In this document: positions 1-38,541 of the stretch, piece after piece
Position numbering within the stretch: position 1 is the first letter of the stretch
Layout: the number at the start of each line of letters is the position of its first letter
Virus record (IMG/VR): IMGVR_UViG_3300029811_000049
Location: 1 to 38,541 of that record
Strand: one strand, 5' to 3'
Origin: a virus
DNA: 38,541 nt
Notes under the pieces: model-generated
Databases searched by the model: none
What the model was told of the DNA's origin: nothing
Seen by the model: only the letters and a program-made list of their open reading frames with translations
Program-made: the position numbers and the translations under genes

Positions 1-59
1 CTAGTATCTTCTAGTATCTTCTAGTATCTTTAACCTAGTCCCTATCAATTAATAAAAAA
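1..59. repeat. 59-bp terminal direct repeat, left copy
   Basis: The first 59 bases recur exactly as the last 59 of the window; the identity stops where the window ends. The copy contains three tandem CTAGTATCTT units. Such an exact end overlap is what a circular contig cut by an assembler looks like, but a genuine short terminal repeat would look the same. The true number of tandem units in the molecule could be higher, because short-read assembly collapses such repeats. Confidence 0.9.
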
Positions 60-392
60 GAAGAAGAGAATATAAATAGATAAATTAAAAGAAGATAAGA
101 GAAGAGAATGGAAGAGAACATATACATGGACCTATACATGGACCTATACTAGATATAGGACCGCTTAAAGATAATTTCAGATAATTCCAGTGACTATTTC
201 AGCGGTATATTTTAGAGAGTATTATAAATCAATAACCATAACCAAAATTCCTGGACCCTTTATTTTAGGGGGGGGATATTTTGCAATACTAACCATATTT
301 ATACGCCATTTCTAAAAAACAAATAATTCATTTTAAAATTATTATTTTTTTTATTAAATTTTTTTATTAAATAAATATTTTGTATTAAAAAG

Positions 393-401
393 TTATCCAC
401 A
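393..401 (+). promoter_or_regulatory. DnaA box TTATCCACA
   Basis: The nine bases match the strict bacterial DnaA box (TTATNCACA). They lie at the edge of an AT-rich tract of about 80 bp and just upstream of the rightward promoter. One such 9-mer could occur by chance in AT-rich DNA, so the context rather than the match carries the weight. Confidence 0.5.
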
Positions 402-413
402 TCTATACCTCTC

Positions 414-442
414 TTGACAAAGATTTACCAGCAGGTAATAAT
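414..442 (+). promoter_or_regulatory. Rightward promoter with palindromic operator in spacer
   Basis: TTGACA (414-419) is followed after 17 bp by AATAAT (437-442). The spacer contains TTACC-AGCA-GGTAA (425-438), a dyad between the two boxes where a repressor would block polymerase. It is the only good promoter before the packaging and structural genes, so it probably starts the late transcript. The leftward promoters have a dyad in the same place. Confidence 0.55.
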
Positions 443-474
443 TATTATTATCGTAATAAATTACTTTAAGAATA

Positions 475-1122
475 ATGACTGAAAAGAACTTTTCATTTAA
501 AAACGAAGAACAAAATGAAGAAAAAGCTATGCTCAAAGCAGAAGCTAAATTAGATAGTGTTGAATCCTCTACTTGTGGCGAGGATTCTTTTATTTCTAAG
601 GAAAATATAAATTCAGGAGAAGATAGCACAACAGCTAATGTTGTTTTACAAGACCAAGCAATTTATGAGCAAGATAAAGCAAACAATTCAAGAACCATTA
701 CTCCGACTTGGAAGAAAGAAGAGGTTTGGGTTCTTCACCAGCAAGATACTCACCCCAGAACAATCTCTCAGAAAGTTCAATTATCTTTACTTACAGTTAA
801 GAAAATTATTGAGGAATTTACTAAACAAGAGAAAGCAGACCCAGAGAAATTTAATGCAGATAGAGATGTTTTAAGAAATGCTTTTATAAATAAAGCGTGG
901 GAAATTATTAAAGAGGCAGATGATTTAACTTTAGCTAAACTCAAAGAAGGAAAAGCTAGTGCTTTACAGGCGAATATTATTGCTGGAGTTAAGATTGATA
1001 AAGTCCTTTTACTTCAAGGCAAAGCAAACCAAATTACTGAACAGAAGCATTACTTGGATAAAGACATGTTCACTGACTTAGCTAAGATTTTGACGAAACG
1101 AAGTTATGAACATAAACAATAA
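475..1122 (+). CDS. Putative terminase small subunit
   Basis: First gene of the late operon, ending 2 bp before the large terminase gene. Position is the main evidence for a DNA-recognition packaging subunit. Residues about 1-70 are acidic and low in complexity; the middle contains a helix-turn-helix-like stretch (ISQKVQLSLLTVKKIIEEF), consistent with binding DNA; the C-terminal third is helical and basic. No Shine-Dalgarno precedes the ATG, and an internal ATG near 528 would remove part of the acidic tail. Family membership is not certain from sequence alone. Confidence 0.55.
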   Translation: MTEKNFSFKNEEQNEEKAMLKAEAKLDSVESSTCGEDSFISKENINSGEDSTTANVVLQDQAIYEQDKANNSRTITPTWKKEEVWVLHQQDTHPRTISQKVQLSLLTVKKIIEEFTKQEKADPEKFNADRDVLRNAFINKAWEIIKEADDLTLAKLKEGKASALQANIIAGVKIDKVLLLQGKANQITEQKHYLDKDMFTDLAKILTKRSYEHKQ

Positions 1123-1124
1123 TT

Positions 1125-2654
1125 ATGAGTCAAATACCAGGAGTTTCAAGATATGATATTTCTCTTCCACGATGGAATGACTTATCAGGTGATACTCAAA
1201 ACAAAGTAGTAGCTCAAGCAGGTTTAGAGAATTTATGTTTTTTTAACAAACACATTTTAAAATATCCAGATATTACCGAGTATGTTCATGGCGAATGGGA
1301 GAATTTTCTTAAAAGCGGAGATAAAAAAAAGAAGTTGTTATTAGTTCCGAGAGGTCATTTGAAAACAACTTTTATTACAGTTGGTGGTTCTTTACAAGAT
1401 ATTATTAGGAATAACGATATAAGAATTTTATTCGCAAATGCTATTGGAGATAATGCTCAATCATTTCTATTTGAAATTAAAGAGCATATTAAAAATAATG
1501 AAAATCTCCATTTGTATTATCCTGAAACAGCGACATGGGAAAAGAGTTCAAGCAAGTGGTCAGAGAAGCACATTACAATTCCGAGAACTAGACAATCAAA
1601 AGAGCCAACGATTGAAACTTCAGGAGTTGGAGGTTCATTGGTTAGCCAGCATTACGACAAGATTATATTAGATGACTTAGTCAATGTAGAAAATTCAGCT
1701 ACTAGAATTCAGGCGGATAAAGTTATTGATTATTATAAGCAGTGTTTATCTTTGTTAGAACCAGACGGAGAGTTAATCGTAATTGGAACAAGATATACTT
1801 ACTACGAACTTTACCAATATATTATTGATAAATTAAAAGAGGACTTTGATATTTTTGTTAGAACTTGTTATAAGCAATTAAAGAGAAAAACTGTTCCTTA
1901 TTTTTCAAAGAAATTCACAATGGATAGTTTGGCTGAGATTAAAAGAAGTCAGGGCAGTTATGTTTTTTCTTGTCAGTATAAAAATGAACCAGTAGATGAC
2001 GAGTCAGCTGTTTTCAAGAAATCATGGATATTAAATTACGATAGAGCTCCTGAACCGCTTTATAAAGTCACCACAGTTGATCCAGCAATTTCCAAAGAGA
2101 AGCATGGTAATTATTCCGCTATCGTTACGACAGGAGTTTCAGAGTTTGGCAAGAAATATATTTTACAAATTAAGCGAGGCAAGTGGAATCCGTTTGAATT
2201 GATTGACCAGATATTTGATACTTATAGCGATTTTAAATCAAATGTAGTTGGAGTAGAAAGTGTATCTTATCAAAAATCTTTACAATTTTATTTAGAAGAC
2301 GAAATGAAAAGACGAGATGTTTATTTACCACTTCAAGAGATAAAGCCAGATACAAGAATTACTAAGGAAATGAAAATTAAAGGTCTTCAGCCGTTTTATG
2401 AAAGAGGTGAGATATTTCAGAAAAAGGAAATGGTTGATTTAGAAGAAGAATTGATTAAGTTCCCGATATGTGCGACAGACGATATAATTGATGCTTTGTC
2501 AAATCAAACTAAGTTCTGGCAGTTGCCTGACATTGTAGCTAGGACAGAACACGAACCTGCTACGCATGACGAAATAATTAAGAAAGAATTTAAGGAACGG
2601 GAACAGGATACCGATAAAATTCCTTCAGACGATACATTGGGAGATAATTATTAA
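1125..2654 (+). CDS. Terminase large subunit
   Basis: ATP-driven packaging motor and headful or end-cutting nuclease. A P-loop of the terminase type (PRGHLKTTF) lies at residues about 75-83, Walker B (ILDDL) at about 181-185, and the coupling motif GTRYTYYELY follows at about 221. The C-terminal RNase H-like nuclease begins near residue 317 with TTVDPAIS and has a late acidic patch, DDIIDAL. At 509 residues it has normal length for the family. It follows the putative small subunit by 2 bp, so the two are probably translated together. Confidence 0.93.
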   Translation: MSQIPGVSRYDISLPRWNDLSGDTQNKVVAQAGLENLCFFNKHILKYPDITEYVHGEWENFLKSGDKKKKLLLVPRGHLKTTFITVGGSLQDIIRNNDIRILFANAIGDNAQSFLFEIKEHIKNNENLHLYYPETATWEKSSSKWSEKHITIPRTRQSKEPTIETSGVGGSLVSQHYDKIILDDLVNVENSATRIQADKVIDYYKQCLSLLEPDGELIVIGTRYTYYELYQYIIDKLKEDFDIFVRTCYKQLKRKTVPYFSKKFTMDSLAEIKRSQGSYVFSCQYKNEPVDDESAVFKKSWILNYDRAPEPLYKVTTVDPAISKEKHGNYSAIVTTGVSEFGKKYILQIKRGKWNPFELIDQIFDTYSDFKSNVVGVESVSYQKSLQFYLEDEMKRRDVYLPLQEIKPDTRITKEMKIKGLQPFYERGEIFQKKEMVDLEEELIKFPICATDDIIDALSNQTKFWQLPDIVARTEHEPATHDEIIKKEFKEREQDTDKIPSDDTLGDNY

Positions 2655-2684
2655 AAATTTTTTTATAAAAAAACAAAAAAAACT

Positions 2685-2990
2685 ATGACATATTTCTTAA
2701 TTATAATTTTAGCACTCATAATTCTCTTAATAATTCAGCTTTTTTATTTCGCTAAAAGAGAAAAAAATATGATTGAGTTTTTTAACGATATGCTTGATTC
2801 TGAAAAAGCTTATTATCAAACTGAGAGAGAGAAATTACTTGATAGGTTAATGGCAAGAAATTTTGAGGAATTAAAAAATGAACAAGCAAAAGAAAAAACA
2901 GAGCCAACGGAAGAAGAACCAGATGATTTAATTCCATTAGAAGAAATGGGTGACCAAGAGTGGAGAAATGTTGAAGGGGAGGAAAAATAA
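2685..2990 (+). CDS. Small membrane-anchored coiled-coil protein
   Basis: Residues about 3-23 form one strongly hydrophobic membrane segment, followed by a charged helical region and a very acidic C-terminus (EEPDDLIPLEEMG region). There is no signal-cleavage site. The gene lies between terminase and portal; the function is unknown. The start codon is preceded by A-rich sequence (AAAAAAAACTATG) without a Shine-Dalgarno, the same leader type as the small right-end genes. Confidence 0.6.
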   Translation: MTYFLIIILALIILLIIQLFYFAKREKNMIEFFNDMLDSEKAYYQTEREKLLDRLMARNFEELKNEQAKEKTEPTEEEPDDLIPLEEMGDQEWRNVEGEEK

Positions 2991-2993
2991 AAA

Positions 2994-4730
2994 ATGTCTA
3001 AGATAATTAAAAAAATAAAATCCGTTTTTAATAAAGAGCAAGACAATGCTGAATTAGTCGGTAAGATTAACAGATGGTTTGATTATGCTAAATCAGCTAG
3101 AAATAAATATGACCAGCGTTGGTATGTTTATGACCAGTATAATCGTGGTAATCATTATATTTATTATAATAAAATTACTCGCACTTTATCTAATACAGCA
3201 CAAGTTCAGCCTTCAATATCAGGAAATCGTGTTCGTTTAGCAGTTAATAAAACACATTCAATTGTTAGAAATGTTAAGAACACAGTTTTGAAATATAAAC
3301 CTAAGTGGGATGTAATTCCTCTTAATAGTTCTGAATGTGCGAAAGCATCCGCAAAGATTGGAACAAAAATTCTTGACGCACTTTGGTTAAAGAATAATCA
3401 TGAAGGCAAGAATATGCACACCTTAATTAAAGAGGTAGTGGATTCAGGTTTAGTAATTGGTCAAGGATATTTACAAATTTATTGGGATGATGATTTAGAC
3501 GATGTAGTAATTGAGTTTATTGATGGCTTTGATATTTATAGAGATCCGAGAGCTACATCTATTGAGGGTTCAGGATTTATTTTTAAAACAGCTTGTAAGT
3601 CATTAAGATATTTGAAAGAAAGTAGCATTTATAAAAATACGCAAGATATTCAAGGTGAAAATATTTTAGCTGCTTCTGAAAGAAAGGCAATGATAATTAG
3701 AGGACAACTTCAAGAGGAAACATCTCCTGACCCAGATTTAGCTACAGCTATTCTTAAAGAGTGTTGGCACAAAGAAGATGGTAAGGTAAAAGTTGTTGGT
3801 ATTGCTACTGATAAATTAGTCCGACCAGCTGAAGAAACTAAATTAGATGAATATCCGATTGTTGTTTTTCACCCAGAAACAAATTCAAGTCAAACTTATG
3901 GTGAGAGTTGGATTAGAGATTTAATGCCTTTGAATAAAGTTGGAAACCGATTAGAGAGTTCAGTTGTTGAATATAATAATTCAATGGTTAAAGGAAAATA
4001 TGTTACTGATAAAGGATCTGGAATAAGAACGATTAGCACACAGAGCGGTGAAATTATTGAAAAGAATAGAGGATTTGAAGTAACACAAATGAATTTAAAA
4101 CCCTTACCTGCTTCAATTAACATTCAAATACAAAACATTTGGAAATATATGGAAGATATTGGAGGCAGACGAGAAGCAAGTATGGGAGCTGTGCCAAGCG
4201 GAGTAAAATCAGGAAAAGGATTAGAAGCATTGGTTGCAGCTGACTTAGGAAATATTGCTGATGTTTCTGATAATCTATCTATATTTTTGAAAGAAGTTGG
4301 TCGCAGAGTAATCAATCTTTATGCTAAACATTTATCTGCTCCGAGAGAATTTGCTTTATCAGGACAACATGGAATAGAACATGTTTCAGTTGCTGGAGAA
4401 AATTATAAGGGTGAAAAAGCAATTAGCTTAAAAATAGTTGATGAAGTTAAAGTTGATTTAGATACTTGGCTCGGAGTTTCAAAAGAGGCAAAGCAAAGCA
4501 AATTGACAATGTGGCGACAAATGGGTGTAATAGATAATAGAACATTTTTAGAGAATATTGAATTTGGAGATACAGAACAAATTTTGGATAGATTAAAAGA
4601 AGAATCTAAAATGGTAGCAGAAGGAAAAATGATGCCACCAGGTATTGCTAGAAGTGCAAGTGCTATGCCAGGCGGAATGGCTGGAGGCAGACCTTCAGGC
4701 GGAGCAACATCAGTTCCAGCAGCTGAGTAA
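2994..4730 (+). CDS. Portal protein
   Basis: The dodecameric vertex through which DNA enters and leaves the capsid. The 578-residue length, the position after terminase and before scaffold and capsid, and the portal-like features support this: an N-terminal helical region with WFDYAKSARNKYDQRW, a mid-region GESWIRDLMPLNKVGNRLESS (the stem/wing part of many podoviral portals) and a Gly/Ala/Pro-rich flexible C-terminus. A GGGGAGGA Shine-Dalgarno precedes the ATG. It starts 3 bp after the small membrane protein gene. Confidence 0.85.
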   Translation: MSKIIKKIKSVFNKEQDNAELVGKINRWFDYAKSARNKYDQRWYVYDQYNRGNHYIYYNKITRTLSNTAQVQPSISGNRVRLAVNKTHSIVRNVKNTVLKYKPKWDVIPLNSSECAKASAKIGTKILDALWLKNNHEGKNMHTLIKEVVDSGLVIGQGYLQIYWDDDLDDVVIEFIDGFDIYRDPRATSIEGSGFIFKTACKSLRYLKESSIYKNTQDIQGENILAASERKAMIIRGQLQEETSPDPDLATAILKECWHKEDGKVKVVGIATDKLVRPAEETKLDEYPIVVFHPETNSSQTYGESWIRDLMPLNKVGNRLESSVVEYNNSMVKGKYVTDKGSGIRTISTQSGEIIEKNRGFEVTQMNLKPLPASINIQIQNIWKYMEDIGGRREASMGAVPSGVKSGKGLEALVAADLGNIADVSDNLSIFLKEVGRRVINLYAKHLSAPREFALSGQHGIEHVSVAGENYKGEKAISLKIVDEVKVDLDTWLGVSKEAKQSKLTMWRQMGVIDNRTFLENIEFGDTEQILDRLKEESKMVAEGKMMPPGIARSASAMPGGMAGGRPSGGATSVPAAE

Positions 4731-4751
4731 TATAATTAGGAGGACAAAAAA

Positions 4752-5129
4752 ATGAAATTCCATGATATAGGTGAAAGTTCAAGAGAAGTCGGAATAGGAC
4801 CTACTTCTGAAAGACAAAAGAAATATTATCCCTCTTTGCAATTAACGCCAGATCAATTACCAGGAGTTAAGAATTGGAAGGTTGGCAAAGATTATACAGT
4901 TATGGCTAAGTTAAGACAGACCTCTTATGAAAAGAGAAACCGTATTGGTCGTCCAAGCAAAGAAGAATTTGGTTTTGATATTAGACAGGTTGCTGCAAAT
5001 AGTTTCAAAGATGCTATGACAAGAAAATTAGGTAATCCAAAAAGTGAACACGAAAGAAAGAAAAGACATAAAGCTCGTTTCGGCACTAGTAAATTACCCG
5101 TTAGAGGTAGTGGTCTTTTGAAAAAATAA
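4752..5129 (+). CDS. Small capsid-associated protein (possible capsid staple)
   Basis: A 125-residue protein between portal and scaffold with a good AGGAGG site. The core runs YPSLQL, then LPGVKNWKVG, a beta-like segment with KLRQTSYEK and a GFDIRQV motif, then a Lys/Arg-rich tail. This order recalls small phage proteins annotated as capsid staple or head accessory proteins, which clip capsid subunits together. I base this on pattern memory, so the family name is tentative; a virion role is likely from position. Confidence 0.45.
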   Translation: MKFHDIGESSREVGIGPTSERQKKYYPSLQLTPDQLPGVKNWKVGKDYTVMAKLRQTSYEKRNRIGRPSKEEFGFDIRQVAANSFKDAMTRKLGNPKSEHERKKRHKARFGTSKLPVRGSGLLKK

Positions 5130-5130
5130 T

Positions 5131-5532
5131 ATGCCAAAAGGAATTTACAAAAGAGAACCATTTACAAAAAAACATAAAGAAAATATAAGTAAAGCTCATT
5201 TGAAAAATGGTCATAAACCGCCAGTAATGAAAGGAGAAGATAATCCAAGATGGAAAGGAGGAATACAAAAAGATGGTTATGGATATGTGCTTATTCTTAA
5301 ACCAGAACATCCAAGAGCAGACAGACATGGTTATGTCAAAGAATCAGTATTAGTAATAGAGAATGAAATCGGTAGATATTTAAGACCAGAAGAAGTAGTG
5401 CATCATAACAATAGAAAAAGGGATGATAATAGAATTAAGAATTTGCGGTTATTTTCAAACGATTCAGAACATCAGAAATTTCATAATTTAGTAAGACCAA
5501 GAAATTGTTATGGACAATTTGTTAAAGAATAA
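5131..5532 (+). CDS. HNH homing endonuclease with NUMOD3-like N-terminus
   Basis: Residues about 8-30 (EPFTKKHKENISKAH) match the short DNA-contact repeat of the NUMOD3 type; the C-terminal half carries the HNH core VVHHNNRKRDDNRIKNLRLF with paired His and Asn. This is a free-standing homing endonuclease, which cuts alleles lacking it and spreads by repair. It sits in the structural operon 1 bp after the previous gene and has no ribosome site of its own, as for an inserted mobile gene. A second HNH gene with the same architecture lies near 32.4 kb. Confidence 0.85.
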   Translation: MPKGIYKREPFTKKHKENISKAHLKNGHKPPVMKGEDNPRWKGGIQKDGYGYVLILKPEHPRADRHGYVKESVLVIENEIGRYLRPEEVVHHNNRKRDDNRIKNLRLFSNDSEHQKFHNLVRPRNCYGQFVKE

Positions 5533-5547
5533 ATAGGAGGAAAAGAT

Positions 5548-5775
5548 ATGCCTTATAATTTGAAAGACGAAACACCTGCTAAAATAGCTTGGATGGAAAG
5601 ATGTGTAAAAGGTGTTCTGAGTAATAAAAAATTCAAATCCAGAGTTTCTGGCGAAAGCAGAAAGGTAGCTGCGATTAAAGTTTGTAAGTCGCAAATTGGC
5701 AAGAAGAAAAATAATCCTGTTAGAGGTTTGAATATAATGGCTAATGCTATAAGGCGAGCAGGAATAAGAAAATAG
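5548..5775 (+). CDS. Small basic protein of unknown function
   Basis: A 75-residue protein, strongly basic, starting with PYNLKDETPAKIAWMERC and holding two cysteines about 30 residues apart. A clear AGGAGG precedes the ATG. Because the HNH gene is a mobile insertion, this gene would originally have followed the small capsid-associated gene directly, so it probably belongs to the head module. No family recognised. Confidence 0.55.
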   Translation: MPYNLKDETPAKIAWMERCVKGVLSNKKFKSRVSGESRKVAAIKVCKSQIGKKKNNPVRGLNIMANAIRRAGIRK

Positions 5776-5824
5776 AAATTTGACAATTAGATAGTTTAAT
5801 TTGTTTCACTGGAAGGACCAAGGA

Positions 5825-6628
5825 ATGACCAAGCAATTCGTTTTACGAAATGGCAGTCATCCAGTCCGACAGAAGAAACTAAATCAAATGCCACCCACAG
5901 ATCAAGAACTAAATTTAGTTCAATCTCAAGGCAACGAAGACTCAAAGGGAGAAGAGGCTTCGCAACCTGTTAAAATCGGAGATAAAGAATTTACCTCCGA
6001 ACAATTAACAGAGTTGTCTAAAAAAGCTGGTCAATATGACGAGCTACTCCCAGAATTCACTCGCAAGACCCAAAAGCTGAAAGAGCTTGAGGAAGAAAAA
6101 GAAGATGGTGAATGGGAATATCCTGAGGAATATTATTCAGATAAAAAACCTGAGGAAAAACCTAATGAGCCAAATTCTGATGGGGACAAACTCAAGCAAA
6201 AAGCTCTTAATGAATTAGAAGAAGCATTTGGTCCTAAAATTGAAGAAAGGGTTAATAAGCAATTAGAGATAAGGTTAAAACAATCACAAGAAGATACCGC
6301 TTTAGAAAATGAATTAAAGCGATTAGAAACGGATTATCCTGGTGGAGAAGGAAAACTGCCGAAGTTTGACCGAAAGGAAATTATTAAGCACGCCAATAAA
6401 ACAGGGATTTTTAATCCTGAGGTGGCTTATAAACACCTTCATGGTGAAACTATTGATGAATTCAAAGAAAAAGAAAGAGAAGAAAAGAAAGAAGAAAAGA
6501 AAGGAGTGTTTGTTGAGAAACCTGGCGGTGGTGAAACCGCTCCTAAATTGCCTAAAGAAAAAACCCCTGCGACCTTTGACGAAGCTGAGGAAGCAATGCA
6601 AGAAATGCTACAACGAGAAGATAAGTAA
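5825..6628 (+). CDS. Putative scaffolding protein
   Basis: About 267 residues, highly charged and predicted helical, rich in Glu and Lys (long EKEREEKKEEKK stretch near residue 220), with Gly-rich breaks (PGGGE). Scaffolding proteins guide procapsid assembly and usually lie just before the major capsid gene, as here. The start at 5825 is chosen because GGAAGGA stands 7 bp upstream; a TTG 8 codons earlier is also open. No protease domain is visible in it or next to it. Confidence 0.65.
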   Translation: MTKQFVLRNGSHPVRQKKLNQMPPTDQELNLVQSQGNEDSKGEEASQPVKIGDKEFTSEQLTELSKKAGQYDELLPEFTRKTQKLKELEEEKEDGEWEYPEEYYSDKKPEEKPNEPNSDGDKLKQKALNELEEAFGPKIEERVNKQLEIRLKQSQEDTALENELKRLETDYPGGEGKLPKFDRKEIIKHANKTGIFNPEVAYKHLHGETIDEFKEKEREEKKEEKKGVFVEKPGGGETAPKLPKEKTPATFDEAEEAMQEMLQREDK

Positions 6629-6672
6629 GCCGAGTGAATGTGCGAAATAATTTAATCTTGGAGGATAGAACA

Positions 6673-7869
6673 ATGCAAACAATGACATATTTTGATGCTG
6701 CGTTAAAAGAACTTTATTTGCCAGTTATTAGGAAACAACTGCCAGAAAAAAGTGTTCTTTTGAGCAACATTAAAAGAACTTCTAAGAGGATTGATGCCTC
6801 TGGAAAATATGCTCGTTTAACTCTGGACACAGGGTGGACAACGGGTATTGGTGCGAAAGCTGAAAATGCTTCGTTGCCAACAGCTGGTTATTCAAAGCCA
6901 GTCAATTCAGATGTATATATGAAATATAATTACGGAAGAATTGAAATTTCAGGTCCAGTAATGTCAGCAGCCCGAACTAATATCGGAGCTATCCAAAATT
7001 CCTTCACTGTGGAAACACAGTCAGCTACGACTGCGATGAGAAATGACATTAACAGACAGTTATTCGGTGATGGTTATGGTGCTTTGGCACAAGTTTCTAC
7101 TGGTGCTAATGATGAAACTTATACCACTTATACGGTTGATTCTACAAAATACATTAAAAAGGGAATGTATATTGATAGTTATTCGGCAAAGAGTGGTGGT
7201 GCGATTGGTCAGAGCAATATAGTTGTTTATGATGTTCCTTCAACGACTACTTTTAGAGTAGCGGAGGGTTCAGAAACAAACATTGATAATGACTATATTT
7301 TCCGAAATGGTGCGAGAGATGAGGAAATGATGGGCTTGCTCGGAATTATTGATGGTGACCAAACTTACAGAGATACGCTTCAAGGGATTACCCGTTCCAC
7401 ATCTGGAAATAGTTATTGGGACTCGTCAATGAAAAGCACTGGTTCATCTGGTTCGCCTACGGCTTTAACTCAGGCACTCATGCAAGACACGATTACTGCA
7501 TCTGAGCAAGAGGATGGCGAAATTGATTTCATTATCACTACTTTCGCTTTGAGAGATACCTATGCGGCTCTTTTAACTCCTGATAAGAGGTTTGTAAATA
7601 CAACTTCTTTGAAAGGTGGATTTAAGAGTGTGGACTTCAATGATGTTCCTTTGGTTTGCGATAAGGATGCGATTGCTAATCAAATGTTCTTTGTTGATTC
7701 ATCTACATTGGCTCTACATGTTAGTAAAGATACCGCTTGGATGGATGATGACGGTTCGGTTCTAAGTCGTGTTTCAGGTAAGGATGCTTTTGAGGCAACT
7801 CTGCGTTCCTACCAAAACTTAGGCACAGACCGACCAGGAAAGAACTCAGTATTGCGATTTGTTCAGTAA
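6673..7869 (+). CDS. Major capsid protein
   Basis: A 398-residue protein after the scaffold with a GGAGG site 8 bp before the chosen ATG; an upstream in-frame start lacks a ribosome site. The N-terminus (TYFDAALKELYLPVIRKQL) and the region with SAATRTNIGA-like spacing followed by NDINRQLFGDG are typical of HK97-fold coat proteins that bind as a thin shell around DNA. Codon usage has more C/G than the early genes, as expected for a highly expressed protein. It is followed by a strong hairpin. Confidence 0.85.
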   Translation: MQTMTYFDAALKELYLPVIRKQLPEKSVLLSNIKRTSKRIDASGKYARLTLDTGWTTGIGAKAENASLPTAGYSKPVNSDVYMKYNYGRIEISGPVMSAARTNIGAIQNSFTVETQSATTAMRNDINRQLFGDGYGALAQVSTGANDETYTTYTVDSTKYIKKGMYIDSYSAKSGGAIGQSNIVVYDVPSTTTFRVAEGSETNIDNDYIFRNGARDEEMMGLLGIIDGDQTYRDTLQGITRSTSGNSYWDSSMKSTGSSGSPTALTQALMQDTITASEQEDGEIDFIITTFALRDTYAALLTPDKRFVNTTSLKGGFKSVDFNDVPLVCDKDAIANQMFFVDSSTLALHVSKDTAWMDDDGSVLSRVSGKDAFEATLRSYQNLGTDRPGKNSVLRFVQ

Positions 7870-7886
7870 GATTTGATAGTTCGGAT

Positions 7887-7915
7887 ACCAGCCGAATTCC
7901 TTTTATTCGGCTGGT
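7887..7915 (+). terminator. Hairpin after the capsid gene
   Basis: ACCAGCCGAAT pairs perfectly with ATTCGGCTGGT across a 7-base loop, 17 bases after the capsid stop codon. It is GC-rich for this genome. No run of T follows, so it may act as a partial terminator, an RNA-processing site or a 3' stabiliser that raises capsid mRNA over the genes after it. Confidence 0.65.
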
Positions 7916-8023
7916 GGAATGAGTTATTGAATTTGGGTTTTCTCAGTATCTTTATTCTTTACGAAAGGTCGGTAGGATAGAGGGAAAACTATTTTAGAGA
8001 AAATTTAATAGGAGGATAATGAG

Positions 8024-9922
8024 ATGATTAAGAATAGAAATTGTGATTGGGACCCTGCGTTTCAAGTGGAAACAGGAACAGCCAATCCTTCAACGGGTTT
8101 AGTTGAAGGAATGATTTTTTATCGTTCTGATACTAATAAGTTAATGTCCTATGATGGCTCGTCTTGGGCGGCTGTTGAGGGGGCTGGCGGTGGTTCTACT
8201 ACTTGGGTTGGTTTGACTGACACAGCTGGTGCAATTACTGCGAAAGGTTTAGTTAAAGGTAATGACGCTGGAAGTGCTTTGGATTTTGTTGCTTTAACGG
8301 ATGCCAAGATTTTAGTAGGTAATGGTTCAGATATTCCAACAGCGGTAGCCGTAACTGGTGATGTTGCTTTGGCTAATAATGGTGGAACAACAGTAACGGA
8401 TTTGACTATTACCAGTGAAGCTGCTGGTGATGTTCTTTACTTTGACGGAACGAACTGGAAAAGATTAGCAAAAGATACTGGTAAGTTCTTGAAGTCAGGT
8501 GCTTCAGCTGTTTCTTGGGATGCTGTATCCGTAGCTGTAGCTGATAAGCTATCTGATACCTTTGATATTGAAGGTGGAACTTATGACCTTACGGTTGATA
8601 TTACTACTCAGACAACTTCGGCTCCGACTGTTACTTTGCCTGATTTAGGTGGTGTGGCTCAAGAATGGGTATTTTCTAAGAAAGCACAAACATTAGAAAA
8701 CAAAACTTTAACAACTCCAAAGATTGTTACGACTGGTTATATTGCTGATGGTGGCGGAGATGAATTATTGAAATTTGTTGAAAGCGGAACGCCTGTGAAC
8801 TTTGTTCAGATTACTTCTGGTGATGCTGGAGCTCCTGGAAGCGTTGAAGTCGCTTCTGAGGGTGATGACACAAATGTTGATTTACTCTTAGTTTCCAAAG
8901 GTAGTGGTGTTGTGAAAGTGGACGGTAGTGAAGCGGTAACTCTTACTGGGTCGCAAGCGTTAAGCAATAAAACTTTAACTGCTCCAATTATTGCGACTGG
9001 TGGAATTATTGCTGATGCTGCTGGTGATGAGTATTTGAAGTTTGTAGAAGCCACGACCCCAGTTAGTTATGTTCAGATTACATCTGGGGATACTGGTGTT
9101 GCTCCCGAAGTTGCTTCGGCTGGTGAAACCAATCTTGATTTAGCATTGGTTGCGGCTGGTTCAGGTGTTGTGAAAGCTGATGGCGTTGAAGTAGCGACTA
9201 TTTCTGGAACTCAGACATTAACCAATAAGACCTTAACTTCTCCAAATGTCAATGAGGCTGTTGCTTTAACTTCAACTGCTACCGAATTGAATGTTCTTGA
9301 CGGAATTTTATCTTCTACGGCTGAATTAAATATCCTTGATGGTGTTACTGCTTCTGCGGCTGAACTGAATATCATGGACGGAGTTAGTGCTACCTATGAC
9401 GAAATCAATCTCTTAGAAGGAAGTATTGCTGGAACAGCTGTGGCAAGTAAAGCATTAACATTAGGAGCAAATAAGAATACTGATACGCTTGTTATTGCGG
9501 ATGGTGGTTTGTATCTTGGTTCTGCTGCTGGAACAGCTGTTACGGCTACTGCAGCTGAATTGAATTTGACTGACGGAATTGATACATCTGGTTCGTTAAT
9601 GTGTTTCCAAGATGCTGCTATTGGACACGCTGACGCAGCTGCTGCTCTAATGACTTTGCCTGCTAATTCCAAAATTCACTTCATTGAATTTTTGATTACT
9701 ACCGCTTGGACTGGAGGCACAACAAGTTATGATTTAGGACTTGGAGCTAATGCTGATGCTTTATGTGATGGAACTGATATGAGTGCGGTTGGTAAAAAAA
9801 GTGGAACGCCTCCAACATCAACGATTGCTTTGTGGGACGATACTGGTGCGGATACTGCGGTAACTGGGACAGATGTTGATAGCGGAGTTGGTGCTGGTAA
9901 AGTGCGTATTTACTATACCTAA
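8024..9922 (+). CDS. Repeat-rich fibre or head-decoration protein
   Basis: 632 residues, low in Cys and aromatic residues, rich in Ala, Gly, Thr and Asp. Two long repeats of about 85-89 residues begin at NKTLT near residues 226 and 315, with a third NKTLT near 400. Next come short repeats ELNVLDG, ELNILDG, ELNIMDG and EINLLEG at about 13-residue spacing (420-465), plus ELNLTDG near 512. Such repeats are common in phage fibres. The C-terminal ~100 residues are not repetitive and may bind the receptor or the virion. AGGAGG precedes the ATG. Its place right after the coat gene leaves head decoration possible. Confidence 0.65.
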   Translation: MIKNRNCDWDPAFQVETGTANPSTGLVEGMIFYRSDTNKLMSYDGSSWAAVEGAGGGSTTWVGLTDTAGAITAKGLVKGNDAGSALDFVALTDAKILVGNGSDIPTAVAVTGDVALANNGGTTVTDLTITSEAAGDVLYFDGTNWKRLAKDTGKFLKSGASAVSWDAVSVAVADKLSDTFDIEGGTYDLTVDITTQTTSAPTVTLPDLGGVAQEWVFSKKAQTLENKTLTTPKIVTTGYIADGGGDELLKFVESGTPVNFVQITSGDAGAPGSVEVASEGDDTNVDLLLVSKGSGVVKVDGSEAVTLTGSQALSNKTLTAPIIATGGIIADAAGDEYLKFVEATTPVSYVQITSGDTGVAPEVASAGETNLDLALVAAGSGVVKADGVEVATISGTQTLTNKTLTSPNVNEAVALTSTATELNVLDGILSSTAELNILDGVTASAAELNIMDGVSATYDEINLLEGSIAGTAVASKALTLGANKNTDTLVIADGGLYLGSAAGTAVTATAAELNLTDGIDTSGSLMCFQDAAIGHADAAAALMTLPANSKIHFIEFLITTAWTGGTTSYDLGLGANADALCDGTDMSAVGKKSGTPPTSTIALWDDTGADTAVTGTDVDSGVGAGKVRIYYT

Positions 9923-9941
9923 TTAACTAATTATTCTTGAT

Positions 9942-10004
9942 TAGCTGGATACTCAGGCTTTGTAGTCATTCTGCTTAGCCTGAATCCAGAATGACATTCA
10001 GCTA
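9942..10004 (+). promoter_or_regulatory. Compound inverted repeat with competing stems
   Basis: TCAGGCT (9953-9959) pairs with AGCCTGA (9977-9983), extended by TGGAT/ATCCA outside a 2-base bulge. GTCATTCTG (9965-9973), in the loop of that stem, pairs perfectly with CAGAATGAC (9987-9995). TAGCTG (9942-9947) pairs with CAGCTA (9999-10004). The first two stems cannot both form simply, so this is either a pseudoknot or a switch between structures in the gap between two structural genes. Confidence 0.5.
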
Positions 10005-10017
10005 CAAGAACAAAAAA

Positions 10018-10392
10018 ATGTTTAAGAAAATGTTTGAGAAAAAAGATAAAGATGTTGAAAAATTAAAAGTAATAATTCCTCAGTATCAGAAAGAATTATT
10101 GTCTATGTTAAAAGACAATAATGCTGTGATTATTCCAATAATAGGCAAATACGGTTTAGATATTGAAATTCAAATGAAAGAGAAACCTGATTTGAAAAAA
10201 ACTTATGTTCGGAATAAATATGTAAAAGATTTGGCTAAGTTAAAGCCGATAATCAATGATGGGATTAACACTCTTAATATAAAGTATGGTGTAATACTTT
10301 TACCTGCTTTTAAGCAATATAGATTGAATTTGGAAATAATTATGCAACCTAAAACAGATCAATCAGAACAGATTAAAATAAAAGAAAAATAA
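10018..10392 (+). CDS. Basic helical protein of unknown function
   Basis: About 124 residues, Lys-rich, with two related segments: LKVIIPQYQKELLSM..IPIIGKYGLDIEIQMKEKPD and LKPIINDGINTLNIKYGVILLPAFKQYRLNLEIIMQPK, suggesting an internal duplication of a strand-helix unit. The frame is open from an ATG at 9991, but that codon lies inside a strong inverted repeat, so I prefer 10018. Neither start has a Shine-Dalgarno. It overlaps the next gene by one base (TAATG). Function not recognised. Confidence 0.5.
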   Translation: MFKKMFEKKDKDVEKLKVIIPQYQKELLSMLKDNNAVIIPIIGKYGLDIEIQMKEKPDLKKTYVRNKYVKDLAKLKPIINDGINTLNIKYGVILLPAFKQYRLNLEIIMQPKTDQSEQIKIKEK

Positions 10393-10691
10393 TGTCAGAA
10401 TTTAAACGACAATTGCATAATTTAGATAGAGAGCTAGAAACTAAATTTAATCCAAAAACGAATAAGCAAGAAGTTTATAGGCGAGGTAATAAAATTATGT
10501 CCACTGAAACTTTAGATAGACGAACTATTGAACATCTTTATAAGATTGATACAGCTAGAAAACCAAAAGATTGGATTAAGAGAGAAATAGATGACCATAA
10601 TGAAAAAATAATAAATAATAATTCTGAGGAAAATGCAGCTTTAAAAGAAGTAATAAGAGTTAGTAAAAGAGGAAAAGTGTATGGTTTTTAG
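10392..10691 (+). CDS. Hypothetical charged protein
   Basis: 99 residues, mixed charge, starting with SEFKRQLHNLDRELETKF; predicted mostly helical. The ATG overlaps the stop of the previous gene (TAATG), so translation is probably coupled. It lies in the virion-gene block between a fibre-like gene and the adaptor gene; a head-joining or accessory role is possible but no family is recognised. Confidence 0.5.
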   Translation: MSEFKRQLHNLDRELETKFNPKTNKQEVYRRGNKIMSTETLDRRTIEHLYKIDTARKPKDWIKREIDDHNEKIINNNSEENAALKEVIRVSKRGKVYGF

Positions 10692-10768
10692 TTAAATAAA
10701 TAGCATTTTTTAAAACTACCTAAGTATTAAAACTTCGTTAGTTAGAGAAAATAAACTATTAAAATAAA

Positions 10769-11110
10769 ATGCCAGAAGATAGAATAGTTAATCCAAGTGA
10801 ACATCAGGCTTATGCTCTAGATAAGTCAGAAGTAGAAAGACCAATTGTTTCAAATACTCCCGTTGTTGAAGGAAGACCTAAGGGTGTAGGTAAAAAAACT
10901 CATGGAGCTTTTAGATGCCCTATTTGCAAACATATAGCAAAAACTGAGCAAGGTTTGAAGGTTCATATTACTAGAAGTCATCCTGAAGGAATAATTAAAG
11001 AAGTTGAAGAAGTTAAAGAAATTAAAAATGAAGAAAAAACAAAAGAAGTCCAAGAGCCAAAGAAGGAAGAAAATAAAGAAGCGGTTGAAACGCCAGAAGT
11101 AGAAAAATAA
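10769..11110 (+). CDS. C2H2 zinc-finger protein with acidic/basic tail
   Basis: Residues about 48-70 form a classical C2H2 finger: CPICKHIAKTEQGLKVHITRSH, with Cys-X2-Cys, the hydrophobic Leu and His-X4-His. The finger is followed by a Lys/Glu-rich coil ending at residue 113. C2H2 fingers occur in some phage structural blocks and usually bind nucleic acid or protein. After the stop the same frame continues for ten Lys/Glu-rich codons to a second stop just before the next ATG, as if the tail had been longer. No Shine-Dalgarno is visible. Confidence 0.65.
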   Translation: MPEDRIVNPSEHQAYALDKSEVERPIVSNTPVVEGRPKGVGKKTHGAFRCPICKHIAKTEQGLKVHITRSHPEGIIKEVEEVKEIKNEEKTKEVQEPKKEENKEAVETPEVEK

Positions 11111-11143
11111 ATTATAAAAGAAGTTAAAAAAGAGGAAAAATAA

Positions 11144-11770
11144 ATGCTTACTTCAGCCATAGTAGCCAGTGTTAAAGTTAAAGCTCAAAATAGTAGTATT
11201 GACGATACTAATTTAGTGGGTTGGCTTAATAATGGTTATCACGACATCATTAACAAAATAGTCAGGACAGCCGAAGATTATTTTGGAGATACGATGGATA
11301 TTAGTATTGTTGCTACTACACAAGAATACGATTTAGATAGTGGTTTTAAAAAGCATATCAAAGTTAATGATGAAAATGGTAATCGGATAAATAGAACAAC
11401 TGTTGATAAATCTGATAGTTCTGGCGAGGGTTATTATCTTTGGGGTAGTAAGATTGGTTTTAAACCAGTGCCAACAGCTAATGCAACTTATAAGCAGTGG
11501 TTTATTAAAAATCCAACTGATTTAATTTATACTGTTTCTCCCGCTACTGATAGCACGCCAGAATTTGATGCTAATTATCATCATTTGTTAGAATTATGGG
11601 GATTAAAAGAATATTATGAAAGCCAACAGGATTTAGATTATGCTAATCATTATTTTAACCAGTATAAAGTTTTATTAGCTGAATTATTAGAGGAAATAGA
11701 TACAAGAAATCTTGATGCTCAACCTAAATTAGTTGAATCGTCTGAAGACGAAAATGATTTTCTTAATTAG
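11144..11770 (+). CDS. Putative head-tail adaptor (P22 gp4-like role)
   Basis: 208 residues. The N-terminus has the alpha-helical pattern of phage adaptors (NSSIDDTNLVGWLNNGYHDI), with a beta-strand insertion (YDLDSGFKKHIKVN) and a C-terminal helical part HHLLELWGLKEYYESQQDLD. Adaptors of this kind form the first ring below the portal. The gene order supports it. Start preceded by GAGG at a somewhat long distance. The acidic C-terminus may be unstructured. Confidence 0.55.
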   Translation: MLTSAIVASVKVKAQNSSIDDTNLVGWLNNGYHDIINKIVRTAEDYFGDTMDISIVATTQEYDLDSGFKKHIKVNDENGNRINRTTVDKSDSSGEGYYLWGSKIGFKPVPTANATYKQWFIKNPTDLIYTVSPATDSTPEFDANYHHLLELWGLKEYYESQQDLDYANHYFNQYKVLLAELLEEIDTRNLDAQPKLVESSEDENDFLN

Positions 11771-11780
11771 TTGTTTCTTT

Positions 11781-11830
11781 TGCAGAGTGAGTGAGATAAG
11801 TTCCTCCTCTTATTAAATACTCACTCTGCA
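11781..11830 (+). promoter_or_regulatory. Nested hairpin with TCCTCC loop
   Basis: TGCAGAGTGAGT (11781-11792) pairs perfectly with ACTCACTCTGCA (11819-11830). Inside it ATAAG/CTTAT closes a loop TTCCTCCT. The loop is complementary to the AGGAGG ribosome site of the next gene (about 11889), 59 bases below. It also follows the adaptor stop, so it could simply be a 3' hairpin. Confidence 0.55.
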
Positions 11831-11901
11831 CAAGAGTTTGCTAAATCTATACAAAATAATATTAAATCTATACAAATATAAATAAATTAGGAGGCAAAAA
11901 A

Positions 11902-12195
11902 ATGATAAAAGCAATTTCAACTCTTTATACGGTAACCATGACTAGTAAAAATACAGAGTATAGTCAAGCGTTACCAACTGATACAAAATTTTTTACGATT
12001 AGATGTCGTGGAAATTATGATGTCCGATTAGCTTTTGTAACAGGCAAAGTAGCTGCTTCTACTGACCCATTTAAAACAATCGTAGCTGGAAGTGAATATG
12101 TTTCACCAGATGATATTTCTTGGCATACATCTAAGACAATTTATTTTGCTTGTGGAACGGATGCACAAAAAGTAGAAATTGAAGTGTGGCAATAA
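11902..12195 (+). CDS. Small beta-rich virion protein, unknown
   Basis: 97 residues, predicted beta-rich (YTVTMTSKNTEYSQAL, then FTIRCRGNYDVRLAFV), ending KVEIEVWQ. A strong AGGAGG precedes the ATG. Small all-beta proteins in this position often are decoration or tail-collar proteins, but I recognise no family. It is the first gene after the nested hairpin and shares its transcript with the fibre-like gene that follows. Confidence 0.5.
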   Translation: MIKAISTLYTVTMTSKNTEYSQALPTDTKFFTIRCRGNYDVRLAFVTGKVAASTDPFKTIVAGSEYVSPDDISWHTSKTIYFACGTDAQKVEIEVWQ

Positions 12196-12218
12196 TAATA
12201 ATTTAGGAGGCTAAAACT

Positions 12219-13805
12219 ATGCCGTTAAAAATGATTAGTCCTTCTGTTCTTCCTGCTAATGCTATTCAGGATACAGAAGTAGATTGGGGGACAGGAACAG
12301 ACCAGGTTAGTGCTGCTGATATTCCTGATGAGGGAACTGATGCAGCTCATAAAGTAATTATCACAAAAGCTGATAAGGATAAAATTCATACACAAGGCAC
12401 TGATACATCTTTGGGAACTCAGGCAAGTGCTTTGGATATGGGCGGAAATAGTATTGATGATATGAATGTTGCGAATCTAAAAGCGATTACTTGTGCGGTT
12501 CATAATAACACTGGTGCTACTTTGGTTGCTGGAATTGGTGTATATCCAACATGTGAAGTAGGCGGTGTAGTAGCTGTTGCTAAATGCGATAATACGGATA
12601 AAGATAAAATGCCGTGTTTAGGAATTATATCTACTGATATTGCTGATGGTGATACAGGCAAAGTAGTTCGTTGTGGAATAAAAGGAATGAACACATCTGG
12701 ATTTACTGGAAATGTAGGAGATAGAGTTTATATTCAGTCAGACGGAACTTTGGATACTGTAGAACCGACTTCTGGAAGTGTTCAACGAATTGGGATACTG
12801 GTCGCAAAAGATGCTTCTGGTAAAATTTATATTCATTTCAGGGGACGAAAATCTATTAACGCTTCATCGGACGAACACCCTGTTATTAGAATGGGAGGTG
12901 ATGCAGGACATAAAAAAGTTTCGTTTCATAAATACGATAATACAGAAATGGCTTATATTGATGAAAATGCTGCAATGAAAATAACCAGTTTAACAGACGG
13001 TTCTGATTCGGCTACTGTTGCAAACTTGAAAGACGCAGTGGATAAAAAGCATACTCAACCAATGACTGCGGCTGGCGATATTATTGTTGGTGGAGCAAGC
13101 GGAGTAGCTGCCAGATTAGCAAAAGGCAGTGATACCGAAGTTCTAACCTTAGCCAGTGGCACTCCCTCTTGGGCGGCTCCTGCTGGCGGTGCTGATTTTA
13201 CTGAGAAGTTTAGACGCTATTGTCTTCAAGATTCTATTGATGGATATGTTAAAACAGAGGAAGGAGCTTGCACTGTGGTTCATAAGGGATTATGTGTTGA
13301 ATATGACACTGATAATACTACTACTAATCAAGCGTATCTCATATCAGCTCCTACTGGACATTTTTACAAATTAGTAGAAACAGGAAAATTGGCAACAGTA
13401 GAATGGGTATTAAGATATGCTTCTAATAAATATTGGGAAGGTCATTTTTTGTTCACATCAACTCAAACTCCTTTTAATGCCATTACAAATACTGACAACC
13501 ATTTTGGTTTTGTAATAGAAGGTGATGGTGATATTCTGGCTACAAATGGAAGTGACTCTGCTGTTACTTCAACAGATACAACAGAGAACTTACCTACAAA
13601 TACTGACACTATACTTAGAATGAGAGTTGTCTTAAATCCAGGCACAGATTGTAAATTTTATATAAATGATGTCTTAAAAGCGACTCATGATACTAATTTA
13701 CCTGCGGTAGGCGCTCCGTATTTCTTACATCAAGGAATGAAAAGCACATTAACGACAGCCAGAACAATTAGAATGGATAGAGTATTTATTGAAAAAGAAT
13801 ACTAA
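12219..13805 (+). CDS. Tail fibre-like protein with C-terminal beta-sandwich
   Basis: 528 residues. The N-terminal ~300 residues are Gly/Ala/Asp-rich and contain motifs seen in phage fibres and their attachment parts (MTAAGDIIVGGASGVAARL and LTLASGTPSW). The C-terminal ~200 residues, from about FTEKFRRY, look like a concanavalin-type beta-sandwich (HFLFTSTQTPF, LRMRVVLNPG, CKFYINDVLKAT), so a host-sugar binding role is plausible. AGGAGG lies before the ATG. Receptor binding is inferred. Confidence 0.55.
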   Translation: MPLKMISPSVLPANAIQDTEVDWGTGTDQVSAADIPDEGTDAAHKVIITKADKDKIHTQGTDTSLGTQASALDMGGNSIDDMNVANLKAITCAVHNNTGATLVAGIGVYPTCEVGGVVAVAKCDNTDKDKMPCLGIISTDIADGDTGKVVRCGIKGMNTSGFTGNVGDRVYIQSDGTLDTVEPTSGSVQRIGILVAKDASGKIYIHFRGRKSINASSDEHPVIRMGGDAGHKKVSFHKYDNTEMAYIDENAAMKITSLTDGSDSATVANLKDAVDKKHTQPMTAAGDIIVGGASGVAARLAKGSDTEVLTLASGTPSWAAPAGGADFTEKFRRYCLQDSIDGYVKTEEGACTVVHKGLCVEYDTDNTTTNQAYLISAPTGHFYKLVETGKLATVEWVLRYASNKYWEGHFLFTSTQTPFNAITNTDNHFGFVIEGDGDILATNGSDSAVTSTDTTENLPTNTDTILRMRVVLNPGTDCKFYINDVLKATHDTNLPAVGAPYFLHQGMKSTLTTARTIRMDRVFIEKEY

Positions 13806-13820
13806 AAAAGGAGAAATTAA

Positions 13821-15287
13821 ATGAAAAAGTTATGGCTAATCAGTGATTTTAATGGCGGAATCAGTGATGATGAAGTCAAAGGAATTAAAGGGTCTTGTAA
13901 ATTCTGTCAAGGAGTAAATGTCAGAAGTGAACCTGGTATTTTGAAAGTTCACCAGAAACTAAAAAAAGATACTGCTTCAACCGTAGTAGATTTATGTAAT
14001 TGGATGTTGCCAGCTAATAATAAGATTTATGCTTTTGGAGATGCTGGAAATATCTATGAGAAAACAGGTAGCACATGGTCAAAAGTATTTACAGACGGCA
14101 CAGCCAGAGCAATTTTAGGAGCTGGCACTGATGGTGATTATCTTTATTGGGCGACAGCAACTAAATTACATAGATTTCTTTTAGGCGGAACATGGGGTGG
14201 AGCTGATGAACAAGTAGATTGGGCTACTCTAACTTCTGATACTGCGTTTCACCCAATTATGTTCTTAGGAGATAATGGTTATGTTGGCTGTGGTAAGGAT
14301 ATGGCTGCTTTTATGAGGAATACTGCAGGAACTTCAATTGATGCTTCTTTTAATTCTTCTACTTTGGATTTGCCAACTAGCGAAAGAATTAAAAGTTTAA
14401 TTCCTAATGGTAAAATTATTCTTTTAGGCACTTGGCAGGGTTCTAATATCTATGAATTTACTGAGGCAAATCTTTATGAATGGGACCCCGCTTTAGCCAG
14501 TTCTTCTTATGATGATGTAAATGATTTAAGAGAATGTGGCATTAATGCCATGCTTAATGTTCAAAGAGTAGTATTTATTTGGGCTGGAATAGCTGGGAAC
14601 ATGTATTATTACAATGGTTCAAGATTTGTTAAATTAAAGAAAATTCCAGGTATTGATGCTGCTATTGGAGAATATGGTTATATCAATCCAGGTTCGGTTA
14701 CTAATTATACTGGTATTCCTCATTTTGCTCTTAATAATGCTGGAAAACGAATGATATATTCTTATGGCACAAGTAATAAGAATTATCCTAATGTTTTAAT
14801 ACCAGAATATATTATTTCAACTGGCAATACTGGTTCAACGGTTACGCTTGGTGGATTATGTGCTGGAAGAACTAATGAATTTTATGTAGCTTGGAAAGAT
14901 GATACAACTTATGGAATAGACCAAATAGATATTACGAGAAAAAATCCTAATAGTGCTAGTCCTTATGATAAATGTTATTATGAAACATTAGTATTTGATG
15001 ACCGAGAGCCATGTAGAGAGAAAATGTTTGAAGTAGTTTATTTGAAAACAAAACCGCTCGGAGCAGGAACAGCTATTAGAGTATATTACAAAATAGATGA
15101 CCAAAGCACATGGCAATCAGCTGGGACAATGGATACTGATGATGATGTTTTTAAGCAAATGAGAATATTTAAAAAAGGTTATAGAATTCAATTATCAATT
15201 AGAGCATCGGCTGCAACAGCTTCTAATCTTGGTCCAGAAATAACTGATATAGGAACAGTGTTTGAAGTAAAACCACTCGTAAAATAA
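13821..15287 (+). CDS. Putative tail hub/nozzle beta-propeller protein
   Basis: 488 residues with recurring Trp- and Gly-rich blade-like segments (NKIYAFGDAGNIYEKTGSTW, GDYLYWATATKLHRF, GKIILLGTWQGSNIYEF, NMYYYNGSRFVKL), a pattern of beta-propellers. In P22-like phages the tail nozzle (gp10) follows the adaptor and includes a propeller, and the position and size fit. A GGAG ribosome site precedes the ATG. Homology with gp10 is not demonstrated; an alternative is another tail baseplate protein. Confidence 0.5.
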   Translation: MKKLWLISDFNGGISDDEVKGIKGSCKFCQGVNVRSEPGILKVHQKLKKDTASTVVDLCNWMLPANNKIYAFGDAGNIYEKTGSTWSKVFTDGTARAILGAGTDGDYLYWATATKLHRFLLGGTWGGADEQVDWATLTSDTAFHPIMFLGDNGYVGCGKDMAAFMRNTAGTSIDASFNSSTLDLPTSERIKSLIPNGKIILLGTWQGSNIYEFTEANLYEWDPALASSSYDDVNDLRECGINAMLNVQRVVFIWAGIAGNMYYYNGSRFVKLKKIPGIDAAIGEYGYINPGSVTNYTGIPHFALNNAGKRMIYSYGTSNKNYPNVLIPEYIISTGNTGSTVTLGGLCAGRTNEFYVAWKDDTTYGIDQIDITRKNPNSASPYDKCYYETLVFDDREPCREKMFEVVYLKTKPLGAGTAIRVYYKIDDQSTWQSAGTMDTDDDVFKQMRIFKKGYRIQLSIRASAATASNLGPEITDIGTVFEVKPLVK

Positions 15288-15288
15288 T

Positions 15289-16998
15289 ATGCCTAAAAAA
15301 AAGACATTTCTTGAAACAATTAAAACAGTATTTTCGCCTTTTATTGAAAATATAGAAGTTTCTGAACCTGATCCTGATAAAGAAGGATTAGTTATTGAAG
15401 AAGCAGGTGGAGAAACAACTCCTGTTAATCATAGAGATTTAATGAATGTCTTACCTACTCAACATCACAGTAATACTAATGACCCTACTACAAATCAGAA
15501 AGCGGCTATGACAGGAGCAAATAGTCCTGCGGCTGGAAATGTATTTGCGACAATGACTGATTCACCGAACGCAAATGAATTAGCAGCAATACAAGGTGCT
15601 GCCAGTCCTTCAGCTTCTAATGTATTTGCTACAATGAATGACGCAGGTGGTGGAGGACAAACACTTTTTGATGCTATTGTTGCTCCTTCTGGTGGTGATT
15701 ATACTACTATTCAAGCTGCTATTGATGCTGGTAAGAAAACAATTTTTGTTAGAAATGGAACTTATAATATCACTTCTGCAATTACTTTAACTGATAAATG
15801 TCAAATTATTGGTGAAAGCAAAGAAGAAACTATTATTGATGCTGGTGGAAATAATATAGTAGCTATTCATATAGAAGGTAGTAATTTTCATCAATCAGGT
15901 AGTATTGCTATAAACAATGGTTCTACTACGGTTACTGGTTCAGGCACAAATTTTTCATCTGGTATGGTTGGTAGGCAAATTCTTTTAGATGGAAAATTAT
16001 ATCAAATTTCAGCTTTTACTGATACGACTCATATCACCATTACGACAGCTTATCGGGGTAAAAGTATGTCAGGTCAAACTGCTTATTATATCGCTAATAA
16101 TCTCTCTGTTAGAGTTTCTAATTTAGCTGTTAGTAATGTAGGAGGTGGTAGTGGAATTATTTATTGTAAATATGTTAAAGATAGTCGCTTTGAAAATTTA
16201 AGATTATTTGATAATGTTACTGCAAGCGGTTGTTTTAAAACAAATTATTTTGTTAATAATATAATTAAAGATTGTCAGATAGGTAAAGGACAAGGAGGTG
16301 TATTATTTGATGATTATAGTATGAGTAATTGTATTCAAAGAAATGTTGCTTCAAAAATAACAACTGGTAATGGTTTTGGACTACAAGGATATAATACAAA
16401 ATATAATCAGATAATTGATAATAATTGTTCTTATAACAATGCTTATGGTGTAAGTATTCTTCAAGGAAAATATAATATGATAGCTAATAATATATGTAAT
16501 AATAATGGTAATTACGGCATTATGATAAATGAGGCTGATAATAATTATATTTCTAATAATGAAATAAAAAATAATTATTATTCAGGAATAAAAATTGACC
16601 AAGCTAATTATTGTATTGTTAATAATAATTATTTTTATGATAATTATGATAATTCAAATTATGGTGCTATTTATGTTTATAAAGGAGATAATAACTTAAT
16701 TAGCGGTAATAAAATTTATTTAAGCAATTATGGAATTTATGTTTATAATTCTAATAAAAATTGTATCACAGGTAATTATATTTATGACCCAGATAGTCAT
16801 GGAATCTATTTGTGGACTAATTCTGATAATAATGCTTTGACTGTTAATTATATTTATCAGGCTGGTGGTTGGGGAATAATTATAGGAGGTTTAGAAAATG
16901 ATTCGTTTGTTCATGGAAATTATTTTTTAACTTGTGCTAGTGGTGGATTAAGTGATGGTGGAATAGCAACAACTGCCAGTGATAATTTAACTAAATAG
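15289..16998 (+). CDS. Tailspike with right-handed beta-helix
   Basis: 569 residues. The N-terminal ~135 residues include a repeated short segment (GANSPAAGNVFATMTD and GAASPSASNVFATMND). From about residue 140 the classical start of a parallel beta-helix appears (GGDYTTIQAAIDAGKKTIFV), followed by many coils with NN and YGI/YNGI-type turns (NYGIMINEADNNYISNN), the signature of pectate-lyase/NosD-like folds. Such spikes bind or cut surface polysaccharide. Catalytic residues cannot be assigned by eye. No ribosome site; it follows the previous stop by 1 bp. Confidence 0.8.
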   Translation: MPKKKTFLETIKTVFSPFIENIEVSEPDPDKEGLVIEEAGGETTPVNHRDLMNVLPTQHHSNTNDPTTNQKAAMTGANSPAAGNVFATMTDSPNANELAAIQGAASPSASNVFATMNDAGGGGQTLFDAIVAPSGGDYTTIQAAIDAGKKTIFVRNGTYNITSAITLTDKCQIIGESKEETIIDAGGNNIVAIHIEGSNFHQSGSIAINNGSTTVTGSGTNFSSGMVGRQILLDGKLYQISAFTDTTHITITTAYRGKSMSGQTAYYIANNLSVRVSNLAVSNVGGGSGIIYCKYVKDSRFENLRLFDNVTASGCFKTNYFVNNIIKDCQIGKGQGGVLFDDYSMSNCIQRNVASKITTGNGFGLQGYNTKYNQIIDNNCSYNNAYGVSILQGKYNMIANNICNNNGNYGIMINEADNNYISNNEIKNNYYSGIKIDQANYCIVNNNYFYDNYDNSNYGAIYVYKGDNNLISGNKIYLSNYGIYVYNSNKNCITGNYIYDPDSHGIYLWTNSDNNALTVNYIYQAGGWGIIIGGLENDSFVHGNYFLTCASGGLSDGGIATTASDNLTK

Positions 16999-17009
16999 GA
17001 GATAAAAAA

Positions 17010-17603
17010 ATGACTGAAATAAGTGAAGCTACAAAAATGTTTTTAAGAAATGTTATTCCGCAAATGGAACGGCATAGTCCTCAGGCGACTAAGTTTATTA
17101 AAATGGTTATGCCTAAAATACAAAGAATGAAAACGCTTAGAAGTGCAATGAACGCAACTTGGAAATCAATTCCTAAGCATTTGAAAACAAAAGAACTTAT
17201 GGGTGATATAACTCGGTGGGGAGAAATGACTAAAGAAGCCGTAAGATATAAAACAACTGGAGCTATGCCTTCTGAATTAACAAGAAGAGCAGCCGCAACC
17301 GCTCCTCCAGTAGCTAAAGGTATGATGTCAGCAGCTGCACCTCTAATTGGAGCAGGAGCTGCTGCTACAGCTGGTATGGCTTATCCAATGCACCGATTAG
17401 GACAAAGATTAGGTTATGGTATTGAGGAAAGACGAGCAGGCAGGCGATTACGACCAGCCGCAATGCCTTTTAGAGAAGTTGCTCGTCAATTACCAGGTGC
17501 TTCTGCAATAAGAGGATTACTTCAAAGAAGTTTAACTCCACAAATGTCATCTCCAACATTATTTGGTAAAATAAGAAGTGTAAGATTTAAGGAGGCAAAA
17601 TAA
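17010..17603 (+). CDS. Putative ejection protein, small
   Basis: 197 residues, basic, with a hydrophobic Ala/Gly-rich helix (APLIGAGAAATAGMAY) near residue 112-127 that could enter a membrane. It begins a trio of progressively larger genes before lysis, the place and number of the three ejection (pilot) proteins of P22-like phages that form a channel across the cell envelope. AGGAG precedes the ATG. Assigned from context and composition, not from a recognised domain. Confidence 0.45.
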   Translation: MTEISEATKMFLRNVIPQMERHSPQATKFIKMVMPKIQRMKTLRSAMNATWKSIPKHLKTKELMGDITRWGEMTKEAVRYKTTGAMPSELTRRAAATAPPVAKGMMSAAAPLIGAGAAATAGMAYPMHRLGQRLGYGIEERRAGRRLRPAAMPFREVARQLPGASAIRGLLQRSLTPQMSSPTLFGKIRSVRFKEAK

Positions 17604-17604
17604 T

Positions 17605-18957
17605 ATGAATGCAACAACTTTATCACAATACTATACCCAAAAGGGTCAAAAATTACCTTCTGTTTCAGAACGGGCTCCTACCTATGAGCAATATGGTTTA
17701 GGTAAAGCTGGTGAATATGCTGGGACAGCTGAACAAAATATTGCTCTTTTAGGTAAATTAACAGCTGGTGTTCCTACTCCTGCAACTGCTCCTAGAGCTC
17801 CTGCGATTGCACCTGCTTATCCTGGTGCTGCTTTATCTAAGGGTGAATTATATCGTTATAAAGGCAAACCCGAAGTTTATGAAAGAATAGGTGAGCAAGT
17901 TTTTCATATTCCTTCACCGTCTGCTCTTGAAACAAAATACGGAAAAGAAGGTTGGGGAGAAGTTGCTGAGCGACCAGAAGATTATACAAAAGCTATAAGC
18001 AGATTAGCTGGTGCAGGAATGGACCCAGCTACGGCATCTGCTATGGCTATGTATCAAAGAGGTGCATTAGAACCAGGTGCTGAAGGATATTATAAACCAT
18101 TATCAGAACGCTTACCTGAAGAATTAACAAGAGCAGGAGAAGAAGCTGGTGTTGGTCCAGCTCAAGAAAAGATTACGGCTGTTCAAGGTGAATTAACTAC
18201 TCTTGATGAAAAAATTAGAGATGTTGAAGGTAAAATGGCAAGAGCTGAGCAAGCAGTTTCTACTTCTCCTTATTTAACAACTTCAATGATTAGTGGCAAA
18301 ACACAAGCTATTAGAAGAGAATATGGAATTCAACTTAGTAATTTGAATAAGCAAAGACAAACAAAAGCTAGTGAATTAGGAATGGCTACTTCTGCATTAG
18401 GTAGAGCTGAATCAGCAAAATGGAAAGGTTTTGAGGCATTATCACAATTTGCTAGACAAGGAATGGTTGAAGAAACTGGTAGAGAATCAATGCCTTATGC
18501 AAAAGAATATCTTGAACATAAAGCAGCAGCTGAGAAACAAGAATTTGAACGGGACCTCGCTTTAGCAAGAACTAAAAAGGGTGGAGTATCTGGTGCAGAT
18601 GATACAGTTGGCTGGTCTAAATACGCAGCTGAATTAGGTCTTGTCGGTATGCCTTATAATACAGCTATGAAAGAATATGGTGAATATGAAACTAATAGAA
18701 GTCAAGGATTAAAAGCAGTTGAAGACGAAATTATTACACCTGAACAATATAATGCAGCAATGGCTGAACTTTATCCTGGAAAAGGTGAAGAAATTAGAGC
18801 TGATTTAGAAGCACAAGAACCTTCAGTATTAGAACAATGGATGGAAGGTCAAATGAAAGAGCCTGCTCCTGTGGATTGGCGTAAAGCGTTGCCGTGGAAA
18901 AGTCCTACTGAAGAAGCTGCAGGCGTAAGTGGATGGCGAGCATTGTTGCCGTGGTAA
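17605..18957 (+). CDS. Putative ejection protein, middle
   Basis: 450 residues, rich in Ala, Glu and Gln, with a long coiled-coil segment near 190-235 (ITAVQGELTTLDEKIRDVEG). No membrane segment is evident. The GGAGG site sits inside the last codons of the previous gene, so the two are coupled. Comparable internal virion proteins (P22 gp20-type in size and composition) are ejected with the DNA. The C-terminal motif with LPWKSPTEE and LLPW is repeated (ALPWK, ALLPW). Confidence 0.5.
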   Translation: MNATTLSQYYTQKGQKLPSVSERAPTYEQYGLGKAGEYAGTAEQNIALLGKLTAGVPTPATAPRAPAIAPAYPGAALSKGELYRYKGKPEVYERIGEQVFHIPSPSALETKYGKEGWGEVAERPEDYTKAISRLAGAGMDPATASAMAMYQRGALEPGAEGYYKPLSERLPEELTRAGEEAGVGPAQEKITAVQGELTTLDEKIRDVEGKMARAEQAVSTSPYLTTSMISGKTQAIRREYGIQLSNLNKQRQTKASELGMATSALGRAESAKWKGFEALSQFARQGMVEETGRESMPYAKEYLEHKAAAEKQEFERDLALARTKKGGVSGADDTVGWSKYAAELGLVGMPYNTAMKEYGEYETNRSQGLKAVEDEIITPEQYNAAMAELYPGKGEEIRADLEAQEPSVLEQWMEGQMKEPAPVDWRKALPWKSPTEEAAGVSGWRALLPW

Positions 18958-18972
18958 AATAATTAAAAAATT

Positions 18973-21900
18973 ATGTTAATAGATTGGAATAAAACTAAAG
19001 AGCAGCCAGTCGCACCTAAAGAGATAATTCCTACCACTGAAACTCCTGAAGGTAAAGGCATGGTTGATTGGACAAAATATGCTAAAGGAGAAACCGCTAA
19101 GGTTGCTCCAGAAGAACAAAAAGCATTAGATTGGACTGAAAGAGGATTTTGGGGAAAACTTGCTAGCTGGAAGACAGCTAAGGAAATTCCTTTTACTACT
19201 TATGAAACTTTAATTCCTAATGCTTGGAGAGAACAAATTGAAAAAGCAGGACAATTACCTCCACCAGCTAATATAGAGGAAATGTCAAGCAGACAGCAAG
19301 AATATAGTAAAGCATTTGTTCATGGTTTAAAGGAATTTGCTCAAGGTATAGGACATTTAGTTACACAGGCTGTTGCTACGCCTATCTTAGAAGTGGCTTA
19401 TCATACTACTCCCGAAAAAGTAGAAACTGTTGAGTTGCCTTTTGGATTAGGAACAGTTGGAACAATGGAAAAAAGAACCAGTGATTTACAATCATCTGGT
19501 TTTTCTGTGCCTGAATCTTATGCTTTAGCTATTACTGAAGATTTATTAGGATATTCTATTATTGGTAGCACAGCTTATGGTTTAGGTAAAAAGATAGGTG
19601 ATTTACCTAAAATGCCAATAACATTAAAAAAACCTTATGGAGAAAAATTACCTCCTAAAAAAATAGTAGGTATGGAAGAAATTACTAAGCCTGGCATTAG
19701 ACCTGGTGAGATTGCTTTACGACCAGAGCTAATTAGAAAAGGACCTAAAATAGAGGATATTATTAAGGTTACTGATAAAAAATTAGAAAAGCCAGTTCCA
19801 AAGATTCCAAAAGGTAAAAAATTAACTCCTGAAGCTTTAGCTTTTCAAAAAGAATTTAAGGTTACTGATTTACCCAGCTTAAAGAAATATGGTGATACTA
19901 TTGCTAAGATGTTAAAAATTGATAAACCTATTTCTTGGACTTGGAGAGATAAAGGTGCTGGGGGTTATCATCATGTTACTCGGTGGATAGATGATAAACC
20001 AATGGCTCATAAGATTTTAGTTAGAGGAGATAAAGGAGGATTAAAGCGTCCTTATCCTACTACTTTTACATTCAAAGGTGAAAAAATACCAGCTGCTTCT
20101 CAAAGAGGAATAAAACATGTTATTGTTCATGAATTATTACATATTAAAAAACCGCCTATTGTTCGTCCAGGTAAAAGAAGATTTGTTCACCACCCAGCTT
20201 TTAAAGCTGGATTACTTAAAGCAGAACAGTTAATTGATAGACAAAATCAATTACAGAGAATTAGTCCAAGAATGTTATATGAAGTTCAAGCTAAAACACC
20301 AGAAGGAATAAGAAGCGTTAGAATTACTGGTAAAGAATTAGTAGATGAGTTAATGCTTCAACACTCTTTTCCAGGTGAAATCAAAGCTCCGATTAAAGCA
20401 TTTAGAAAAATAGGCAAGACCAAAGAGGACCCAAGATTATTAACAGAAATAAGTGAATTAGGCGACTTAAAAGAAAATATGCCTCAGGTAAAAACGCCAG
20501 TCGGAGCTACGAATAAACAAAAACAGATTGCTCATATTTTATCCAAGAAAAGAGAATTAACGGCCGAAGAATGGAATACGCTTAAAGAACAATTAACTGG
20601 CAAGAAAACAATGAAAGATATGAGCTTTGAGGAAGCTCAGAGAGTTATTTCTCATTTAATGGATAAAGAGATTACGGTTAAGAAACCTATTTTTACTTCT
20701 ACCGAAGTTATTGCTAATAAAAATATCCAAAAACTTAAAAAGGACATGACTATTTTATCTTTTTGGAAAACACCTCGCAGAATGATACCTGAGGTTTATC
20801 AACCATTTTCTATTGCTAATAGAACAATGCTTTTAGAACTTGAAACATTAAATAAAACATTGACTGATTTATTCAAAAAGCATGGTGTAAAAAGACACAA
20901 AGAATCTGACTACAAAATTGGTCAATATCTTGATGGTAAAAAAGTTGTTTTAACTGACGCTGAAATGATTGTTGCTAAAAACATTAGAGGTTTATTTGAT
21001 AGCTTGTTTGAAAGAACAGGAGCGCCGCCTGAGAGATATTTGAATCATTATATTACTTGGATAAGAGAGCAATTTCCTAAGGGCTATAAGGATTTGCCTT
21101 ATGATGTTGAAGGAACTGTGCCAAAAGAAATTTGGTTAAAATTTTTACAACCCAGAGAAGCGAAAATAGCACCCTCTAAACTTTCTGTTTTTGATGCTCT
21201 TAATGTTTATATTCCAGTTACTCTTAGAAAAATTTATTACGACCCAGCATTGTTAAAGGTTAAACCTGTCATTAAGAATTTGCCTCAAAATAAAGCTAAG
21301 TATGCCCGTAAATGGATTGATAAAGTTTTAGGCAGACCTGGAGCAACTGATTTGCTTACTTCTGCTTTCTTAAATAAGGTAGAAATGTGGATGGCTGAAA
21401 TGAGTTATAAAATGACTGGCAAACCACGATTTGTTAAATTGCCAACACCAACCAGAATATCACGAAACATTTGTCGTGTTTATTATAATCTTTATCTTGG
21501 TTTAGCTATTGATTCAGCTTTGAAAAACCTGACACAGCCAATCTTGACAGTTTCAAGAGTTGGTTTATTTCCAGTAACGAGAGCTTATATGAGATTGCTT
21601 AGACCACAAGTTCCTATTTGGGCTTCTAAGAAGTTTCCAAGATTTACCAGAATAACTGAGGCAATAGTGCCTGGTGCAAAAGTGGGTAGATTGGCTCGCC
21701 AAGAAGTTATTAACAGTGGAGTGCTTAAAGAATTCATAAATGTTTTAGAACGGCAACCGACTGCTTTTAAGTTTGGCATAAGAAAATTGGAGGATATTAA
21801 CCTTACTCCATTCCAAGTGGCTGAGTTTATTAACAGAGGAGTTACTTATTTAGCCGCCAAAGAGGTTTTTATTAAAAAATACGGCTCCAAATTATCTGAT

Positions 21901-22761
21901 GTAAAAGCAATGGCGTTAGTTGAAAAAAATGCTCGGAAATTTGCCAGAGATATTACGAAAGATACTCAGTTTGAATATGGTGTTTTGGGAACATCACCAT
22001 ATTTACAAGGACCAGTTACTAGAGTGGCTACTCAGTTTCTCTCCTTTCCAATGAAATTAACTGAAACATTGCTTCATTGGGGAACAACACCTGGTCAGAG
22101 AATGTATTTAATGAGATACATTGTTGCGACTGGTATGCTGACTTACACAACTAGAGCGGCACTTGGAATTGATTTAGCAACCATTTGGGGTCCAACTGGA
22201 ATGTATCCTTCTCCTTCACAAATTAGACAAGGTTTAGTTCCTTTTGGTCAAACAATGATGACCGCCTTAGAGGGCGATTGGGACGAACTAATTGAAAGAC
22301 ATTATCCACGATACCCTGTTAAATTATTTAGAGTAATTGAAGGATTACAACAGGGCGAAGTAAGAGATGAAAAAGGTCGGCTTAGATTTGAAACCACTAC
22401 CAAAGAACAGGTATTTTGGGCGTTAGGATTAACTACGCTCAATACCAAACAAAGACGGGTGGCTTATGACGATATTAGAGATTTAACTGAGGAATATACT
22501 GAAGCTAGAAACGCTGTTTATAAAAATTTAATTGATAATAAAAATGCTCATGAAGCTGTAAAAATAATGAATGAATGGAATTCAAAAGCAATTAAAGATG
22601 TTTTTAAGATAATTAAAGAAAATAATATGAAATTAACTGATAAAAATATCACTACTATCGTTAAGAAATATACGATTGAATTAACTGACCAAGATTTTAT
22701 TAGAGAATTAAGATATAGACAAACACCTGCCCTTGAACGCATGATGGGGATTATGCGATAA
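18973..22761 (+). CDS. Large internal virion protein with SprT-like zinc protease motif
   Basis: 1262 residues, basic, the largest gene here. Residues 386-390 read HELLH, followed by HH at 406-407 within RRFVHHPAFK. HExxH plus a third His about 16 residues later followed by Pro-X-Phe resembles the SprT/zincin active site (HExxH...HGxxF). The C-terminal half, including LYLGLAIDSALKNLTQPILT near 840 and hydrophobic helices near 1040-1090, resembles large polyvalent phage proteins. An ejected protein that carries a protease could open the envelope or process companion proteins. The N-terminal region is Pro/Lys-rich. No Shine-Dalgarno is evident. Confidence 0.6.
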   Translation: MLIDWNKTKEQPVAPKEIIPTTETPEGKGMVDWTKYAKGETAKVAPEEQKALDWTERGFWGKLASWKTAKEIPFTTYETLIPNAWREQIEKAGQLPPPANIEEMSSRQQEYSKAFVHGLKEFAQGIGHLVTQAVATPILEVAYHTTPEKVETVELPFGLGTVGTMEKRTSDLQSSGFSVPESYALAITEDLLGYSIIGSTAYGLGKKIGDLPKMPITLKKPYGEKLPPKKIVGMEEITKPGIRPGEIALRPELIRKGPKIEDIIKVTDKKLEKPVPKIPKGKKLTPEALAFQKEFKVTDLPSLKKYGDTIAKMLKIDKPISWTWRDKGAGGYHHVTRWIDDKPMAHKILVRGDKGGLKRPYPTTFTFKGEKIPAASQRGIKHVIVHELLHIKKPPIVRPGKRRFVHHPAFKAGLLKAEQLIDRQNQLQRISPRMLYEVQAKTPEGIRSVRITGKELVDELMLQHSFPGEIKAPIKAFRKIGKTKEDPRLLTEISELGDLKENMPQVKTPVGATNKQKQIAHILSKKRELTAEEWNTLKEQLTGKKTMKDMSFEEAQRVISHLMDKEITVKKPIFTSTEVIANKNIQKLKKDMTILSFWKTPRRMIPEVYQPFSIANRTMLLELETLNKTLTDLFKKHGVKRHKESDYKIGQYLDGKKVVLTDAEMIVAKNIRGLFDSLFERTGAPPERYLNHYITWIREQFPKGYKDLPYDVEGTVPKEIWLKFLQPREAKIAPSKLSVFDALNVYIPVTLRKIYYDPALLKVKPVIKNLPQNKAKYARKWIDKVLGRPGATDLLTSAFLNKVEMWMAEMSYKMTGKPRFVKLPTPTRISRNICRVYYNLYLGLAIDSALKNLTQPILTVSRVGLFPVTRAYMRLLRPQVPIWASKKFPRFTRITEAIVPGAKVGRLARQEVINSGVLKEFINVLERQPTAFKFGIRKLEDINLTPFQVAEFINRGVTYLAAKEVFIKKYGSKLSDVKAMALVEKNARKFARDITKDTQFEYGVLGTSPYLQGPVTRVATQFLSFPMKLTETLLHWGTTPGQRMYLMRYIVATGMLTYTTRAALGIDLATIWGPTGMYPSPSQIRQGLVPFGQTMMTALEGDWDELIERHYPRYPVKLFRVIEGLQQGEVRDEKGRLRFETTTKEQVFWALGLTTLNTKQRRVAYDDIRDLTEEYTEARNAVYKNLIDNKNAHEAVKIMNEWNSKAIKDVFKIIKENNMKLTDKNITTIVKKYTIELTDQDFIRELRYRQTPALERMMGIMR

Positions 22762-22774
22762 TAAAAAAACTATT

Positions 22775-23011
22775 ATGAAAGATACAGAATTCAAAATAGA
22801 TGTAATGTTTAAATTAGGAAAAATAGAACAACATTTAAAAATGTTAAATAGCAAAGTAGAAAGTCATACTAAGCAAATTAACGAAAATGAGAAAAGAATA
22901 GACAAACACGATGTTATTTGGGGAAAAATTGGTATTATTGTTGTAGCTGGTATATTTGCTGTTTCAAAAGGAATTGATGTTGGAGTAGATTGGATTAAAA
23001 ATAGATTTTAA
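22775..23011 (+). CDS. XhlA-like holin/holin-associated protein
   Basis: 78 residues: an amphipathic coiled coil (KLGKIEQHLKMLNSKVESHT) followed by one C-terminal membrane helix (IGIIVVAGIFAVSKGIDVG) and a short charged tail. The layout is that of XhlA-type hemolysin/holin accessory proteins, which work with a holin and an amidase in lysis cassettes of low-GC hosts. It starts 13 bases after the large virion gene, preceded by AAAACTATTATG-like sequence without a Shine-Dalgarno. Confidence 0.6.
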   Translation: MKDTEFKIDVMFKLGKIEQHLKMLNSKVESHTKQINENEKRIDKHDVIWGKIGIIVVAGIFAVSKGIDVGVDWIKNRF

Positions 23012-23026
23012 TAGTTCCTTAATAAT

Positions 23027-23084
23027 ATAGGCAACTCATCAATAAGAAAGACAAATGTAGCTCTTTCACCGATGACTTGCCTAT
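23027..23084 (+). promoter_or_regulatory. Hairpin 1 of the endolysin leader
   Basis: ATAGGCAACTCATC (23027-23040) pairs with GATGACTTGCCTAT (23071-23084), 13 of 14 bases, across a 30-base loop. It begins 15 bases after the XhlA-like stop. No T-run follows. Its right end is shared with the next stem, so the two compete for four bases. Confidence 0.6.
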
Positions 23085-23139
23085 CTTTTCCTGAAGCCCT
23101 TTTATTTGTTTGTTTCTTTCAGGGCTTCAGAAAAAGATA
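23082..23139 (+). promoter_or_regulatory. Hairpin 2 of the endolysin leader
   Basis: A 19-bp stem with one mismatch: TATCTTTTCCTGAAGCCCT (23082-23100) and AGGGCTTCAGAAAAAGATA (23121-23139) around a T-rich loop. It is the strongest stem in the gap and could terminate or slow the upstream transcript. Its right arm overlaps the -35 region of the promoter that follows. Confidence 0.6.
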
Positions 23140-23154
23140 AGAAAAAGGTATAAT
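23126..23154 (+). promoter_or_regulatory. Possible endolysin promoter
   Basis: A perfect -10, TATAAT (23149-23154), lies 17 bp after TTCAGA (23126-23131), which keeps 4 of 6 -35 bases. Transcription would begin near 23161, right at the next stem. The -35 is weak, so this is a candidate only. Confidence 0.4.
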
Positions 23155-23158
23155 AAAA

Positions 23159-23202
23159 AAGAGAAGAACGAATATGGTCTTCAATTAGTTCGTTCTTCTC
23201 TT
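23159..23202 (+). promoter_or_regulatory. Hairpin 3: 5'-end stem before the endolysin ATG
   Basis: AAGAGAAGAACGAA (23159-23172) and TTCGTTCTTCTCTT (23189-23202) pair perfectly over 14 bp. The stem ends 8 bases before the endolysin ATG, and no Shine-Dalgarno lies between. Thus initiation must depend on the structure, a purine-rich arm exposed when it opens, or a coupled mechanism; a delay of lysis is one possible purpose. Confidence 0.6.
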
Positions 23203-23210
23203 ATAATAAT

Positions 23211-23720
23211 ATGTTGATATATCCTCTTGAAGATAAAACTTATATTACTCAAAGATTTGGTGAAAATCCTCAAATCTATAAACGATTTGGACTTAAAGGA
23301 CATAATGGTATTGATTTCAGAACTAAGTATCCTGATACTCCTCAAGGTAGAAGATATATTTATGCGGTTAAAAATGGCAGAGTTTTAGTTATAAAAAATC
23401 AGGGTTCAAGCGGATATGGACTTTATATCAGATTAGCTCATGAAGGCACAGAACAAACCGTTTATGCTCATTTAGCTAGAAGCTATGTTAATGTTGGTCA
23501 AGTAGTTAAGCAAGGTGATAAAATTGGACTAACCGATAATACTGGATTTTCTACAGCTGCTCATCTTCATTTTGGTTATAGACCAAATGGTTTTAATTAT
23601 AATAACGGTTATCGTGGTTATGTTGATCCTCTACTTTTACTGAAGAAACCTATATCTGAAATATCAATTAACAGAGAAATTATTAAAAAGAAAATAATTG
23701 ATTTAGTGAAAAAATTATAA
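23211..23720 (+). CDS. M23 family peptidase endolysin
   Basis: 169 residues, a single zinc endopeptidase domain of the M23/LytM type, which cleaves peptide cross-links in peptidoglycan. The first metal motif is GHNGIDF (His-X3-Asp, about residues 30-36), the second HLHFG (about 121-125). There is no signal peptide, cell-wall-binding repeat or membrane anchor, so export should depend on the neighbouring holin-like proteins. The ATG has no Shine-Dalgarno and follows a strong stem. Confidence 0.9.
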   Translation: MLIYPLEDKTYITQRFGENPQIYKRFGLKGHNGIDFRTKYPDTPQGRRYIYAVKNGRVLVIKNQGSSGYGLYIRLAHEGTEQTVYAHLARSYVNVGQVVKQGDKIGLTDNTGFSTAAHLHFGYRPNGFNYNNGYRGYVDPLLLLKKPISEISINREIIKKKIIDLVKKL

Positions 23721-23733
23721 GGAGAAAATCTTT

Positions 23734-24078
23734 ATGGAGATTATTAAACAATTAAGCAAAGCAAGATTGTGGTCACTCTACGAAAAAGGTCAGATAAAAA
23801 TAATTAAAAGGAGGACAAAAAAAATGAGAATAAAAAAACTATTATACAATAGCCGTAATAAGCGAATAGCAATGAGATTTATAGAAATCTTTATTGTTGC
23901 GGGTCTAATCGCTATATTAGATTCTCCTGAATTAAGTAGTTTATTACCACCTGTTTATATTGCTATTTTAGCTGCTGTGGTTAAAGCAATGAGAGAAACA
24001 TCTGATAAAGTTGAGTTTCAGAATACACATACAGAAGTTCCAAATCTTAAAGATATTAAAACTGAAATAAACAAATAA
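23734..24078 (+). CDS. Putative holin with possible dual start
   Basis: 114 residues from the first ATG (AAGGAG upstream), or 84 from an internal in-frame ATG at 23824 that has an even better site (AGGAGG, 8 bp spacing). The shared part has a hydrophobic stretch (FIEIFIVAGLIAILDS and LPPVYIAILAAVV, two membrane helices) and a polar tail. Two start codons giving a long and a short form are typical of holin/antiholin pairs, where the extra positively charged N-terminus delays hole formation. The N-terminal extra part is indeed Lys/Arg-rich. Alternatively only the shorter form is made. Confidence 0.55.
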   Translation: MEIIKQLSKARLWSLYEKGQIKIIKRRTKKMRIKKLLYNSRNKRIAMRFIEIFIVAGLIAILDSPELSSLLPPVYIAILAAVVKAMRETSDKVEFQNTHTEVPNLKDIKTEINK

Positions 24079-24092
24079 GAATTATCTAAAAG

Positions 24093-24122
24093 AAAAAATC
24101 CCTCTATATTGAGGGGTTTTTC
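24093..24122. terminator. Bidirectional intrinsic terminator
   Basis: AAAAAA-TCCCTC-TATATT-GAGGGG-TTTTTTC: a CCCTC/GAGGG stem extended by A/T pairs with T-runs on both strands. It lies exactly where the rightward late operon meets the leftward early operon, and serves both. The last codons of the leftward gene that follows run into it. Confidence 0.85.
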
Positions 24123-24307
24123 TTTTCAAGTATTTTAGCTTGTTTCTTTATCCAAAAATCCAAAGATTCTCTTACAAACACACTGTTGTTATATTTATTG
24201 GATTTTATTTTATTTTTTTTTAATTGATAAACAATAGAAGAAATATCTTTATGATGATTTTCAGTTATCAAAAATAGAACTCTTTTTAATTTTTTAATTT
24301 TAATCAT
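24104..24307 (-). CDS. Small basic protein, unknown
   Basis: 67 residues, Lys-rich (IKIKKLKRVLFL start). Its C-terminal half (NNSVFVRESLDFWIKKQAK) resembles the second helix of ribbon-helix-helix or similar small DNA-binding folds, but this is weak. It is the last gene of the leftward operon and ends inside the bidirectional terminator. It overlaps the end of the nuclease gene by 4 bases, so translation is coupled. Confidence 0.45.
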   Translation of the reverse strand: MIKIKKLKRVLFLITENHHKDISSIVYQLKKNKIKSNKYNNSVFVRESLDFWIKKQAKILEKKNPSI

Positions 24308-24603
24308 AATTGTTTTTCTAAGTCATCAACACTTCTTGCGACAATAGCTATGCCACCACATGCTTTTACCTGGTCAAGAAATAGTTGTTGATATTCGGTA
24401 AGTTTTCCTTTTTCTGTTTTAACTTCAATGGCTATAAATTGACCATTTTTACAAGCAACTAAATCACTAATACCTTTTTGACGAGGTGGAATATATTGAC
24501 CTGTTGCTTGTTTATAAATTCCTGTGTTATTTATTTTAATAACAAGATAACCATTCCATTCTAGCCATTCAGTTATTACTTTTTGTATATCTTGTTCCTT
24601 CAT
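24304..24603 (-). CDS. VRR-NUC domain nuclease
   Basis: 99 residues, a complete small VRR-NUC fold. The catalytic set of the restriction-nuclease-like family is seen: an early Glu in a helix (QKVITEWLEWNG), GISDLVACKNG with the metal-binding Asp, and FIAIEVKTEKGKLTEYQ with Glu-X-Lys and a Gln. Stand-alone phage versions may act on branched DNA such as Holliday junctions, which the packaging motor needs removed. A near-consensus promoter ends just before the ATG, so the message may be leaderless. Confidence 0.85.
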   Translation of the reverse strand: MKEQDIQKVITEWLEWNGYLVIKINNTGIYKQATGQYIPPRQKGISDLVACKNGQFIAIEVKTEKGKLTEYQQLFLDQVKACGGIAIVARSVDDLEKQL

Positions 24604-24609
24604 AACTCC

Positions 24610-24638
24610 ATTATATACTCTTAGTATTTTTCAGTCAA
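24610..24638 (-). promoter_or_regulatory. Near-consensus promoter giving a possibly leaderless transcript
   Basis: On the minus strand TTGACT (24638-24633) is followed after exactly 17 bp by TATAAT (24615-24610). Only six bases separate the -10 box from the nuclease ATG, so the normal start point would be the A of that ATG. The -35 touches the stop codon of the preceding gene. Confidence 0.65.
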
Positions 24639-24872
24639 TTATTCTTTTAACAAGTTAAAATCAGGATAAAAGAAATCCCGTGCTTCAGTGATAGAAGTTA
24701 TTTTACCACAAAAGTCGCACTTACCTTTATGATATGTGCTACATAAATATTTTTTTTGCTCTGGTTCTTTTCCGTATTTCTTTAAGATAGTTAGCCGATT
24801 AGCTTTAATTCCGCAGTCATCGCAAACATTTTTAATTGTAGTGTTTAAGTTGTTGCTATTTAATTTATTCAT
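24639..24872 (-). CDS. Small zinc-binding protein, unknown
   Basis: 77 residues with two Cys pairs, VCDDCG and CDFCG, plus a single Cys and His between them (YLCSTYHKGKC), a probable zinc-ribbon or treble-clef arrangement. Such proteins commonly bind nucleic acid. It follows another zinc protein by 3 bp. No catalytic residues are evident. Confidence 0.6.
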   Translation of the reverse strand: MNKLNSNNLNTTIKNVCDDCGIKANRLTILKKYGKEPEQKKYLCSTYHKGKCDFCGKITSITEARDFFYPDFNLLKE

Positions 24873-24875
24873 TGT

Positions 24876-25124
24876 TTATTTTAATAATTTTCCACCGATT
24901 GCTACTAAATAACTACTTTTACCGCATTTTACAAAAGCAAGCATTTTACTTTCTTTGCCCGTTTTTATATCAATTCCATATTCAACTTTATGAAATTTCT
25001 TACAATGTGGACAAAGAGCAGTTTTTCCGACTTCTGGCTGTCCATCTAATTCTCCATTTCCAACAGCAAAATAAGGAATTCCCTCAAATTTACCAGAGCT
25101 ACCAATTTTCTTTTTTTTAGTCAT
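24876..25124 (-). CDS. Small zinc-ribbon protein, unknown
   Basis: 82 residues. LCPHCKKFHKVEYG provides a Cys-X2-Cys knuckle, and a single later Cys (VKCGKSSYLVAIGGK) may complete it. The N-terminus is Lys/Gly-rich. The start codon overlaps the preceding stop (ATGA). It resembles the many unassigned knuckle proteins in the early regions of phages. Confidence 0.6.
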   Translation of the reverse strand: MTKKKKIGSSGKFEGIPYFAVGNGELDGQPEVGKTALCPHCKKFHKVEYGIDIKTGKESKMLAFVKCGKSSYLVAIGGKLLK

Positions 25125-25384
25125 TTAATTAGTTTTTTAATTACTTCATCAAACGCGTCATTCTTTCCAAATCTTGCTTCTAATGAAATCATATAATCTT
25201 CTGTGTTTGCTGATTGTAGAGTTTTTATTTTGGTGATTATCTTCTTGCGTTGATTTGTTTTGATTTGGGAGATGAAAGTTTTGAGGTCAGAATACATTTC
25301 CTCATAATCGCAACACTCAAAACAACTTCCACCTTTTTTAACAAATTTTGTTTTATCAAATTGTTTAATTTCTTTGTTAGTCAT
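25121..25384 (-). CDS. Hypothetical helical protein
   Basis: 87 residues with one CFECC cysteine cluster in the first third and a long helical remainder (YSDLKTFISQIKTNQRKKIIT). It overlaps its neighbours at both ends by 4 and 8 bases, as in a tightly packed early operon. Ends in TGA. No family recognised. Confidence 0.5.
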   Translation of the reverse strand: MTNKEIKQFDKTKFVKKGGSCFECCDYEEMYSDLKTFISQIKTNQRKKIITKIKTLQSANTEDYMISLEARFGKNDAFDEVIKKLIK

Positions 25385-25637
25385 TGTTATTTTGGTTGGG
25401 GGTTGGTTTTATTGTTCTAAGTTTTAATTCTTTTATTTCTTCACTTGATAAAAACAATGTGTCTATATTATTTAATTGGGTAGTATTGCTTCCAATATGA
25501 AAACCATTACATTTATTCATTGATATTTTAAGGGCTTTATTTATCCTTTCAAAACATATTCTGGCGGTTTTTTTATCTTGATATTTAAATTCTAAATCTA
25601 TTCTGATTGATATTTTTGGTGGTATTGAACAAGCCAT
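25377..25637 (-). CDS. Hypothetical protein
   Basis: 86 residues. The first part looks like a beta-alpha unit (ISIRIDLEFKYQDKKTARI); the end is Asn-rich. The start is supported by AAGGAG 8 bp upstream. It follows a short repeated leader (see the repeat at 25662-25680). No recognised function. Confidence 0.5.
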   Translation of the reverse strand: MACSIPPKISIRIDLEFKYQDKKTARICFERINKALKISMNKCNGFHIGSNTTQLNNIDTLFLSSEEIKELKLRTIKPTPNQNNND

Positions 25638-25661
25638 ATTTTTTACTCCTTCTGCGGATTA

Positions 25662-25680
25662 AGTTCCGCTTAATTGGTTA
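25662..25680 (-). repeat. Duplicated intergenic segment, copy 1
   Basis: On the minus strand TTAACCAATTAAGCGGAACT; a near-identical copy (TTAACCAAATAAGCGGAACT) stands at about 25836-25854. Each copy runs from the end of one small gene into the leader of the next. In this copy GCGG can pair with CCGC eight bases on. Confidence 0.6.
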
Positions 25681-25830
25681 ATTAAATATTTTTCCACATC
25701 TTTGGCATTTAATATAATGTTTTAATTGTTTTTTATTGATTGCCGACTTTTTAATCTGATATATCAATAAATCCATACCATTAAATTTATGCCAAAATGT
25801 TTTACAAATCCATTTTTTTATTTTCTTCAT
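25678..25830 (-). CDS. Small basic protein with Cys pair
   Basis: 50 residues, Lys-rich (KKIKKWICKTFWHKFNG start), with KCQRCGKIFN at the C-terminus, a half zinc knuckle. The frame is open and follows the gene upstream by 13 bases, the leader containing the duplicated segment. It has no Shine-Dalgarno. Too small for family recognition. Confidence 0.5.
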   Translation of the reverse strand: MKKIKKWICKTFWHKFNGMDLLIYQIKKSAINKKQLKHYIKCQRCGKIFN

Positions 25831-25835
25831 AATAT

Positions 25836-25854
25836 AGTTCCGCTTATTTGGTTA
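25836..25854 (-). repeat. Duplicated intergenic segment, copy 2
   Basis: Differs from copy 1 by one base. Here it includes the stop codon of the gene at 25844 and ends just before the ATG of the 50-residue gene. A short local duplication, or a conserved leader element, would both explain it. Confidence 0.55.
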
Positions 25855-26134
25855 AAAATTTAATATATTCCAAAGCCCGTTTATACGCTAAATCAAAATC
25901 ATCAAAACTATAAATCAAAATCTGTTCTGCTTGGCTGTCGTTATCGTGATATACTTCTATATCAAAACTATCTTTCATATTTTCACATCGTTCGCTAAGT
26001 TTATAAAAATGGACATCTATAAAAATATCTTCGGTAATCCTTTTTTGCCAACTTCTATCACAGCTTGTAAATGCTTTATTCGGTGTATATTCTTTTAATC
26101 CTAATTCTAATATTTTTTTAATTGTAGTTTTCAT
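25844..26134 (-). CDS. Hypothetical acidic protein
   Basis: 96 residues from the ATG at 26134; a longer frame exists upstream but would overlap the methyltransferase, so I prefer this start. The protein alternates strands and helices (EDIFIDVHFYKLSER, FDIEVYHDNDSQAEQILIYS) and ends in a helix YKRALEYIKFL. Similar small phage proteins are unassigned. It follows the methyltransferase by 5 bp. Confidence 0.55.
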   Translation of the reverse strand: MKTTIKKILELGLKEYTPNKAFTSCDRSWQKRITEDIFIDVHFYKLSERCENMKDSFDIEVYHDNDSQAEQILIYSFDDFDLAYKRALEYIKFLTK

Positions 26135-26139
26135 ATATT

Positions 26140-26730
26140 TTAATTTATCCACTTTATAACAGGACAACCAATAAAACCTTTTTCCCAAACAAACCAACCA
26201 TAGGCAGCAGCTGATGATCCTGTCTTCTCAAAATTTCCATTTAATGCACATTTTAATCTTGAGCTTGAAACATAAATTGTTTTTGGTGGAAATTTTCTAA
26301 ACATTTCTTTTCTTGCTTGTCCTTCTAAAAAAGTTAATTTTAAGAATAATGCTAATTTTCTGCCGTTAAATAATAAAGATAAAGATTGTTCAACAAATTC
26401 TTTAGCTAATCTATATGGTGGATTAGTTATAATATCGCCATTGTGTTTATCTATTTCTAATAAGAAATCTACATCTCCCTTGCCATAACCTCTATCAATA
26501 ATATCTGTTGCTTTATTAAGTAAATTTCTTTTCTGTAATATTTTAGCTAAATGTCCTTCTCCACAAGCACACTCCCAAACATTATTAAATTCTTCAACTT
26601 CTAATAAAAGCTCAATAGCTTTTGGTTCAGTTGCGTAATAATCATGCTGTTCTCTTTCATGTTTTGAATGTGAAGATGCACCTAATGTAGAGAATGTTGA
26701 TTTTTTATTACCTGTCCAATCTTTTTTCAT
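26140..26730 (-). CDS. DNA adenine methyltransferase-like protein
   Basis: 196 residues. It begins with DWTGNKKSTFSTLGASSHS and a DYYAT motif typical of phage adenine methyltransferases, then has an AdoMet-binding loop (VWECACGEGHLAKIL, motif I) and NPPYRLAKEF (motif IV, Asn-Pro-Pro-Tyr). Such enzymes methylate the N6 of adenine, usually to shield phage DNA from restriction. The start at 26730 is 4 bp after the upstream gene; a longer frame would overlap it. Confidence 0.85.
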   Translation of the reverse strand: MKKDWTGNKKSTFSTLGASSHSKHEREQHDYYATEPKAIELLLEVEEFNNVWECACGEGHLAKILQKRNLLNKATDIIDRGYGKGDVDFLLEIDKHNGDIITNPPYRLAKEFVEQSLSLLFNGRKLALFLKLTFLEGQARKEMFRKFPPKTIYVSSSRLKCALNGNFEKTGSSAAAYGWFVWEKGFIGCPVIKWIN

Positions 26731-26734
26731 AATT

Positions 26735-27073
26735 TTATTTTCTTTCTTTAAATCTAAATCCACACTCACTACTAACAATATCATTTGGTTCAGCAGGAAA
26801 TGCTTTACAAAAATTAGGTCTTTTAGAATAAATTTTACATGCAGCTTTTCCTTTGCTATCAAAAAAGAGATTAGGACAATTATCGTTGATAATCCAGCCG
26901 TAAAGTAATCTGGGTTTCAAAACAAATAAAAATAATTTTAACCAAAGCGGAGTGCCTTTGACTAAATATCTTACATTGCAACACTTACCGCAACGATGAC
27001 ATGCTCCTTTGCGTTTATATAATCTTCTTTTTTGACGATAGATATTTTTATTACCAGTCCATATAGTGTTCAT
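26735..27073 (-). CDS. YkgJ-like cysteine-cluster protein
   Basis: 112 residues with the pattern CHRCGKCCNVRY, then CPNLFF, GKAACKIYSKRPNFCKAFP and a final SECGF. This is the CxxCxxCC metal-cluster family (YkgJ/UPF0153), thought to bind iron-sulfur or zinc; its biochemical role is unclear. Its ATG overlaps the stop of the large methyltransferase (ATGA). Its N-terminus shares WTGNK with the adenine methyltransferase that follows. Confidence 0.75.
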   Translation of the reverse strand: MNTIWTGNKNIYRQKRRLYKRKGACHRCGKCCNVRYLVKGTPLWLKLFLFVLKPRLLYGWIINDNCPNLFFDSKGKAACKIYSKRPNFCKAFPAEPNDIVSSECGFRFKERK

Positions 27074-28596
27074 AGTAAATTTTCAAATAAATTAGCAGGA
27101 GCTTTATTTTGTATTCTTTTTTCTGCTATTTCAATATATTTTTTTGATAATTCTATTCCGATATAATCTCTATTTAAGTTTTTAGCTGCAACAAGCGTGG
27201 TAGCTGCTCCACAGAACGGGTCTAAAACAATTCCTTTTTTCCAACCTGCACCACATTTACAATCAGTCCAGCCAAGCGTTTCATGATTAGCACTAACATT
27301 TCCTTTAATTCTCAAACCAGCTGTTAGTTTATAATTTTGATGTTCAGTAATACCTTGTCCTTCTTTAGCTACTTTTTTGTATTGTTCTTGGCTTTGCTTA
27401 GGGTTATCGTGATGTATTTTAATTATTCTTGTTCTAGCTTTACCGCATTTTTTACAAATCCATTGAGGACAACTACTTTTAATTGGTTTAACACAAAGTT
27501 TTTCTGGAAATGCTGCAAAATGACATTCAGGAAGTGGTTGAGTAGCAATTTTCCACACATCTCCAGGATTCTTACCAATAGGATTACATAATGGATTTCC
27601 GTCTTTATCAAGATTTCCACTATGTCCTTGAAATCCCTTACCTGTTATTCCCATTAAGCGAGGTTTTATTCCTAATCTAACTTCACTTAAAGTTTTCTTC
27701 ATATTATAAGCTAAACTGCCTTTCGGACTTTTTGTGTCTTTCATTCTATTATCTAAAGATTTTTTATTTTCTGGAATATTCCAAACATCTGAAGGATTCT
27801 TGCCTTTAGGATTTGATTTACCACCATAATTATCAAAAAAACTTCTTATTCTACCACTGCCATCTTTCCAACCAGTTTTATCTTGTGTCGCTTTTTGTTC
27901 CTCAGGAGTAATAAATTTTTGTTTCTTAGTTTTATAATTAAAAGCAAATTTATTTCTTTTAGCATTTGGATAATCTTTTTCTCTTTCAATTCCCATTGGT
28001 CTGTTTTCAAGAGTTGTAATTGGAATTCTTACAGCATCTAAATCAAAATTATAGCGTTTGCTTTTAACTAACATATAAACTGGTTCATAACTATTAGCAT
28101 ATCTATCTTGAACAGAACTAGGCATGTGATTTGGCTTATTCCAGATTATTGTATTTCTTAAAATCCAGCCCTGTTCATCAATCATTCTTAATATCAACCG
28201 CCAGTTTTGAAGAACTAAACACTTAGCTGGAACACCAGTTTCACCAACTTGTCTGCGTTGATTCATCATTGTCTTATGATTATAACCAGTTTTTCTTTCA
28301 ATGCCTTCGCCACTTTCTTTTGCACCAGTTGCATAACAATCTCCATGATTCCAATACATTACTCCCGTTTTTTTCAAAATCCGCTTTAATTCGTAAGTAA
28401 TAGCCAGTAATTTCTTAATAAATTCTTCTAATGTCGGCTCCAGCCCGATTTGTCCATCAATCCCGTAATCTCTTAAAGACCAGTAAGGCGGGGAGGTCAT
28501 GATTGTATCAATACTTTCGTTAGGAAATGTTTTAAGAACTTCCAAAGTATCTCCTTGTATAATTTTGTTTCTTGGTATCTCTTTTAATTTCTCCAT
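27070..28596 (-). CDS. Site-specific DNA methyltransferase, beta-type
   Basis: 508 residues. Motif IV (TSPPYWSLRDYG) is near residue 34 and motif I (DPFCGAATTLVAAK) near 455, the order of the beta group; TSPPYW is typical of N4-cytosine methylases, so N4-methylcytosine is likelier than N6-adenine. Between them lies a long insertion with Cys pairs (CPQWICKKCGKARTR and CKCGAGW), probably a zinc-binding target-recognition part. No cognate restriction enzyme is seen, so this looks like an orphan phage enzyme for self-protection. It is coupled to the next gene. Confidence 0.9.
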   Translation of the reverse strand: MEKLKEIPRNKIIQGDTLEVLKTFPNESIDTIMTSPPYWSLRDYGIDGQIGLEPTLEEFIKKLLAITYELKRILKKTGVMYWNHGDCYATGAKESGEGIERKTGYNHKTMMNQRRQVGETGVPAKCLVLQNWRLILRMIDEQGWILRNTIIWNKPNHMPSSVQDRYANSYEPVYMLVKSKRYNFDLDAVRIPITTLENRPMGIEREKDYPNAKRNKFAFNYKTKKQKFITPEEQKATQDKTGWKDGSGRIRSFFDNYGGKSNPKGKNPSDVWNIPENKKSLDNRMKDTKSPKGSLAYNMKKTLSEVRLGIKPRLMGITGKGFQGHSGNLDKDGNPLCNPIGKNPGDVWKIATQPLPECHFAAFPEKLCVKPIKSSCPQWICKKCGKARTRIIKIHHDNPKQSQEQYKKVAKEGQGITEHQNYKLTAGLRIKGNVSANHETLGWTDCKCGAGWKKGIVLDPFCGAATTLVAAKNLNRDYIGIELSKKYIEIAEKRIQNKAPANLFENLL

Positions 28597-28636
28597 ATAG
28601 TATTTATCAACTTTTATCTTAACTCTATTCCTGTAA

Positions 28637-28656
28637 GCCCGTGTGAACGCACGGGC
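28637..28656 (-). promoter_or_regulatory. GC-rich hairpin in methyltransferase leader
   Basis: GCCCGTG and CACGGGC pair perfectly around a six-base loop, about 40 bases before the methyltransferase ATG on the minus strand. It is strikingly GC-rich for this region. There is no T-run, so a role in translation or RNA stability is more likely than termination. Confidence 0.55.
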
Positions 28657-28677
28657 GATTTTAGGAGAGGGGTCTTA

Positions 28678-28777
28678 GTTTCTTTTTACTGCAGGTAATG
28701 GTCGTAAATAATAAGCACTTAACTATAATGGAAATAATAATGAAATTATAGTATTTTCACCTGCAGTAAAAAAAAAC
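28678..28777 (-). promoter_or_regulatory. Large inverted repeat upstream of the methyltransferase block
   Basis: GTTTCTTTTTACTGCAGGT (28678-28696) is matched, 18 of 19, by the reverse complement of 28759-28777. An inner stem ACTATAAT/ATTATAGT lies in the loop. It starts at the stop codon of the gene at 28777 and includes a TATAAT on each strand. It may terminate the initiator transcript, start the methyltransferase transcript, or both. Confidence 0.55.
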
Positions 28778-29364
28778 TAAAATCCTAAATCTTCTATTTT
28801 AACACCACCATTATCTTTTTCTCTGGGAGTTTCTGTTTCATAGGCACATTCTATTTTTTTTGTTTCAGCTAACTCGGCTAAACTCTCTTTTTGTGTTTTA
28901 TCTGATTTAATTAGTTTTATTCCTAATTTTTTTGATTTCTCTCTTTTGTGTCTTAATTCATTTAAAGCGTTCCATTTTTTATCTAATTCCATATATAATC
29001 TTGGATTTCTGATTATTTCTGAATCTGTTTCTGTATCAATTCTAATTGCGTCTAATTTAACTAAGTAATCAGTAAATTTCCATTCAGGATTATTATTCCA
29101 ATCTTTAGCTAATTCTATTTCAAATTTTTCAATTAACGCCATTTCAATCGGATTATTAAGATTATATCCTCTATCTATATTCATTTGTGGAATAACTTTT
29201 TCTCTAACTCTTGAATTCTTAGCCATAAAAGATTGTCCATTTAAAGTAAAATGGGTAGCACGATTACCGCTTTCAAGAAATCTAACAATTACTTCTGCTT
29301 TTTCACCAGTCAAGTCGTAAGTTTCTACTTGACCGCTTTCATTTTTATAAATTAGTTGTTTCAT
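28777..29364 (-). CDS. Hypothetical protein, possible replication accessory
   Basis: 195 residues. The N-terminal ~60 residues look beta-rich (KQLIYKNESGQVETYDLTGE, HFTLNGQSFMAKNSRV); the rest is helical and charged. It directly follows the replication initiator gene, behind a small hairpin, which suggests but does not show a role in replication. No Shine-Dalgarno before the ATG. No family recognised. Confidence 0.5.
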   Translation of the reverse strand: MKQLIYKNESGQVETYDLTGEKAEVIVRFLESGNRATHFTLNGQSFMAKNSRVREKVIPQMNIDRGYNLNNPIEMALIEKFEIELAKDWNNNPEWKFTDYLVKLDAIRIDTETDSEIIRNPRLYMELDKKWNALNELRHKREKSKKLGIKLIKSDKTQKESLAELAETKKIECAYETETPREKDNGGVKIEDLGF

Positions 29365-29375
29365 TTTTTTATCAG

Positions 29376-29403
29376 ACCATTTTCCCTGTTCGGTGAAAAT
29401 GGT
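29376..29403 (-). promoter_or_regulatory. Hairpin between initiator gene and its follower
   Basis: ACCATTTTC (minus strand) pairs with GAAAATGGT around a 10-base loop in which CC/GG can add two pairs. It ends 11 bases before the ATG at 29364 and could reduce translation of that gene. Confidence 0.5.
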
Positions 29404-29415
29404 TTAACCCCTTTA

Positions 29416-30153
29416 TTACATTGATAATGTTTTAACTTGACCTTTAGTTAATTTTTCCAAATTTTCGTCAATAAATTTTCCTACTGTTTCTAAAGTCCAT
29501 TTAAAATCTGCATTCTCTTCAAGATAATTCATAACTTCTCCTATTCTTTTAACTGAATAACCTTTTAATAATTGAGCTGCTCTAATGTTCCTTGTTATAA
29601 AACTCTTCTTAGTATCCTTATTAAAGGTCTTTATACTCTTCTTATAAGCATATAAGTATATTATCTTAATATCTTTTTTAGGTTCTTCTCTTATAAGTGA
29701 TAAATCTATTCTTATAGATTTATCTCTCTTCTTCTTATTTATATCATTCTTGTTTATAGTGTCGCTTCTGTATCGCTTCTGTATCGCTTCTAAATCGCTT
29801 TTTGTGTCGCTTTTCTTATAATAATAATTACTCATTGTTTGAAAAAAATGATACCTATTCACAGTTATTATCATTCCTCTTGTTGTTTTTCGTGTCGCTA
29901 TCATTGTCGCTGATTTTAGGTATCTTATACAGTGGTCAATAGAATTCCTCTTTGCTCCTGTCGCTTCTTGGATTTCTCTATAAGTGATAAAATTATCTCC
30001 TCTTTTGAATAGTTTATTATTTTTATGGTTCATTTGATTAACAATATAAAACCAAATTTTAAACCATTTATCAGGTTTCCAGTAAAAAATATCACTGTGT
30101 ATTGTTTGTCTTGCCCAAATAGTAGCACCACCTTTAATCTTTTTTTTTGCCAT
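29416..30153 (-). CDS. Winged-helix replication initiator protein
   Basis: 245 residues. The N-terminal ~115 residues form a winged-helix domain like those of phage and plasmid replisome organisers (IWARQTIHSDIFYWKPDKWF, then REIQEATGAKRNSIDHCIRY as recognition helix and GMIITVNRYHFFQ as wing). A Lys/Arg-rich linker follows, and the C-terminal part resembles a DnaD-like helical tail. It would bind the origin and recruit host proteins. Start at 30153: an upstream in-frame ATG is inside a hairpin and rejected. Expression seems governed by the attenuator-like leader upstream. Confidence 0.75.
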   Translation of the reverse strand: MAKKKIKGGATIWARQTIHSDIFYWKPDKWFKIWFYIVNQMNHKNNKLFKRGDNFITYREIQEATGAKRNSIDHCIRYLKSATMIATRKTTRGMIITVNRYHFFQTMSNYYYKKSDTKSDLEAIQKRYRSDTINKNDINKKKRDKSIRIDLSLIREEPKKDIKIIYLYAYKKSIKTFNKDTKKSFITRNIRAAQLLKGYSVKRIGEVMNYLEENADFKWTLETVGKFIDENLEKLTKGQVKTLSM

Positions 30154-30184
30154 AATTATTTCATAATTATTAGCGGAAATAAAA

Positions 30185-30223
30185 GAGGCGGCTACTTTTA
30201 CCACAAAGCAATTTAGCCGCCTC
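30185..30223 (-). terminator. Intrinsic terminator in the initiator leader (attenuator)
   Basis: On the minus strand GAGGCGGCTA pairs perfectly with TAGCCGCCTC around a 19-base loop and is followed by TTTTATTT. It lies between the initiator promoter and its ATG, so it can stop transcription before the gene. Its loop contains TTGCTTTGTGG, complementary to an upstream leader segment (next entry). Confidence 0.75.
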
Positions 30224-30261
30224 ATTTATTTCAACTATTAAATTAAATATTTGCTTTGTGG
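30201..30261 (-). promoter_or_regulatory. Antiterminator pairing in the initiator leader
   Basis: CCACAAAGCAA, transcribed from 30261-30251, is perfectly complementary to TTGCTTTGTGG (30211-30201) in the loop of the terminator hairpin. Pairing of these two encloses the 5' arm of the terminator stem. This is the layout of transcription attenuation used for plasmid copy control. Confidence 0.6.
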
Positions 30262-30275
30262 ATTTCATTATCTTG

Positions 30276-30303
30276 ATTTTATCAAATCAAATAACTATGT
30301 CAA
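30276..30303 (-). promoter_or_regulatory. Promoter of the replication initiator
   Basis: Minus strand TTGACA (30303-30298), spacer 16 bp, TAAAAT (30281-30276). The preceding bases are CACTTGACA, shared with three other leftward promoters. Transcription would start near 30269 and run through the attenuator. Confidence 0.6.
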
Positions 30304-30344
30304 GTGAGTAAATTGTGGAGGAACTGGGGATAGCTAGGGATAAC

Positions 30345-30461
30345 TCATAAAACACGATATGTCATTTCAATTGCTACAATTATTTGAGGTATTACCCAAC
30401 ACATCCAAGCTAAGAATATTAAAACTCCGATTTTTAGGATTAAGAAATTATTTATTTTCAT
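30345..30461 (-). CDS. 38-residue membrane peptide
   Basis: An open frame of 38 codons ending in TGA. Residues 5-28 are almost wholly hydrophobic (NFLILKIGVLIFLAWMCWV), with a Lys at either side of the start; a single membrane segment is clear. No Shine-Dalgarno; the ATG is in AT-rich DNA next to a large inverted repeat. It could be a real small membrane protein or a chance frame. Confidence 0.4.
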   Translation of the reverse strand: MKINNFLILKIGVLIFLAWMCWVIPQIIVAIEMTYRVL

Positions 30462-30467
30462 TTTTGT

Positions 30468-30606
30468 ATTAGTTATTCTTAGCTGGATAGGATAGGAGCG
30501 TTTATATGGGGATAGATAACAAAATAACTAACCCACTGATGGAAACTTCCTATCCAACGCCTCCAGCAAGCGTTAATTAACACCCCACCAGCTAAGAATA
30601 ACTAAT
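30468..30606 (-). repeat. Large cloverleaf-like structure, 19-bp perfect outer stem
   Basis: ATTAGTTATTCTTAGCTGG (30468-30486) is the exact reverse complement of 30588-30606. Inside, TGGATAGGA (30484-30492) pairs with TCCTATCCA (30548-30556), and GGAGCGTT with AACGCCTCC save one bulge. The outer stem shares TGG with the inner one. A structured non-coding RNA, a terminator complex or a DNA site are all possible. It lies in a gap of about 390 bases with only a 38-residue frame and the initiator promoter. Confidence 0.65.
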
Positions 30607-30613
30607 TTGTATT

Positions 30614-30904
30614 TTATTTTTTTTTCTTTTTTGTGTGTATTTTAAGAAAATCAAACCAACCTGGTTCTTTGGTATTTATTATACTTTGTGAGAACATTTG
30701 CCAACTATTCAGAAATTCAATAGTTTCAGAATCAGGTTCTTCTTTTATACTATCTAAAATCTTTTTTAATTCTTTTCCTGTTAAAAGCATCAATTCAAAT
30801 AATTGTGTCCGACTAACCAGCCAACCATGCTTATAAGTAAGAGTAAGAGCAAAGAACAAAAAAATACACATAGTAACAGCGGATAAGATTGAAATTATAG
30901 TCAT
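30614..30904 (-). CDS. Membrane protein, unknown
   Basis: 96 residues: a membrane helix at about 3-22 (ISILSAVTMCIFLFFALTL), then a polar region with a helix (LMLLTGKELKKILDSI), an acidic patch and a Lys-rich end. No enzyme motif. It lies 9 bases before the cloverleaf-like repeat, which may end the transcript. Confidence 0.55.
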   Translation of the reverse strand: MTIISILSAVTMCIFLFFALTLTYKHGWLVSRTQLFELMLLTGKELKKILDSIKEEPDSETIEFLNSWQMFSQSIINTKEPGWFDFLKIHTKKKKK

Positions 30905-30953
30905 AAATTTAATGGTTAAAATGGTATTTCTTTAAGTAATACCTTATTTTTAG

Positions 30954-31529
30954 CTACTCTTTTTTTTTCATCGGCTTCCCTGTTTTCTCTGTTTTTTTTT
31001 CAGCCGCTTTTTCTTCTTCTGTTGCTTCTATTTCTGCTCTTTCAGCTAATGTCATATTATATCTGGCTTGTTTTTCTTCTCCTATTCTAATGAGATTAAC
31101 TGTGTCGCCTACTTTAAGGTCAAGTTTTTCTAACTGCCTCCAGAATGTTTGACTGCTACGGGTCCAGATTTTTTCTTGACCTTGATTGTCATAAAGATTA
31201 ACAAAGAAATCTATGAGTTTTTTCGTTCCGTCTGGAAAAATAACTTCAGAACCGTATTGGCTTTTACTTTCTCTCCAGCCCCAACATTCATTAGTTTCTT
31301 TATCTTTACGAACTTCAAACTTAACTGGTTCGCCCTCTGGGAGGTCAGCTCCTCTGACGAAAGGTGATACAAAGTCCCATTTTCTTTTAAAATCTGGCAT
31401 ATTTATTGGAGATTTTACCGCACTGTGCCAAACTTTACGATCTGGGTAAATTTCCCAAAAACCGTCTTTGTTTGATTCAATGATAGGAATAGAAATCTCT
31501 TGTGTTAGTTGTTTTGTTTTATTTTCCAT
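30954..31529 (-). CDS. Hypothetical protein (ssDNA-binding-like?)
   Basis: 191 residues. The first ~150 are rich in aromatic residues and beta-like (GFWEIYPDRKVWHSAV, KFEVRKDKETNECWGW, LKVGDTVNLIRIGEEK), and the last 35 are Lys/Glu-rich and probably flexible. An OB-like nucleic-acid binding fold with a charged tail would fit, but no family motif is certain. Located between small early genes and the initiator region, so a DNA-metabolism role is possible. Confidence 0.45.
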   Translation of the reverse strand: MENKTKQLTQEISIPIIESNKDGFWEIYPDRKVWHSAVKSPINMPDFKRKWDFVSPFVRGADLPEGEPVKFEVRKDKETNECWGWRESKSQYGSEVIFPDGTKKLIDFFVNLYDNQGQEKIWTRSSQTFWRQLEKLDLKVGDTVNLIRIGEEKQARYNMTLAERAEIEATEEEKAAEKKTEKTGKPMKKKE

Positions 31530-31531
31530 TT

Positions 31532-31795
31532 TTAAAATGGAGTTGATTTGTTATCTGTTTTAGATTTTGATAATTTTTGAACTGATGGATTTGATCCAAA
31601 ACTTGGTTTTTGTAGTTCAGGAAATTGCCAAAAGTTTTCTAAAATTCCTTCGGCATAATCACATAATTCTTTGACGGATATTTTACTGCCTTGATTAACT
31701 GAAGATGCACAGTTAATTGCTACGCTTGTTAGAATTTGTCTATCTTTCGGAGTTAGATTGTCCCATTTATCTTTTGTGTAATCTTTAAATGACAT
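31532..31795 (-). CDS. Hypothetical early protein
   Basis: 87 residues, helical in the first 60 (LTPKDRQILTSVAINCASSV) then Ser/Pro-rich. It starts one base into the stop of the previous gene (TAATG) and ends 2 bp before the next ATG, so these genes are coupled. Phage proteins of this outline often accompany recombination or ssDNA-binding genes, but I do not recognise the family. Confidence 0.5.
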   Translation of the reverse strand: MSFKDYTKDKWDNLTPKDRQILTSVAINCASSVNQGSKISVKELCDYAEGILENFWQFPELQKPSFGSNPSVQKLSKSKTDNKSTPF

Positions 31796-31983
31796 TATTT
31801 TGTATTATTTTTTTTACTGATATTTTTTTTCTTAATATCCTTTACTATTTCTTGCCATAAATAAACAACTACTGGTAAAAACAATATTCCACTAAGCAAA
31901 TCTTCTACTTCCTCAGCAGCAAATAAGCAGAGAGTTACACCAATAACAATCACTACAAATGAGTAATATCTTAAAAAATTCAA
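31795..31983 (-). CDS. Two-helix membrane protein with TTG start
   Basis: 62 residues with two membrane helices (YYSFVVIVIGVTLCLFAA and LLSGILFLPVVVYLW) and a Lys-rich tail. The start codon is TTG; the choice is supported by AAAGGAGG placed 8 bp upstream, inside the end of the preceding gene. A holin-like outline, but it lies in the early region, so another membrane role such as exclusion is possible. Confidence 0.55.
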   Translation of the reverse strand: MNFLRYYSFVVIVIGVTLCLFAAEEVEDLLSGILFLPVVVYLWQEIVKDIKKKNISKKNNTK

Positions 31984-31984
31984 T

Positions 31985-32200
31985 TTAATCGCCTCCTTTC
32001 TTTTTTGGTTTTTTCACTTTAATTTTAATTGGTTTAGGTTCGTTTTCGCTATCATGATAACCACTTTTATAAGCCCATACCATACATTTACTAACATATT
32101 CAAATAAATTATCTAGTTGTGGATAGCTTGTGGCTAATTCTCTTATAATTATTTTCACTTCTTCTGGCAGTAAAGGAATTTTTACAATTTTTTTAGTCAT
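31985..32200 (-). CDS. Hypothetical protein with basic tail
   Basis: 71 residues. The first 45 are helical (LLPEEVKIIIRELATSYPQL) and the last 20 are strongly basic with Pro-Lys repeats (IKIKVKKPKKKGGD), suggesting nucleic acid contact. The final Gly-Gly codons carry the Shine-Dalgarno of the next gene. No Shine-Dalgarno of its own. Function unknown. Confidence 0.5.
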   Translation of the reverse strand: MTKKIVKIPLLPEEVKIIIRELATSYPQLDNLFEYVSKCMVWAYKSGYHDSENEPKPIKIKVKKPKKKGGD

Positions 32201-32233
32201 AAATTTATTTTAGAATCCATCATCAATGTTTGT

Positions 32234-32644
32234 TTAATGCTTACAAAGTTTATTTTTCAAGTCGTATTTTTTATGGCAAGAAACACATAACTCAATATAA
32301 TCACTTAGCTTTCTCTTATATTTATGGTCTATATTAGCCCAGTGTATTTTTCTTTCTTTATTTGTTGCTCCGCAATGTTTACATTTTTTAGGAATTCCTT
32401 TCCATCTCTTAACCCAAGAATGTAATGCATAATAACCAACCTTATCACCCTTCCAGTTATGTGCTTTATCGCCTTTATGGGCTTTTCCCATTTTTTTCTT
32501 TGTTGCCTTAGAATGTTTTTTGCCTTTATGGGCTTTACTTAGATTTTCTTTCATTTCATCTGTGAACTTTTTTCCTTTCCAATAACTTACTCCTCCCGTG
32601 AATTGTCCTAAATGGTTTCTTTTCATATTTCTAAAATCCATCAT
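32234..32644 (-). CDS. HNH endonuclease with NUMOD3-like repeats
   Basis: 136 residues. Two NUMOD3-like units (KKFTDEMKENLSKAHKGKKH and KKKMGKAHKGDKAH) precede a zinc-containing HNH core with CKHCGATNKERKIHWANIDH, then CVSCHKKYDLKNK. It overlaps the end of the preceding gene, so the insertion left both intact. With the HNH gene at 5.1 kb it gives this phage two homing-type endonucleases of the same class. Confidence 0.85.
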   Translation of the reverse strand: MMDFRNMKRNHLGQFTGGVSYWKGKKFTDEMKENLSKAHKGKKHSKATKKKMGKAHKGDKAHNWKGDKVGYYALHSWVKRWKGIPKKCKHCGATNKERKIHWANIDHKYKRKLSDYIELCVSCHKKYDLKNKLCKH

Positions 32645-32828
32645 CTACTGGAGTAATATCTATTTCGTTGAGTAAGTCCTCAACTTCTTTATCTGATAAA
32701 GCATTGATTGTAGATTTGTTAAAACCTTTTATAATTAAAACATTTCGCCATTCTTCTATTTTGTCCTTGTAGCAATGATATTCATAATCTTCTATATTAT
32801 CTGCGTTAATCATATTAGATAAGTTCAT
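32631..32828 (-). CDS. Hypothetical acidic protein
   Basis: 65 residues from ATG 32828 (an upstream TTG adds two). Acidic, probably helical (YKDKIEEWRNVLIIKGFNKS) with a C-terminal LNEIDITPVDDGF. It overlaps the preceding gene by 14 bases and the HNH gene by 14. Helical small acidic phage proteins often inhibit a host function, but nothing identifies this one. Confidence 0.5.
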   Translation of the reverse strand: MNLSNMINADNIEDYEYHCYKDKIEEWRNVLIIKGFNKSTINALSDKEVEDLLNEIDITPVDDGF

Positions 32829-32964
32829 TTTCAATTTTTTCTAATTTTTTAAGAATAGCAGGAGTTATGTTTGGGTGTTTTTTTAGTTCTTTAATTTCTT
32901 TTGCGAGTTTTATGCTTTTAGAAATAATAGTTTGAAACGAATGATTTAACTGGTCTTTGGTCAT
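32815..32964 (-). CDS. Small helical protein
   Basis: 49 residues, start at 32964 by overlap with the preceding stop (TAATGA). Almost wholly helical and basic (FQTIISKSIKLAKEIKELKK), then LKKLEKIENELI, a likely coiled coil. A longer frame upstream runs through the zinc-ribbon gene and is not used. Function unknown. Confidence 0.5.
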   Translation of the reverse strand: MTKDQLNHSFQTIISKSIKLAKEIKELKKHPNITPAILKKLEKIENELI

Positions 32965-33116
32965 TATTTTTTTTTCCATTTTTTTGTTTTTATTAAATTT
33001 ATATACAAGCAACAGTCTTTATTTTTACAAATTTGTGTTTTTGAACTACTATTATCAGCTCTAACTATTGTAATAAGAGGTTTTTTACAAACACAACAAA
33101 TTTTGTTTAATGGCAT
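32964..33116 (-). CDS. Small zinc-ribbon protein
   Basis: 50 residues (52 if an ATG six bases earlier is used). KICCVCKKPLITIV and TQICKNKDCCLYI supply two Cys pairs, a complete small zinc ribbon; the C-terminus is Lys-rich. It is the first gene behind the promoter at 33191-33220, so likely among the earliest made. Too short for the usual gene length limit, but overlap with the next gene and conserved knuckle spacing support it. Confidence 0.6.
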   Translation of the reverse strand: MPLNKICCVCKKPLITIVRADNSSSKTQICKNKDCCLYINLIKTKKWKKK

Positions 33117-33133
33117 TGTCATGGTTTAGTCAT

Positions 33134-33194
33134 AGATATAGAACAGAGGTCTTATGCTCTAATTATTAGACACAAGACACCTGTATCTATATCT
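33134..33194 (-). promoter_or_regulatory. Long imperfect hairpin at the start of the zinc-ribbon operon
   Basis: The minus strand arms AGATATAGATACAGGTGTCTT-like and AAGACCTCTGTTCTATATCT pair over about 19 bp with one bulge and one mismatch, around a 20-base loop. The outer end overlaps the -10 box, so part of it may be an operator rather than RNA. Confidence 0.5.
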
Positions 33195-33220
33195 TAATTC
33201 ACACTATATACCTCTGTCAA
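33191..33220 (-). promoter_or_regulatory. Leftward promoter before the zinc-ribbon operon
   Basis: TTGACA (33220-33215), spacer 18 bp, TAAGAT (33196-33191). The spacer begins GAGGTATATAGTG, a half-site of the GGTATATACC operator of two other promoters. It starts right after the ParB-like gene. Confidence 0.55.
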
Positions 33221-33237
33221 GTGGAATAAACTGGGGA

Positions 33238-34101
33238 TTATCTGTGGAGAAGAATCTTTTTGATTGATTCATTAAGATTGTGAAAAATCGTTAATTGGAA
33301 TGGAGTAAGTTCGCCTAATTTATTCAGGTTAATTTTTTTAATATCTGTCATTAAGTATTTGGCACGATAAGTAAGAACATCAAGTTTGATTTCCTCTCCA
33401 TAAATGGTTTTATTTAATACTTCATTAACTTCCATTTTAGAATTATTCAGAAAAGCCATCATAACTTTTTCATCGCCTTCATTTCCTATTCTAAGTAATG
33501 CCTTAAAATGATTCATATTTCCCAGTATTCTGTTATCGTATTTCTGTAATAGTTTCATTTCAACTTCTGCTCTTGGCATATCAGTAAGTTTTTCATAAAT
33601 ATTGGCTAATCTGTTAATTAGATGGGTATAACTGTAAGGAATCCGTCTTTCATTGACAAAAGATTGTGAACGCTTTGATAATTTCAAAATACCAGTCCAC
33701 ATTGAAACAGAACTAACACTCATTCCTAATAATTCTGCTACTTTTCTATTGTCTATATTTTCAGCTTTTTGGAATGTAGCCATTGCTCTGGCTCTATCAA
33801 AGATAGACCAGTTTTCGTGCTGTTCTTGCAGATGAAATCTCATCATCATTCTCTCGGAAACAGTCATTGGTTTGACTGTTTCCACTGGGATTTCTTTAAG
33901 ATTAACATTCTTAGCTGCTCGGTAGCGTCTTTCACCATCAATAATAAGATATTTTCCGTCTTTATATTCTTCAACGATTAACGGATTAAGAATCCCTTTT
34001 TCTTGGATAGAGTGTTCTAACAAAGTTAGTTTTTCTCTATCAAATTCTTGACGGGGCTGGAGTGGGTCTGCAACTAATTGTGTAATTTTTACTTTATTCA
34101 T
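33238..34101 (-). CDS. ParB/Spo0J-like DNA-binding protein
   Basis: 287 residues. The N-terminal ParB/sulfiredoxin-like domain has PLQPRQEFD and the CTP-binding GERRYRAAK motif (about residue 56-64). The helix-turn-helix follows (NRKVAELLGMSVSSVSMWTG), then a helical C-terminal part. ParB proteins load onto a centromere-like site and spread. No ParA gene is present, so the role may be regulation or a DNA-clamp function instead of partition. It has visibly higher GC than its neighbours and overlaps the preceding gene by 8 bases. The iteron array is the natural candidate site. Confidence 0.8.
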   Translation of the reverse strand: MNKVKITQLVADPLQPRQEFDREKLTLLEHSIQEKGILNPLIVEEYKDGKYLIIDGERRYRAAKNVNLKEIPVETVKPMTVSERMMMRFHLQEQHENWSIFDRARAMATFQKAENIDNRKVAELLGMSVSSVSMWTGILKLSKRSQSFVNERRIPYSYTHLINRLANIYEKLTDMPRAEVEMKLLQKYDNRILGNMNHFKALLRIGNEGDEKVMMAFLNNSKMEVNEVLNKTIYGEEIKLDVLTYRAKYLMTDIKKINLNKLGELTPFQLTIFHNLNESIKKILLHR

Positions 34102-34699
34102 TGTTTTTTTCTTGTTTCTTTAATACTTTTGCTTTCGCAACCAAGTTTTCTCTAATTAGTTCAAGCAATGCAAATTGGACATCTCCATTATTCAAATCTA
34201 ATTGACTGTCTTGACTGTCTGTGAAGTAATACTTTTTAATTAAGTAATCTTCTGGTTTAAGTAATTTTTCTACTAAGTTCATAATTTTATTTCCTTTCTT
34301 TATTAGTTCTAAATCGTCTGCGGAATAACTATTTGAATTTCCGTTATCCCATTTGACACGAATACTGTCTATATCAGTAATTGTTCCTTTTACTTTTCCA
34401 TAATCACCACCCCATAACGGGTTACTCTCTCTATCACCGTGATTATTGCTTGTGTATTTAACTCTGTCGCCTATTTTGAATTCTATTTTATTTGACATAC
34501 TGTTCTCAATTAGTTCTAAATCTTTAACTGCGTAGAACATTCCATCTATAACAAAACAGTTTTCACTATCGTTTTCTTGATATGGATTGCCATATATTTT
34601 ATCAATCGTTCCTGTTGCACTATGGGGACTGCCACTAAAATCATTACCTACTGTTTTACTAATTATCTTAACTTTGTCATTAACTTTGAATTTAGACAT
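34094..34699 (-). CDS. Protein with two SH3/KOW-like beta-barrels
   Basis: 201 residues. Two related segments: FKVNDKVKIISKTV...GTIDKI...YAVKDLELI (about 3-65) and FKIGDRVKYTSNNHG...KGTITDI...YSADDLELI (about 72-135). Both have the strand pattern of small SH3-like barrels and end in (V/A)xDLELI, so the gene arose by internal duplication. The last 60 residues are helical. Likely binds nucleic acid or protein; coupled to ParB by overlap. Confidence 0.55.
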   Translation of the reverse strand: MSKFKVNDKVKIISKTVGNDFSGSPHSATGTIDKIYGNPYQENDSENCFVIDGMFYAVKDLELIENSMSNKIEFKIGDRVKYTSNNHGDRESNPLWGGDYGKVKGTITDIDSIRVKWDNGNSNSYSADDLELIKKGNKIMNLVEKLLKPEDYLIKKYYFTDSQDSQLDLNNGDVQFALLELIRENLVAKAKVLKKQEKNNE

Positions 34700-34767
34700 A
34701 ATTGATTTTTAATTTGATACTAATAGTCCGACCTTTATCGTTTAACTATTTTTATTTATAATAAGTT

Positions 34768-34803
34768 TTGGAGGAATAGAATTTTTATTTTCTATTCCTC
34801 CAA
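34768..34803 (-). terminator. Perfect 14-bp hairpin ending the accessory block
   Basis: TTGGAGGAATAGAA and TTCTATTCCTCCAA pair without mismatch around an A/T loop, about 35 bases after the stop of the 52-residue gene on the minus strand. Only a weak T-tract follows. It shares an arm sequence (GGAGGAATAGAATT) with the hairpin at 35902-35932. Confidence 0.65.
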
Positions 34804-34838
34804 TTAGAGAGGAGAGTTTGTTTTGTTGCTTAACACTG

Positions 34839-34997
34839 TTATTTCTTGTGTCTGTTCTTGGGAACACCCCATCCTCCTGCCTTAGCGGCATCTGTTCTCG
34901 CTTGATGATGTGCTTCACTGGTTTGTCTTCTTGTTGCTCCAGTATCACGCCTTGCATCACTCTGGGTATATTTACCTGTGCGTGTGCTCTTTGCCAT
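34839..34997 (-). CDS. 52-residue basic peptide with very strong ribosome site
   Basis: AAGGAGGTGA stands 7 bases before the ATG, the best site outside the RiPP-like gene. The peptide is Arg/Lys/Thr/Gln/His-rich, without hydrophobic stretches, and ends GGWGVPKNRHKK. Its codons are much richer in G and C than the neighbours, pointing to a foreign origin. A 72-codon frame in another phase overlaps it but runs through the terminator and lacks a ribosome site. Could be a nucleic-acid binder, an antimicrobial-like peptide or a small virion protein; function unknown. Confidence 0.65.
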   Translation of the reverse strand: MAKSTRTGKYTQSDARRDTGATRRQTSEAHHQARTDAAKAGGWGVPKNRHKK

Positions 34998-35060
34998 TTT
35001 GCGTCACCTCCTTGCCTCTAACAAGCTATATTAAGTTTTACTCTCCTCATTAAAAAAGAA

Positions 35061-35372
35061 CTATTTAGCTTTTTGAATAACTTTAATCTCTTTAATACAA
35101 GACCTTGCAATCGCAAATAAAGCGTCTTTATTATCATCGCCTTCTCCGTTCGTATTCAAATATTGAAAATCGTGGCTTTGGCAAATTCTGATAAAATCTT
35201 TATCTTCATGGAAAAAATAGCCAGTCGTTTTGATGGTCATAGTATTAACCGCTTCGTCTATCCAAATTCTTGTTTCGTGTGGCTTGCTCCAACTGCTTTT
35301 ACAGTGGCTATCCAACCAAGTAATCTCAACTATATCGTATTTATTTAGTTTTTGTTTTCTTTTGTTGTCCAT
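35061..35372 (-). CDS. Hypothetical protein
   Basis: 103 residues from the ATG at 35372 (six more from one upstream). Mixed strands and helices with aromatic-rich stretches (DIVEITWLDSHCKSSW, TTGYFFHEDKDFIRICQS) and a basic end. It overlaps the end of the preceding small gene by 32 bases. Similar unassigned proteins are common in early phage regions; no function can be given. Confidence 0.5.
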   Translation of the reverse strand: MDNKRKQKLNKYDIVEITWLDSHCKSSWSKPHETRIWIDEAVNTMTIKTTGYFFHEDKDFIRICQSHDFQYLNTNGEGDDNKDALFAIARSCIKEIKVIQKAK

Positions 35373-35520
35373 ACTTTTTATAGTTATCAATTATTATTTT
35401 AATTCGTTTTGTTATCATTTCATAAGGAATAACGCTTTTGAGTTCGTAATTTATATGGTTGATAGTATTTTCCGCCAATTCAATTTTGTATAATAAGTTT
35501 TCTTTTTCTTTGTTAGTCAT
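35341..35520 (-). CDS. Small basic helical protein
   Basis: 59 residues, helical and Lys-rich (YKIELAENTINHINYELK, then KRIKIIIDNYKKYGQQKK). The frame is open between two other genes and its 3' end overlaps the next start. No Shine-Dalgarno. Possibly a nucleic-acid contact protein, otherwise unknown. Confidence 0.45.
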   Translation of the reverse strand: MTNKEKENLLYKIELAENTINHINYELKSVIPYEMITKRIKIIIDNYKKYGQQKKTKTK

Positions 35521-35535
35521 CAGTATGAGTTAGAA

Positions 35536-35880
35536 TTAAAAATCACTCGTTTTATGAAATTTCATTAAGCTATTTATTTGTTTTTTGTATTCATTTGGAA
35601 TATAACTTTTTGATAAACATTTTATAACAAATGATGGGTCATATTCAGATATATCTTTTAAGAGATGGGCAAAATGAAACATGGTATTTTTTTGAATATT
35701 ATCTTTTTCAGGATAACCATGCTTTTTTATGAATCTTTTTAATAAAAATAAATTGGCTTGGTCTATCATAAAAACTTGATAGTTTTTAATGGTTAATCCC
35801 TTGTTTTTACCTGCTTCTTGTCTTGCTTTAATAGCAATTTTACTCATTTGAATTATTTGATTTTGTATTTGCTTATTCAT
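35536..35880 (-). CDS. Hypothetical protein, weak DUF6624-like outline
   Basis: 114 residues, helical. The stretch FIKKHGYPEKDNIQKNTMFH, followed by AHLLKDIS and a charged helix, recalls DUF6624 proteins, which have a conserved His-Gly-(Trp/Tyr)-Pro and a later His-rich helix; the match is from memory and partial. It is the third gene of the RiPP-like operon, behind a hairpin, so it could serve the peptide (immunity, transport or processing) or be unrelated. No Shine-Dalgarno before the ATG. Confidence 0.45.
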   Translation of the reverse strand: MNKQIQNQIIQMSKIAIKARQEAGKNKGLTIKNYQVFMIDQANLFLLKRFIKKHGYPEKDNIQKNTMFHFAHLLKDISEYDPSFVIKCLSKSYIPNEYKKQINSLMKFHKTSDF

Positions 35881-35901
35881 AATTTAAATTTAATTAGAAT
35901 A

Positions 35902-35932
35902 AGGAGGAATAGAATTGGGTCCTATCCCTCCT
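35902..35932 (-). promoter_or_regulatory. Hairpin after the ATP-grasp gene
   Basis: On the minus strand AGGAGGGATAG pairs with CTATTCCTCCT over 11 bp with one G-U pair, allowed in RNA but a mismatch on the opposite strand, which fits leftward transcription. It begins 3 bases after the enzyme stop codon. A weak T-rich tail follows; partial termination would lower expression of the genes behind it. Confidence 0.55.
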
Positions 35933-35935
35933 CAT

Positions 35936-36898
35936 TTAGTTACTCAATAGATTGGCTATTGCCTTTGCTATTGGTATGTGTGTTTGTAATTGGACAAAAT
36001 ACCATTGTCCGTTTGGATTTATTTCAAAAAAGATATATTTTCCTTCTTTTGTTACTGCCATATCAAGGCATCCAAAACGGAGATTCATTTTCTTCATGAA
36101 AAGTTTGATTTTACTGCAAATTTCACTTGGAAGTTCCGTTGGGGTTAGCTCTACTTCCGTATCGTTCAGTTTAGGTTTCTTTCGCCAGTCAAGGGAAGTT
36201 ATGCTATCCATTTGGGAATCAATCTTTACGGGAAAGATATTATCTCCAACCACAGTTATTCTTAACTCATATTTTTTCTCAACGACTTCTTGAAAAATGG
36301 AGGGAGATAACTTAACCGATTCAATGGCTTTAAGATACTCTTCAGTCACCCTGTTAGTATAGATAACCTTGTCGTTCATAGGGGATGCTCTAAGCATTTT
36401 AACGATAATCCCGTTGTGTTGGCGATGGAAATCTACTACTCGCTTTGGGTTAGAACTAATCAGGGTATCGGGGACATTAAATCCCGATTCTATTGCCGTA
36501 TTTAACTGGTAAATCTTGTCTTCTGCTTTCATTACGGTCCAGGGATTGTCTATCCACCTTTTATGGGCAAACATCGTCCAGATAGCTTCTTGCATTGCAT
36601 AGAATTGCCTTGTAATAAAGTGCCTGTATTCAACTGGTTCAAATCTTCTAATCGGTTCTGGCATTATCGGTTTCAGATTCCAAATGGTTGAAAATTGTTC
36701 GGCATTGTATTCTTTTCCGTCTATTTCCATAACATAAGAAGACGAACCGTTCTTGATAATGTAATTCAGATATTCTCCCTCTAAACATTTATCTTGTTTA
36801 AAGATAACTGCTTTTTCTCCGTTCTTTTCCATTTCTTGCCTAACTAAATCAAACGCTTCAAGCTCCCACAAATTAGAATTTCCTATCGCTAGTATCAT
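35936..36898 (-). CDS. ATP-grasp peptide maturase, graspetide/microviridin type
   Basis: 320 residues. Motifs typical of the MvdD/MvdC-like peptide ligases are in order: KAEDKIYQLNTAIESGFNVP (near 124-143), DTLISSNP, IVKMLRAS, VIYTNRV, a central FQEVVEKKYELRITVVG (about 207-223), KIDSQM, a DWR element and the metal/ATP site FFEINPNGQW (near 290-300). These enzymes use ATP to join Asp/Glu side chains of a precursor peptide to Ser/Thr (esters) or Lys (amides). The usual WYRR motif is replaced by IWNLKP. The gene is more GC-rich than the early genes, and its Shine-Dalgarno (AAAGGAGG) is locked in a hairpin. Substrate: probably the 36-residue peptide just upstream. Confidence 0.85.
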   Translation of the reverse strand: MILAIGNSNLWELEAFDLVRQEMEKNGEKAVIFKQDKCLEGEYLNYIIKNGSSSYVMEIDGKEYNAEQFSTIWNLKPIMPEPIRRFEPVEYRHFITRQFYAMQEAIWTMFAHKRWIDNPWTVMKAEDKIYQLNTAIESGFNVPDTLISSNPKRVVDFHRQHNGIIVKMLRASPMNDKVIYTNRVTEEYLKAIESVKLSPSIFQEVVEKKYELRITVVGDNIFPVKIDSQMDSITSLDWRKKPKLNDTEVELTPTELPSEICSKIKLFMKKMNLRFGCLDMAVTKEGKYIFFEINPNGQWYFVQLQTHIPIAKAIANLLSN

Positions 36899-36903
36899 TT
36901 TTA

Positions 36904-36951
36904 CCTCCTTTTGTAAAGGAGGGTAGCCAAAGGTTTATTTTCAGCTACCCT
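36904..36951 (-). promoter_or_regulatory. Tandem hairpins hiding the maturase ribosome site
   Basis: On the minus strand GGGTAGC (36950-36944) pairs with GCTACCC (36927-36921), closed by one more A-T pair. Immediately after, CCTCCTTT (36922-36915) pairs perfectly with AAAGGAGG (36911-36904), the Shine-Dalgarno of the maturase, across a 3-base loop. The two stems share two C bases, so they compete or stack. Opening by a ribosome or by a factor would be needed for enzyme synthesis. Confidence 0.7.
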
Positions 36952-36968
36952 GTTTGGTTGTCCCATAA

Positions 36969-37079
36969 TCAAGTGTAATCATGGGAATCAATGGAGTTAA
37001 AGTGTCCACAGGTTGTAGCACATGTTGCTCCCTCATACTCCACCATAAACAGAAGAATAAACGGCATTATACCTTTCAT
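36969..37079 (-). CDS. Putative graspetide-like RiPP precursor peptide (36 residues)
   Basis: A 36-codon frame too short for usual gene calling, with AAAGGAGGTGA 4 bp before the ATG. The N-terminal part MKGIMPFILLFMVEYEG contains PFILLF, matching the PFxxxF pattern of the microviridin leader PFFARFLE, and is followed by Glu. The C-terminal part, ATCATTCGHFNSIDSHDYT, has four Thr, two Ser, two Cys, two His, and Asp, the residues that graspetide enzymes link by esters. It lies next to an ATP-grasp maturase, and a promoter with a palindromic operator starts here. No homologue is recalled; the hydrophobic segment could instead be a membrane helix or toxin-like peptide. Confidence 0.6.
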   Translation of the reverse strand: MKGIMPFILLFMVEYEGATCATTCGHFNSIDSHDYT

Positions 37080-37139
37080 GATTCTCACCTCCTTTCGTTG
37101 AGTTTTATTGAGTTTTATAAAGAACTGCTACTTCTCTCT

Positions 37140-37168
37140 ATTCTATCAAAAGGTATATACCTTGTCAA
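37140..37168 (-). promoter_or_regulatory. Promoter of the RiPP-like operon with palindromic operator
   Basis: TTGACA (37168-37163), a 17-bp spacer, TAGAAT (37145-37140). The spacer holds AAGGTATATACCTT (37150-37163), a perfect 14-bp palindrome overlapping the end of the -35 box, so a repressor there would block polymerase. The start point would be near 37133, leaving a 53-base leader before the precursor ATG. The gene before it ends 7 bases upstream of the -35. Confidence 0.75.
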
Positions 37169-37175
37169 GTGTTTT

Positions 37176-37343
37176 TTACTCTTTATTATATTCTTTTTTA
37201 ACTTTTTCAATCCAATTTTCAACCTTATTCAAATCATCAGCCACAAATATATTTTCAATTTCTTTATCGCTATCAAACTTTTCGCCTAATGTTTCCATTA
37301 TAATTTTTAACGCTTCATAAGTTTCTTTGTTCATTTTTTTCAT
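37176..37343 (-). CDS. Small acidic protein
   Basis: 55 residues, acidic and helical (ALKIIMETLGEKFDSDKE, then VADDLNKVENWIEKVKKEY). The ATG is preceded by AAAAAACAAAACT and not a Shine-Dalgarno, as for four other small genes at this end. Its stop lies against the promoter of the RiPP-like operon. Unknown function. Confidence 0.55.
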   Translation of the reverse strand: MKKMNKETYEALKIIMETLGEKFDSDKEIENIFVADDLNKVENWIEKVKKEYNKE

Positions 37344-37359
37344 AGTTTTGTTTTTTAGT

Positions 37360-37554
37360 TTAATTTTTTATTTCGGTTGTCATAAAAGAAAATATATCAA
37401 TATCAATTCCTGCATTATTTAGTTCCATTAACTGTATCAAACTATCAAAACTAATATCAATTTTATCTAACATTGCTTGCTTTAAGATAAACTGTTTTAT
37501 CTCTTCACGCATATTCTCTGATAATTCGTAATAATTCAAATGTATTTTATCCAT
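37360..37554 (-). CDS. Small acidic protein
   Basis: 64 residues from the ATG at 37554, chosen because the AAAAATAAAACT leader precedes it. Acidic, helical (SENMREEIKQFILKQAMLDK, IQLMELNNAGIDIDIF). No Cys or motif. Such early proteins commonly bind and inhibit host factors; nothing specific is seen. Confidence 0.55.
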   Translation of the reverse strand: MDKIHLNYYELSENMREEIKQFILKQAMLDKIDISFDSLIQLMELNNAGIDIDIFSFMTTEIKN

Positions 37555-37558
37555 AGTT

Positions 37559-37705
37559 TTATTTTTGACTTTCAACTTCAAAGGAATACATATTTTCATC
37601 ACAATTAGGACAATAATATGGATAGTCAATATCCTTACATTTTTCTTTTATAACTTTATAACCACATCTTTTACAATACTTATTATTCGTTTTTTTCTTT
37701 TTCAT
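37559..37705 (-). CDS. Small zinc-ribbon protein
   Basis: 48 residues with YCKRCGYKVIKEKC and YYCPNCDENMYSF: two Cys-X2-Cys knuckles, a complete rubredoxin-like zinc ribbon. The ATG follows CAAAAATAAAACT and the stop falls inside the same leader of the next gene, so these genes form a repeat-like operon. Possibly binds nucleic acid or a host polymerase subunit. Confidence 0.65.
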   Translation of the reverse strand: MKKKKTNNKYCKRCGYKVIKEKCKDIDYPYYCPNCDENMYSFEVESQK

Positions 37706-37756
37706 AGTTTTATTTTTGGCTTTTTTAATAACTTCGCACTAATTCGTAAATGTTCA

Positions 37757-37930
37757 TTATATCCGCTTGGCTGTAATAATTAAGTGTTTTAGATGATGTC
37801 CTTTGTATTGTTTTTGATACTTTTTAATCGCTCTATTAACTGCGACACTAATACTTGTTGCGATTTCTGCATATTCTTCAACTCTTTTATTCTGATATTC
37901 TTGACTAATTCTAATATAATAGTTTTTCAT
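37757..37930 (-). CDS. Possible ribbon-helix-helix regulator
   Basis: 57 residues: a short beta-strand (NYYIRIS), a helix (QEYQNKRVEEYAEI), a turn (ATSI) and a second helix (SVAVNRAIKKYQKQYKG). This strand-helix-helix order and size is what ribbon-helix-helix repressors (Arc, CopG, MetJ class) have; they bind short palindromes. It lies among the genes controlled by the GGTATATACC promoters, so it is a candidate to bind them. Not proven by sequence. Confidence 0.4.
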   Translation of the reverse strand: MKNYYIRISQEYQNKRVEEYAEIATSISVAVNRAIKKYQKQYKGHHLKHLIITAKRI

Positions 37931-37935
37931 TATTT

Positions 37936-38121
37936 TTATATTAAACCTCTTTTTCTTAATTCTTTTTCAAGCGATTCTAGATAATTGCATTCATAATTTC
38001 CGATAGATAAGACATTCTCAAAATCCCATTTAAAATCTTTATAGTGCTTAATTAACTCTTTGTTGGATAGTTTTTCAAAATCTTTTTTTTCTTTTGTTGT
38101 TTTAGTTTCTTTTTTAGTCAT
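37936..38121 (-). CDS. Small basic/charged protein
   Basis: 61 residues, Lys/Thr-rich at the start and helical after (KLSNKELIKHYKDFKWDFEN, then CNYLESLEKELRKRG). Leader AAAATAAAACT in place of a Shine-Dalgarno. Function unknown. Confidence 0.55.
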   Translation of the reverse strand: MTKKETKTTKEKKDFEKLSNKELIKHYKDFKWDFENVLSIGNYECNYLESLEKELRKRGLI

Positions 38122-38140
38122 AGTTTTATTTTATTTTTCT

Positions 38141-38302
38141 TTAATTCTCTTTAACTTCTGTCCACTCAAGCAACTCAACATCGCCTGGAGTAATATACTT
38201 TACTAATTCCTGTAATTCGCAAATTTCTCCGTAACTTATTCTTTCGGCTTTTATTTCTTTTCTTAATTCTTCTAATCTTTTGATAGCTTTTTTTGTTTCC
38301 AT
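38141..38302 (-). CDS. First leftward gene, small helical protein
   Basis: 53 residues, helical and charged (KKAIKRLEELRKEIKAERIS, ending ELVKYITPGDVELLEWTEV). It is the gene nearest to the right-hand promoter and so probably the first one made. Leader ATAAGAAAACT without Shine-Dalgarno. The C-terminal ITPGDVELLEW segment resembles ends of small phage regulators, but no function can be assigned. Confidence 0.55.
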   Translation of the reverse strand: METKKAIKRLEELRKEIKAERISYGEICELQELVKYITPGDVELLEWTEVKEN

Positions 38303-38330
38303 AGTTTTCTTATTAACTTTGATATACTCT

Positions 38331-38360
38331 ATCCTAGCATATAAGGTATATACCTGTCAA
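38331..38360 (-). promoter_or_regulatory. Main leftward promoter with palindromic operator
   Basis: TTGACA (38360-38355), spacer 18 bp, TAGGAT (38336-38331). The spacer starts with AGGTATATACCT (38344-38355), a perfect palindrome overlapping the -35. It starts the leftward early operon, next to the iterons. Confidence 0.7.
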
Positions 38361-38427
38361 GTGTTTTAAAGCTTATCTAGATTCTAACTCTTAGCTATTA
38401 TTATAGCTTAGTTATTAACTAAGATGA
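38361..38427. other. Spacer between leftward promoter and iterons
   Basis: Short AT-rich DNA with no gene. It includes TTAGCTATTATTATAGCTTAGTTATTAACTAAG-type inverted repetition (TAGTTATTAACTA is a palindrome-like centre). It may be part of the origin but holds nothing I can name. Confidence 0.4.
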
Positions 38428-38512
38428 CTAGTATTATCTAGTATATAATTTAGTATTATCTAGTATCTTTAACTAGTATCTTCTAGTATCTTCTAGTATC
38501 TTCTAGTATCTT
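38428..38512. repeat. Iteron array, consensus CTAGTATCTT
   Basis: Five exact copies of CTAGTATCTT begin at 38460, 38473, 38483, 38493 and 38503; the last four are head to tail. Three variants (CTAGTATTAT, CTAGTATATA, TTAGTATTAT) begin at 38428, 38439 and 38450. The spacing is 10-13 bp, close to one helical turn, as in binding arrays for replication initiators or partition proteins. Together with the AT-rich tract and the DnaA box across the joint it makes a plausible origin. It could instead be a centromere-like site for the ParB-like protein. Confidence 0.65.
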
Positions 38513-38541
38513 TAACCTAGTCCCTATCAATTAATAAAAAA
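38483..38541. repeat. 59-bp terminal direct repeat, right copy
   Basis: Identical to bases 1-59. Upstream of this copy the iteron array continues to the left, so after circularisation the array runs from about 38428 through the joint. Treat the two copies as one physical segment if the genome is circular. Confidence 0.9.

Follow-up and report, generated by a model that had tools for sequence, protein, structure and literature searches.

A probable RNA switch in the leader of the replication initiator gene of a group of phages

The window, that is, the whole stretch of DNA analyzed here, is a 38,541-base IMG/VR record of a tailed phage. Its plus strand carries the genes for terminase, portal, head and tail, and the replication and DNA-modification half occupies the minus strand. 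The latter includes the gene of a replication initiator, for which position 30153 was taken as the start instead of 30225, as in the ORF listing, because its homologues begin M..KIxGGATIWARQT. When 18 kb of the window was searched as DNA against phage records, there was no match, and tblastn of the initiator against phages and plasmids gave weak staphylococcal DnaD-like matches and nothing else. Patescibacteria were considered as the host and rejected, as initiator relatives were found in 2 of 380 genomes of the phylum, too few to claim. The sequence ahead of the initiator had been predicted to hold a promoter, an 11-base segment and a hairpin with the exact complement of that segment in its loop, and all of these elements were found on the minus strand. 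The features of the region are as follows.

30276..30303, minus strand: sigma-70 type promoter, TTGACA-16-TG.TAAAAT
30170..30268, minus strand: leader ORF of 32 codons, near-leaderless, with a frame kept open across leaders and a codon usage that is not gene-like
30251..30261, minus strand: element a, CCACAAAGCAA, which spans +8 to +18 of the leader ORF and would form the 5' arm of the antiterminator
30214..30223, minus strand: element b, GAGGCGGCTA, 5' arm of the terminator hairpin, the pairing running outward to about 30228
30201..30211, minus strand: element a', TTGCTTTGTGG, exactly complementary to a and located in the loop of the terminator
30185..30194, minus strand: element b', TAGCCGCCTC, 3' arm of the terminator hairpin, the pairing running outward to about 30180
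30177..30184, minus strand: T-rich tract, TTTTATTT, after the hairpin
29416..30153, minus strand: replication initiator/DnaD-like helicase loader (O-like initiator), 245 aa, phrog_2514, E 6e-8

Read along the minus strand, the order is promoter, a, b, a' and b' (two interlocked pairs), T-rich tract and initiator. The promoter matches the consensus at 11 of 12 positions, with TTGACA at 30303-30298, a 16-nt spacer containing TG and TAAAAT at 30281-30276. It is the top-scoring site within 6 kb, where weaker sites are no commoner than in shuffles. The stem b:b' is lengthened outward by AAATAAA/TTTTATT and closes a 19-nt loop that contains a'. This hairpin and the T-rich tract resemble an intrinsic terminator, which stands between the leader promoter and the first gene, 26 nt ahead of the initiator start. 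The genes upstream of the leader promoter are oriented in the same way as the leader.

The window leader folded more stably than its shuffles (z of -5.0 and -5.6), and no shuffle equalled it. When the terminator was kept fixed in 1000 dinucleotide shuffles, none matched the a:a' pairing (p about 0.001). The element a' has a single upstream partner in the leader. A second exact copy of a lies at 9825 of the window, within a coding gene; in the contigs of the other leaders tested, a search for copies of a that might act in trans found none besides a and a'. An Rfam covariance search of the window and 17 relatives at the gathering threshold detected only tRNA and tmRNA.

Three scans of viral contigs and one of genomes for relatives of the initiator yielded 41 distinct loci (designated by L numbers), the window included. 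The a-b-a'-b'-T layout was located directly upstream of the initiator at 14 loci, picked by score or by reading, and L088, L121 and L029 were added as leaders by reading and a terminator scan. Four more leaders are placed at the head of the operon: that of L012 precedes a DnaB-like helicase gene and that of L028 an HNH-like gene (both genes named by reading), and those of L007 and L077 are one gene upstream of the initiator. We modelled 21 leaders. Most are well supported, and three or four are weak; for L017, L032, L046 and L088 the a:a' that came out of the automatic partition was poor or different. Such a leader is absent from about half of the initiator relatives. Mapped on the initiator tree, its presence requires 12 changes and is clustered no more than in shuffles, so that inheritance by descent looks no different on the tree from repeated loss or gain.

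The leaders of the relatives have the layout in common and unrelated sequences. In the pair L067 and L083 (the contig position of L068), a is preserved in its outer part, its inner part differs and so does b, and everything is still paired. These two leaders share GTAGCACC beside a small hairpin within the terminator loop, the sole conserved loop sequence seen. A pattern search for further leaders of the L067/L083 type returned 80 stretches, among which the real ones were the two known, and a DnaB-linked search for additional leaders returned the known locus and no other. A variant layout was noted by reading in L088 (2890-2992), where a third a-like segment, AACCCGTCAA, follows CTCGTCAA and TTGACGGGTT just ahead of the initiator ATG and a second helix, CTCCACCAACC/GGTTGGTGGG, ends beyond the T tract.

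The pairing of a with a' was compared with chance in two ways. Terminator-like hairpins were selected blind to a, and one was found within 110 nt upstream of the initiator at 17 of the 41 loci. The a:a' pairing of these 17 exceeded that of shuffles (combined p = 8e-9) and was also better than that of 127 terminator-like hairpins elsewhere in the same loci (p = 4e-6). A scan of both strands for the full architecture, with a promoter score of at least 9, a:a' in the partial transcript and a terminator, gave 19 matches across the initiator loci (476 kb); 17 were sense-strand matches upstream of the initiator. One match was obtained in 656 kb of control sequence (78 phage contigs, the remainder of the 80 stretches from the pattern search). 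Locus L078 has a weak T tract and was left out of the modelled leaders, yet it is one of the 17 scan matches. As judged by these comparisons, the a:a'/terminator layout before the initiator is not due to chance. The prediction of an attenuator-like leader gained strong support from about twenty phage contigs of differing sequence, in which promoter, a, b, a', b' and T tract precede the initiator or its operon.

Computed folding of transcripts cut before b' gave a:a' in 18 of the 21 leaders, and that of full-length leaders gave b:b' in 20 of 21. The predicted order is that a:a' forms first and b:b' wins later; the predicted structure of the terminated RNA leaves a unpaired and puts a' in the loop. 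Mutually exclusive pairing, as originally proposed, was borne out in part: the computations point to kinetic and steric exclusion, but the segments share no bases, so their sequence does not make the pairings exclusive. Arranged as a-b-a'-b', they follow the order of an H-type pseudoknot, and in the window such a fold is just feasible, with a 6-nt loop, about 31 A to span and about 39 A available in A-form geometry. Most leaders, the window's among them, could form a pseudoknot of the core helices, but not L014, L016, L007, L029 and L028, in which one molecule cannot hold the full a:a' and b:b' helices together. According to these models the two helices could be exclusive by timing and sterics in some members and able to coexist in others. 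Since the pseudoknot is sterically allowed in most members including the window, a:a' need not, on the modelled geometry, block termination.

A short reading frame runs through the leader. In the window its ATG is at 30268, seven bases after the -10 box, and its stop is 16 nt ahead of the initiator ATG. The first ATG is 4 to 27 bases past the -10 box in 19 of the 21 leaders, and L028 and L029 have no ATG near the promoter. In 14 of 19 leaders the frame runs without a stop at least to about 20 nt from the end of b', against 4.7 expected from shuffles (z 5.4), and stops per codon amount to 0.024 in the leader frame versus 0.058 and 0.086 in the other frames. Codon usage of the leader ORFs was not gene-like (frame 0 best in 3 of 15) and gave no support for a conserved peptide, and the leader peptides differ between relatives; any role would therefore lie in the act of translation. 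Only short ORFs are present in four leaders (L016, L017, L032 and L121). Together with the two leaders that have no ATG near the promoter, these suggest that translation may not be essential in all. Relative to the leader AUG, element a falls between about -12 and +38, mostly at +2 to +20, and covers the first codons.

The initiators directly behind a leader, that of the window included, have no Shine-Dalgarno site, whereas initiators without a leader tend to have one (median duplex energy +0.7 versus -4.3, p = 2e-5). In directly upstream leaders with an open frame, the ORF ends at most about 26 nt from the initiator start. The nearness of the ORF end and the missing Shine-Dalgarno site point to translational coupling, and the initiator is probably translated by coupling to the leader ORF. 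What the sequence and its relatives show directly is the promoter, the interlocked pairing, the terminator, the open leader frame, the location of a at the ORF start and the lack of a Shine-Dalgarno site.

Since about twenty distant relatives retain the layout with quite different letters, it is very probable that the leader acts as a genuine on/off switch for replication of the phage DNA, close to known attenuators and not identical to them. We are fairly confident that these leaders are attenuators in the broad sense. As for the mechanism, we lean slightly towards a transcription attenuator that acts in cis on the replication operon, with a:a' as an early antiterminator and the outcome set by translation of the leader. 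In this mechanism, a would pair with a' once a' exits the polymerase, trap b in a loop and delay the terminator b:b', and read-through would be favoured. If something occupied a (the simplest candidate is a ribosome that initiates at the leader AUG, with a as the first codons), a' would be free, b:b' would form at the T tract and transcription would end before the initiator. A ribosome keeping pace with the polymerase would instead cover b and prevent termination, and the same ribosome would reach the leader stop beside the initiator start. That read-through is regulated, and in which direction the ribosome acts, are inferences.

Leader-ORF attenuators, phage leader RNAs and attenuated initiators are each known separately. 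The C4 antisense RNA of P1 and P7 is a phage RNA with self-complementary segments, which it has in common with the leader. It has the Rfam accession RF01695 and is listed in PMC2864571; the phage leader has no Rfam match at the gathering threshold. In pyrBI of E. coli (leader peptide pyrL) the terminator is likewise inside a short leader ORF, and ribosomes can suppress such terminators, a coupled ribosome preventing the hairpin (PMC5021804, PMC4824070). The phage leader differs from it in adding the a:a' helix, interlocked with the terminator and with the start of the leader ORF as its 5' arm, and in standing before phage replication genes. The original prediction called such control unusual in a phage, a statement that needs qualifying: P4 CI RNA and Gifsy-1 IsrK are phage leader-RNA precedents, neither with this anatomy (PMC4825925). 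In P4 the leader has self-complementary segments, and its premature termination keeps the replication genes off; CI RNA causes termination by pairing with seqA and seqC of the transcript to which it belongs (PMC4825925). Processing releases CI RNA from the leader, and it has pairing copies on either side, whereas here a and a' alone occur (with a third copy in L088 only) and the terminator is of the intrinsic type; P4-type complementary segments flanking the regulator on both sides were not found in the window leader, where a' has its one upstream partner. From a single promoter Gifsy-1 produces a terminated leader and a read-through mRNA, on which the short IsrK acts, and translation of the downstream gene is coupled to a small ORF (PMC4825925). 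The short IsrK RNA activates translation of an antirepressor, whereas in the phage leader the ORF overlaps the terminator and the target is the replication initiator. In the open-access literature searched we found no description of an interlocked antiterminator, with its 5' arm at the start of a leader ORF, that precedes phage replication genes and is conserved in about twenty divergent contigs.

The main rival to attenuation in cis is a trans-acting terminated leader, of the kind described for P4 and IsrK. The loop element a' of a terminated RNA would pair with a of nascent transcripts, block the antiterminator and so generate more terminated RNA, giving a sensor of copy number or superinfection immunity that requires no separate antisense promoter. 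The predicted terminated RNA, with a' in the loop and a unpaired, would suit such a role, as would the five leaders whose helices cannot coexist, in which a' would be free to act in trans, and both precedents have been described (PMC4825925). Proximity, however, favours pairing in cis, and the conserved open leader frame would be left unexplained; we regard action in trans as rather unlikely. Equally doubtful is its extension to a self-silencing class of leader RNA common to many phages, in which the terminator loop pairs with the start region of new leaders, causing termination and hiding the leader start codon. If this were true, each genome copy would lower the replication of all copies without an antisense promoter or a repressor.

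It is also conceivable, with a lower probability still, that the interlocked helices form one stable pseudoknot, which would serve as a small RNA regulator or be bound by a protein or ligand, the initiator for example. The H-type order and loop lengths that permit the core helix in most members, including the window, are consistent with this. However, loop and stem lengths vary widely, the full helices do not allow such a pseudoknot in some members, no conserved loop sequence was seen except GTAGCACC in L067 and L083, and the Rfam search at the gathering threshold gave no match.

The original prediction had drawn a comparison with copy control of the pIP501 type, where antisense RNA transcribed from the other strand binds the leader and brings about termination. 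The plasmid RNAIII/repR system resembles the phage leader in having attenuation before a replication initiator (PMC4981023), but here the pairing is within the leader and no antisense promoter was found: there is no plus-strand promoter near or across the leader, and the best antisense promoter scores in the family do not exceed those of random stretches (p = 0.77). This kind of control is not supported, and we consider it very improbable. An ordinary terminator of the upstream genes with a chance 11-base match is hardly credible: a lone match of 11 bases would be weak and the upstream genes read in the same direction, but the promoter sits between these genes and the hairpin, the complementarity recurs across relatives, and both the blind-terminator and full-architecture tests contradict it.

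If attenuation in cis is true, a group of uncultivated phages would have a recurrent means of timing the onset of replication, by RNA folding and a tiny ORF, not by a repressor. The leader would then be a defined, testable switch beyond the few phage models (P4, P1 and Gifsy-1). Because the layout is kept while the letters change completely, standard RNA-family searches miss the leader, and a layout-based search could reveal more such switches.

DnaA-box-like 9-mers (TTATCCACA, at most one change) were also noted in front of the leader promoters. Nine occur in 2.9 kb versus 1.2 expected (p = 4e-6), the pattern being counted in the same sequences in which it was first noticed and the p value thus not coming from an independent set. 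They are present in 8 of the 21 leaders (L006, L014, L017, L020, L021, L083, L121 and L029), mostly just upstream of the -35 box; upstream of the window leader promoter, none was found at the same threshold. These sites could mark a replication origin or control of the promoter by DnaA. The gap upstream of the initiator promoter in the window contains an exact 19-nt inverted repeat, ATTAGTTATTCTTAGCTGG, at 30468-30486 and 30588-30606, 101 nt apart, and an additional copy of AGCTAAGAATA at 30408. Elsewhere in the window, at 9946-9996 on the plus strand between two genes of the structural region, the interlocked pairs CTGGATaCTCAGGCT/AGCCTGAaTCCAG and GTCATTCTG/CAGAATGAC follow each other in the order x-y-x'-y', as in the leader; by reading, there is no T tract, and the second pair spans the ATG at 9991. 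For the phage gene at 35936-36898 on the minus strand, the MvdD pre-ATP-grasp domain gave a weak match that missed the Pfam cut-off, and the gene also weakly resembles phrog_2599 (ribosomal protein S6 modification-like). It is possible that its product is a peptide-modifying enzyme.
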